Shown piece by piece: positions 1 to 39,639 of a stretch of 39,639 bases of DNA. The translations under genes were made by a program, and so were the position numbers. Positions within the stretch are counted from its first letter, which is position 1. Every line of letters starts with the position of its first letter. The notes beneath the pieces were generated by a model. That model did not search any database and had not been told where the DNA came from. It was given only the letters and a program-made list of their open reading frames with translations. The stretch comes from a virus: positions 1-39,639 of the IMG/VR virus record IMGVR_UViG_3300042555_002174; one strand, given 5' to 3'.

Positions 1-68
1 GCCATCAGTCCATTTCCAGAGACGGGTGAAGCGGAAATTACCCTTGTCCCTGGAAATGGACTGATGGC
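1..68. repeat. Inverted repeat (fold-back) at the left end
   Basis: Bases 1-19 are the exact reverse complement of bases 50-68, giving a 19-bp stem. The first 16 bases do not match the equivalent place before the right-hand copy of the terminal repeat, near 39512-39527. This is what a snap-back amplification or assembly artefact at a contig end looks like. A genuine terminal hairpin is possible but less likely, because the coding frame of the wrapping gene continues only if these bases are removed. Confidence 0.85.
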
Positions 69-128
69 GTGGTACGAGGGGCACAACACGCCGATTGAAG
101 ACGAATCACCCACTCTTCCGCCTGAGGG
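17..128. repeat. Terminal direct repeat, left copy (112 bp)
   Basis: This stretch is identical to 39528-39639. It shows that the sequence is circular (an assembly overlap) or has short terminal redundancy. The copy contains the end of the terminase gene (minus strand) and part of the last plus-strand gene, so it is coding on both strands. Removing one copy and the 16-base fold-back leaves a unit of 39,511 bp. Confidence 0.9.
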
Positions 129-144
129 CCCGGAGCTCGGCTAG
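19..144 (+). CDS. 3' part of the gene that wraps the circle junction
   Basis: This is the continuation of the gene that starts at 39341. In the repeat copy the frame runs from base 19 and reaches TAG at 142-144, adding residues P-E-L-G after the shared part. The complete protein would be 104 residues. Its end overlaps the 3' end of the terminase gene, tail to tail, by about 39 bases. An open frame across the join supports circularity. Function is unknown; see the entry at 39341. Confidence 0.75.
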   Translation, partial: ETGEAEITLVPGNGLMAWYEGHNTPIEDESPTLPPEGPELG

Positions 145-2367
145 GGTCATCTTGCCGTCGTTCGGACGCTTGGCGATCTTCTCGACGGCGTCGACGCGCT
201 GCTCGACCGGGGACGGCTCTCGGGATTGATCCTGCTCTGGTCGATCCTGTCCGGATCGGTCGGACATGGAAATCTTGCGTCGGCGTACCACTCGATCGGA
301 CTCGCCGGGGACTTTCACCCCCAGGATCGATGCACCTACCGCGGCTAGGATCGTAGAGTCAAGCAAGTGATTGTCCCGGCCTGGACGCAAAGCCCACTCG
401 AACAGCTCTCTGCCTTGTCCTTGGGTCTTGGTCGGGTATTCTGCGGAAAGGTTGTCTCCGGCCATGCGGTGACGCAGCGGGGCAGCTCGGTAGAGCCACC
501 ATGCTCCAGGCTCACCGGCGTCGGTGGTCCAGCGGTGCATCATCGCCGTCTTCCAGGTGTTCGTGTCGATCAAGCAGTACCGCGGGGCCCGGGTGCCTTT
601 GGTCGGTGGCATCCGCCAGCCAAATCCCATCCGTTCCCCGGATTTCTTCTTCTCCATGTTCCATGGCCTTTGGCGTGCGGTGACTCCCTTGCCATGGCTC
701 GGAATCACATGCTGATGCTGCTGGCTGAATTTGTAGACGGTCTCGGCCTGGAAGCCTGCATCGACCACCATGATCTCGGGCCGGAACTGCGTCCCATCGT
801 CGCGAGTGTAAGTGACAGCGAGTCGTTCTTCCCGAAGCTTGCCTAGCGCGACACGTAGCGACTCGGTCTCGGATTTGATTCCGGTGGCTCGTATGATGGT
901 CCGATCGATGTCGGCGAGGGAGACGTAGTCGATCCCAGGCTCGGGCCAGATCCCATAATCGACGACGAGGCCGGAGAAGTCGGCTCCGACCCCAGCGACT
1001 GTCCACCACAGCGAGGATCCTTGGACGTCGACCCCAAGGGTAATGTGCTCGACCCAGTCGGGGATTTCCCCGCGGCGGTGGGTCGGGAGGATCCGCAAGC
1101 AGAACTCGTCGGAAGTAAGGCAGCGAATTCCATCAACCGCAACAATCGATTTCTTGGGTTCATTCTGATACTCTGCGTCAAAGGTGTCCGGATTATCGAA
1201 CCGGAGATTCTCGGCGTGCTGGATCGCTGAGATCTCGTGGGGAAACTTTCGATGTGCCCAGCCTACCCGGGACCCTGCGTCCATCGCGGCGCGGTTGGCT
1301 CGATAGAACTTGTTCGCCTTAGGATGCTCGTCGTTTCCTTCGGCGATCTCTTCCGAGCGGATGTCGAAGTACTTGTTCCACAGATCCCGGTTGGTCGGCC
1401 ACTCATAGACCAGCCGGCATCGATCGCCGTGCCATCGAGGCATCAGCTTCGTATTGAGCATCCGGTCGGCTACGTCGCCCTCGCGAATAACCGTGATAGC
1501 GGCAAACCCTGCGATGAACTTCCCGGGGCCAGCTAGCCCCAAGAGTGCCCCTCCGATGACCTTTTCTCGCTTTGCACATTCCGGGTCTGAGTATGCCGAC
1601 TTGTCTGTCTGGGGATCGTTGACCAAAAGGAACCCAGGCCGCACGATACTCCCGTCAGGAAGTACCTTTTGCATCCCTCGGACTCTACCTAGGATGCCAG
1701 TGCAACGGATGATTGCACCAGATGAAACGGACCCCTCAACAGTAGGGAAAACCAGCTCCCTGCGTTTCCACCCAATGTGAGTCCGCTTGCCCTGAGTCGT
1801 CTGCGCGTTGCCTCGCTGGGTGATTCCCTCGAGGCATCGGATTGGGAAAGCGATCTCAGGGAAATCCTCAAGCAAGCGAGGATTGGTTTCCCATTCGATC
1901 TTGATCGCATCGAGCGATTCTTCGGCTGCACCTGCGTCGGCTTCGACCAGGACGCCAAATTTCTGGTGACCATAGGACAACACCCAGAGCATCGCTCGGA
2001 TCAGGATCGTTGTCTTGCCTGATCCCCGAGGCATCGCAATCGCCTTGAGTCCGCCCTCGAGCGCTCGTTTCTCAATGTCCTTGAGGATCCGCTCGTGATC
2101 CTCGGAGAAGGGCAGGGGAAAGGCCTCCGGGAAGTACGTCAGAAGGTACTTCTTTAAGTTGAGCCGACAGGACTCTCGTCGCTTGGCGTTGACGACCGCC
2201 GGAATCGGCCCGATGTCTCTGGCCTCGGTCGATTCCTCTTTGGCTTTCGACGCCTGGCGTTTGCGGTGCTTGGCATAAGAGTCCTTGGGACGCTCCGAGC
2301 CAGACTCGTTGTCGTCGTCCTCGGGATCCTCGGGAGCTGCTGCGGCTGGCGGTCGCTTGCGTGCCAT
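106..2367 (-). CDS. Phage terminase large subunit (lambda GpA-like)
   Basis: This is the packaging motor: ATPase plus nuclease that cuts concatemeric DNA and drives it through the portal. The 753-residue protein has Walker A (PRGSGKTT, about residues 113-120) and a Walker-B-like strand (FLLVNDPQTD). It then has a C-terminal nuclease region with the acidic positions expected for the GpA family: GVDVQ, VVDAGFQ and DNHLLD. Length and motif order match lambda gpA relatives. The ATG at 2367 is chosen because it overlaps the stop of the upstream gene as TGATG; a longer frame to 2490 has no better start. The N-terminal ~60 residues are charged and low complexity. It is the last gene of the leftward operon, unusual for a terminase, and no small subunit was recognised next to it. 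Confidence 0.93.
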   Translation of the reverse strand: MARKRPPAAAAPEDPEDDDNESGSERPKDSYAKHRKRQASKAKEESTEARDIGPIPAVVNAKRRESCRLNLKKYLLTYFPEAFPLPFSEDHERILKDIEKRALEGGLKAIAMPRGSGKTTILIRAMLWVLSYGHQKFGVLVEADAGAAEESLDAIKIEWETNPRLLEDFPEIAFPIRCLEGITQRGNAQTTQGKRTHIGWKRRELVFPTVEGSVSSGAIIRCTGILGRVRGMQKVLPDGSIVRPGFLLVNDPQTDKSAYSDPECAKREKVIGGALLGLAGPGKFIAGFAAITVIREGDVADRMLNTKLMPRWHGDRCRLVYEWPTNRDLWNKYFDIRSEEIAEGNDEHPKANKFYRANRAAMDAGSRVGWAHRKFPHEISAIQHAENLRFDNPDTFDAEYQNEPKKSIVAVDGIRCLTSDEFCLRILPTHRRGEIPDWVEHITLGVDVQGSSLWWTVAGVGADFSGLVVDYGIWPEPGIDYVSLADIDRTIIRATGIKSETESLRVALGKLREERLAVTYTRDDGTQFRPEIMVVDAGFQAETVYKFSQQHQHVIPSHGKGVTARQRPWNMEKKKSGERMGFGWRMPPTKGTRAPRYCLIDTNTWKTAMMHRWTTDAGEPGAWWLYRAAPLRHRMAGDNLSAEYPTKTQGQGRELFEWALRPGRDNHLLDSTILAAVGASILGVKVPGESDRVVRRRKISMSDRSGQDRPEQDQSREPSPVEQRVDAVEKIAKRPNDGKMTLAELRALRRKSG

Positions 2368-2594
2368 CAGTATCGGCTCGGCCTTTGGCGTGGAATACCA
2401 TGCTTGGGGGCACAAGCACACTGGCGGTAGTACCAAGTGATCCGCTCTCGCGTGGATGCGGCTTTGTACTTGGCCCCACAGCAGGGGCATGTGGGCGCAG
2501 TGCCTCTAGCCTGCCGACGGTATCGTCCGTGCGGGCTGGAATTGTGAGGCATGAGATGTTGCATTTCGGCATTTAGTTGGGCGAATACGACCAT
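2367..2594 (-). CDS. Small zinc-finger-like protein upstream of terminase
   Basis: A protein of up to 75 residues with a CPCC motif followed about 20 residues later by CAC, spaced by an aromatic strand (ITWYYRQ). The layout loosely resembles Ogr/Delta-type phage zinc fingers, whose role is late-gene activation, but the similarity is weak. An alternative start is the internal ATG at 2564, just after the stop of the previous gene; the ATG at 2594 overlaps that gene by 22 bases and has GGA five bases upstream. The stop overlaps the terminase ATG by one base, so the two are probably coupled. It could instead be the unrecognised DNA-recognition partner of the terminase; that is inference from position only. 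Confidence 0.6.
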   Translation of the reverse strand: MVVFAQLNAEMQHLMPHNSSPHGRYRRQARGTAPTCPCCGAKYKAASTRERITWYYRQCACAPKHGIPRQRPSRY

Positions 2595-3073
2595 AGTCCT
2601 GAGTCCTCCTGGCTAGTGCGAATCGAAGTCCCATCAAATAGCGACGCTCCGTCTTTTGGTTGCTCTTTGGTCGCCACACCAAGCTGGACAAGCCTCTCAG
2701 AGAGGGTCTGGTGCTCGCTGATCCACAGGTGGCCTGGTTGCTTGGATTTGGGCCGGAGGTTGCGAAACCATTCCCGGTCATGCTGCGGGGTGGGGATCAG
2801 CACTCGAGTCCACAAGGGGCACTTCTCGAGGATTCCGACCGTTGCACGGTAGGCCGCGACTCCAGCAGGATTCGGTTCTTCTTTGTCGTGCTTCTCGTCG
2901 GTCCCCATGCGTTTATGCTCGATCTTGCGAGACATGGGTGGGGTGAAGCAGTCGATCAGCACAAGCTCGATCTCGCTGTCGTCAGGCAGCATGATTCGGA
3001 TCACGTTGGGGGACAACGCAAACATGATCTTCGCGCGAGTCATCAGGCCTAGCAATCGTGGGCAACGCATCAT
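2573..3073 (-). CDS. Staphylococcal-nuclease-like (thermonuclease-like) protein
   Basis: A 166-residue protein. Residues near 25-45 (IMLPDDSEIELVLIDCFTPP) look like the 'GDT..vrl.giDaPE' strand of SNase-fold nucleases. The later part (GHLWISEHQTLSERLVQLG) resembles the 'G.v....L.e.Lv..G.A' end of the family. The classical Arg and Glu catalytic residues cannot be assigned with confidence, so activity is uncertain. Start at 3073 gives an ATGA overlap with the glycosyltransferase stop. Its place just before the terminase suggests a packaging or DNA-processing role, but an unrelated function is possible. Confidence 0.55.
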   Translation of the reverse strand: MMRCPRLLGLMTRAKIMFALSPNVIRIMLPDDSEIELVLIDCFTPPMSRKIEHKRMGTDEKHDKEEPNPAGVAAYRATVGILEKCPLWTRVLIPTPQHDREWFRNLRPKSKQPGHLWISEHQTLSERLVQLGVATKEQPKDGASLFDGTSIRTSQEDSGLWSYSPN

Positions 3074-4266
3074 TGACATCCTTGCAAAACGGGGTTTCCG
3101 ATTGATTTCAGTACCTCGATCGTGGTTTTGATCGCTTCGGTTTTCTTGTCGATTCCAGACAGGTGCACGAACTGAGCCTCTGGCAATCGAATCACAAAAA
3201 GTCCATTCCATGATTGGAGGTTTCGCGTCATGGGGAGCAGGTTGATTTTTGGGTTGAACCGCATCAGATTCCAGCCTACTACGATCTGTTCAGCGACATG
3301 CAGTTCCGTGGGGATCGGCAGCTTAGGCGGTGTCCAGACGGATGCTCCATCACGAGTGCAAAGGACAACTCCGGAGTTGTACGATCGGTCGTAGCGCTTG
3401 TAGGCTCCTGGTCCGTAGCATGGCTGCATCTCGTCGTAAGATGGACGGCCTAGACACTTCGTGACCTTGTACCACGCATTGCTCAACCACCCAGACGACT
3501 TGATGTCGCCGGTCTCGTCGTAGATCGAGACGTCGTCATGCGGCAGCTCGAACAGATTGTCAGCCGACTGAGTAACAAGCACATCCGCATCGAGGAACAG
3601 TGTCTGATCGTACTGTTTCGCGAATGCATGAACCCGGAACTTCTCGAGGCCCCACCAGCCCTGGGTGGTATTCTTGAGAACCACGAAATCCGCACCGCAG
3701 GCCTCGGCATAGGCTCGCATCGGGCCCTCGGTGTACCGCAGCCACTCACGAGCTTTGCCGGTCGCGACGGTGATCACAAGACGCCGACCGCCTTTAATGT
3801 TATCATCAACCGGACGAAACCAAGCCACTTGCCCGGCCGCAGCAATCCTCGACCAGATCTCGCGAGCGCGGGCAAGTGGCACTTGGGGGTGGGAGTGATC
3901 GACATCGATCCTCTCGTTGATGGCGTTGTGCAGTTCGACCCCCCAATAAAAAAACGAATCGGGACTCACGAGTACTTCGTCTGTCAGTGGAAACGTTTCC
4001 AAGGTCGCTTGGATGTGGATCGCACAAGAGCACCCAGGAGGAAGACTCCAGTGCAGCCACTCGGCGAACCATTCCTTGGCCTTGGCCGGGTCCCAGTCGT
4101 TGGCATGCCGAAACGAGTACAGGTGAAGTGCTGGCCAACCCAGGTCCCGTTGCTCGGGCTCGAGGTATCGGCCCTCGCCGAACTCATGGACGACTCCGGT
4201 GATTCCATCGACAGCCTGCGTGGTGTATGGTCCGGGCAAAACTGGATGCCCTAGTGGGTCGCGCAT
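3070..4266 (-). CDS. GT-A fold glycosyltransferase with extra N-terminal domain
   Basis: A 398-residue protein. Residues about 162-300 form a family-8-like nucleotide-sugar glycosyltransferase core: LVITVATG, then AYAEACGADFVVLK, the metal-binding DxD in LFLDADVLV (D226-A-D228), and an RSYNSGVVLCTRDG segment. The first ~150 residues belong to no family I recognise; they contain His/Trp-rich stretches. The start at 4266 shares one base with the previous stop (TGATG). It lies in the late operon between tail genes and terminase, so it is expressed with virion genes and may glycosylate a virion protein or host surface; the acceptor cannot be read from sequence. Confidence 0.8.
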   Translation of the reverse strand: MRDPLGHPVLPGPYTTQAVDGITGVVHEFGEGRYLEPEQRDLGWPALHLYSFRHANDWDPAKAKEWFAEWLHWSLPPGCSCAIHIQATLETFPLTDEVLVSPDSFFYWGVELHNAINERIDVDHSHPQVPLARAREIWSRIAAAGQVAWFRPVDDNIKGGRRLVITVATGKAREWLRYTEGPMRAYAEACGADFVVLKNTTQGWWGLEKFRVHAFAKQYDQTLFLDADVLVTQSADNLFELPHDDVSIYDETGDIKSSGWLSNAWYKVTKCLGRPSYDEMQPCYGPGAYKRYDRSYNSGVVLCTRDGASVWTPPKLPIPTELHVAEQIVVGWNLMRFNPKINLLPMTRNLQSWNGLFVIRLPEAQFVHLSGIDKKTEAIKTTIEVLKSIGNPVLQGCQ

Positions 4267-5351
4267 CAGTAAAGCTCCACGGTCCATTCGGTGGGGAATG
4301 CTGTATCAGGCAGCAAGCCAGGCGTAACGACTCCGGAATCCGTTGATCCGGTCAGGGTGTTCTCAAAACCGGAAAAGTAGTTGATGGAATTTGGAGGATC
4401 GCAGAATGGATCGTCGCAAGATGTCGGCGTGCAAAGACTGGTTTCGGCAGTGTCGAGATTGCCCGAGTCCGAAGGGACATCAAAGTCGGTGCAAGTGAAA
4501 TCGGGTGGATCGCCAAAGGTAGGGCTAAAAGCAGAAATCTCGGCAGCGCACCTCGGGCCGCAGCTCAGGCCCACTGCGTTCTCTTGATTGAACACCATGG
4601 GAAACTCAAGCGTGTCGACCGAGCGACGGAGCACGAGACGAAACGGATGCAGGGTGACCGACAACAGCGACGGGTTGAATGGCGGTGGTGATCCGACTGG
4701 CCAGACTCCGCTGGTACTGTTCGAGCATTGCCCAGGCTGATCGCAAAACTGGGATGATGAAATGACTGTCGTTTGGGATCCCTGTGTGACCTGAGTCGCC
4801 CAAGTCAATCCGATCTGTCCTTCGATCACCAACGCCAGACGATAGCGGCACGCGTCCGGCTCGTCGCATCCGTAGCCAGGCTGAGTGCGGCTGATGTACA
4901 GCCGTGCAGTCGTGATCCCAGCTCGCAGACGCCAGCCCAGCACACACCCTAATGCAGTCTGGTAAGTGGATCGACAAGTCTCAATGGGACCGATGATTTT
5001 GCAGGGCCCAGGGAGGCTGGGATTTGTGCAAATCGCCCAATCGTAATCGACGCTCGTGTAGGTCCGTCCGTAGCGTCGCCATTTGTAGATTCCATTGGCA
5101 TCACTCAGGTCGTTCGGAGCAGCTCTGGGGAAAGCGGTGATGCTCGAACAGCATCCGTTGACCGTCGCAAAGCTGGCATCGTACGCCACGGCGAAGGGCA
5201 GCAGTCCATTGTTGCCAGTCACCTGCATACTGTAGAGACGGTCATTGAGCCGTGGTTGCCTGCATGCGTCTCGGCAGCGGTAGCACTTCTTTTGCGAGCC
5301 GTTGGCGTCGCACCAGGCACAGGTCATTCCCTCTATGATCGTCGATGTCAT
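4266..5351 (-). CDS. Cysteine-rich tail/tip protein
   Basis: A 361-residue protein with 21 cysteines spread over its length. It starts with a zinc-ribbon-like pair (CAWC then CYRC) followed by a third CRDAC. The rest is beta-rich, with repeated C-x(5-8)-C pairs (CTNPSLPGPC, CDEPDAC, CDQPGQC). Such spacing suggests metal or disulfide stabilisation outside the cell. Function is not recognised; position after the tape measure and before the terminase fits a distal tail or adhesin component. The start has GGGAG eight bases upstream, and those bases also form the last codons of the preceding gene. Confidence 0.7.
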   Translation of the reverse strand: MTSTIIEGMTCAWCDANGSQKKCYRCRDACRQPRLNDRLYSMQVTGNNGLLPFAVAYDASFATVNGCCSSITAFPRAAPNDLSDANGIYKWRRYGRTYTSVDYDWAICTNPSLPGPCKIIGPIETCRSTYQTALGCVLGWRLRAGITTARLYISRTQPGYGCDEPDACRYRLALVIEGQIGLTWATQVTQGSQTTVISSSQFCDQPGQCSNSTSGVWPVGSPPPFNPSLLSVTLHPFRLVLRRSVDTLEFPMVFNQENAVGLSCGPRCAAEISAFSPTFGDPPDFTCTDFDVPSDSGNLDTAETSLCTPTSCDDPFCDPPNSINYFSGFENTLTGSTDSGVVTPGLLPDTAFPTEWTVELY

Positions 5352-5354
5352 TGG

Positions 5355-6080
5355 CTAGCTCCCTACACACCATGGAGTGATGACTCTCCAGAAACCGGAG
5401 CTATAGACCGCCATGCCTTGATCGCCATTGACCTGCCAAGTGGCAATGTTGAACGAATCCAGGATCTGCGTCGAGTAGCCTGCGATTGTCGCCGTCGCGG
5501 AGCCAGCAGCCCAGTTGGTGGTCAGTGTATAAGCCGCTTGCATTGATCTGCATGAAAGATCCCAGATTGAAAATCCAGCACTCCCATCTCGGCCGCTCGT
5601 TGTCGTTACGATTCTAGCGAGCCCGAAAATACCACCACTGACATTGCCAGCCAATGGCGTCACGAATCCACTCGGGGATGTGTAGTTGGCCACCGCCAGG
5701 CCTGCGATCGCAACCTTGCCAAATTTGCCATCTTTGATCGGCTCGATCGTCACTGCGAGCGATTCGAAGAAAGGGTTTGCACCACTGACCAGCGGGGTCA
5801 AGGCCTTGAGGGTGTAGAAGCCTTTCCGGTACTCTGGATCGACGCGAGGGGTTGCCTCTTGGCTCGAAATTCCGGGAGTGCTTCCAGTCGGGATGAGTGC
5901 AGCCTTGCAGATTGCTAGATCCGCACCGGTCTCATTCTTGGCGATGACATGTCCAGGCCCGAGGCCATCGAGGCCAGGCACCCCGAACGACGCAGCATTG
6001 CCACGCGCAGCCTCGATGAGCTTCGTGACTTCTCGTTCACGAGCTGCGGACGGTCGGAATTTGTCGCCTGGGAATGTCAT
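5355..6080 (-). CDS. Tail-region structural protein, unknown family
   Basis: A 241-residue protein without a family I recognise. It has a short charged N-terminal helix (REREVTKLIEAARGN) followed by a beta-rich, Gly/Ser/Thr-rich body, typical of virion proteins. It sits in the post-tape-measure cluster. Its last codons (GGG AGC TAG) also serve as the ribosome-binding site of the next gene at 5351. No membrane or signal segments are seen. Confidence 0.65.
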   Translation of the reverse strand: MTFPGDKFRPSAAREREVTKLIEAARGNAASFGVPGLDGLGPGHVIAKNETGADLAICKAALIPTGSTPGISSQEATPRVDPEYRKGFYTLKALTPLVSGANPFFESLAVTIEPIKDGKFGKVAIAGLAVANYTSPSGFVTPLAGNVSGGIFGLARIVTTTSGRDGSAGFSIWDLSCRSMQAAYTLTTNWAAGSATATIAGYSTQILDSFNIATWQVNGDQGMAVYSSGFWRVITPWCVGS

Positions 6081-6090
6081 GATGAAGGGG

Positions 6091-6927
6091 TTAGATTCCT
6101 AGCAAGGCAAAATTGCCTTCTTCGTACACTCGCTCGACGTACACTCCGCGCGGACGCCTGATGACAAAGCCACCAGACTCCCAAGCTTCATAGTCGATCC
6201 ACAAGTATTCGTGCCCCTTCTTGGCAACGCCGGTAATTGTACCAAACGATAGCCCAGTACGATTTGGCGAAGCAGAAAATTTGAAAACAACGGTGACTTC
6301 TCCGGTCGATCCGTTTCGGAACTCGGCACCGAGGAAAAGCAGTTCGCCCTGGGCAAAATTCCGAAACGCAGCGTTGTTGGTTTTGTAGGTCAGATTGACC
6401 AGGGTCATCACATAGGGGAGGGTCAAGACACCCTTGGCAAGTGTCTTTTCGATCTGAAACTCCAGGCCAGGAATCCCGATCTCGACACCCTTGACCCCAT
6501 TCTGGTCGACATTGATCGCCGATCCGTAATTGGCAGCAGATCCACCGTAGATGGTCGTCGCATAAGACTGGGTCACCAACTGAGTCTTGCCGAGCGTCGT
6601 GCCCGAGAAAGTCCACGTGAGCGGATCTGTTCCGTCATAGGCTCGGGACTCATACGAGAAGACGATTTCCCATGCCTGGGGAGTAAGCGGCTTGGCTTTG
6701 GCAGCGACCATCACCATCGCGGGCTTTCCCATCGTCGCAGCGATCACGATGGGGAATGGAGTGCTAGGAAGATCGACCGCAGCTTGGGCCGCGTCCTCGG
6801 CCTCGGTGTACCCAGTGACAATGGCGATCCGAGTCTGCGTGCGTTGACCTCCCTTGAGATCGAAGTCCATCTCGCGAGACTCGGCGGACTCGTCGACGGA
6901 AATGGGTAGATGCGTCCATGCACTCAT
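6091..6927 (-). CDS. Distal-tail-like protein, unknown family
   Basis: A 278-residue beta-rich protein immediately downstream of the tape measure gene. In siphophages this slot usually encodes the distal tail or first baseplate/tip protein, so that role is inferred from position. The ribosome-binding site GGGAG overlaps the last codons and stop of the tape measure gene. No motif allows a firmer assignment. Confidence 0.65.
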   Translation of the reverse strand: MSAWTHLPISVDESAESREMDFDLKGGQRTQTRIAIVTGYTEAEDAAQAAVDLPSTPFPIVIAATMGKPAMVMVAAKAKPLTPQAWEIVFSYESRAYDGTDPLTWTFSGTTLGKTQLVTQSYATTIYGGSAANYGSAINVDQNGVKGVEIGIPGLEFQIEKTLAKGVLTLPYVMTLVNLTYKTNNAAFRNFAQGELLFLGAEFRNGSTGEVTVVFKFSASPNRTGLSFGTITGVAKKGHEYLWIDYEAWESGGFVIRRPRGVYVERVYEEGNFALLGI

Positions 6928-6933
6928 TGTTGG

Positions 6934-9003
6934 CTAGCTCCCAAATACCAATGGTTGATTTTCGCCAGTGTTCTTGGCGATCTGCGTGAGCAGCTCGTTC
7001 GACTTGGCCGACTGATCGGCCATGCGATCGAGGGCGGATGTGGTTCCCCCGATCATGCCAGCAGCAAAGCCGGAAAAAGTCCCAGCGGTTTGCGTTGCTG
7101 TGGTCGATTTGACTTGCTCGACCGTTGGAATCTTGGGACGTTCGGGAGCAGGCTTCTCTTGTGCGAACTTGGAAGTCTCAGCGGTCTTGGCTTGCTCGTC
7201 GGCAGTCTGTTGGATCGACTTGGTTTGATCCGCAAGATCCTTTCGGAGTTGCTCGATCTGCGAATCGAATCCAGTCAGTAGCTCCTTGTTTCGATCGTCT
7301 CGTCCTTGCTTGGTTGCATCGGCCTGGGACTGGATACCACGGTTCATCTCGTTGGCGACACCGAGGCGTCCCTGGTTGGCTCGTTGCAGATCCTCGTTCC
7401 GTTTCGCGTTGGCATCGTCGAGCGACTGTTGCCGATTGTCGGCTCGCTTGTTCGCTTCGGTATCCATCTGCTTTGCGGCCTTCTCGTAGTCGACTGACCT
7501 GTCGAAAAGCGAATACAGGTAAAGCAGCTTTTTGGCAATGAAATTGACCGTCTGGTCGAAGGTCCCTTGCAGCCAGGTGAAGACCGTCGCGAATCCGTTC
7601 TGGATTCCGGTTGGGATTCCGGCCATGACATTAATCAGATTGGCCACGAATGAAACCGCACCCTGGGAAACCGTCGAGGACAGATCCGTCCAAGCATTCT
7701 GGATCTTCGTGACCATCGACAACCAGCCTGCATAAAGGTCCCGAGTGGCGACCCGGAAGACCAATTGCAGGCCTGTCATGGCGATTTGGCCCGCAGCTTG
7801 CCATTGGCCAGACATCAAAGCGGTCTTGATGGCGTCGAACACCGGCAGCACAATCGATTTGAGCTCGTTGAACTTGGCGACCAGATAGCCGACCATCTCA
7901 CCCCCCACTCCCGAGAAGTAGAGAAACGCTCCCGTGGCTGCGGTGACTCCGACGATCACCAGACCGATCGGGGAAACGATGGCGGTGATCAGTCCGACGA
8001 TCATGCCGAATACCGTGGCAATCGCTCCACCGATCGCAGCCAAGCCGGTCATGGCTACCGAGGCGACGGCCGCAGCTCCACCGAGTGCGAAGAGGCCAGC
8101 CAGCAGGCCAGCTCCGACCGCAGTCCATTTGGCGATCGTCACGATCAGCTCTTGGTTCTCGCCGATGAACTGACTCACGTTCGAGATCACACTGATGATC
8201 TTTTCGCCGACTGCGGTCAGCAGCGGCGCGAGGGCCGAACCGATTCTGGTTTGCAGGCCACCGATCACGCCGAGCAGTCGATCGAACACATCGCCAAGCT
8301 TGGCGGCAGCGGCAGCATCCTCGCCGGACATGGTTTGCCCAAGATCTTGGGCATCCTGTTGGAGCTTGCGAATTTCCTCAGCACCTCCGGAAAGCATGGG
8401 GACTAGGTCCGCACCGGCTTTTCCGAAGTACTCCATGGCCGCAGCACTTTTCAACGCCGGATCCTGGATCAGCGACAGCTTGTCGGCGATCGCGAGGAAC
8501 TGCTCGTCGGGCGACATCTTTGCAAGGTCATCGACACTCAAGCCCAGAGCGTTGAATTTATCCACGGCACCAGGCACCCCAGCGGCTGCATCCGCGATGC
8601 CCATTTGCATCTTGCGGACACCCTTCTCGAGTGTTCCGATGTCCGTACCGGAGAGCTTTGCCGCATAGCCGAGCGAGGACACCGCTTCGGCACTCATGCC
8701 GGTTCTCTGGGCCATGTCGTCGACCGCACCGCCAGCATCGGCGAAATTCTTTGCCAGTGCGACCAACCCAGTCACTGCGACCGAACCAGCGATCGCAGCA
8801 GGGAGGCTGAGTACGCTCTTGGAGAAGCCGGACAATGCACCCTGGGCACCAGCGAATCCTTTTCCGATTCCAGTGCCCATGGTCGTCGCGACGCCTTTGA
8901 GCCGTGCCATCGCAGCTTGGACTTGGGCCATTCCTTTGTCGAACGAGCCCTGTTTGGTCGCGATCTCGACGTAAGCTTGACCGGCCTTGATGTTGGATGC
9001 CAT
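6934..9003 (-). CDS. Tail tape measure protein
   Basis: A 689-residue protein, the longest tail gene. The N-terminus is helical and Ala/Gly-rich (FDKGMAQVQAAMARLK), with the 'MAQRTGMSAEAVSSLGYAA' segment common in phage tape measure proteins. Two or more hydrophobic stretches lie at roughly 290-370. The C-terminal part is a long coiled coil (residues about 510-640) rich in Asp, Lys and Gln. It sets tail length and is ejected with DNA. In simple siphophages length scales with the tail, so a tail of about 100 nm is expected (general rule, not measured). GAGGT precedes the ATG. Confidence 0.9.
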   Translation of the reverse strand: MASNIKAGQAYVEIATKQGSFDKGMAQVQAAMARLKGVATTMGTGIGKGFAGAQGALSGFSKSVLSLPAAIAGSVAVTGLVALAKNFADAGGAVDDMAQRTGMSAEAVSSLGYAAKLSGTDIGTLEKGVRKMQMGIADAAAGVPGAVDKFNALGLSVDDLAKMSPDEQFLAIADKLSLIQDPALKSAAAMEYFGKAGADLVPMLSGGAEEIRKLQQDAQDLGQTMSGEDAAAAAKLGDVFDRLLGVIGGLQTRIGSALAPLLTAVGEKIISVISNVSQFIGENQELIVTIAKWTAVGAGLLAGLFALGGAAAVASVAMTGLAAIGGAIATVFGMIVGLITAIVSPIGLVIVGVTAATGAFLYFSGVGGEMVGYLVAKFNELKSIVLPVFDAIKTALMSGQWQAAGQIAMTGLQLVFRVATRDLYAGWLSMVTKIQNAWTDLSSTVSQGAVSFVANLINVMAGIPTGIQNGFATVFTWLQGTFDQTVNFIAKKLLYLYSLFDRSVDYEKAAKQMDTEANKRADNRQQSLDDANAKRNEDLQRANQGRLGVANEMNRGIQSQADATKQGRDDRNKELLTGFDSQIEQLRKDLADQTKSIQQTADEQAKTAETSKFAQEKPAPERPKIPTVEQVKSTTATQTAGTFSGFAAGMIGGTTSALDRMADQSAKSNELLTQIAKNTGENQPLVFGS

Positions 9004-9006
9004 GTG

Positions 9007-9567
9007 TTACCTCACCGCTGCGATCGAGTTCTTGAACAGCTCGGGGAAATTGGGGGCTTCGGCCTCGAGCGCAGGACGCATGAAGGGCCGCTTGGGGTAC
9101 CGAGCTCGGCGACGGCGAGTTTCGAATCGATACCCAGGCCGCTCGTCATACCTTCGACGGCCGTCGACCCGTCGCCAGTTCGCCGGTTCGCTGTTACCCT
9201 CGATGGAGGCGTATCGGTACTCGCGAAGGATCGCAGTCTCGCCCCGTTCATGCAGACCGGCCACCGTGCTCGTGACCGACTCGATGGTGAAGTTGACTTG
9301 GTTGAGTTGCACTGGGCCGACGATCGTCGATTCGCTTTGGGGCTGATAGGCGAACAGAATCGTCTTGAGCGAGTGCGTGTTGGGGGAGTGAGCCGACGGT
9401 GGAGAACCAGGTGCCGAAGCGGACTTTCGCCGACGCATCGACGACCGAGCTCGCTTGCGAACGAAAGCACCAGCCTTGGACAAGACTTTGCGTTTCGCTT
9501 TTTTCAGCGAGGCAATCACTTTGGGGCGGTCGAAGAAAGCTTCTCGGACTTTGAAGGTCACGTTCAT
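9007..9567 (-). CDS. Minor tail/tail completion protein (HK97 gp10 or lambda Z-like)
   Basis: A 186-residue basic protein. Residues 20-60 (KVLSKAGAFVRKRARSSM followed by an RRRK-S-x-PGxPPS-H box) match a motif shared by many phage minor tail proteins that sit just before the tape measure. The start at 9567 gives an ATGA overlap with the upstream stop; the longer frame to 9720 runs antisense to nothing useful and lies within the upstream gene. Likely role: closing or positioning the tail during assembly. Confidence 0.7.
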   Translation of the reverse strand: MNVTFKVREAFFDRPKVIASLKKAKRKVLSKAGAFVRKRARSSMRRRKSASAPGSPPSAHSPNTHSLKTILFAYQPQSESTIVGPVQLNQVNFTIESVTSTVAGLHERGETAILREYRYASIEGNSEPANWRRVDGRRRYDERPGYRFETRRRRARYPKRPFMRPALEAEAPNFPELFKNSIAAVR

Positions 9568-10259
9568 GGCGTGAATTTCTCCACAGCAACGAACGGATCC
9601 TCGTAATAGACCCGAGTCAGTTCGACGCCGGCCGCATTGTGGACAGCGACTGAGTACCGGTACTCGCCGGGCACCAGTCCGCCCGAGGTCGCCTTGGGCA
9701 TCTCGCAGGTGAGAGACCATTTCCCCGATCCGATGTCCGCAGCAGTGCCAGTGACAGCGAATGGGTGAGTCCCGTTAGTTCCACCGAAGTGGACGGTGAC
9801 AGCACCAGCAGACATGCCTGGGATCGCCGAGATCGTCCAGACGAATGCGGTACCATGGGCAGTGAGATAATCATCGCCGATGACGATCTGATCGACGGTT
9901 CCTTTGGCGGTGACTGGGCCAGCATAAGAAACCTTGCCAGCGGTGATCGTATTGGTCTTGGCCGCGATCACATTTTCGAGCGACAGATAGCGAGAATGCT
10001 CGACGGGGATCACCTGGACATTCGCTGTTGCGGACTCGGGAAAGAAGTCTGCGGTGGTTCCGTTGTTCTCGGCTGCGGTCACATCGAACAGGTAGTAGCC
10101 GTCCTCCATCTCGGTCGGATTGGTATCGGCCAGGGCAGCACGAGCACCGCCGTCGAGCGAAACACGGCAAGTGATCTGCGCAGCATCGCCAGTCACCGGA
10201 GCGTTGTTGGTCCGGTTGAAAGCGAAGACTTTCAGCGTGCCTGCGGTGTTGCGGTACAT
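9564..10259 (-). CDS. Virion-associated protein, Ig-like beta sandwich
   Basis: A 231-residue beta-rich protein of unknown family, with repeated 'GxYxFDVT' and 'GEYRYSVAV' strands that look like two immunoglobulin-like modules. It is a candidate decoration or tail-shaft ornament. AGGAA precedes the ATG. It belongs to a run of structural genes (12573 to 9007) that have no close parallel in lambda. Confidence 0.6.
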   Translation of the reverse strand: MYRNTAGTLKVFAFNRTNNAPVTGDAAQITCRVSLDGGARAALADTNPTEMEDGYYLFDVTAAENNGTTADFFPESATANVQVIPVEHSRYLSLENVIAAKTNTITAGKVSYAGPVTAKGTVDQIVIGDDYLTAHGTAFVWTISAIPGMSAGAVTVHFGGTNGTHPFAVTGTAADIGSGKWSLTCEMPKATSGGLVPGEYRYSVAVHNAAGVELTRVYYEDPFVAVEKFTP

Positions 10260-10303
10260 AGTTGGGATTCCTATTGGGTCGTCAATGGGCCAATTGGCTT
10301 AGA

Positions 10304-10714
10304 TTAGGTCAGCGTCAGAACACCGTTGACCTGGTCAAAGTCCACCGTGAGCGTTTCACCGGAGGCCAGCGTAATGCTCGATCCGTAGTCGAACCAACCA
10401 ATGAGCGGGTCGCCTGCGGCAGTGTCGTTGTAGAGGACGACATAGCGAAACGGACCCACCGAACCACCCGAGGCAGTCAGCACCAGATCAGCACAAGTGA
10501 GCTTGTAGACTCCACCCGTCTGGGCGCTCGATGATGTCGTGACATTGCGAGCACTGAGGTTGGTGTACGTGATCTCGGCAAGGTCAGCCAGGACCGAGTT
10601 TCCAGCGACCGGTGCGGTGTTGGTCAGAGCGATCCGCAGTTGGTTCGATCCGAGGTTATGGACACCCTCGGCGACATTTTCGGCGAATGCGTTGAACTTG
10701 TTAAAAGTAGCCAT
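10304..10714 (-). CDS. Conserved phage virion protein (MATFNKFNAF family)
   Basis: A 136-residue protein. The N-terminus (MATFNKFNAFAENVAEGVHNLG, then ALTNTAPVAGNSVLADL) is a pattern I know from many siphophages, where the protein is structural but of unknown precise role. The family is usually about this length, so the gene appears intact. GGAGG lies 11 bases before the ATG. It precedes the Ig-like protein and follows the LamG adhesin. Confidence 0.7.
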   Translation of the reverse strand: MATFNKFNAFAENVAEGVHNLGSNQLRIALTNTAPVAGNSVLADLAEITYTNLSARNVTTSSSAQTGGVYKLTCADLVLTASGGSVGPFRYVVLYNDTAAGDPLIGWFDYGSSITLASGETLTVDFDQVNGVLTLT

Positions 10715-11965
10715 CTATCGGGATCCTCCGAGCAGAAACAGGTAGTAGTAAGGAGCAGCACCACCGGTGCCGGGTGCGCCAGTTTGAAGATTAACGGGAC
10801 TTGCAATCAGTACGTATTGACCCGTGCCAGCCTCTAGGACTCGCCTGCGCAGGAATCCTGCATCGAGACCACTGGCCAGATAAGCGACCGTGTCCGCGGA
10901 GATCCGGCGGCTAGCGATGAACCCAGCGGCGGTGCCGTCGAGGGTGTAGGCCGCAGCTCCTGCGTCGAGCAGTCTGCCGAGCAGTGTTGCTGCATCGGTG
11001 CCTGAGTAGGCGTAAGACCCCTGGTCCGCATTGAGCAACCGCGATGTGAGCAGCGGAGTCGTTTGGCCCGACAGCAACACACTGCCGGTGTCCGCTGGTA
11101 ACACTCGGCCGTACAGCAGCGGGGTCGATTGGCCGGTCAGGGCGTAAGAGCCAGATTCTGCGAGGAGCGAAAAAGCAGCGGCTAATTGTGCGTAATAAGA
11201 TCGTCGTCTCGGCGGTTGATACAACATGCCACCGCCCCGGCCCTGTTCGTAGATGAAACTGCCTTCGTTAGGGGTCAGTGCAGTGTTGAAAATGATTATG
11301 TCATCGAGTTGACCCGCAAAAAAATTCCCGCCTGCATACGATGAAATCGTCAGGGCTGTTGAGTTAGTCGCAACACTACTCGGGACGCTCGCTGTGATCT
11401 GCCGCGCCTGCCTGCCATCAACGAAAATAGTTGCGGCCTGACTTGGTGAAAACGTGATGATTACGTTACGCCACTGCCCATTGTTTAGCGTAGTTCCAAT
11501 CGAGCCTGCGACCTCTGACGCGCTGAACGCCGAAGCGTTGCTCTGGAAGTAGAACACAACGGTCCCGGTCTGATTTATCTCGCCAATTCCGCTGCCTGTA
11601 TTAGCCGTGGCAAGCAACCACGACCTAGCGTTGCCCGCGCCGTACTTTCCAACGATCCCTCGATTAACATTAGCCGTGACCGCTGGCCAAAGCATCCAGC
11701 AAGAAACAGAAAACGGGCTGGAGCCAAAGTTTAGGACGTTGCCAAAGTCTACAGAGTCGTTCGTGCCGTCGAAATCCAACGCCAATCTGTCCGGGCTTGC
11801 GACATGCGCATTATTGCCGTTGTTCGCGAAGTTTATAAGCGTGCCATGATTGCGGCCCATCGTGTCCGGCAACTGCAAGCCAGTCGAACCCGTGAACGAT
11901 GGACACCACCGATCCACCATGCGGCTTGCAAGACTTTCCCATTCCGGCCCGTAGTACGCGAGCAT
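10715..11965 (-). CDS. LamG-domain adhesin with five 22-residue repeats
   Basis: A 416-residue protein. Residues about 60-235 form a concanavalin/LamG jelly roll: ALDFDGTNDSVDFG, PFSVSCWM, GQWRNVIITFSP, IFVDGRQ, FAGQLDDIIIFN. From residue 269 to about 378 there are five tandem 22-residue units of the pattern A-x-x-G-S-Y-x-L-x-G-x-x-A-x-L-L-x-x-R-x-L-x. These repeats occur in other phage tail proteins. The architecture suggests sugar binding and attachment to host surface polysaccharide. Start overlaps the previous stop as TAATG. Confidence 0.8.
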   Translation of the reverse strand: MLAYYGPEWESLASRMVDRWCPSFTGSTGLQLPDTMGRNHGTLINFANNGNNAHVASPDRLALDFDGTNDSVDFGNVLNFGSSPFSVSCWMLWPAVTANVNRGIVGKYGAGNARSWLLATANTGSGIGEINQTGTVVFYFQSNASAFSASEVAGSIGTTLNNGQWRNVIITFSPSQAATIFVDGRQARQITASVPSSVATNSTALTISSYAGGNFFAGQLDDIIIFNTALTPNEGSFIYEQGRGGGMLYQPPRRRSYYAQLAAAFSLLAESGSYALTGQSTPLLYGRVLPADTGSVLLSGQTTPLLTSRLLNADQGSYAYSGTDAATLLGRLLDAGAAAYTLDGTAAGFIASRRISADTVAYLASGLDAGFLRRRVLEAGTGQYVLIASPVNLQTGAPGTGGAAPYYYLFLLGGSR

Positions 11966-12573
11966 TAGGTGATGGTTTCCCCCTTGTCGACGATGGCCAA
12001 AAGCTGCACGACGTAGGGGATCGATGACTCATTGACGAAGCTAAATTCGTAGATGTCACCTCCTGGAATCCAGACTTGCCGAACATCAGCAAGGTTGGTT
12101 ACCGAGTTGCCGGTAAGATTTAGAACGCGGTGGTTTCTCTGCGTCCTCCAAGCAGTCGTTGCTCCAAAAGCGATCCTGTTCCATTGGGCTAGTGATGCAT
12201 CGGAATTGAAAATACATACTGTGTCACCGACAGCAAAAGGCGTTGTACTGGAGAGCGAGACTACGCGATCTGAGGTCGACAGATTGGCGCTCAGCGATCC
12301 TAGCTGCGCTGCAGTCGTTGGGCCTTGTCCAACCATGTCGAAAATAGAAACAGGCACGATGTCCGTGTTGTTGTCTGTAGGAGCGATGTGGAAGTACCCC
12401 GCTCGCACTGGAGTGCCGGTACCCCCACGACCCATGAACCCCCGAATCCAAGCCCCTGGAGCTTCTCGCAAATCGAGAGTCTGCGAAGCGGATTGTACAT
12501 TTCCAGTCGCGACAATTCGGGACGAGATGAGCGTGACAAAGTCGGGCGTGGTTTTTGTGACCAGGGAAGGCAT
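11965..12573 (-). CDS. Virion protein of unknown family
   Basis: A 202-residue beta-rich protein with no family recognised. It is preceded by GAGGA and followed directly by the LamG gene (one-base overlap), so the two products are probably made in similar amounts. The C-terminal part (YEFSFVNESSIPYVVQLLAIVD) reads as a beta hairpin ending. It may anchor the adhesin on the virion; this is inference from coupling only. Confidence 0.6.
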   Translation of the reverse strand: MPSLVTKTTPDFVTLISSRIVATGNVQSASQTLDLREAPGAWIRGFMGRGGTGTPVRAGYFHIAPTDNNTDIVPVSIFDMVGQGPTTAAQLGSLSANLSTSDRVVSLSSTTPFAVGDTVCIFNSDASLAQWNRIAFGATTAWRTQRNHRVLNLTGNSVTNLADVRQVWIPGGDIYEFSFVNESSIPYVVQLLAIVDKGETIT

Positions 12574-12576
12574 TAC

Positions 12577-13026
12577 TTAGATTTCCTCGCTAGCTAGAAG
12601 CTCGATGTCTCGTCCTGTGATTGTGTCGGGCTGCTGGCCAGCGGCTAGCAGCGGAGCAGCTTGCTGAGGTGTGAGTCCCAGTCCATGCGGTTGCGGTGCC
12701 GTGAGAGCAGCACGGATGCTCGGGTCGCCGAAATCTGGCCGGGCATCCTCGGCGGCTTCGCGCGTCATGAACGAGACCATGAGCCCGATGATCGGATTGA
12801 CGTACGCGACCGTCTGCAGCGCGGCAATGACCTCTCCGCCCATCGCCAGATTGTCGCGATAGACAGCGATGATCCCCATGAAGGACAACGGCAGCGATCG
12901 CGGGACTCTCGGCGCGATCTCGCAGCACCGAATTGCGCAGTCTCCATACCGGCCATCGGCCAGAGCTGCGGCAGCTTGCTGGTCGTTGGCAATCAATTGT
13001 CGAAGGGTCGGTTGGTCAATTTGCAT
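12577..13026 (-). CDS. Tail-region protein of unknown family
   Basis: A 149-residue Ala-rich protein, N-terminal half helical, central hydrophobic segment (VIAALQTVAYVNPIIGLMVSF, about residues 65-85) that could be a buried helix or membrane segment. It follows the chaperone frameshift gene, overlapping its stop by 11 bases and lacking a strong ribosome-binding site. Expression probably depends on translation of the upstream frame. Confidence 0.55.
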   Translation of the reverse strand: MQIDQPTLRQLIANDQQAAAALADGRYGDCAIRCCEIAPRVPRSLPLSFMGIIAVYRDNLAMGGEVIAALQTVAYVNPIIGLMVSFMTREAAEDARPDFGDPSIRAALTAPQPHGLGLTPQQAAPLLAAGQQPDTITGRDIELLASEEI

Positions 13027-13369
13027 CGGTTTTTGGTAGCGTCACATAGTGGACCGGGAGCCCGTCTCGCAAATTGTGCAGCTCGGCGCGGCTAATGCTC
13101 GGCGGAGGACTGTTGGTGCGGTACGGATGAAAATCAGTGCGTCTGTATGGGCGAGCTCGCTTCGGACTGTGGATGTTGGCTAGCAGGGTCATCAGGTCAC
13201 TGGTGCGATCCCAGCGGTCTTTGTTGATCTCGTCGGACATCCACATCAGCTCTCGCAGTGTATAGGGCCCTGGCTCGATCCCGATTCTTGCTGCTAGTCG
13301 GAGGATGGTTGGCCAGTACTCAGCTCGTTCCTCTGCATCGCTTTTTCGATCAGATTGTCCAGGCTCCAC
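13016..13369 (-). CDS. Tail assembly chaperone, frameshift extension (gpT-like)
   Basis: This frame lies in -1 relative to the upstream chaperone frame (13294-13794) and overlaps its end by 76 bases. As in lambda G/GT, a -1 slip would fuse about 151 residues of the first protein to about 108 residues of this frame, giving about 259 residues. The slip candidate is the A5 run at 13340-13348. The coordinates given start at the first ATG of the frame, which is probably not used independently. The tail chaperone pair recruits tape measure and tube subunits. Confidence 0.65.
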   Translation of the reverse strand: MEPGQSDRKSDAEERAEYWPTILRLAARIGIEPGPYTLRELMWMSDEINKDRWDRTSDLMTLLANIHSPKRARPYRRTDFHPYRTNSPPPSISRAELHNLRDGLPVHYVTLPKTDAN

Positions 13370-13794
13370 AGTTGCTCCTGGATCCCCATCTCCAGCAGCC
13401 CCTTGTCCATCGCGTTGGTGATCCGTAGGGCCGTCTGATTCTGGAGTGACTTTCCTGCCTCGAGGATTCGCCGAGCTGTGGCCCGGCGATTGGACTCCGG
13501 GAGGAATTCCACCAGTGCCTCCTCAAAGGCGGTGACGGCGTGGCCGAGAGCATCGCCAGCGAGCGAACGGCCGAACAGCTCCGCAGTGACTCCGATCTTC
13601 TCAGCGACGGGTCGGCAGATCTCGTAGATCACATCGATAGTCAACACGATGTCGGAAGTGAGCCGGTCGATCGTTTCGGGGTCCGCCAGTGCCCTGGCAA
13701 GATCGATAGAAAATACAGTGCGAACGCGACGGATGACGTCGACGTCGATGCGAAGATCCCAAGAGCGGGATTCGCAATCCTTGAAACTGGGCAT
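13294..13794 (-). CDS. Tail assembly chaperone (gpG-like)
   Basis: A 166-residue mostly helical acidic protein in the slot between tail tube and tape measure, as in siphophage chaperones. ATG at 13794 is preceded by GAAGG; a TTG 13 codons upstream is an alternative. The 3' end overlaps a -1 frame. It has no enzymatic motif, as expected of an assembly factor absent from virions. Confidence 0.65.
   Translation of the reverse strand: MPSFKDCESRSWDLRIDVDVIRRVRTVFSIDLARALADPETIDRLTSDIVLTIDVIYEICRPVAEKIGVTAELFGRSLAGDALGHAVTAFEEALVEFLPESNRRATARRILEAGKSLQNQTALRITNAMDKGLLEMGIQEQLWSLDNLIEKAMQRNELSTGQPSSD
13340..13348 (-). other. Probable -1 ribosomal slippery site
   Basis: On the minus strand the sequence is C GAA AAA GC in the zero frame (Glu-Lys). 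A -1 shift re-pairs AAA perfectly in the A site and leaves a partial mismatch in the P site, so it is not a perfect X-XXY-YYZ heptamer. The shifted frame reads straight into the open frame ending at 13016. It is placed about 45 bases before the zero-frame stop, as in lambda-type chaperone pairs. Confidence 0.55.
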
Positions 13795-13822
13795 GGTCGA
13801 GTTGCCTTCGTTGGGATTGAGG

Positions 13823-14068
13823 TTAGCGGACAAAACGGATCGCTCGGATGGTGCTCCGGACGATCGTGAATTGGGTGACGTTGTAATCGTCGTACTTGAA
13901 TCGCTTGGCTGGATCCGAGTAGACCCAGGAAGCGACCACGATGTGATTCTTGTCCTGGGAAATCACACGGCCGTAGACGGTGAATTCCAAGGGCCCTTGC
14001 GACGATTCCCCGTGGTCCAGGAAATCGATCGCGACTTCGTTGCCTCTGCGGACTTTCGGAAGTGGCAT
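13823..14068 (-). CDS. Small protein between tail tube and chaperone genes
   Basis: An 81-residue protein with beta character (FTVYGRVISQDKNHIVVASWVY). ATG at 14068 is chosen because GGAG lies about eight bases upstream; the longer frame to 14131 would overlap the tail tube gene. Function is not recognised. Its SH3-like look, with a polar turn after each strand, could suit a tail cap or chaperone accessory, but this is only impression. Confidence 0.55.
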   Translation of the reverse strand: MPLPKVRRGNEVAIDFLDHGESSQGPLEFTVYGRVISQDKNHIVVASWVYSDPAKRFKYDDYNVTQFTIVRSTIRAIRFVR

Positions 14069-14111
14069 GGCCGACTCCGCTTGGATGGAAACGATCGGTG
14101 ATTCAAACGGA

Positions 14112-14612
14112 CTAAGCGGACGGTGCGACAATCAACCAAGCTGGATCAACCAGGACGGCTGGAGTCCCAACCCTGACTCGGGACAACGCAACGGCGACAT
14201 CGATCTTCATGTTCCCTTCAAGCGGTTGATCGATAGGGAATTCCATGATCTCGCCGGGCAGCGTGAGCCCCTGCGATCCGGCTGGGCCAGGAGTCGCGAT
14301 CAGGTTGTCCATGATCGCCCAGTGCCAGACAGTTTTGTTCAGGAACGCGGTCCGCATGGCGGTGAAAATCGTGTCGTCTGGATCTGCGTTGTAGAGCAGC
14401 GAGAAATTCAGACCGACCTCGATGGTGCCGGAGATCGCAGCCTTGTACAAGCTGGCTCGCGAGGTGATGTCGATCTTCGTCTTGTTCAGGGTGATGTTTA
14501 AATCCTGGACTTCGGTGACGAGCGTGGGTGTGGTGACACTGAACGTCGCGGCGACCGCAGTCTGGTAGTAAAGCTTGCACTCGATGCCAGCTCGTGGTCC
14601 TTTTCGGCTCAT
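14112..14612 (-). CDS. Major tail (tube) protein
   Basis: A 166-residue beta-rich protein in the expected order: tail terminator, tube, chaperones, tape measure. The N-terminal KLYYQTAVAATFSV, the 'ITLNKTKIDITSR' strand and the 'ISGTIEVGLNFSLLYN' strand resemble phage tail-tube folds of the type that form hexameric rings. AAAAGGA precedes the ATG. It is probably the most abundant tail protein. Confidence 0.75.
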   Translation of the reverse strand: MSRKGPRAGIECKLYYQTAVAATFSVTTPTLVTEVQDLNITLNKTKIDITSRASLYKAAISGTIEVGLNFSLLYNADPDDTIFTAMRTAFLNKTVWHWAIMDNLIATPGPAGSQGLTLPGEIMEFPIDQPLEGNMKIDVAVALSRVRVGTPAVLVDPAWLIVAPSA

Positions 14613-14624
14613 GTCGATTCCTTT

Positions 14625-15056
14625 TTAGGTGCGGTAGTAGACAGTGATCACGCTGCGAAAAGCACCGTGTTGCTCCAGTGCCTGTACGTCGTACAGGCTG
14701 ACTTCGGACCTCGACCACACTCCCCCGTCGATCGTGGCCGTGGCCAGTGCTTCGTCGAGCTCGTGAGTCAGGTCCAACAGTTGTGCGAATCGCTCGGAGT
14801 CTTTGGCCGCTGTCTGGATGACGGCGATCTGAACCCCGAATTCAAACTCCCGGGATGAACGGGAAATGTTGGTCGATGTGTTTTGCCTCGGTGCGACGAC
14901 GATCCGGAGATCTTTCAGGTCTGCGACTTCGAACCGAGGCAAGTAATCGACTTTGAACGTATCGCCATCGATCGCGGAATTGGTTTCCGGATCGACGACT
15001 GCGGCGGCTGCGAGCGCTTCGACAACGTCTGCGAGTAGTTGACGAATCGGGCTCAT
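14625..15056 (-). CDS. Tail terminator/completion protein
   Basis: A 143-residue protein with alternating helices and strands (YLPRFEVADLKDLRIVVAP, FEFGVQIAVIQ, SVITVYYRT), like small phage tail-terminator proteins that cap the tail. It starts in an ATGA overlap with the connector gene and lies directly before the tail tube gene, which is the conserved position. No catalytic motif is seen. Confidence 0.65.
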   Translation of the reverse strand: MSPIRQLLADVVEALAAAAVVDPETNSAIDGDTFKVDYLPRFEVADLKDLRIVVAPRQNTSTNISRSSREFEFGVQIAVIQTAAKDSERFAQLLDLTHELDEALATATIDGGVWSRSEVSLYDVQALEQHGAFRSVITVYYRT

Positions 15057-15397
15057 TGCTGCTTCGTGTGGATCCGGATTAGGTTTTCGCCAGGGTCGGC
15101 AAATCGCCAGACTGGCTGGCCAGTCATCGAGCGAACGATGTAGGTCTTGCCAGCGTCGGTGATTCGGTCCCCGTCTTCTGGGTCGTCATCGAACGGCCAT
15201 TCGGTCTTGGCTATCAAGTAGTCTCGACTGACGGTCCGATGGATGAGCCCTTCGGTGTCTGAGGCTTCGAAGGGAGTCGATCCCCGCGTGGCCTTGATTG
15301 GTTTCTGGATCTTGCGTTTGATGTACAGGACATCAACCGCAGTGTGTTTGGTCATCGATTCAGCGAGGTGAGCGGTCCCAGTCTCAAGCATCCCCAT
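15053..15397 (-). CDS. Head-tail connector (stopper/head closure-like)
   Basis: A 114-residue protein. Its second half (DGDRITDAGKTYIVRSMTG, then FADPGENLIRIHTK) resembles the small beta-barrel of head closure proteins, where a Y-x-V strand is followed by a final strand. Position between the head decoration gene and the tail terminator supports that. AGGA precedes ATG. Assignment is by context and fold impression. Confidence 0.6.
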   Translation of the reverse strand: MGMLETGTAHLAESMTKHTAVDVLYIKRKIQKPIKATRGSTPFEASDTEGLIHRTVSRDYLIAKTEWPFDDDPEDGDRITDAGKTYIVRSMTGQPVWRFADPGENLIRIHTKQQ

Positions 15398-15400
15398 GGG

Positions 15401-15733
15401 CTATTCCTTTGGGGCCTTGGGTGGCTTGGGTGGAACCAACACGAACACTTTGACTGATGTCTGGGCGGCGGCGTCTTTAAGCTTCTGAACTGCCTCATCG
15501 CCCATGGCCTTGAGGAATTCCTTGGCCCAACTGACGGAAGCTTTTCCAGGTTGCAAAGCGAGAGTGAACCCGCTTCGCGTGATTTTCGACTTGCCGGACT
15601 TGCGAAGCTCGGCTTCGAGTTGTTCTTCGATCTGGCCTTGCCGATCCTTGATGGTCGTGAGTTCTCGCTGCATGGCGGATCGCCTTGCTTCGAGATCGGA
15701 CCATTCTTTAAGGTCGGCTTCTTTGATGGCCAT
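15401..15733 (-). CDS. Coiled-coil protein of unknown function
   Basis: A 110-residue protein. Residues about 8-45 form a strong coiled coil (LKEWSDLEARRSAMQRELTT). A beta-like SGFTLALQPGKASVSW segment and a Pro/Lys tail follow. There is no evident Shine-Dalgarno sequence before ATG. In some siphophages a helical protein at this place is an adaptor or scaffold, so these are the two possibilities. Confidence 0.55.
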   Translation of the reverse strand: MAIKEADLKEWSDLEARRSAMQRELTTIKDRQGQIEEQLEAELRKSGKSKITRSGFTLALQPGKASVSWAKEFLKAMGDEAVQKLKDAAAQTSVKVFVLVPPKPPKAPKE

Positions 15734-15742
15734 GGTGGTTGG

Positions 15743-16099
15743 TTAGACTGCGGCTCGGTTCAGGTCGACATCAACCGTCAATGCTCCGTCCGCACCAGCG
15801 GCAGCGGTGCGACCTAGCAGGATGTTGCCTGAATCAGCAGCGCCCGACGCCTTTGCGGTGACGAGCTGCGTTGCAGTGGCGATCTGAACTCGGGCTCCAG
15901 CAGCGAGCACGGTGCCCGATGCCTTGTCGCAAGTCACGATTCCAACGACGCGAGCGTTGCCAACCTTGCCGGACTTCACGCCGGAAAGGCCTTCGACAAT
16001 CCCGGCCAGGCCGTCAGCGGTCTGGACGATGGCTCCGTTGGCAGTGTCAGCACTGGCGGTGAATCGGCGAAAGTCAGGATCTTGCTTGTAAGTTGCCAT
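15743..16099 (-). CDS. Capsid decoration protein (DUF2190-like)
   Basis: A 118-residue protein rich in Ala, Gly, Thr and Val. The segments VVGIVTCDKASGTVLAAGA and ARVQIATATQLVTAKA match the DUF2190 family pattern, small trimeric head-decorating proteins that stabilise the capsid. Length is normal for the family. It follows the capsid gene in the operon, the usual order. Confidence 0.7.
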   Translation of the reverse strand: MATYKQDPDFRRFTASADTANGAIVQTADGLAGIVEGLSGVKSGKVGNARVVGIVTCDKASGTVLAAGARVQIATATQLVTAKASGAADSGNILLGRTAAAGADGALTVDVDLNRAAV

Positions 16100-16140
16100 G
16101 GTCTCTTTGATGTGTAGTGAGAAATGCGGTTACTCAGGAC

Positions 16141-16485
16141 TTAGCTCTGGGAGCGACTTGCTCGTCGAGCGGGTTTGGTGGGCTTGGGTGTCGCTTCGAC
16201 CACGACAGGCTGCTCGGCTGGTTGCTCCGATGGCTGCTTGTCCTGCGGTTCGTCCGATTCGTCGGATTCGTCCGATTCGTCTCGGTCTGGATCTTCGCTG
16301 GGAGGATCAGACTCGACAGGCTCTTGGGATGCCTTGGACGGGTTGGACGCCTTGGACGATTTGACCTCTACGCCCCAGCCTCGCTGGATGATCGACTCGG
16401 CACTGATGGCCGTGCCGTTGGTTTCGATCTCGCCTTCGAGCGTCTTGCCGTCAAAAACTACAGGCTGGAAAAGTTGGATTTTCAT
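16141..16485 (-). CDS. Small protein with acidic Asp-Glu-Ser tail
   Basis: A 114-residue protein. The first ~45 residues look folded (QPVVFDGKTLEGEIETNGTA), and the rest is low complexity: DESDESDESDE followed by PSEQPAEQP and a basic end. Acid-rich tails are common in small phage head accessory proteins (lambda FI-like) that interact with terminase or capsid. The role is inferred only from place and composition. Confidence 0.55.
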   Translation of the reverse strand: MKIQLFQPVVFDGKTLEGEIETNGTAISAESIIQRGWGVEVKSSKASNPSKASQEPVESDPPSEDPDRDESDESDESDEPQDKQPSEQPAEQPVVVEATPKPTKPARRASRSQS

Positions 16486-16580
16486 GGGTTTGGTCGAGAG
16501 TTGAGGGGGAGGTAAACAACGGCAGAGCCGAAACTCTGCCGAAAGGAATCGATGACTAGCCCATGGTTGGGCTACTAAGA

Positions 16581-18869
16581 CTAGGCCGCGAAGCGTTGCA
16601 TCGCTCGGAAGTCGAGCGCGTTGACTCCGATGTAGTGCTTCACATCGATGACCACACCGAACTCACCGCCGGTCAGGGTCTCGGTTCGGACCACAGGAAC
16701 TCGGCCAGCACCTTGGAGGTAGTTGACTTCGATCGTGCGTCCGTCCTTCGAGATTCCGTAGTACGTGGTGTCCGAACCGGCGATCGCTTGCTCGGTGACT
16801 GGGTGAACCAATCCATTCGAGAATCGAGCGTCGGTCACAGGGGTGATGCCGTACTTCTTGATCGGGTTGAGCTCACCGGATCCGCTGTCGTTCGACAGGT
16901 TGGCCGAGTAGCAAAGTTGGATCGCCAAGTCCATCAGATCAGGAGGCACAACCAAGTGCGTCATCTTGAGGTTGAGCGTCGCGTCGCCGTCTTTGACCTT
17001 GAGCAAACGTGCGATCATTTCACTTAGGGTTGCACGAGCGAGGGCCTTACCCGTCGCGGCGTTCCCGTCGGTGCTGTTGAACAAAGCGCGAGCGGTTTGC
17101 GTCAAGGTCGGATTGCTCATCAGCAAGGCGGCGACGAGGTCAGGACGCAGACGTCCAGCAGCGCGGCCGAAATCTTGCGGCGTGTCTTTGAGCTTCTGGA
17201 AGTTGTCACCGAACATGTCCGCTTCGTCGATCTTCAATTGCTCGCTGAATCGTCCGACTTGAGCCTTTTCAGTCAACACTCGGCGGTTGCCATGGCTGGC
17301 TTTCCCACCGACTGGGTGGTGCTTCAAATTTGGAGCGGCTTGCATCCGGTTGTTGTTGTGCTCCTCAAGGTCAGGACGCTCGCTTTCGCTGCAAATCCCT
17401 TGCGAGAAATCATCGACTTCGGCGTAGGATTCGAGCATCTTCGCGCCGAGGGTCGCACCGAACAGAACGGCGACAGTCCCCGAGGAAAAGGACGCTTGGA
17501 CCATGTCGATCCGGTTGGACGGGACATCGATCCCGCGAGCTTGGAGACCGAGCTTACAGGTCTCCACAAGGGTCAAGTCTCGGTACTGATGGGCAAGGTC
17601 GCTGGTGCGTGCGCGGATTGGGTCGTTTGCACCGGCTTGCAGCCACGCAGGCAGCTTGGCTCGGACATCGCGATTTTCAAAACTGGACGAATCGAGCCGC
17701 ATGCCAGCACGCAACATGACTCCACCCTGGATTGCTCCGAGGTCGATCGACGTCTGGCTAGCTCGAGAGTGGATCGCGGGGCCTCGTGGGCGAGAGTCCC
17801 GGGAGGCTTCCAGGTCTTGATGGCGTCGAGCAAGCAGCTCGGTCTGATCGCCGGTAAGGCCGTTCTCGATGGCGTGGGCCGCCAGGTCGACGTTCTTGCC
17901 ACCGACCATGACGGTTGGATTGCCGAACTTGGCACAGAGCGTGGTGACTTCGCCGACCCGCTTGGTTTCGGCGGCCATCTGCGATCGGTAGGCGGTCAGA
18001 TCCAAGGTGCTACCAGCGGTCAGATCGGGCGAGGCGGAAGAAGCAGCAGCGGTCGCAGGCTTGGTCATGTTTGGATCCATTGGTTTGTTGGGGTCGGCGG
18101 CAGAAGCGTCAGGAGGTTGCGAACCCGCACCAGCGTCCGTGCTGGCAGGGTCCGCAGAGGATTCGAGGCTCTCGGCGTAGGAGACTTGCAGGGCGGCTTT
18201 GGCCTCGGGCGAAAGAGTCGCAGGATCGAGTCCAAGAGAGGTGCAATAGTCTTCAAAGGTTTTCATGTTTGATGTGGCCGAAGCGGCAATAGAGACAGAG
18301 GATTCTGGGTCGCCTGGAATCGTTACCAGGGAGACCTCTTTAAGCTGCGATCGCTTGACGACGAGGACAGGACCATCGAAAGTGCGTCCATTGCACTGGA
18401 GGGTCTGACCTTGAGGAATCGTGGAGTAAGTGAGGATCTTCACGCCGACCGAGGGTCGCCAAGGAAATCCGTTTCTCGCTCCCGAGACAATCTCCTGCTG
18501 ATCCACCGAAGGGACCGAGAACACTCCGGTGACGGAGAGCTTGGTACCATCGTTGGCCACAGCAGTCAGATGGCCGACAGGCCTGGATTCGTCGTGGTCT
18601 CGATGCACTGGTCCGACCGGTGCGTCGAGGCCTGCTAAATCAATCACCACCGGACCGTTCCACTGGATTGCAAGCTTGGGATGCATCACACCCCCGGTAT
18701 AGGCGATCCCACTAAAACTGGGCAGCGCGTCGGGGGTGTTAGGGTCTGCGGCTTGCAAGGCGATGGAGTCGCCACTGGTGCGCAGTTCCAAGTTGCTCTT
18801 GGACGATGCGACGATGACGTTGGCGTCTTGTCGCTTGCGTTTCGTGGTTGCCCGGATCGATTTGCTCAT
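16581..18869 (-). CDS. Prohead protease - major capsid protein fusion
   Basis: A 762-residue protein. Residues about 40-210 carry an HK97-type prohead protease: a His-bearing segment (H89 and H92 in PVHRDHDESRPVGH) and a Ser segment (FPWRPSVGV, S140). A linker of about 130 residues is rich in Ala, Pro and Ser. From about residue 350 the sequence reads as a Mu gpT-like or HK97-fold major capsid protein, with LVVPPDLMDLAIQL near the end. The join implies autoproteolysis to release capsid subunit, as in other fused phage systems. ATG at 18869 is preferred to an upstream TTG at 18911; neither has a clear ribosome-binding site. Confidence 0.8.
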   Translation of the reverse strand: MSKSIRATTKRKRQDANVIVASSKSNLELRTSGDSIALQAADPNTPDALPSFSGIAYTGGVMHPKLAIQWNGPVVIDLAGLDAPVGPVHRDHDESRPVGHLTAVANDGTKLSVTGVFSVPSVDQQEIVSGARNGFPWRPSVGVKILTYSTIPQGQTLQCNGRTFDGPVLVVKRSQLKEVSLVTIPGDPESSVSIAASATSNMKTFEDYCTSLGLDPATLSPEAKAALQVSYAESLESSADPASTDAGAGSQPPDASAADPNKPMDPNMTKPATAAASSASPDLTAGSTLDLTAYRSQMAAETKRVGEVTTLCAKFGNPTVMVGGKNVDLAAHAIENGLTGDQTELLARRHQDLEASRDSRPRGPAIHSRASQTSIDLGAIQGGVMLRAGMRLDSSSFENRDVRAKLPAWLQAGANDPIRARTSDLAHQYRDLTLVETCKLGLQARGIDVPSNRIDMVQASFSSGTVAVLFGATLGAKMLESYAEVDDFSQGICSESERPDLEEHNNNRMQAAPNLKHHPVGGKASHGNRRVLTEKAQVGRFSEQLKIDEADMFGDNFQKLKDTPQDFGRAAGRLRPDLVAALLMSNPTLTQTARALFNSTDGNAATGKALARATLSEMIARLLKVKDGDATLNLKMTHLVVPPDLMDLAIQLCYSANLSNDSGSGELNPIKKYGITPVTDARFSNGLVHPVTEQAIAGSDTTYYGISKDGRTIEVNYLQGAGRVPVVRTETLTGGEFGVVIDVKHYIGVNALDFRAMQRFAA

Positions 18870-18914
18870 GGGGACGAAACTACCACGCGCCCCCGAAAAA
18901 CCGTCCAACAAGAG

Positions 18915-19958
18915 TTACAAATCAGCCTTCGCCCAGTCCGAGTCCGGAATGATCGCATAACTGGTCATCGCGACTTTTTCCGAGTTGCCGATCCACTTCG
19001 ACGCGGTCGCCAGTCCGAAGGCGGTGATCAGTTCGGTTTCGCGAGTGGCTCGCATCGAATGCCAAGGCACCGGCCATGGATCGATTCCTGCCTTGCGAAC
19101 AACCTCGAGGAATCGCTGTGTGATTCCCGAGTGCGAGAGGCTTGCGATCGTCGGCAGTAGCTCGACGCCTGGTGCGGGGAGCTCGGCAGCGATCTCACGG
19201 AAAAGCGGGATCTCTCGGACCATCCCTCGCTTGGTGTCTGTGATCTTGATCCGTTTTAGGGCCCGGTCGATCGATGCTTGCGAGAAGTCGCGAATCTCGC
19301 TGGAAATTCGCAGGCCTCCGAATCGAGACAGCACAATCACCAGCCGCAGCTCGGGATCGTCGCAGGCCTGGAGGACTCGCTCGATGGTCTCCACCGAAAC
19401 GAATCGCTTCTCACGCACCGAGACCGTGGTTTTGAGTCGCTTGGCCGGATTGGCCACGATCCACCGATTGTCCTCGCACCAGCGAAAGAAAGCTTTCCAG
19501 TCCTTGGCGATCTTTCCCCGGGTGGACGCACCTTGCTCGAGCGCATCATAGACGGTGGCGATTTCCTCCGGGGACACTCCATCGATTCGCCGATCACCGC
19601 AGGCATCAGACAGCCAGGCCAGAGAGCGAGCGACCGATTCGGCGGTCGATGTGGCCAGTAGATCTCGCTTGGCGTTGAGATACTCGTCGATCGCCGTCCG
19701 GACGGTGCGGATGGATCCGGTGATGCAAGTGAGCTTCGACTTGATTTCCGGGTCGAGCCTATCGAGCCAAAGGGCTGTTTGCCTGGGTATCGGTAGGTCT
19801 GCGGTCTGGGCGGCGAGGATCTCGTCGACATGTCGCTGAATGGCGACCGCTTCGGGCTCGGTGATGCGTCCGAGCCAGATCGAGCGACGTCCGGCAGCGG
19901 TGTAGACTCGGAGGCGATAGCCTTGACGAGTCTTGCTCTCGTGCGTCAGCGAGCTCAC
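18915..19958 (-). CDS. Tyrosine recombinase (integrase) inside the head operon
   Basis: A 347-residue site-specific recombinase. It has the N-terminal 'GRRSIWLGR' DNA-binding module, a core-binding helix bundle, and catalytic residues R217 (FGGLRISSE), K243 (TDTKRG), H300 and R303 (PWHSMRATR) and Y334 (SYAIIP). The second His is replaced by Asn (WIGNS, N325), a substitution I associate with planctomycete integrases. Start GTG at 19958 overlaps the portal stop (GTGA); a longer frame to 20054 would overlap the portal. It is co-transcribed with head genes, between portal and capsid fusion, which is highly unusual. Confidence 0.85.
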   Translation of the reverse strand: MSSLTHESKTRQGYRLRVYTAAGRRSIWLGRITEPEAVAIQRHVDEILAAQTADLPIPRQTALWLDRLDPEIKSKLTCITGSIRTVRTAIDEYLNAKRDLLATSTAESVARSLAWLSDACGDRRIDGVSPEEIATVYDALEQGASTRGKIAKDWKAFFRWCEDNRWIVANPAKRLKTTVSVREKRFVSVETIERVLQACDDPELRLVIVLSRFGGLRISSEIRDFSQASIDRALKRIKITDTKRGMVREIPLFREIAAELPAPGVELLPTIASLSHSGITQRFLEVVRKAGIDPWPVPWHSMRATRETELITAFGLATASKWIGNSEKVAMTSYAIIPDSDWAKADL

Positions 19959-21658
19959 GCTGGTTGCTCTTCGTACTCGGCCAACAAATTGTTGATCGTG
20001 CTTTCCTTGAGTCCAAGCGACCCCAGGAATACTCTCGCTCGAGACGTCGTCCAAATGCCTTCCTCGATCTTACCGAGGGTGTCCTCGATCGCTCGCCAGT
20101 TGCGGGTGAGCTGCAAACGGGACATGTTCGCAAATTCCCCAGTCGGAGCGGGTTGGCTGGAATCCGGCTCGGCAGCGCCCGTACCTTGGGCCGCAGCTCC
20201 GGGCGCACCAGACGCACTAGGTGCACCAGGTGCAGCGCCTGCAGGAGCGGGTGGCCTGTCAGGATTTACCCAGCCTTCCTCGATGAGCTGCTGCGCGTGA
20301 GCTTCGGGGTCAATGTTTTGCTCGATCAGGTACTGTTGGCGAGTCTTGAGACCGGCCCGGATCAGTTCGATGTTGACGTCTGCGATTTCCGCAGGATTCA
20401 CATCGCGTTGTGGTGGCCATCGCCAGACCTTGGGGATCTCATCGGTCGGTTTGATCGCTGGCAAGTAGCCGTCCATAAGCAAGGCTTCATCGAGCCACCA
20501 ACCGAAGATCCGGTCGAGGGCTTCGACTTCCCACTGGGATCGCTCGATTGCGTTGGATTCGTGGTAAGTCTGATGGTCCAGGCGTCCCGAGGAATAGTTG
20601 TACCCGGACGAATCCGCGAGGACCTTGTTCTTTGGCATGTGGACCGATCGAGCAATCTCGCCGAGGACTGCATTGCGAAACTCGGTGTAGGTCGTGGTTG
20701 GTTGCTTCGGGTCAAACTGAACCATCTCCCAGCCCTTGGGGAGTGAGGTCATCAGTCCTCGATCGATCTGCACGAAATCGAACGGGTCGATGTCGTCGAT
20801 CCCATCGGACGCAGAGTCGAAAGCATTCGACTGAGTCTTGAGAATCGCCGAGAAGTCCGCAGCATTCTCCGCAGCGGTGATCACCGCCAGGGTGTAGCGA
20901 CGCAGCATCGCGAACAGTGGCAAAGCCGGAGTAAGCTCGGGGATGCCTCGCATCTGTCCAGGTCGCTCGGCTCGGAACAGGTGGATGATGTCGTCGGGGT
21001 CGACATCCTCCTTTTGGAATGCATCCAGCGGCCAGCGGTCCCCAGGGTGTCCTTTGAGGATGTGGTAGACCGTTGGATTTCCAAAGTCGTCGAACTCGAT
21101 CCCATCGATCTTGTTTGGGAGGCCGTCGGCGTAGTACGGGGTCGCAAGTTGATCACACTCGATGACTCGCAGATCGAGCTTGACATCGTTCTTGCTGCGA
21201 GGGTTGTTTCCCTTGAGGATGATCGTCTCGCCGTCGATCACCTTGCTCATTCGAGCGGTTCGAAGCTTGCTCGCAAGCCGGACATCCTTGCACCACTTCC
21301 GCCACTTGTGCTCGATCATCCGAGAAGCAGACGCATCGGGCAGCATCACCTGGAGACTCGGGCCGGTGGAGATTGTGTCGTTGGCCAGGGTCAGGACGAT
21401 ACCCTTGGCGAACGAATTGTTCTCGAGGCATTCGTAGCGGGATCGCTCGCGCAGTGTCTTTCTGACCGATACCGAGTTGGCGGCGGCAGCGGACAGATTG
21501 TCGGCGTGTCGCCAGTGCTTCTGGGTCTCGGCCGTGTTGGCCGCAGCATCGTAAGACGCCGACAGCGAGTCCATTCGCTTGGCTCGATCCTGGACCCGAC
21601 GAGCGGCAGCCAGGGCCTTGGTGTCGATCGGCTTTCCGTATTGATCGAGCAGCATCAT
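19955..21658 (-). CDS. Portal protein (lambda gpB family)
   Basis: A 567-residue protein, usual length for lambda-type portals. Recognisable parts are the N-terminal helical YDAAANTAETQKHW and RYECLENNSFAKGIV, the conserved DVRLASKLRTARMSKVIDGE segment, the wing with 'VIECDQL', and the stem/crown segment EIARSVHMPKNKVLADSSGYNYSSGR. It forms the dodecameric ring for DNA passage and terminase docking. The C-terminal tail after residue ~470 is Ala/Pro-rich. It precedes the embedded integrase with a 4-base overlap. Confidence 0.9.
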   Translation of the reverse strand: MMLLDQYGKPIDTKALAAARRVQDRAKRMDSLSASYDAAANTAETQKHWRHADNLSAAAANSVSVRKTLRERSRYECLENNSFAKGIVLTLANDTISTGPSLQVMLPDASASRMIEHKWRKWCKDVRLASKLRTARMSKVIDGETIILKGNNPRSKNDVKLDLRVIECDQLATPYYADGLPNKIDGIEFDDFGNPTVYHILKGHPGDRWPLDAFQKEDVDPDDIIHLFRAERPGQMRGIPELTPALPLFAMLRRYTLAVITAAENAADFSAILKTQSNAFDSASDGIDDIDPFDFVQIDRGLMTSLPKGWEMVQFDPKQPTTTYTEFRNAVLGEIARSVHMPKNKVLADSSGYNYSSGRLDHQTYHESNAIERSQWEVEALDRIFGWWLDEALLMDGYLPAIKPTDEIPKVWRWPPQRDVNPAEIADVNIELIRAGLKTRQQYLIEQNIDPEAHAQQLIEEGWVNPDRPPAPAGAAPGAPSASGAPGAAAQGTGAAEPDSSQPAPTGEFANMSRLQLTRNWRAIEDTLGKIEEGIWTTSRARVFLGSLGLKESTINNLLAEYEEQPA

Positions 21659-21662
21659 AAGA

Positions 21663-21857
21663 CTAGCTCTTTGGCTGAGGATTCATGAACAGGAAGAAAA
21701 CCACGGCCCCACCGAGGATGAGAGTGGCCATCGAATTGAAGACCAGGCCAGCTAGCAGGAGGAACCAGCCAGCCCCAAAAAACAGATGGCGCGACGAGGC
21801 CGTGGTAAGGGCTCGAAGGATCGATGTTATCAGTACGGTGACCCAGCCAGGCATCAT
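21663..21857 (-). CDS. Small two-TM membrane protein (possible holin)
   Basis: A 64-residue protein with two hydrophobic segments, about residues 5-18 and 26-58, the second long enough for two short helices. An ATGA overlap with the gpW-like gene couples it. Small, hydrophobic and late-expressed are holin properties, but this position, between joining protein and portal, is not typical. No further evidence is available. Confidence 0.55.
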   Translation of the reverse strand: MMPGWVTVLITSILRALTTASSRHLFFGAGWFLLLAGLVFNSMATLILGGAVVFFLFMNPQPKS

Positions 21858-22063
21858 TGCCCCCTTGCCGATCCAGGAATCATCTTGGCGAACAGGACTC
21901 CGCGTCGTGGCTTAGAGGCGTTCTGGTTGTTCGCCAGTTCCTCACGAGCTTCACGCATGTCGGCCATGCTGCGATTCGTCACGGTCACGCCGTCAGCCGA
22001 GACGCTTTGCGGGGCGGTGGCAGCGTCGGCGATCTGTTGATCGGTGATTGCTGGAGTGGTCAT
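21854..22063 (-). CDS. Head-tail joining protein (lambda gpW-like)
   Basis: A 69-residue protein. The core 'VSADGVTVTNRSMADMREAREEL' matches the gpW pattern of a beta hairpin followed by an acidic helix, and a basic RRGV segment follows as in lambda W. Length equals the family norm (about 68). It lies upstream of the portal, the same order as lambda W-B. ATGA overlaps join it to both neighbours. Confidence 0.75.
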   Translation of the reverse strand: MTTPAITDQQIADAATAPQSVSADGVTVTNRSMADMREAREELANNQNASKPRRGVLFAKMIPGSARGQ

Positions 22064-22335
22064 TTGGTTTTCTTGCTGGGAGTCTGGAGGGATGCGAGTC
22101 GATCGAGAGCTGCGGCGCGGCGGCGGTCGGCTTCGTCTTGTCTAATGACCTCGACGATCTCGGCGATCTCAGCCTCTAGCACCGCATCGCGATCGGTCGA
22201 GACCGACGAAGGCGACGACAGAGCGGCAAAGATCGAGGGCTGCGAAACGGCTCCCTTTGGAGGTCGCTTGGGGTTCCACCAAATAGCAGCCAGGAGCAGG
22301 AAGACGAGCACGATGAGCAATAGAAACAGGTTCAT
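22060..22335 (-). CDS. Short membrane protein with acidic coiled coil
   Basis: A 91-residue protein with an N-terminal membrane segment (MNLFLLLIVLVFLLLAAIWW) and then a soluble acidic helix (residues ~50-80, AEIAEIVEVIRQDEADRRR). Start ATG at 22335 overlaps the previous stop; the longer frame reaching 22530 is antisense-like. This layout, one TM plus coiled coil, is like inner-membrane spanins or anti-holins, but no family is identified. Confidence 0.6.
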   Translation of the reverse strand: MNLFLLLIVLVFLLLAAIWWNPKRPPKGAVSQPSIFAALSSPSSVSTDRDAVLEAEIAEIVEVIRQDEADRRRAAALDRLASLQTPSKKTK

Positions 22336-23324
22336 GAGCGGATCACCTTGAGTGCGACAACGAACAGGAGAACGAGGAAAGCGATCGCACAGAGGCCTGC
22401 GAGGATCGCTTCGCCGGGATTCCAAATCCAATACAGGAGGGATTGGATTGGGTCTTGGTCTTTGGGTCGCAAATTGGGGAACAGCCTTTCTCGCTCCGGA
22501 TTCAGGAGAGGCACGCGGCCAGGTGGGCAATTGCCGTCAGGACAAGACGGATCAAACTCTTGAGCCATCGGAGAGCTAGGGTCTTGAGCTGGTTGAGTAG
22601 CTTGCTGTTGAATCTGCGTCGATTCTTTGAGGGCGGCGTACAGGCCGGACGCAGACGAGGGGAGCGACGCGGCTCCCGCGACGTAGACATGTCCGCCACG
22701 AGCATCGGTAAACACGACGGCTGGAAATTGGTCGGTGGGTACAACGCCACCAAACCGTTCTCTGTACAGCGGATTGTCTTTGGTGTAGGCCTGGAAATTG
22801 ACGTTCTTGCGCAGGTCGGACAACTGCGGATCACGATTGACCCAGTCGAGCAATCTCTGGGAGGCCTGGTCTGTTCCGACGAAGACAGCCAGCGAGTACT
22901 TGTTTGCCCAGGGGGTGGATGTCACCGTGACCTGTTGACGAGGGGTCGCAGGCTGCGGCGCGGGTGAGCTAGCTTGCGTGATCGGTTCGGCGTAGTTGAC
23001 GAATCGGGTAAACCCAGGCGATCGAACCTGATCGCAAGGTGGACAGTAGACGTCTTGTCGCTTGATTTCTCGAGCTGCACTCTCGTTGACTGGGACGCTG
23101 TTGAGCGGTGCGTTTCGCAGCTCGTCGTAGCTCACTCCCCCGGGTGCAAAAGATCGCTCGACTGGTTGGTCGATCCCGAGGGATTGTTCAATTCGCGGAG
23201 CAACTCGCTGGCCCACGACAACGCACAAAGCGCTAAACAGAGCCAGAGCCACCAAACCGAACGAAAGCACGATTTTGACACGTTGTCCCCCACCAGGGCA
23301 TTGTTCGCAATTTACCATTTCCAT
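22332..23324 (-). CDS. Membrane protein with thioredoxin-like domain
   Basis: A 330-residue protein with one TM near residues 17-37 and a second near 300-327. A CPPC pair (YCPPCDQVRS, about residues 93-96) precedes a thioredoxin-like fold segment (YSLAVFVGT ... FPAVVFTDARGGHVYV), where the usual catalytic CxxC is absent. A later CPDGNCPPG box is similar to CVNGQCYPA of the exported protein at 29953. Likely located across the inner membrane with the domain outside the cytoplasm. Start ATG at 23324 overlaps the peptidase stop by 13 bases. Confidence 0.65.
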   Translation of the reverse strand: MEMVNCEQCPGGGQRVKIVLSFGLVALALFSALCVVVGQRVAPRIEQSLGIDQPVERSFAPGGVSYDELRNAPLNSVPVNESAAREIKRQDVYCPPCDQVRSPGFTRFVNYAEPITQASSPAPQPATPRQQVTVTSTPWANKYSLAVFVGTDQASQRLLDWVNRDPQLSDLRKNVNFQAYTKDNPLYRERFGGVVPTDQFPAVVFTDARGGHVYVAGAASLPSSASGLYAALKESTQIQQQATQPAQDPSSPMAQEFDPSCPDGNCPPGRVPLLNPERERLFPNLRPKDQDPIQSLLYWIWNPGEAILAGLCAIAFLVLLFVVALKVIRS

Positions 23325-23926
23325 CCATCCTCGACCGCTTTGTACGACTGAAAAACAGGAGGGCTCGGAGGGTCGTAAAGCGTGGTCAGCGCGAAGCCCC
23401 CGTACCCAGCCCAGGCCTTGTGAAACTGCGATCGTTCGACGAACTCATAACGATCGGTTTGGTTGTTGTCCAAGATGCAAGCGTAAACCTTGCCGTCAGT
23501 GCCTTTGGCCCACCCTACAAAGGTGCAGCAGTGCGACGGCTTCCACCAGAGAAGAGCACCGCGCCGAGCGTTGTGAGCATCATCGAGCAGTTGGAGATTC
23601 GCTCGCTCGGTGTAGGCGTAAGGGATTTTTGCCGCATCGAGTCGACGTCTTAGTTGATCGGTCCACTCACCCCCGGAGTACTGCGATCGCCACCACTTGG
23701 CCAGCTCGATCTTGTTCTGCCAATGGAGCATCGAGGAAAGCGACGCATGGACGCAGCTCCCCTCGTTGGCTTGACTCAGCCAGTTCTTCTGGCGGAGTGA
23801 CATCGGTGGGTTGATCGCCGGGGTTTCTGCCCTCGGAGCTCGGAGCGCGACATAAGACGGAGCAGGCGCGCACCCGATGCCCAGAAGCAGCCAAAGCAAA
23901 ATGACGGTCACATGATTTTTCGCCAT
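23312..23926 (-). CDS. Lipoprotein papain-like (C39-like) peptidase
   Basis: A 204-residue protein. The N-terminus is a lipoprotein signal peptide with lipobox LGIGC (C19). Catalytic candidates of a papain/C39 fold are C58 (EGSCVHASL), H132 (KPSHCCTFVGW) and D153 or N154 (ILDNN). It is anchored in the envelope and would cleave peptide bonds, possibly peptidoglycan cross-links. It is the first gene of the late leftward operon. A lysis role is suggested because no classical endolysin is seen, but a role in virion maturation or host takeover is also possible. Confidence 0.7.
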   Translation of the reverse strand: MAKNHVTVILLWLLLGIGCAPAPSYVALRAPRAETPAINPPMSLRQKNWLSQANEGSCVHASLSSMLHWQNKIELAKWWRSQYSGGEWTDQLRRRLDAAKIPYAYTERANLQLLDDAHNARRGALLWWKPSHCCTFVGWAKGTDGKVYACILDNNQTDRYEFVERSQFHKAWAGYGGFALTTLYDPPSPPVFQSYKAVEDGWKW

Positions 23927-24204
23927 GTTTGAGACAATTGAGTATTAGGTCCGATCAGATAACAGGACCACCGTACCGCAAAAGCCTCAAAAATCGTCAA
24001 ACGAGGGTTACAAAAAGAAAGTGTGTCTTAGTAGTAGATTGTTCCCATTGGGGTCGGCTCGGGACGTGCTCCAGGAAGGACCCGTGAAATTTTGGCTCAA
24101 AACTTTTTTGCGTTCAAATCCCCGAAAACTTTTTGGGCCCGCGCGATTTTCTAAAATCAAGACGCGGCTAGGCGCTGTAATCGAGGAAACAGCGCTGAGG
24201 CGCT
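23927..24204 (-). promoter_or_regulatory. Gap upstream of the late leftward operon
   Basis: No credible gene is seen in these 278 bases; short frames in both strands have poor codon content. It lies directly before the first late gene, so a late promoter is expected here. The best weak match on the minus strand is a -35-like TTGACG (bases 23995-24000), with no good -10 at normal spacing. There is also an imperfect CCC-AAAA/TTTT-GGG palindrome near 24122-24141 and a GCGCTGT/ACAGCGC inverted repeat around 24172-24196. Confidence 0.35.
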
Positions 24205-24453
24205 TTATTGCCAGTACCACACGCCGTTATCATCCATAAACGCAAGACGGGGACGCCCGTTTCGTTTAACGACCCGCTGTATTAGTTTGTCGCTGCAACG
24301 TTTGTAGGTTCCGCGAGACTTGACCAAGTCGATAATGTGCGCCCCCTCCAGTTCCGGTTGCGGCTTAAACAGGCGGTCCCCCGCTTTCTGATCCCGAGAA
24401 GCATAAACCGAGCATTGAGGCTGTTTTCGTAGTCTGCCAGTTTCTGATGCCAT
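24205..24453 (-). CDS. Small basic protein of unknown function
   Basis: An 82-residue protein. ATG at 24453 has AGGAG eight bases upstream, so the start is good; 33 further in-frame bases exist but lack a signal. Composition is basic with a C-terminal RPRLAFMDDNGVWYWQ. No family is recognised. It sits between the late operon and the attP-like region, so it could be a regulator of either. Confidence 0.55.
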   Translation of the reverse strand: MASETGRLRKQPQCSVYASRDQKAGDRLFKPQPELEGAHIIDLVKSRGTYKRCSDKLIQRVVKRNGRPRLAFMDDNGVWYWQ

Positions 24454-24486
24454 TCCGTTTCTCCTATTGTGATGGCTGCGTACCAA

Positions 24487-24690
24487 GCGCCGTACGGTCT
24501 CGGCGAACCGACTAAAAAACCAAGCTTTTACATTTTATGTTCGACCCCTTGCAGGGGTACTTAAACACTTCATAAACCCTGGTTTTCCAGGGTTTTTTAC
24601 GTACCGAGACACGCTCGGACACGCTCGAACACGCTCAAACCCGATTAGCGCCGTACGTCGCGCCGTACATTGGACCCGCGCCGTACGCGG
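24487..24690. repeat. Repeat-rich attP-like region beside the integrase
   Basis: Downstream of the integrase gene there are four copies of GCGCCGTAC (24487, 24648, 24660, 24678), three tandem 10-bp copies of ACACGCTC(G/A) at 24609-24638, an ACCCCT/AGGGGT palindrome at 24544-24558 and a terminator hairpin. Repeats spaced by a helical turn are typical arm-type binding sites for integrase or excisionase. The core crossover sequence cannot be identified without the host junction. Confidence 0.5.
24574..24598 (+). terminator. Bidirectional hairpin with T-run
   Basis: The stem AAACCCTGG / CCAGGGTTT has a TTTT loop and is followed by six Ts on the plus strand. On the minus strand only a weak T-run follows. 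It would stop rightward transcripts entering the integrase 3' end, but no plus-strand gene is seen nearby, so it could equally be part of the attP fold. Confidence 0.5.
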
Positions 24691-25821
24691 TCATTTCCTC
24701 GCTTTCTTGCGTGTGCTCTTAGGCTTCTCTTGGCTGGTCGCCCTGGCCCAGTGATCCTCGGTGACCATGAGGTAATGATCCTTGGCCACCCTCGTGGAAT
24801 GTCCAAGCCAGGCGTCGCACACGTGAGAAGCGAATTGCTCCTCGAGATCCGTCCTGCAACTGGCTCTGAGATTGTGCCAAAGCTTCGGCCATTGCTTGAG
24901 GCCTGCCAGCAGAATCGCCGACTCGAGCCACCTTCGATAGGTCGTCCCTGCCGATCGCCGTGCAGTTGGAAAGACCCAAGGCGACTCCCCAGCGGCCTCG
25001 GCCAAGTTAAGCATGTGCTCATAGACCATCGGGACCATCGGAACGACTCGCAACCCTGTCTTGGTGTCCTTCGGCACCGTGATCCGATGCGTTTCGAAAT
25101 CGACATGCTGCCAAGTCAGCGAGATAATCTCATGCGGCACCCTCAGACCAGCAAAGCGAGCCAGCACAAACGCAGCTTTTGCCTGTAGTGATCCCAATTT
25201 TTCCAGCACTAATTTTGCATCCTCAACGGACAGATGGTGCCCTCGCGACTTATCTAGCTTGGCACGGACCCCGACACCCGCAAAAGGATTGGCCTGGAGA
25301 AGCCTGGAATCGACTGCATCCTGCATGATCTGCTTGACCCGCTCGACATGCTTTTTCGCCGTCTGGCTAGCAAATTTAGCCTCCAGCCTGATGGCAAAGT
25401 GCTTCGCGTCAGAGACCGTGATCTCGCTGATCAACCGATCGCCCAAAAGCTCGATCGCATGCTTGCGAGCAGTCCCAAAACCCTTCTTCGAGCTGGTGGA
25501 AAAGTCGGCTCGCTTTGCCAAGTAGGCATCCCAGACGATTCCGAGCTTGGGTGAATGACTGGCCGGTTTCCACTGAGACAGCAATCCAGCGGCCTGCATC
25601 TTGTCGCGAAAGTCCTGCTTGCAGAGCGAGATCCACGTTTGGATCTGCGGATCGGGCTCGATCCCGACATTGTTGCTGGCCTGCAATCGCTCGACATTGC
25701 GTCGCACGGTCTCTGCACCGGCCTTGGTGACCTTGCCCAAGTAGATCTGCACGCGTCGGCCCGAGGGCGTCACGACGCAACAATACCATCCTCGGTGCTT
25801 GTGCTTGTAGATCGATGTCAT
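24691..25821 (-). CDS. Tyrosine integrase with complete catalytic set
   Basis: A 376-residue recombinase with an N-terminal 'GRRVQIYLGK' module, a SAM-like core-binding domain (roughly residues 90-180), and the catalytic set R227 (AGLRVPHE), K254 (DTKTG), H316 and R319 (WHNLRASCR), H341 (WLGHST) and Y350 (KDHYLMV). Intact and of family length. It forms an operon with the excisionase (ATGA overlap at 25818-25821) and lies beside the repeat-rich region, so it is the likely enzyme for phage integration. Confidence 0.9.
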   Translation of the reverse strand: MTSIYKHKHRGWYCCVVTPSGRRVQIYLGKVTKAGAETVRRNVERLQASNNVGIEPDPQIQTWISLCKQDFRDKMQAAGLLSQWKPASHSPKLGIVWDAYLAKRADFSTSSKKGFGTARKHAIELLGDRLISEITVSDAKHFAIRLEAKFASQTAKKHVERVKQIMQDAVDSRLLQANPFAGVGVRAKLDKSRGHHLSVEDAKLVLEKLGSLQAKAAFVLARFAGLRVPHEIISLTWQHVDFETHRITVPKDTKTGLRVVPMVPMVYEHMLNLAEAAGESPWVFPTARRSAGTTYRRWLESAILLAGLKQWPKLWHNLRASCRTDLEEQFASHVCDAWLGHSTRVAKDHYLMVTEDHWARATSQEKPKSTRKKARK

Positions 25822-26069
25822 CTAGTTTCGCGGCCAAGAAACCGATCTATTTCCTTCCGATCGATACGCAAGTGCCTTCCGATTCTCACGGCTCGCATCT
25901 GCTGGGTATCGACAAGTCCCTCTATCGTACGGACAGAGACACCGAGAATTTCCGCGACTTCCTCCCTGGAGAAAGCTTCGCGAGGTATTGTAGATTTCCG
26001 CATCGCAGCCTCGATCGACTGCTGGAGCAATCCGAGGATCTGCGTGGTGTCCGTAGAATTTGCCGACAT
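25818..26069 (-). CDS. Excisionase-like helix-turn-helix protein
   Basis: An 83-residue protein with a MerR-like winged helix: EAFSREEVAEILGVSVRTIEG and then RAVRIGRHLRIDRKEIDRFL. This is the pattern of the 'excisionase family DNA-binding' proteins. It is coupled to the integrase by a 4-base overlap and preceded by CGGAG. It probably controls the direction of recombination by bending DNA at the att site. Confidence 0.85.
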   Translation of the reverse strand: MSANSTDTTQILGLLQQSIEAAMRKSTIPREAFSREEVAEILGVSVRTIEGLVDTQQMRAVRIGRHLRIDRKEIDRFLGRETR

Positions 26070-26093
26070 GATGGCTCCGAGTGGTCTTCATCC

Positions 26094-26116
26094 TGAAAAC
26101 CGCCCCGAGCGGGGTG
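26094..26116 (-). terminator. Short hairpin terminator after the GYF gene
   Basis: On the minus strand the sequence reads CCCCG-CT-CGGGG followed by CGG and TTTTC. It is downstream of the stop at 26156 and upstream of the excisionase start, so it would separate the GYF transcript from the recombination operon. The stem is only 5 bp and the T-run is short. Confidence 0.4.
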
Positions 26117-26155
26117 TCCAAACAGTCTACGGACTCGGTCGGCAGAGTCAAGGCT

Positions 26156-26680
26156 TCACCGCGTTTCATCCCCCCAAGATGCACCAACAAGGCACAGAAT
26201 GTGAAGTATCACGCCAGGAACGATCAACATGATGTATCCAGCGATCGTCACCACAAACCAAACCAGCCCATTGATGATCTGCCCTTTGTAAGCTTGCCCC
26301 AAACCAGGGACGATTAGACTCAGCAAGATAGCAGTACCTCGACTCCATCGCCTCATTGTCGGTGCGGCAACATGAACATTCACAACGCTCTGAGGCACCG
26401 CAGCGGCGACGGGTTGAATCACTGGGTGTTGATACGCTGGGATCGGAGCTGGCTGCGGAGCGAGCACTTCGTTCGGCAACGGGGCCAAAGCTCTTGGCTC
26501 GATGGACACTTCGGGCCAGTTCAGACCTTTGATTTTGGTGATCGGTTGCCAGTCCTCGACTCCATCCTTGCGAACTTGAGCATTCGCAGGGACTTTGCCA
26601 GCTTCAACTGCTTGTTTCAACTGCGTGGAACTGATGGGACCAATTGTCTTACCACCTGCTCGGACGTGCCATGCAGACAT
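26156..26680 (-). CDS. GYF-domain membrane protein (GYF_2 + TM2-like)
   Basis: A 174-residue protein. The first 45 residues form a GYF_2 domain: SAWHVRAGGKTIGPISSTQL, then VRKDGVEDWQPI. A Pro-rich linker (APQPAPIPAYQHP) follows, then two membrane helices (GTAILLSLIVPGLGQAYKG, LVWFVVTIAGYIMLIVPG) resembling TM2-domain proteins. GYF-plus-TM proteins are common in planctomycetes. AAGGG precedes ATG. It may act in envelope exclusion or be host-derived cargo; not essential for replication by appearance. Confidence 0.75.
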   Translation of the reverse strand: MSAWHVRAGGKTIGPISSTQLKQAVEAGKVPANAQVRKDGVEDWQPITKIKGLNWPEVSIEPRALAPLPNEVLAPQPAPIPAYQHPVIQPVAAAVPQSVVNVHVAAPTMRRWSRGTAILLSLIVPGLGQAYKGQIINGLVWFVVTIAGYIMLIVPGVILHILCLVGASWGDETR

Positions 26681-26823
26681 TGCTTTACCCTTTTCTTTGC
26701 GTTTTCCCGGCTGGGAAAACTGGACGGTTTAGGAAATCTAGGACGGCTTTGACCATACGTGTCAAAACCGATCGGATACTAGCTGCGTTATTTCAAAGTC
26801 TTGTAGTTTCTCGTGGTGAAATC

Positions 26824-27030
26824 ATGCCGAAAGTCAACGTTTTTATTGTCGACAACTTAGATTCCAAGGTTCTGCTTCGCTTTTCGCGAGTCGGACGAAA
26901 AAAGGCCAGTTGGATTGCCAGTCAGTGGGGAAAAGAGGGGGTCAGTCAGACGTCCGTTTTGATTTGCGACTCGGAGATTCCTTCGCCACCCTTGCTGCCT
27001 CAGCAAGTTGTTTCGCAATCGCCGACTTAG
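26824..27030 (+). CDS. Possible small protein, unknown
   Basis: A 68-residue frame starting at ATG 26824 (MPKVNVFIVDNLDSKV, then GRKKASWIASQWGKE). The first 45 residues look like a folded alpha/beta unit. The 3' part overlaps the 3' end of the gene on the other strand (26942) by 89 bases, and the ribosome-binding site is weak. It may be spurious. Confidence 0.35.
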   Translation: MPKVNVFIVDNLDSKVLLRFSRVGRKKASWIASQWGKEGVSQTSVLICDSEIPSPPLLPQQVVSQSPT

Positions 27031-27337
27031 TTTTGCTGGACCTCTTTTCGCGATACTTCGCTTCGAGTGTCCGCTTTTCTTCAAGCTGCTCAGGGAGCAG
27101 CATTTCGTCGGCGTTTCTCATCACCATTGGACTGACAGGGCCGACGAATTTCCGGCCCTGCTCGAACACATGCTCCATTCCAGTGTGAAGCGTTTTCCAT
27201 GCGCCGTGCGGAAACTCTTGGATTTTTGCGTCCTCTAGGTTCTTGAGTGCTGTTCGCATCTCCGTGGCCGCAAGCTCCAGCAGTTCAACGAACTTTCGAA
27301 TTCGTTCGATCGGTATTTGGTTCTTCTCGTGGTTCAT
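26942..27337 (-). CDS. Helical basic protein near the divergent control region
   Basis: A 131-residue mainly helical protein with a basic, Lys/Ser-rich C-terminus (KYREKRSSKTKSAIAK, then SRKSKRTSD), suggesting nucleic-acid binding. No family is recognised. It is the first leftward gene from the divergent control region, the place where a lysogeny regulator is expected, but there is no helix-turn-helix. AGGG precedes ATG. Confidence 0.55.
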   Translation of the reverse strand: MNHEKNQIPIERIRKFVELLELAATEMRTALKNLEDAKIQEFPHGAWKTLHTGMEHVFEQGRKFVGPVSPMVMRNADEMLLPEQLEEKRTLEAKYREKRSSKTKSAIAKQLAEAARVAKESPSRKSKRTSD

Positions 27338-27386
27338 GCCCTAATCTTTCTCGATTTTTTTCAAAGATCAATAGGCCAATGAAAAC

Positions 27387-27482
27387 ATTGGGAAACATCT
27401 ACACGAACGGGAGCACGTTGGGAGAATGTTGGGAGTAGGTTGGGAAATTCCTGTTGACGTCTATAGACTTACAACGTAAAAA
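27387..27482 (+). promoter_or_regulatory. Early rightward promoter with 11-bp repeat operators
   Basis: TTGACG at 27454-27459, 17 bp, then TAAAAA at 27477-27482 is a sigma70-like promoter. In its spacer is the perfect palindrome GTCTATAGAC (27459-27468). Upstream GTTGGGA occurs at 27417, 27428 and 27439, exactly 11 bp apart, with a related ATTGGGA at 27387. The arrangement suggests one side of the DNA being bound by a regulator. It lies between the divergent genes at 27337 and 27565. Confidence 0.5.
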
Positions 27483-27564
27483 TCCAGACATGTGAAAACG
27501 AGCGTATGAAACGCTTGTCTCAGTGGCATGACGCCAACCGCGTCTCGCCCAGAGGGTTTTGGTC

Positions 27565-27879
27565 ATGAGCAACTCAAGAGAACAGCTGATTATGGTTTTG
27601 CGTGCTGGAAGGACTCGACGAAAGCAATCACGAGTCGAGGAGCGTGTCCGATGTGACAAGTGCCTCGGTACAAATCGCGATGGTTCGGAGTGCGACAAGC
27701 AGGCAACGCGTCGAGGGCTTTGTGAGAATTGCTACCGCGCATGGATGTCCTCTGTTCGAGGGATGAATCCAGAGCAGAAAGCGGCAGCCGAATCTCGCTT
27801 GATCTCGGCTGGTGCTTTGCTTGGCGATCGGGAGGTTTTGAAAATCAAGAACAGGTCGGTTTTTGTGAGACTAGCTTGA
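27565..27879 (+). CDS. Small zinc-ribbon protein, first early gene
   Basis: A 104-residue protein. Cysteines in RCDKCLG, DGSECDKQ and GLCENCYRAW make a probable four-Cys zinc site; the GLCENCYRxW style is frequent in small phage DNA-binding proteins. ATG at 27565 has AGAGGG nine bases upstream. It is the first gene downstream of the early promoter and is followed by a strong terminator, a typical position for a regulator made first. Confidence 0.65.
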   Translation: MSNSREQLIMVLRAGRTRRKQSRVEERVRCDKCLGTNRDGSECDKQATRRGLCENCYRAWMSSVRGMNPEQKAAAESRLISAGALLGDREVLKIKNRSVFVRLA

Positions 27880-27900
27880 GCCGCTTCGGGCGGGGTGTGT

Positions 27901-27937
27901 GGCCCCGGTATCACGGATTGATACCGGGGCCTTTTTT
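27901..27937 (+). terminator. Strong intrinsic terminator after the first early gene
   Basis: The stem GGCCCCGGTATCA / TGATACCGGGGCC is a perfect 13 bp with a 5-base loop, followed by six Ts. It separates the first early gene from all downstream replication genes, so it would limit their expression unless an antitermination factor or another promoter is used. Confidence 0.92.
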
Positions 27938-27964
27938 CAAACTCATTGAAAAGGGCAAGTGAGA

Positions 27965-28294
27965 ATGACGGAAAAGCAGCAACGATTTTTGAATCATGTG
28001 GATCGACTGTATCAAGTCGCAGCTCGCGTCGGCGATCGAGAGGCAGTCCTGCAAGTCGGCACGACTCTGCTGGTCGTACGAGGCTCGGTGCCAGAGCTGG
28101 CGTCGGCCTGGAATCAGTTCGCTCACCATGTCGGCAACACCGACGGGACGCTACTGAACCATCTGCGGTTCTTTTGGGCGGTGATGCGAAACATGCGAGG
28201 CCGAGACTCGGTCACGCTCGTCGAACTGACGGCCGACGTTGCGTTCACCGTCCAAGTAGACATCGAGGCCTCAGTCGTGGACATGGTGGCCTGA
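27965..28294 (+). CDS. Early protein of unknown function
   Basis: A 109-residue helical protein with a central hydrophobic-aromatic stretch (LLNHLRFFWAVMRNMRG) and a beta-like C-terminus (AFTVQVDIEASVVDM). The start at ATG 27965 fits AAGGG nine bases upstream. The stop overlaps the next ATG as TGATG. No family is recognised. Confidence 0.6.
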   Translation: MTEKQQRFLNHVDRLYQVAARVGDREAVLQVGTTLLVVRGSVPELASAWNQFAHHVGNTDGTLLNHLRFFWAVMRNMRGRDSVTLVELTADVAFTVQVDIEASVVDMVA

Positions 28295-28866
28295 TGGTAA
28301 CCAAGACCAAGCGACCAATAGATTCGCGACCGCTTGAAAAGGCAAGGCCGAAGCCGGGGACCTATTGCCAGACATGCGGCAAAGATCGTCGTCCTTTAAC
28401 GCCTATTCGTGGTAGTTGGGGATTCTGCGAAACCGCAGAAGTTCCAAGAACACCAGAAGCGGAACGCAAGCCGATCCAAATGATTAACGACCTGATTGTC
28501 AGCGTGAGCATTTACCGTAACGGTGGAGTCGGTGACACGACGCATCTGTGCGACGACTGCTTGCGGATCGGCCTACGACGCGTTTTTGGTGTCGTCAGCC
28601 GCATGTTGGAGGATACACAATCGCCAGAGTACAAAGCAGCGGCAGAGATCGAAGAATTGACCGAACGCCTAGGAGAGACGCAATCGAAGTTGAACAACTT
28701 GACGCTCGCGCACAACAGAATGCAAGATCGGTTGCGGGCTGTCTTGGCATTGGTTCCAAAAAAGCTTGCAACTGAAGTCGATGTCGATGTCGTCAAGATG
28801 GCGCATTGGGAAGCGAATCGCAAACCGGCAAGCAACAATTGGCAGGTGAGGTGCAGCGATGTCTGA
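28294..28866 (+). CDS. Zinc-binding coiled-coil early protein
   Basis: A 190-residue protein. CQTC (about residues 25-28) and CDDC (about residue 83) form a probable zinc site, and residues about 120-155 form a coiled coil. Starts one base inside the upstream stop. The longer frame to 27946 overlaps the preceding gene and was not used. A DNA or RNA-binding role is plausible. Confidence 0.6.
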   Translation: MVTKTKRPIDSRPLEKARPKPGTYCQTCGKDRRPLTPIRGSWGFCETAEVPRTPEAERKPIQMINDLIVSVSIYRNGGVGDTTHLCDDCLRIGLRRVFGVVSRMLEDTQSPEYKAAAEIEELTERLGETQSKLNNLTLAHNRMQDRLRAVLALVPKKLATEVDVDVVKMAHWEANRKPASNNWQVRCSDV

Positions 28867-29356
28867 GACACCTGACTGCTGGGAGGTATTGGCCGACAAG
28901 ATGATCGGCTGGATGGATCCGAACAACGCTCCCGAGGATCGGAAGCAAATCGCGGCCAAGTACAAAGAGGTCGCTGAGTACTTGTGGGGTTTCCTTCCAC
29001 CGACGCACGAGCGACAAGTGGCACTCCGCAAGCTTCTCGAATCGTACACTTGGGCCATGAGGATCTCGCTCGGTTTCTGTCCCAAAGACATGACACATCA
29101 CAACCAGTTGACCACGATCAAGTTTTGGCTCGCTGAGATGTCCAATGTCGAGGCGTGTCAGGCTATCGGGTATCACTTTTACAATCTTGACGTAGCGATC
29201 TCTCGTGAGCTTGGACACCGTCTTGGTCAGGTCACATTCGAGCGAGTTCAAGCGGCCCAGTTGCTGCTCGAGTCGCGAGACGCAGCCGTGCGAGCATGCC
29301 TCGACATGCTAGCCGAACAACAGAAACAAGTACTGAGAGCCGTTTCTCAGTCGTGA
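28859..29356 (+). CDS. Double Acb2/Tad1-like hairpin protein
   Basis: A 165-residue protein with two copies of the same helix-turn-helix hairpin pattern. Copy one is at about residues 28-72 (ERQVALRKLLESYTWAMRIS at 51-70). Copy two is at about 98-150 (ERVQAAQLLLESRDAAVRAC at 128-147). In both, Glu-Arg begins the last helix, as in the single-copy neighbour at 29391, where Glu-Arg is also at residue 51. I know this hairpin from phage Acb2 and Tad1, which bind cyclic nucleotides or cyclic ADP-ribose and block host CBASS or Thoeris defence. Ligand and activity here are unproven. Confidence 0.6.
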   Translation: MSETPDCWEVLADKMIGWMDPNNAPEDRKQIAAKYKEVAEYLWGFLPPTHERQVALRKLLESYTWAMRISLGFCPKDMTHHNQLTTIKFWLAEMSNVEACQAIGYHFYNLDVAISRELGHRLGQVTFERVQAAQLLLESRDAAVRACLDMLAEQQKQVLRAVSQS

Positions 29357-29390
29357 TAGGTAGATCGGATTTCAAGAAAGGCGAAAAACC

Positions 29391-29618
29391 ATGGGCTTAC
29401 CGGAACCGAGCAAGGATCAAAGCACTGAGAGAATGTTGAAGTGGTTCGCTTATGAACACCTGCCAGATTCATTGAAAGCAGTCTCCCGTCCCTTCTCTGA
29501 GCTAGCGGATGTTGTCATCGCTCTCTGCGAGCCTGGGCCAGAGCGAACGGTGGCACTGCGGAAGCTGCTAGAGGCAAAAGACGCAGCGGTGCGAGCTAGG
29601 TTGCACCCAGGAGGTTGA
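29391..29618 (+). CDS. Acb2/Tad1-like hairpin protein
   Basis: A 75-residue protein. Its middle (WFAYEHLPDSLKAVSRPFSE, then ALCEPGPERTVALRKLLEAK and DAAVRARL) matches the widespread small phage family annotated as Acb2/Tad1 hairpin-domain, for example in actinophages with 'LPPHLQEVSRPF' and 'PERTVALRKLLEAKDAAVRA'. Those proteins act as sponges for nucleotide second messengers. AAAGG lies about ten bases before ATG. It is adjacent to the double-hairpin gene, separated by 34 bases. Function is inferred from family memory. Confidence 0.7.
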   Translation: MGLPEPSKDQSTERMLKWFAYEHLPDSLKAVSRPFSELADVVIALCEPGPERTVALRKLLEAKDAAVRARLHPGG

Positions 29619-29657
29619 TTCACACACACGAACGAGCGTAGCGAGTCGCAATGGCCT

Positions 29658-29765
29658 TGTGCCTGCTTCTCGCAAGCTCGAACGTTGAGGCGGCAACTGC
29701 CTAAGTTGCGAGGATCGGTCGACTAAGTAAGTCTCGCGCCTTTGGTGCGTCGAAATGCAGGCACA
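29658..29765 (+). ncRNA. Candidate structured RNA, multi-branch
   Basis: Outer stem TGTGCCTGC (29658-29666) pairs with GCAGGCACA (29757-29765), nine perfect base pairs. Inside, CTCGCAA (29669-29675) pairs with TTGCGAG (29706-29712), and two further small hairpins fit: GACT/AGTC around 29721-29733 and CGCGCC/GGTGCG around 29735-29749 with one wobble. This forms a multiway junction of about 108 bases. No coding frame is evident. It precedes the tRNA-like element by 18 bases, both followed by one terminator. Confidence 0.55.
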
Positions 29766-29783
29766 CCCTGTCCGGTCCTTTTA

Positions 29784-29854
29784 GCCCTGAAAGTTATTGC
29801 GGAGGAACACCTGGAGTAATCCAGGAAGCGCAGGTTCGAATCCTGCTCGGGGCT
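29784..29854 (+). tRNA. tRNA-like element with abnormal anticodon loop
   Basis: A 71-base cloverleaf is seen: acceptor GCCCTGA (29784-29790) with TCGGGGC (29847-29853, one G-U); D-arm GTT/AAC; anticodon-like stem CCTGG/CCAGG (29810-29825); perfect T-arm GCAGG-TTCGAAT-CCTGC (29830-29846). The anticodon loop has six bases (AGTAAT) instead of seven and lacks U33, and position 8 is A. It is therefore a pseudo-tRNA, a specialised tRNA-like RNA or an att site. Amino acid cannot be assigned. Confidence 0.5.
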
Positions 29855-29856
29855 CT

Positions 29857-29909
29857 GGGATCGGCGGCGTGGTGGGAACAACGTGTATCCCACGCCGCCC
29901 GATCCTTTT
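29857..29909 (+). terminator. Terminator after the tRNA-like element
   Basis: A long hairpin, GGATCGG then CGGCGTGG pairing with CCACGCCG and CCCGATCC (one bulged base), about 16 bp, loop of about ten bases, followed by TTTT at 29906-29909. It closes the RNA unit formed by the structured RNA and the tRNA-like element. Confidence 0.75.
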
Positions 29910-29952
29910 GGTTACGAGTGTTTTTGGATGCTTTACTCATGGAGGTGACCTG

Positions 29953-30165
29953 ATGAAACGGTCTTTTAGTTTGTTGTGTTCGATCTGTGCGTTGTGGCTC
30001 GTCGTCTTTGCAGGAGCTTTTGCGGCTGCGGCAGATAGCGTGGTCAGGACCCAGCGTCCCCGATGCGTCAATGGCCAATGCTACCCAGCGGCCAAGACAA
30101 CCATGGCGGTTCGCTCGACTGTGAGCCGCGTGCCACTGATCAATCGCATCGTGCCTCGTCGATAG
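29953..30165 (+). CDS. Small exported cationic protein
   Basis: A 70-residue protein with a Sec signal peptide (MKRSFSLLCSICALWLVVFA, then GAFAAAADS). The mature part is about 42 residues, basic, with two cysteines in CVNGQCYPA. GGAGGTGA before ATG is a very strong ribosome-binding site. A longer frame from 29797 runs through the tRNA-like element and is rejected. Possible roles are envelope-acting, such as superinfection exclusion; no family is recognised. Confidence 0.65.
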   Translation: MKRSFSLLCSICALWLVVFAGAFAAAADSVVRTQRPRCVNGQCYPAAKTTMAVRSTVSRVPLINRIVPRR

Positions 30166-30301
30166 CGCGTCCTTCTTCCGCGCTGCACGGTCGCGGGCTG
30201 CGTGATGTCCCCGCATCACGAAAGGCCCTCGGGGGGTGGATCCCTAGCGATCGTTTTGTTTGTTGTGTGTTTTTTCTGGTTGTCATCTGAAAGGGTTCAT
30301 G

Positions 30302-30622
30302 ATGCCAAAGTTAGCAGGTTTTACGCTTGAAGCCGGAAAGCTTTATGCGATCGGCTTGGGCACGAAAAAGAAACCGGTCAAGACGTTCTATGACGTCGAC
30401 CTGGATCAGTGGTACATCCGCTTTGGCGATGAACCCTGGAACCATCTCGGAGAGTTCGTCGAGCAAAATCCCGGGATTGAGATCGAACGTATCGATGCGT
30501 TTGGGGTTCCAATCGACAGCGACAGCAATCCAACAACAGGAAACGAGGCTGTCGATGTCATGCCGACGGTCCAGTCGGCTGCGGCGGCACTTCCTGACCA
30601 ACAGCCAGCTTGGATGGAGTGA
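30302..30622 (+). CDS. Hypothetical early protein
   Basis: A 106-residue protein with a beta-like folded N-terminal half (KLYAIGLGTKKKPVKTFYDV, then QWYIRFGDEPWN) and an acidic, Pro-rich tail. ATG at 30302 is preferred to the adjacent one at 30299 because of its distance to AAAGGG. No family is recognised. The 130 bases upstream hold a CGTGATG/CATCACG hairpin near 30200-30220 without a T-run. Confidence 0.55.
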   Translation: MPKLAGFTLEAGKLYAIGLGTKKKPVKTFYDVDLDQWYIRFGDEPWNHLGEFVEQNPGIEIERIDAFGVPIDSDSNPTTGNEAVDVMPTVQSAAAALPDQQPAWME

Positions 30623-30627
30623 TCACC

Positions 30628-30975
30628 GTGACAGCGCTCGAGCAACAATTCCTCCCCCTGTCTGGCGATGCTGCGGATGCTAATCGAGACATCGTCCGAT
30701 TGGCTGCGGCGCGGTCGGACTCGGGCCGCAAGGAATCGAGGCTGATCGTCGGCAAGCGACTACAAGTCTTCACGGCGATCTCCCGAGCTGCTCGCGGACT
30801 CACCATGCGTGAGATGGCTGCGATCTCGGGCCGGGGGATCAACTGTTGGACGCAACCTTTCTCGGACCTTCGGGCCTGGGGAATCATCGAGACGACGGAA
30901 AAACGACGAGACGGAGGCACTGTGCATCGTCTCAAGAAAACGATTGTGGTAAATGACAAGGGAGAATGGGCATGA
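30628..30975 (+). CDS. Winged-helix DNA-binding protein
   Basis: A 115-residue protein. Residues about 38-100 form a winged helix: RLQVFTAISRAARGLTMREM, CWTQPFSDLRAWGIIE, RDGGTVHRLKKT. This resembles MarR-like regulators or replication accessory proteins. GTG at 30628 has GGAG eight bases upstream; no ATG is suitable. The stop overlaps the next gene. It may control the replication operon. Confidence 0.65.
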   Translation: MTALEQQFLPLSGDAADANRDIVRLAAARSDSGRKESRLIVGKRLQVFTAISRAARGLTMREMAAISGRGINCWTQPFSDLRAWGIIETTEKRRDGGTVHRLKKTIVVNDKGEWA

Positions 30976-31787
30976 GTTGGTACAGCATTGCGAATGAAGA
31001 GGTAAACCTGACGATTCAGAAGGTGATGAAGGAGAACCATGGGGAGCTTCATGCAGCAGGCGTGACAATCACCGCACTGATCGCCAGGAGCGAAGACGGG
31101 CCGGCGCTCAAGGTCGGCGGACGCGAGGCCCTTGGATGCATCCGTGTCACCAAGCTGACCGAAAGGACACTCGGGCTCGGCGACGCTCTGATGATCCTCG
31201 ACGGCGAATCGATGATCGCTTGGAGCAGCAAACGACTCCAAGCGGTGATCGATCACGAGCTGCGGCACCTGATGCTTGCGAAGAACAAAAGGACCGGTGA
31301 GATCAAACTCGACGACGAGGGTCGGCCCAAGCTCCGGATCCGGCCACATGATTTCGAATTCGGCTGGTTCGCGCGTACGGCCGAGCTCTACGGCGAAGAG
31401 TCCTACGAAGTCTCCCAGGCCCGGGAGATCGTGGCCGCCCAATTCGTCCAGAACTTCCTCCCCGGTTTCGAGATCGATCCAGACCCCACCGGCCTGGGTG
31501 CTTACGGTGGCAAGCCTCAAGCCTCGAAGACGACCGACGACAATGAAGACTCGGACGACTTCGAGGACCAAATAAACCTCGTTCGGGATGCATGCTCGGA
31601 GGCTAACCATGAGCACAAGGCACTCCGACAGAAGATCGCTTCCGAGCGTCGCAAAAAAGACGTCATAGCTTCGAAAGACCGCGAAGAATTTGAGGCGTCC
31701 GTCCGCCGTCAATCCACCGCAGCTCTCTCGGCCAAGGCCACTAAGCCCAAGCGAGCCAGCAAGAAAGGTGACACGGTGGCATCTTGA
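30972..31787 (+). CDS. Putative phage metallopeptidase
   Basis: A 271-residue protein. HELRH at residues 95-99 is an HExxH zinc site, and 'RIRPHDFEFGWFARTAELYG' fits the downstream part of the putative phage metallopeptidase family. The C-terminal ~90 residues are acidic then Lys/Ala-rich. Substrate is unknown; early position suggests action on host or regulatory proteins. ATG at 30972 overlaps the previous stop. Confidence 0.75.
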   Translation: MSWYSIANEEVNLTIQKVMKENHGELHAAGVTITALIARSEDGPALKVGGREALGCIRVTKLTERTLGLGDALMILDGESMIAWSSKRLQAVIDHELRHLMLAKNKRTGEIKLDDEGRPKLRIRPHDFEFGWFARTAELYGEESYEVSQAREIVAAQFVQNFLPGFEIDPDPTGLGAYGGKPQASKTTDDNEDSDDFEDQINLVRDACSEANHEHKALRQKIASERRKKDVIASKDREEFEASVRRQSTAALSAKATKPKRASKKGDTVAS

Positions 31788-32026
31788 GCAGCGAACAGGA
31801 CCCCCAATGCCGTCTCGTCAGTGCCATTAATAACTCTGTGCTTGACACCCATCTGGATGTCATTTCAATCAAGTGGGATGTCCGTTCGATAATCTCGCTG
31901 GTGTTCTCTTTGGTTTTCCTATCGATCATTAACTTCCTTTTGCTTGTTTACTGCGTGTGCTTACTAGCAGAAGACAAGCCCTCCACGACCATCAACCGTG
32001 CAGTGCAGATGGAGGCCCTCCAGTGA
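31784..32026 (+). CDS. Small membrane protein
   Basis: An 80-residue protein with one long membrane segment (SIISLVFSLVFLSIINFLLL, residues ~35-62) and a polar N-terminus. Start is TTG overlapping the metallopeptidase stop (TTGA), so the gene depends on coupling. No family is recognised. It may be a membrane-exclusion or lysis-control protein. Confidence 0.5.
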   Translation: MSSEQDPQCRLVSAINNSVLDTHLDVISIKWDVRSIISLVFSLVFLSIINFLLLVYCVCLLAEDKPSTTINRAVQMEALQ

Positions 32027-32373
32027 GCACGACAGCACAGACAAAGATCGACCTGATCGACCTGTCGCTTTTGGCAAAAGTCGACCTGTTTATCGACTTC
32101 GTTTTTGGTGGTCGGCACCACACGAAAAAGATCATCGAGCATTCCAACTGCTTTGAGGTCAAGTTCTGGCAAGACGTTGCAACTTGGGATGGAGACCTAA
32201 TGACCAAGATGGTTGTTGCTTCTCACGATCTTGGATTGCGGACAAGCGTTGAAGGTAATGGGCTGAGAGGGATGAAGGTGCTTTTGCATAACAGGGGATC
32301 TCGCGAAGGGATGTTGCACAAGCGACATCCGACGCTCGAGCAACATCTTGAAAAAATCGGAAGGGTGACATGA
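32023..32373 (+). CDS. Hypothetical early protein
   Basis: A 116-residue basic protein with no recognised family. GTG start at 32023 overlaps the previous stop (GTGA), with GGAGG upstream. The His-rich segment (GGRHHTKKIIEHSNC) could bind metal. A longer frame from 31957 was rejected. Confidence 0.55.
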   Translation: MSTTAQTKIDLIDLSLLAKVDLFIDFVFGGRHHTKKIIEHSNCFEVKFWQDVATWDGDLMTKMVVASHDLGLRTSVEGNGLRGMKVLLHNRGSREGMLHKRHPTLEQHLEKIGRVT

Positions 32374-32657
32374 TGAACCAGTTGTTTACCAAATACCACG
32401 TACGCACTCCCGACGAGCAGCCGCTCGACTCGGGGTGCTTTGTGCTCCGGCCGTTCAATCATGACGGAACCATCCGCGATCCAGCAGCGGTCGCAGCGTT
32501 GAAGACCTACGCGAATTTCCTCCCGTCGGCTCAACGTGAGCTCCGGGCGGAGATCACCGATTGGGTCGACACTCCTGGCCTGAGTCAAGCAACGCGGGCT
32601 TTGAATGTTCCACCCGATGATTCCCTCAGTTTTCACGACGACCGGAATCTCGATTAG
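32373..32657 (+). CDS. Conserved phage protein with 'FVLRP' motif
   Basis: A 94-residue protein. The segment TPDEQPLDSGCFVLRPFNHD followed by DPAAVAALKTYA is like a small phage family with 'YFVLDLDHD..A..ALRAYA', of unknown function. AAGGG is seven bases before ATG 32373. The adjacent ATG at 32370 is an alternative. It precedes the replication genes. Confidence 0.6.
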   Translation: MNQLFTKYHVRTPDEQPLDSGCFVLRPFNHDGTIRDPAAVAALKTYANFLPSAQRELRAEITDWVDTPGLSQATRALNVPPDDSLSFHDDRNLD

Positions 32658-32690
32658 TCACCGATTGTAACCATCGAAAGGGCATAAACG

Positions 32691-32900
32691 ATGAGTCAGC
32701 ACTTAGAACTTTCCGGCATGGATCACGACGACGACAGCTTCGACAACGACCGAGACGACTGGCAAGACGACCTCGCCGGGGAAGGGCTTCCGACGCTCAC
32801 CCCCGAAGCGGCCTTCCTGGCCTGCGCGTCAGGCGTGGCCGTGTTGTTCGTGGTCGTGCTCGCTAGCTTCGAGGCCTGGAGGATTATCAATGGCTCTTGA
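32691..32900 (+). CDS. Small acidic single-TM protein
   Basis: A 69-residue protein with an acidic, Asp-rich N-terminus (DHDDDSFDNDRDDWQDD) and a C-terminal membrane segment (FLACASGVAVLFVVVLASFE). AAAGGG precedes ATG. Its last bases contain the GGAGG of the initiator gene, so it is coupled to it. Function unknown. Confidence 0.6.
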   Translation: MSQHLELSGMDHDDDSFDNDRDDWQDDLAGEGLPTLTPEAAFLACASGVAVLFVVVLASFEAWRIINGS

Positions 32901-33645
32901 ATGGATCAAATTTGAGCTCCACACATCCAACAAGCCCGAGGTCTGGGAGATGGCCGGGAAGCTTGGCGTCGATCCTGATGCGGTCGTTGGAAAGCTCCTG
33001 CGCGTGTGGGGATGGTTCTCAAATCAGACCACAGACGGTAACGCTCCGAGCGTTACCAAAGCGTTACTAGATCGAGATTGCGGCGTTGTCGGCTTCTGCG
33101 CGGCGATGATCGAGGCTGGATGGATGATCGAGGAAAACGGCAGGATTCGCCTACCGAATTTCGATCGGCACAACAGCCAGACTGCGAAAACACGTGCTTT
33201 AACCGCGAAAAGGGTAGCCAGCCACAAAGGTAAAAGTAACGCTGGCAGCGTTACCACTCGCGTTAGTTCCGCGTTACCTAGAGAAGATAAGATAAGAGAA
33301 GAATTACCCCCTACCACTCACGTGTGTGAGGACATTCAAAAATCAGATTTCGAGCCGTGGCTTGTCTCGATCTGGGGGAAGTGGTCTGCCTATCGGTTTC
33401 AAAAAACTGGGCAGAACATCACCGATGTCGAAGAGGATCTTTTGAAGTTAGACCTCCTGCGGATGGGCCAAGAAAAAGCGGTTCGCAATGTCGAATTTTC
33501 TATCAAGCGTGGCTTCAAGACGATTCGGGACGCAGATGACGACTGGGATCGTCGCGATCGTCCCTCGGGCCTATCGGGGCCATCGTCGGCATTCTCTAGC
33601 GAAACGATGGGGCAAAAAATGAAAAGGGTTTTAGCCAATGAATGA
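32890..33645 (+). CDS. Replication initiator (lambda O / replisome organiser-like)
   Basis: A 251-residue protein. The first ~110 residues (EWIKFELHTSNKPEVWEM, then AVVGKLLRVWGWFSNQTTDG, GWMIEENGRIRLPNFDRHN) belong to a common phage replication protein family with an N-terminal winged-helix initiator. The middle part, about residues 105-135, is basic and low complexity because it holds the iterons of a putative origin. The C-terminal part is helical. It binds the origin and recruits helicase loader and helicase. GGAGG precedes ATG. It is followed by the probable loader gene, as in lambda O-P. Confidence 0.8.
   Translation: MALEWIKFELHTSNKPEVWEMAGKLGVDPDAVVGKLLRVWGWFSNQTTDGNAPSVTKALLDRDCGVVGFCAAMIEAGWMIEENGRIRLPNFDRHNSQTAKTRALTAKRVASHKGKSNAGSVTTRVSSALPREDKIREELPPTTHVCEDIQKSDFEPWLVSIWGKWSAYRFQKTGQNITDVEEDLLKLDLLRMGQEKAVRNVEFSIKRGFKTIRDADDDWDRRDRPSGLSGPSSAFSSETMGQKMKRVLANE
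33037..33303 (+). other. Putative replication origin inside the initiator gene
   Basis: GCGTTAC occurs at 33050, 33061, 33248 and 33271 on this strand, with a variant (GCGTTAG) at 33260, and as GTAACGC at 33038 and 33236. Two of these pairs form perfect palindromes (GGTAACGCT-CCG-AGCGTTACC at 33037-33057 and the 8-bp arms at 33236-33254). Spacings of 11, 12 and 11 bases suggest one DNA face. They are followed by a purine/A-rich stretch (GAGAAGATAAGATAAGAG near 33281). This matches the lambda ori plan inside gene O. Confidence 0.7.
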
Positions 33646-34150
33646 TCAAGAGGCAAAAGAGTTTCTTAATGATGTGATCGCGATCAAGTTTCCGTCGATC
33701 ATGAATTGGATCGAAAAAAACAGTCTCGATCCAAAAAAGACTCGCGAGAGTTGGCGAAAGACCTTGCAGGACGTCGAAGCGGACGAAGCTCTTTGGTTTG
33801 CCAATCAGATGCTGATCGGCGAAATAAAGCTCGCGGCTTACGAGTACGATCAGTTTCCGGCAAAGCTGCGAACAACCTGCTTAGAGCGTCGTGCAAAGCT
33901 TCGTGAGTCGCAGAGGCAAAACCTGTTTTTGTCAGAGATGCAAGCTTCCAAGAACCAAAAGAAATCCTTGATCAACGACCTTGGATTGACGCACTATGTC
34001 AGCGCGTTAATCGAAATCAAATCGAGGATTATCCAAAAGAGGCTGCCTGCATCCGACAGGGTTTCACGTTTTGCAGACGCAGAGCGGGAAGTGTTGTCTT
34101 GCCATTCTAAGGGCATCCCCGTCCGACAAGAACACATCGAATCGTTTTAA
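33638..34150 (+). CDS. Probable helicase loader (lambda P / G40P loader-like)
   Basis: A 170-residue helical protein. The WRKTLQDVEADEALWFANQM and QFPAKLRTTCLERR segments resemble the loader family in which a Trp-x-x-x-L segment starts a helical bundle. Its start overlaps the initiator stop. Context (directly after the initiator) is the main support. It would deliver the host replicative helicase to the origin. Confidence 0.6.
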   Translation: MNDQEAKEFLNDVIAIKFPSIMNWIEKNSLDPKKTRESWRKTLQDVEADEALWFANQMLIGEIKLAAYEYDQFPAKLRTTCLERRAKLRESQRQNLFLSEMQASKNQKKSLINDLGLTHYVSALIEIKSRIIQKRLPASDRVSRFADAEREVLSCHSKGIPVRQEHIESF

Positions 34151-34175
34151 AGTTACCGTCCCCCATGGAGGCATG

Positions 34176-34469
34176 ATGCCAGCCAGCAAAAAGACCAGCC
34201 AGAAACCGAACAGCCTCCTGGAAGAAGCTCGCCAGTCGGCGACAGAGTACCAACGAAAAAAGGGCATGCAGACCTGGTTTCAGGTCCTCGAAGCCAACGA
34301 GCCCAAAAAGGCCGCAGAGCTCAAGACGCTTTGCATCGACTGGCACAAGGGCGGTGAGTCGCGAGACCTGTTCCCGGGCAAAGCGGACCTTCTCCGATTT
34401 GTGAATGCGAGAGTCTGCAAGGTGGGTCGATTCGGTTTTGACACCTGGATGAACGAGGTCACTTCATGA
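34176..34469 (+). CDS. Hypothetical early protein
   Basis: A 97-residue basic protein with helical stretches (SLLEEARQSATEYQRKKGMQ) and no recognised family. ATG at 34176 or 34173 follows GGAGG. The stop overlaps the next ATG (ATGA). A longer frame from 34071 overlaps the loader gene and was rejected. Confidence 0.5.
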   Translation: MPASKKTSQKPNSLLEEARQSATEYQRKKGMQTWFQVLEANEPKKAAELKTLCIDWHKGGESRDLFPGKADLLRFVNARVCKVGRFGFDTWMNEVTS

Positions 34470-35479
34470 GCCTCAAAAAACAGATCAAAGCTTGGACCCG
34501 CAACGAGGCGACCGAATCTCAAGAGCTACTGACCGCCAGAGCACAGCTCAAGCAGCTTGAGGTCGCACTCAAGCGGGAGCGGTCGGCACGAGAGCTGCTA
34601 GAGCAGACCCTCGATCGACTGCGAAGCTCGTCGGTGAAACTGAACCTGACGCGCAAGGCCAAAAGCTCCAAGGGGGGTGTCACCCTGCGAGTCATCGTCC
34701 CGGATTCCCATGGATGCTTCGTTGATCAGTCGGCAGCGTCGGCGATGCTTGCCGACATTGCGATGCTCAAGCCCTCGTCGATCATCCTCCTGGGTGATCA
34801 TCTTGACTGCGGTGGCTTCCTGGCCGAGCACCACACCTGGGGCTACGTCGCCGAGACCGACTACACTTTCGAGGACGACTGCCAAGCGACCAATCAGTTT
34901 CTCGATGCGCTGCAGTCGGCAGCACCACAAGCGACGATCGAGTACCTCGAGGGAAACCACGAGCGACGCATCGAGAAGTGGATCGTCACCGACGCACTGC
35001 GAACGGGCAAAGGATCCCGAGGCGACGTCAAGATGCTTAACGCATTGTTCTCGACCGAGACGGTGTTGCAGCTCGAGAAGCGGAAGATCCCCATTTACAA
35101 GCAGGGTCAGTGGTACGACGGGTGCCATGTGCCCGGTACGATCCTGCGGGACAACTGCTACTTCACCCACGGCCAGTTCACGAGCAAGGCCGCAGCGGCC
35201 GCGCACCTGGCCAAGTACAACAGCAACATTTGGTTCGGCCATACGCACCGGATGGACATGGCGACCAAGCGGACCGTCGCCTCGGGCCCGATCGGAGCGT
35301 GGAACCCTGGTTGCTTGTGCCAGCTCCAGCCCTACTGGATGCATCAAAACTTGACCGACTGGGTCAACGGTTACGGAATTCAGTTGGTCCAGCGGGGCCT
35401 CGGGCATCTGAATTTGCAGATCCCCATCATCAACGGTGTTTCGTATCTTTCGCCTTTGATCCATCGGGGCGCGGCGTAA
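34466..35479 (+). CDS. Calcineurin-like metallophosphoesterase
   Basis: A 337-residue protein. After a coiled coil (residues ~15-52) comes the metallophosphoesterase signature: D80-x-H82 (VIVPDSHG), GDHLDCG (D111, D114), GNHER (N164-H165), a later THG and GHTH. All metal ligands are present. It may be a nuclease or phosphodiesterase; Mre11-like DNA repair or second-messenger cleavage are both possible. ATGA overlap with the upstream gene. Confidence 0.85.
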   Translation: MSLKKQIKAWTRNEATESQELLTARAQLKQLEVALKRERSARELLEQTLDRLRSSSVKLNLTRKAKSSKGGVTLRVIVPDSHGCFVDQSAASAMLADIAMLKPSSIILLGDHLDCGGFLAEHHTWGYVAETDYTFEDDCQATNQFLDALQSAAPQATIEYLEGNHERRIEKWIVTDALRTGKGSRGDVKMLNALFSTETVLQLEKRKIPIYKQGQWYDGCHVPGTILRDNCYFTHGQFTSKAAAAAHLAKYNSNIWFGHTHRMDMATKRTVASGPIGAWNPGCLCQLQPYWMHQNLTDWVNGYGIQLVQRGLGHLNLQIPIINGVSYLSPLIHRGAA

Positions 35480-35517
35480 GGTTTTTTGGTTGGTTTTTCT
35501 TACAGGAGGATGAGAGT

Positions 35518-36585
35518 ATGAAGGATGTCAAATGGCGGGTAATCAGTCCAGCAAAACACTTCGACCCGAAGGTCGTTGCCGAAGTATTGAGGGATCAAGT
35601 CGACATGCTGGTCGCAGGGATGCAGTACACGATTGACGGATCGCTAGTGGAGATCGGTTCGATAGACACCCCACCGGCCCAGTCACAGATGGGTGTCCAG
35701 ATGGTCTCGCAGCCCGAACCAGTTATCAAGGATCTCTTAACAACTGAATCCAACTGTCCGGAAATCCTGGATAGTTCGAACAGTTCGGTCGAAGCGGGAG
35801 AGCTCGAGCGCTGCGAAGCGACCGAGGCACCAGAACCTCGCAAGCGAGTCCTGTACATCGCTGGCCCGATGCGGGGAATCGCTTGGTTCAACTACCCCAT
35901 GTTTGATCGAGTCGCCAAGGAGCTGCGTGACGCAGGCAACGAAGTCATCAGCCCAGCGGACGAGGATCGCAAGCACGATGGTTTCGATCCGTACGCCAAT
36001 CCATCGCATGCAATTCCTGACGCTTGCACATTCCCCAAAACCATGGACTTCGCCAAGACCGTGCGACGCTGCTTGGATGCTGTGCTGCGGTGCGACGAGC
36101 TTGTCCTGCTTCCAGGCTGGGAGAACAGCAATGGAGCCGTGGCCGAGCTAACCCTGGCCATGTGGCTCGGCAAGCGGGTGCGACACCTGAACATCGACGA
36201 CGACAATCGACTCACGTATGCGTGCTACTGGACAAGCCTGATCAGCCTTGCCGTACAGCTCAGCGAACATCACATGCCAAAAGTCGAACGGATGGGTCTC
36301 GCCGAGCAAGACGACGACGAAGAAGACATCCTGGCCGAAGCATCCCGGATCACGCGTGGCAGTCGCCAAGCTCAATACGGGCCACCGGACCAGGACTTCC
36401 GCCGGACCGCTGACATGTGGTCGGCTCTGTTCATTTCCAAGCTCAAAGACGGCGTGACATTCGAGTCCCGAGACGTCGCACTGGCGATGATCTTGCTGAA
36501 GACCTCCCGGGAGACGCACCAGCGCAAACGGGACAACTGGGTGGACATCGCCGGGTACGCGAGCTGCGGGAGCCGGTGCAACTGA
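35518..36585 (+). CDS. DUF4406 - DUF6378 fusion protein
   Basis: A 355-residue protein. After an N-terminal unknown ~105 residues comes a DUF4406 domain (VLYIAGPMRGIAWFNYPMFD, DELVLLPGWENSNGAVAE), related in fold to nucleoside deoxyribosyltransferases. The C-terminal ~95 residues match DUF6378 (AEASRITRGSRQAQYGPPDQ, DVALAMILLKTSRE, WVDIAGYA). Usually these are separate phage proteins. GGAGG lies eight bases before ATG 35518. Likely a role in nucleotide metabolism. Confidence 0.75.
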   Translation: MKDVKWRVISPAKHFDPKVVAEVLRDQVDMLVAGMQYTIDGSLVEIGSIDTPPAQSQMGVQMVSQPEPVIKDLLTTESNCPEILDSSNSSVEAGELERCEATEAPEPRKRVLYIAGPMRGIAWFNYPMFDRVAKELRDAGNEVISPADEDRKHDGFDPYANPSHAIPDACTFPKTMDFAKTVRRCLDAVLRCDELVLLPGWENSNGAVAELTLAMWLGKRVRHLNIDDDNRLTYACYWTSLISLAVQLSEHHMPKVERMGLAEQDDDEEDILAEASRITRGSRQAQYGPPDQDFRRTADMWSALFISKLKDGVTFESRDVALAMILLKTSRETHQRKRDNWVDIAGYASCGSRCN

Positions 36586-36674
36586 TGGACCTAATCATTG
36601 CTGTTTGTGTCGTAGTGTTTTTCTGCGTCATCATTGCGCTCGGCGACGACGACTTTCGAGGGCCCTCGCTATGA
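36585..36674 (+). CDS. 29-residue membrane peptide
   Basis: ATG shares a base with the previous stop (TGATG) and the stop overlaps the next ATG (ATGA), so it sits seamlessly in the operon. Residues 2-20 are hydrophobic (DLIIAVCVVVFFCVIIALG), then an acidic tail. Such short TM peptides are frequent in phages. Function unknown. Confidence 0.55.
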   Translation: MDLIIAVCVVVFFCVIIALGDDDFRGPSL

Positions 36675-37111
36675 GCACTGACCACGACAATCCATTGAGC
36701 GTCGATCAAGCAATGGACCTGATCGGCAAATGGGAGACCCACCCAGGTCTCCTGATGGCCATCTTCGACGCAGCCCGAAAGCTTCGCGACGAAGTCGAGC
36801 TACTGCGTGACGAAGTCAAGCTACTGCGTGACGCTAACAATCACATGCAGAAAAGCCAAGACGATCTGATTCGGATCATCGCGCAGCATGTCAGGGACAA
36901 GAAAGCCATGCAAACCGAGCTCGACCAGCTCCGTGACACCAAGAAGAATCTGGTGAGGAACTTCGACGAATTGTTGAAGATCAACGCGGAGCATTGCAAG
37001 GCCAGGAAAGCCAAGGACGCCGAGCTCGACCAGCTCCGGGCCGTTGTGGCCCAGAACAACCAGAGCCTGTGCGGCATCATTACCAGATGGATCAAACCTA
37101 GCACGAACTGA
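36671..37111 (+). CDS. Long coiled-coil protein
   Basis: A 146-residue protein. After a short N-terminal helical domain it is almost all coiled coil, with duplicated heptads: 'LRDEVELLRDEVKLLRDA' and two 'ELDQLR' units. No catalytic motif. Its start is coupled to the small TM peptide. A partner of that peptide at the membrane is possible. Confidence 0.6.
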   Translation: MSTDHDNPLSVDQAMDLIGKWETHPGLLMAIFDAARKLRDEVELLRDEVKLLRDANNHMQKSQDDLIRIIAQHVRDKKAMQTELDQLRDTKKNLVRNFDELLKINAEHCKARKAKDAELDQLRAVVAQNNQSLCGIITRWIKPSTN

Positions 37112-37119
37112 GGCAAGCC

Positions 37120-37284
37120 ATGTTCAAACTACTCGGACTGCTGCTCGGCGGCGGAGCGATACCCCGCGAAGCAGCTCGGGCCCGGAGCAACAACGGATGC
37201 AGGCCGGAGTTGCTTGGCATCGCAATCGGTATCATACTGGGCGTGCTTGTGACGCTCGCTGTCCAGGCTTGTAGGGGGATGTGA
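37120..37284 (+). CDS. 54-residue membrane protein
   Basis: Starts with a hydrophobic N-terminus (MFKLLGLLLGGGA) and ends with a membrane segment (LLGIAIGIILGVLVTLAVQA). A basic loop lies between. GAGG precedes ATG and the stop forms TGATG with the next gene. Function unknown. Confidence 0.5.
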   Translation: MFKLLGLLLGGGAIPREAARARSNNGCRPELLGIAIGIILGVLVTLAVQACRGM

Positions 37285-37658
37285 TGACCAAATCGACTAG
37301 GAACGGACGGACGATCGAGTACATGCGAGGCACTGGCCCAGGTGGCCAGAACCGCAACAAGATCGAGTCGGCGTGTCGGATCACCGATCATGCGTCTGGG
37401 ATCGCGGCCTACGCCGACTGCCGGACACGTGAAGCGTCGTACCGCATGGCCCTGGCCGAACTGGACAAGCGGATCGCCCAGGCCAAAGCCGACGCACAGG
37501 CCAAGGTCCGCAAGGATCGTCGCGACGTAGCGATCCATGACCATACCGTGGTTCGAACGTACAACTTCTCGCGCGGGCTCGTCAAAGACCACCGAAGCGG
37601 GAAAGAGGCCACCGTGAAAGAGATTTTGGGCAAGGGACGATTGGAGTTGTTGCGATGA
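37284..37658 (+). CDS. GGQ-domain release-factor-like protein
   Basis: A 124-residue protein with RGTGPGGQNRNKIESACRIT, GGQ at residues 20-22. The C-terminal VVRTYNFSRGLVKDHRSGKE matches the end of the RF1/RF2 peptidyl-tRNA hydrolase domain. It lacks the codon-recognition domain, so it resembles ArfB/PrfH-type ribosome-rescue factors. It would release peptides from stalled ribosomes, perhaps after host mRNA or tRNA damage. TGATG coupling upstream, ATGA downstream. Confidence 0.8.
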   Translation: MTKSTRNGRTIEYMRGTGPGGQNRNKIESACRITDHASGIAAYADCRTREASYRMALAELDKRIAQAKADAQAKVRKDRRDVAIHDHTVVRTYNFSRGLVKDHRSGKEATVKEILGKGRLELLR

Positions 37659-37864
37659 CCGGACCACAGCAATCGGATCGACCAGAGAACGAGGTCAATC
37701 AAGACTGGGAAGACAGTGACTGGGAGCCAAGCGACAAGGTATGCCGGGACTGCGGCAAGTTGGTATGGGAGGCCACCTGGTTCGACGGATCCCCAGAATC
37801 GGGAGGCGCAGCAATCGGCATCCAATGGGAGTGCGGGGATTGCGGGTGGTTCGATGTGCAATAG
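37655..37864 (+). CDS. Small zinc-ribbon protein
   Basis: A 69-residue protein with CRDCG (about residues 30-34) and CGDCG (about 60-64), a four-Cys zinc ribbon, and an acidic N-terminus. It is coupled to the GGQ gene by a 4-base overlap, so it may work with it or bind nucleic acid separately. Confidence 0.6.
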   Translation: MTGPQQSDRPENEVNQDWEDSDWEPSDKVCRDCGKLVWEATWFDGSPESGGAAIGIQWECGDCGWFDVQ

Positions 37865-38094
37865 AAAAACCAACGATAGCGAGTCTTAGCAAGACTCGCA
37901 CAAGCCAGAAAAACCAAAGGATTTCCTGTCGGTGGTCCTAGTTGTGGTCCTGGTATCTTCACGCCAGAAAAAAGCATTGCAAAAATTATCCTCTTTTCGG
38001 ACTTAGTGCATTGCATTTAATCTTAGAGGCCGATACAATCACTCGGACAAGCGACGCACTGGGCGACGCAGGAAACAAACTGGAGACGATAAAA
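37865..38094 (+). promoter_or_regulatory. Intergenic gap with hairpin
   Basis: 230 bases without a good gene. A perfect GCGAGTCTT/AAGACTCGC hairpin (37879-37899) stands just after the zinc-ribbon gene but lacks a T-run. A TTGCAA near 37976 and the TTTAAT near 38017 are only weak promoter-like elements. The ribosome-binding site of the next gene (GGAG at 38082) ends it. Confidence 0.4.
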
Positions 38095-38337
38095 ATGAAG
38101 ACCGCAAGCGCACCCGCCATTTACACCCTCCGAAACACCTTTGTAGGGGCAGACCTGAGCCGACACAAGACTTTAGAGGCCGCCGTTAAGGCTCAGGCAA
38201 AGCATTTGCGTGGCACCAAACGCGCCAACGGCCAAGCGTCCTATCTGACGTATGAGGTGCTGCTCAACGGTGAGCCTCTCAGCGACCACGACCGAGAGGA
38301 GTACCTCGATTTGTGCCACTCCGAAGGTGCTCGATAA
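38095..38337 (+). CDS. Hypothetical small protein
   Basis: An 80-residue alpha/beta protein (IYTLRNTFVGADLSRHKTLE, then SYLTYEVLLNGEPLSDHDRE). Its leader GGAGACGAT is nearly the same as that of the gene at 38401. No family is recognised. Confidence 0.55.
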   Translation: MKTASAPAIYTLRNTFVGADLSRHKTLEAAVKAQAKHLRGTKRANGQASYLTYEVLLNGEPLSDHDREEYLDLCHSEGAR

Positions 38338-38344
38338 TCACCCA

Positions 38345-38372
38345 CCAGCCGTTTACGGGATCGGCTCCGGTT
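38345..38372 (+). repeat. 28-bp leader repeat, copy 1
   Basis: Almost the same as 38643-38670 (2 differences in 28). It contains AGCCG ... CGGCT inverted arms around a 10-base loop, followed by CCGG. It lies directly upstream of a small gene. It may be a shared operator, an RNA control element or a weak terminator. Confidence 0.6.
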
Positions 38373-38400
38373 CACTAACACTGTTTTGGAGACGATGAAG

Positions 38401-38634
38401 ATGGCAACAGCAAACACAAAATACCCACAAGATGCAGTCGTCCGGCTAACTACCGCCAGCGGGAGCGGAAACTATTTTGCTCAAATCTGCACACGCCGAG
38501 AGTGTGAATGGGTCGAAGGCGATTGGGTGGTCGATGTCATCGAAAATGGCCCGGAATTTGGCAATGCGCTGGGCCCAGCAGACGTGCAGGCAAGTCGCTG
38601 GGCAGAGTCAATTGGGCTCCAGTACATTGGGTGA
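38401..38634 (+). CDS. Hypothetical small protein
   Basis: A 77-residue protein of unknown family (VVRLTTASGSGNYFAQICTR, then VDVIENGPEFGNALG). ATG at 38401 keeps the same distance to GGAG as in the gene at 38095; an upstream in-frame ATG at 38395 is an alternative. Confidence 0.5.
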   Translation: MATANTKYPQDAVVRLTTASGSGNYFAQICTRRECEWVEGDWVVDVIENGPEFGNALGPADVQASRWAESIGLQYIG

Positions 38635-38642
38635 TTATGCTC

Positions 38643-38670
38643 CCAGCCGTCTCCGGGATCGGCTCCGGTT
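38643..38670 (+). repeat. 28-bp leader repeat, copy 2
   Basis: The second copy, with two changes to copy 1. Here it is followed by TTTTT, so with the AGCCG/CGGCT arms it looks more like a terminator. It precedes the gene at 38699. Confidence 0.6.
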
Positions 38671-38698
38671 TTTGAATCAACTACAAAGGGCAAATGAA

Positions 38699-39154
38699 AT
38701 GGAAAAGCGACAGTACAAAGTTATCACCGAGGCGAGTGATACTGGTCTGGAATACGCAGTTTTTGCGACGAGGGAAGAGGCTGAGCAAGCCATCGAAACT
38801 TGCAAGACGTTTGTCTACGAGCAGTACTCTTTCGATTTCCTTGAAACTGCGGACCCAGCCAACACTACCTTCCAAGAGTGGGATGCAAAAGGATGGGGTT
38901 TCGAGAAGCAATCCAGCGACATGCATCCCGCAGCGACACCAGCATTCGAAATCACAAAACAAGCACTTGAGTCCGGCGAGATCGTCCATACCGGATGGGC
39001 CTACAATGGCCGGGACACAAAGCTAATGGACCAAAGACCGGAACACCAATGCGACGTCTCTCCCTGGATGTATTTTGACGCCAACGGCAAATTCCTTGGG
39101 CCAGACGAAAACGGACTTGAGCCGACTTTTGCCGAGGCGTCGGCGGATGCCTAA
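38699..39154 (+). CDS. Hypothetical acidic early protein
   Basis: A 151-residue protein with no recognised family. The N-terminus is a small alpha/beta unit (RQYKVITEASDTGLEYAVFA), followed by EEAEQAIETCKTF. AAAGGG lies eight bases before ATG 38699. The frame can be extended to 38477 but overlaps the upstream gene. Confidence 0.55.
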   Translation: MEKRQYKVITEASDTGLEYAVFATREEAEQAIETCKTFVYEQYSFDFLETADPANTTFQEWDAKGWGFEKQSSDMHPAATPAFEITKQALESGEIVHTGWAYNGRDTKLMDQRPEHQCDVSPWMYFDANGKFLGPDENGLEPTFAEASADA

Positions 39155-39344
39155 GAACACCGAACCACCCAAGCGTCCACGAGGCAGGCCGGTAACCGGT
39201 CGGCCGCTCAAACGGAACATGACCCTGCGGCTCGCTCCAGACGTCGCAGATTACCTTGACACGGTCGCCAAGAAAGCCGAGACGGTCGAGGCTGCGGTGC
39301 GATCGACTGACGGGTACAAGCAGCAAAAAAGGAAGAAGCCATGA
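39147..39344 (+). CDS. AT-hook/ribbon-helix-helix regulator
   Basis: A 65-residue basic protein with KRPRGRPVTGRP, an AT-hook-like stretch, followed by KRNMTLRLAPDVADYLDTVA, a ribbon-helix-helix signature. It probably acts as an autoregulator of the early arm. It overlaps the previous gene by eight bases and the next by four. Confidence 0.65.
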   Translation: MPKNTEPPKRPRGRPVTGRPLKRNMTLRLAPDVADYLDTVAKKAETVEAAVRSTDGYKQQKRKKP

Positions 39345-39639
39345 CACAATGGGACAAGTTAATTGGGGTCACTGAGTTCAAATGGGACAAGTTAATTGGG
39401 GTCACTGAGGTCAACGGCATTGGAACTAGGCGAATGTCATTCCGCACACAGATGACGAAAGATCAGTTTTTTGACGCCATGAACGAACAGGGCAGGGTGT
39501 TCCTGCTTGAGATGCGTAGCTGGGACGCAGAGACGGGTGAAGCGGAAATTACCCTTGTCCCTGGAAATGGACTGATGGCGTGGTACGAGGGGCACAACAC
39601 GCCGATTGAAGACGAATCACCCACTCTTCCGCCTGAGGG
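39341..39639 (+). CDS. Small protein with duplicated N-terminal motif, spans the circle junction
   Basis: A 104-residue protein once joined to bases 129-144 at the left end. It starts in an ATGA overlap. Residues 4-12 and 15-23 repeat WDKLIGVTE, coming from a 29-bp DNA duplication at a 33-bp period. The rest (QGRVFLLEMRSWDAETGEAE, LVPGNGLMAWYEGHNTP) is beta-rich. Function unknown. Confidence 0.7.
   Translation, partial: MTQWDKLIGVTEFKWDKLIGVTEVNGIGTRRMSFRTQMTKDQFFDAMNEQGRVFLLEMRSWDAETGEAEITLVPGNGLMAWYEGHNTPIEDESPTLPPE
39348..39409 (+). repeat. Tandem 29-bp repeat at 33-bp period
   Basis: The segments 39348-39376 and 39381-39409 are identical over 29 bases. The 33-bp period keeps the reading frame, duplicating WDKLIGVTE. 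It is a recent duplication or inserted element edge. Confidence 0.9.
39528..39639. repeat. Terminal direct repeat, right copy (112 bp)
   Basis: Identical to 17-128. See the left copy for interpretation. No inverted repeat precedes this copy, which shows that the fold-back belongs to the left end only. Confidence 0.9.

Follow-up and report, generated by a model that had tools for sequence, protein, structure and literature searches.

The late operon of the phage studied here carries, between its portal and capsid genes, a gene for a tyrosine recombinase that resembles lambda integrase, appears to be catalytically competent and has a single origin. Our preferred reading, to which we assign a probability of roughly 45%, is that this enzyme occupies an accessory slot of the head operon and performs site-specific strand exchange in the lytic phase rather than choosing an integration site. 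The window, meaning the whole stretch of DNA that was analysed, is an entire IMG/VR record of 39,639 bases.

Gene layout of the late operon

On the minus strand, the portal gene is followed by the recombinase gene and then by the gene for a capsid-protease fusion (Table 1). The initial annotation, which omitted the strand, had described a complete tyrosine recombinase between portal and capsid that is tied to the portal stop, and this description holds: the GTG start of the recombinase gene and the TGA stop of the portal gene (19955-19957) share bases within the sequence GTGA (19955-19958). The separate pair of genes that it had placed at 24.7-26.1 kb is likewise real and int/xis-like. Translational coupling would give the recombinase a portal-like level of expression, and this coupling, together with a separate promoter-like element for the capsid gene just downstream, suggests that the recombinase is probably made late in infection.

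Some further features of the window were recorded. A gene for a GYF_2-domain protein (26156-26680, minus strand) adjoins the early int/xis region, a tRNA-like call with undetermined anticodon lies at 29784-29855 (plus strand), and at 34466-36585 (plus strand) a metallophosphoesterase ORF overlaps an ORF of 491 aa with matches to DUF4406 (nucleoside deoxyribosyltransferase-like) and DUF6378 domains. No RNA families were found across the window.

Table 1. Coordinates of the features discussed, as positions in the window unless residues are given
Feature	Position	Strand	Remarks
Terminase large subunit	106..2490	-	GpA type
Capsid-protease fusion	16581..18869	-	PF25209, E 1e-18; directly downstream of recombinase
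Repeated element core, copy upstream of capsid	18881..18909	-	
Late-operon tyrosine recombinase	18915..19958	-	347 aa, complete, GTG start
N-terminal domain of recombinase	residues ~1-66		small beta-sheet domain (predicted)
Portal protein	19955..21658	-	Pfam PF05136, E 1e-57
First late gene	23312-23926		copy of repeated element upstream
Repeated element, second same-strand copy, upstream of first late gene	23974..24002	-	
Putative cos overhang	24040..24052		13 nt, CCCAATGGGAACA as read on the minus strand; basis: contig ends of relatives
Short direct repeats	24487..24687		GCGCCGTACG four times, ACACGCTCGA-like three times; adjoin early int
Early integrase	24691..25821	-	ordinary integrase; His at second position
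HTH/excisionase-like partner of early integrase	25818..26069	-	

Distribution and origin of the late recombinase

Successive scans gave 46, then 19 and then 4 further contigs (L082, L087, L184 and L200), so that the gene was found on about 69 IMG/VR contigs, with identities of 48-98%. On every contig where portal or capsid is present, it lies in the slot between them. Among same-genus relatives the junction can be read in 43, and 41 of these retain the 4-base overlap, as ATGA; in the other two, L015 and L025, a methyltransferase gene separates portal from recombinase. In L201, a more distant sister relative, the slot holds a D12/Dam methyltransferase gene and a small ORF and no recombinase. 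Homologues of the portals and integrases that are encoded in genomes are planctomycete, and the hosts of these uncultured phages are therefore probably planctomycete bacteria.

Other cargo was also seen in or around the slot. Three unrelated DNA methyltransferases have been recruited into it (L015:4089-4832, L025:9552-10013 and L201:4692-5534), their types being N6_N4_Mtase, Dam PF05869 and D12 class. Small minus-strand ORFs (L057:5584-6244 and L091:2394-3041), which are putative morons and oriented against the operon, lie between the recombinase position and the capsid gene, and the portal frames of L057 and L060 have variable C-terminal extensions just before the recombinase, the portal ORF of L057 reaching 774 aa.

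On the portal tree L091 sits inside the second clade and yet the recombinase gene is absent from it; its portal frame ends in TATAETPPTP, which corresponds to the last recombinase codons of its sister L057. Judged by this deletion scar, L091 has lost the recombinase, and this loss, together with the absence of the gene from L201, indicates that the gene is not essential. Across the phylum, portal was followed directly by capsid in all 39 informative Planctomycetota portal loci sampled, which indicates that the recombinase was acquired a single time, by an ancestor of this clade of viruses. As far as can be judged from the tree, a single origin is indeed shown: the late recombinases form one clade with a long stem (support 100/100), apart from the main clade of early integrases. 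This separation also led us to reject the idea that the gene is a duplicate of the early integrase.

Insertion of a satellite, a transposon or other random DNA into the late operon in recent times, a possibility related to the satellite insertion raised by the initial annotation, is scarcely credible. The adjacency of portal and capsid in distant relatives would fit such an event, as would the fact that the slot takes other genes too, and to this extent the comparison of gene order came out as in the refuting case that the annotation had set. However, the gene shows no marks of random insertion at its flanks and has been retained for long in two clades, the exact 4-base overlap recurs in 41 contigs, and the selection on the protein is strong (see below). 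A junction conserved among divergent relatives refutes the word "recent", and with a single old origin the satellite idea finds no support.

Extra genes at the same position of the late operon have been described in other phages, namely a HipA-like kinase gene in 'Gratiaviridae' (PMC8008677) and an accessory cluster in phiScoe10 (PMC10276819); these are genes of other kinds, whereas the gene described here is a long-kept recombinase. In the open-access literature searched, no report of a conserved recombinase between portal and capsid was found.

Selection on the recombinase and on the early integrase module

Pairwise dN/dS values of 0.05-0.14, obtained with dS of similar order to that of portal and capsid, show at the level of coding sequence that the recombinase is under purifying selection. 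When the window is compared with L006, dS is 1.33 for the early integrase and 0.14-0.26 for portal, capsid and recombinase, and the att-like repeats beside the early int gene vary with the type of early integrase. The early integrase thus moves between phages as one module together with its att-like repeats, and the recombinase takes no part in this exchange; a specificity module swapped among relatives, as expected of an integrase module, was not seen for the recombinase, which co-diverges with portal and capsid. These data support the view that the recombinase is a fixed part of the portal-capsid unit and does not set integration specificity: its gene is passed on together with the structural genes, independently of the swapping of the early int/attP module.

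The domains of the recombinase differ in how fast they diverge. Between the two clades (window against L051), the N-terminal domain (residues 2-66) is 75% identical, whereas identity is 41% in the core-binding part and 51% in the catalytic part. In distant pairs of early integrases the reverse applies, as their N-terminal domain changes no more slowly than the other parts. Since the N-terminal domain is the most conserved part of the recombinase, it may have a constant ligand, and the pattern suggests that this ligand is invariant.

Family, predicted fold and catalytic residues

The recombinase matches PHROG 1 'integrase' (E 3e-24, residues 13-324), its score against Pfam Phage_integrase is under the cut-off (18.3 against 27.1 bits), and the NCBIfam models for XerA, XerC and XerD give weak matches far under theirs. 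Among annotated phages, the best relatives cover about half of the query at less than 30% identity, and no close relative was found in annotated phage records. An AlphaFold model (pLDDT 84.7) predicts an N-terminal beta-sheet domain, core-binding helices and a catalytic domain, the latter two with the fold of tyrosine recombinases. Foldseek matches of the model include lambda Int, XerA and HP1 Int; the best PDB match is lambda integrase with a global TM of only 0.37, so that the relative placement of the domains is unsure, and the catalytic domain aligns with HP1 Int with a TM of 0.67 by target length. In sequence family and three-domain layout the protein is therefore like the phage tyrosine integrases.

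All 11 representatives of the late recombinase share residues R217, K243, H300, R303, N325 and Y334, and R, H, R and Y stay invariant when early integrases are included in the alignment. The catalytic set R...K...HxxR...(H/W)...Y is thus present with Asn at the H/W position. The replacement of the second catalytic His by Asn, pointed out by the initial annotation, is real (Asn325), but its reading as a sign of altered function is not supported: Asn occurs at this position in 14 of 26 sampled planctomycete host integrases, where the motif is GN[ST], and in the early integrase of the related phage L042. Asn325 being typical of this integrase lineage, it gives no evidence of inactivity, and a dead enzyme was rejected as an explanation. 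From the retained residues we infer that the recombinase is catalytically competent.

Searches for a target site

No att-like repeats were found beside the late recombinase at 18.9-20.0 kb, where the initial annotation had suggested looking for them, in contrast to the early int gene, whose adjoining direct repeats (Table 1) are likely to be its attP region. An adjacent attP-like region with arm and core repeats is thus a feature of the early integrase and not of the late recombinase. Neither a DNA site embedded in the recombinase coding sequence nor a clustering of contig ends at the gene was found, and a search among prokaryote genomes returned no integrated copy of any clade member.

These results bear on the possibility that the late recombinase is an additional integrase serving a different host site in a temperate phage with two integrases, the coupling to portal merely keeping expression low. 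Its membership of the phage integrase family, its arm-type N-terminal domain and its intact catalytic residues would all suit this role. We nevertheless regard it as unlikely, given that each early integrase has its own set of att-like repeats and the late recombinase has none nearby, that contig ends do not gather at it, that its N-terminal domain is not diversifying as in the early integrases, and that production alongside portal would be a bad time for lysogeny.

DNA inversion lies within the repertoire of the tyrosine recombinase superfamily, and an invertase that would switch part of the phage genome, such as tail fibres, was therefore considered. However, 11 related records are co-linear with the window, and neither an inverted segment nor minority-strand matches were seen in them, making this role exceedingly improbable.

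The repeated element upstream of the capsid gene

An element of about 45 bp with the pattern TTTGTAAC...GTTnGACGnTTTTTnnGG...GnGGTA, for which 0 chance matches are expected, precedes both the capsid gene and the first late gene (Table 1). The TAA stop of the recombinase falls just within the 5' extension of the capsid-side copy, and the sequences of the two copies change in parallel from clade to clade. In L091, which is without the recombinase, the capsid copy is still present, and a diverged element with an extended -10-like TGnTAnnnT precedes capsid in L200 and in the likewise recombinase-less L201. Because of this persistence and its promoter-like appearance, the element is read as a capsid promoter, and for the same reasons it was rejected as a recombination site. 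The capsid copy may yield a nearly leaderless capsid mRNA.

The recurrence of the element at the start of the late operon, the parallel drift of its copies and the strong conservation of the N-terminal domain would also be consistent with a DNA-binding regulator that has a recombinase fold and acts perhaps at this late-promoter element. The phage repressors MrpR of SPbeta and SroF of phi3T, which have the recombinase fold in common with the late recombinase, are among the weaker Foldseek matches. MrpR has, however, lost key catalytic Arg and His residues (PMC10516654), whereas the late recombinase keeps its R, K, H, R and Y. With the element also kept in phages that lack the protein, a regulatory role appears rather improbable.

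Genome ends and packaging

Eight contigs of relatives terminate exactly at window position 24039, L057 begins at the analogous place, and record G001 starts at the position that corresponds to 24053 and continues around to 24039. L043 retains 13 extra bases there, CCCTACGGGAACA, whose counterpart in the window is CCCAATGGGAACA. We infer from these contig ends a cos site whose overhang is 13 nt long. The gene for the GpA-type terminase is located downstream of the tape measure gene (6934-9003), at the distal end of the late operon, and adjoins neither cos nor portal.

Cos-type ends and a GpA-type terminase imply that the terminase can cut concatemers, which weighs against a resolvase for phage DNA multimers that, like Cre of P1, would supply monomer units for packaging. 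The probable late timing, the DNA-directed chemistry shared with Xer/Cre-type resolvases and the conservation of the gene along with packaging and head genes speak for such a role. A conserved non-coding dyad of the dif/lox type shared by the window, G001, G002 and G003 was not found in a search of limited sensitivity, relatives without the recombinase exist (L091 and L201), and a simple resolvase needs no arm-type N-terminal domain, which the late recombinase has. The concatemer resolution put forward by the initial annotation is not needed where ends are of the cos type and is, in our estimation, quite unlikely.

Proposed role and significance

In the reading that we prefer, intact catalytic residues under strong selection point to DNA strand exchange, which the enzyme would carry out at specific sites in the lytic phase. 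The substrate is the least certain part; with modest confidence, we take replicating phage DNA before packaging to be a likelier target than host DNA. Two observations underlie this preference: the other genes that the slot takes up encode DNA methyltransferases, and the N-terminal domain hardly varies from clade to clade, as though bound to an element carried by the phages themselves. A stronger version, in which the recombinase is unrelated to lysogeny, its fixed N-terminal domain recognizes an invariant phage element (for example near cos) or host element, and the protein represents a new functional class in the head operon, is more speculative and, on present evidence, doubtful. Nothing was found to suggest the domesticated structural accessory that the initial annotation had also mentioned.

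Phage integrases are customarily taken as markers of lysogeny and of the integration site. Unlike ordinary phage integrases, the late recombinase sits in the head operon and coexists with an int/attP module, and the fact that a conserved, selected recombinase stays with the head genes as int and attP are swapped argues for a role outside integration. These phages would thus have a recombinase that is separate from the enzyme inserting the phage into its host and that has long been inherited with the genes for building the virion, which cautions that not every 'integrase' in a metagenomic phage is part of an integration module.
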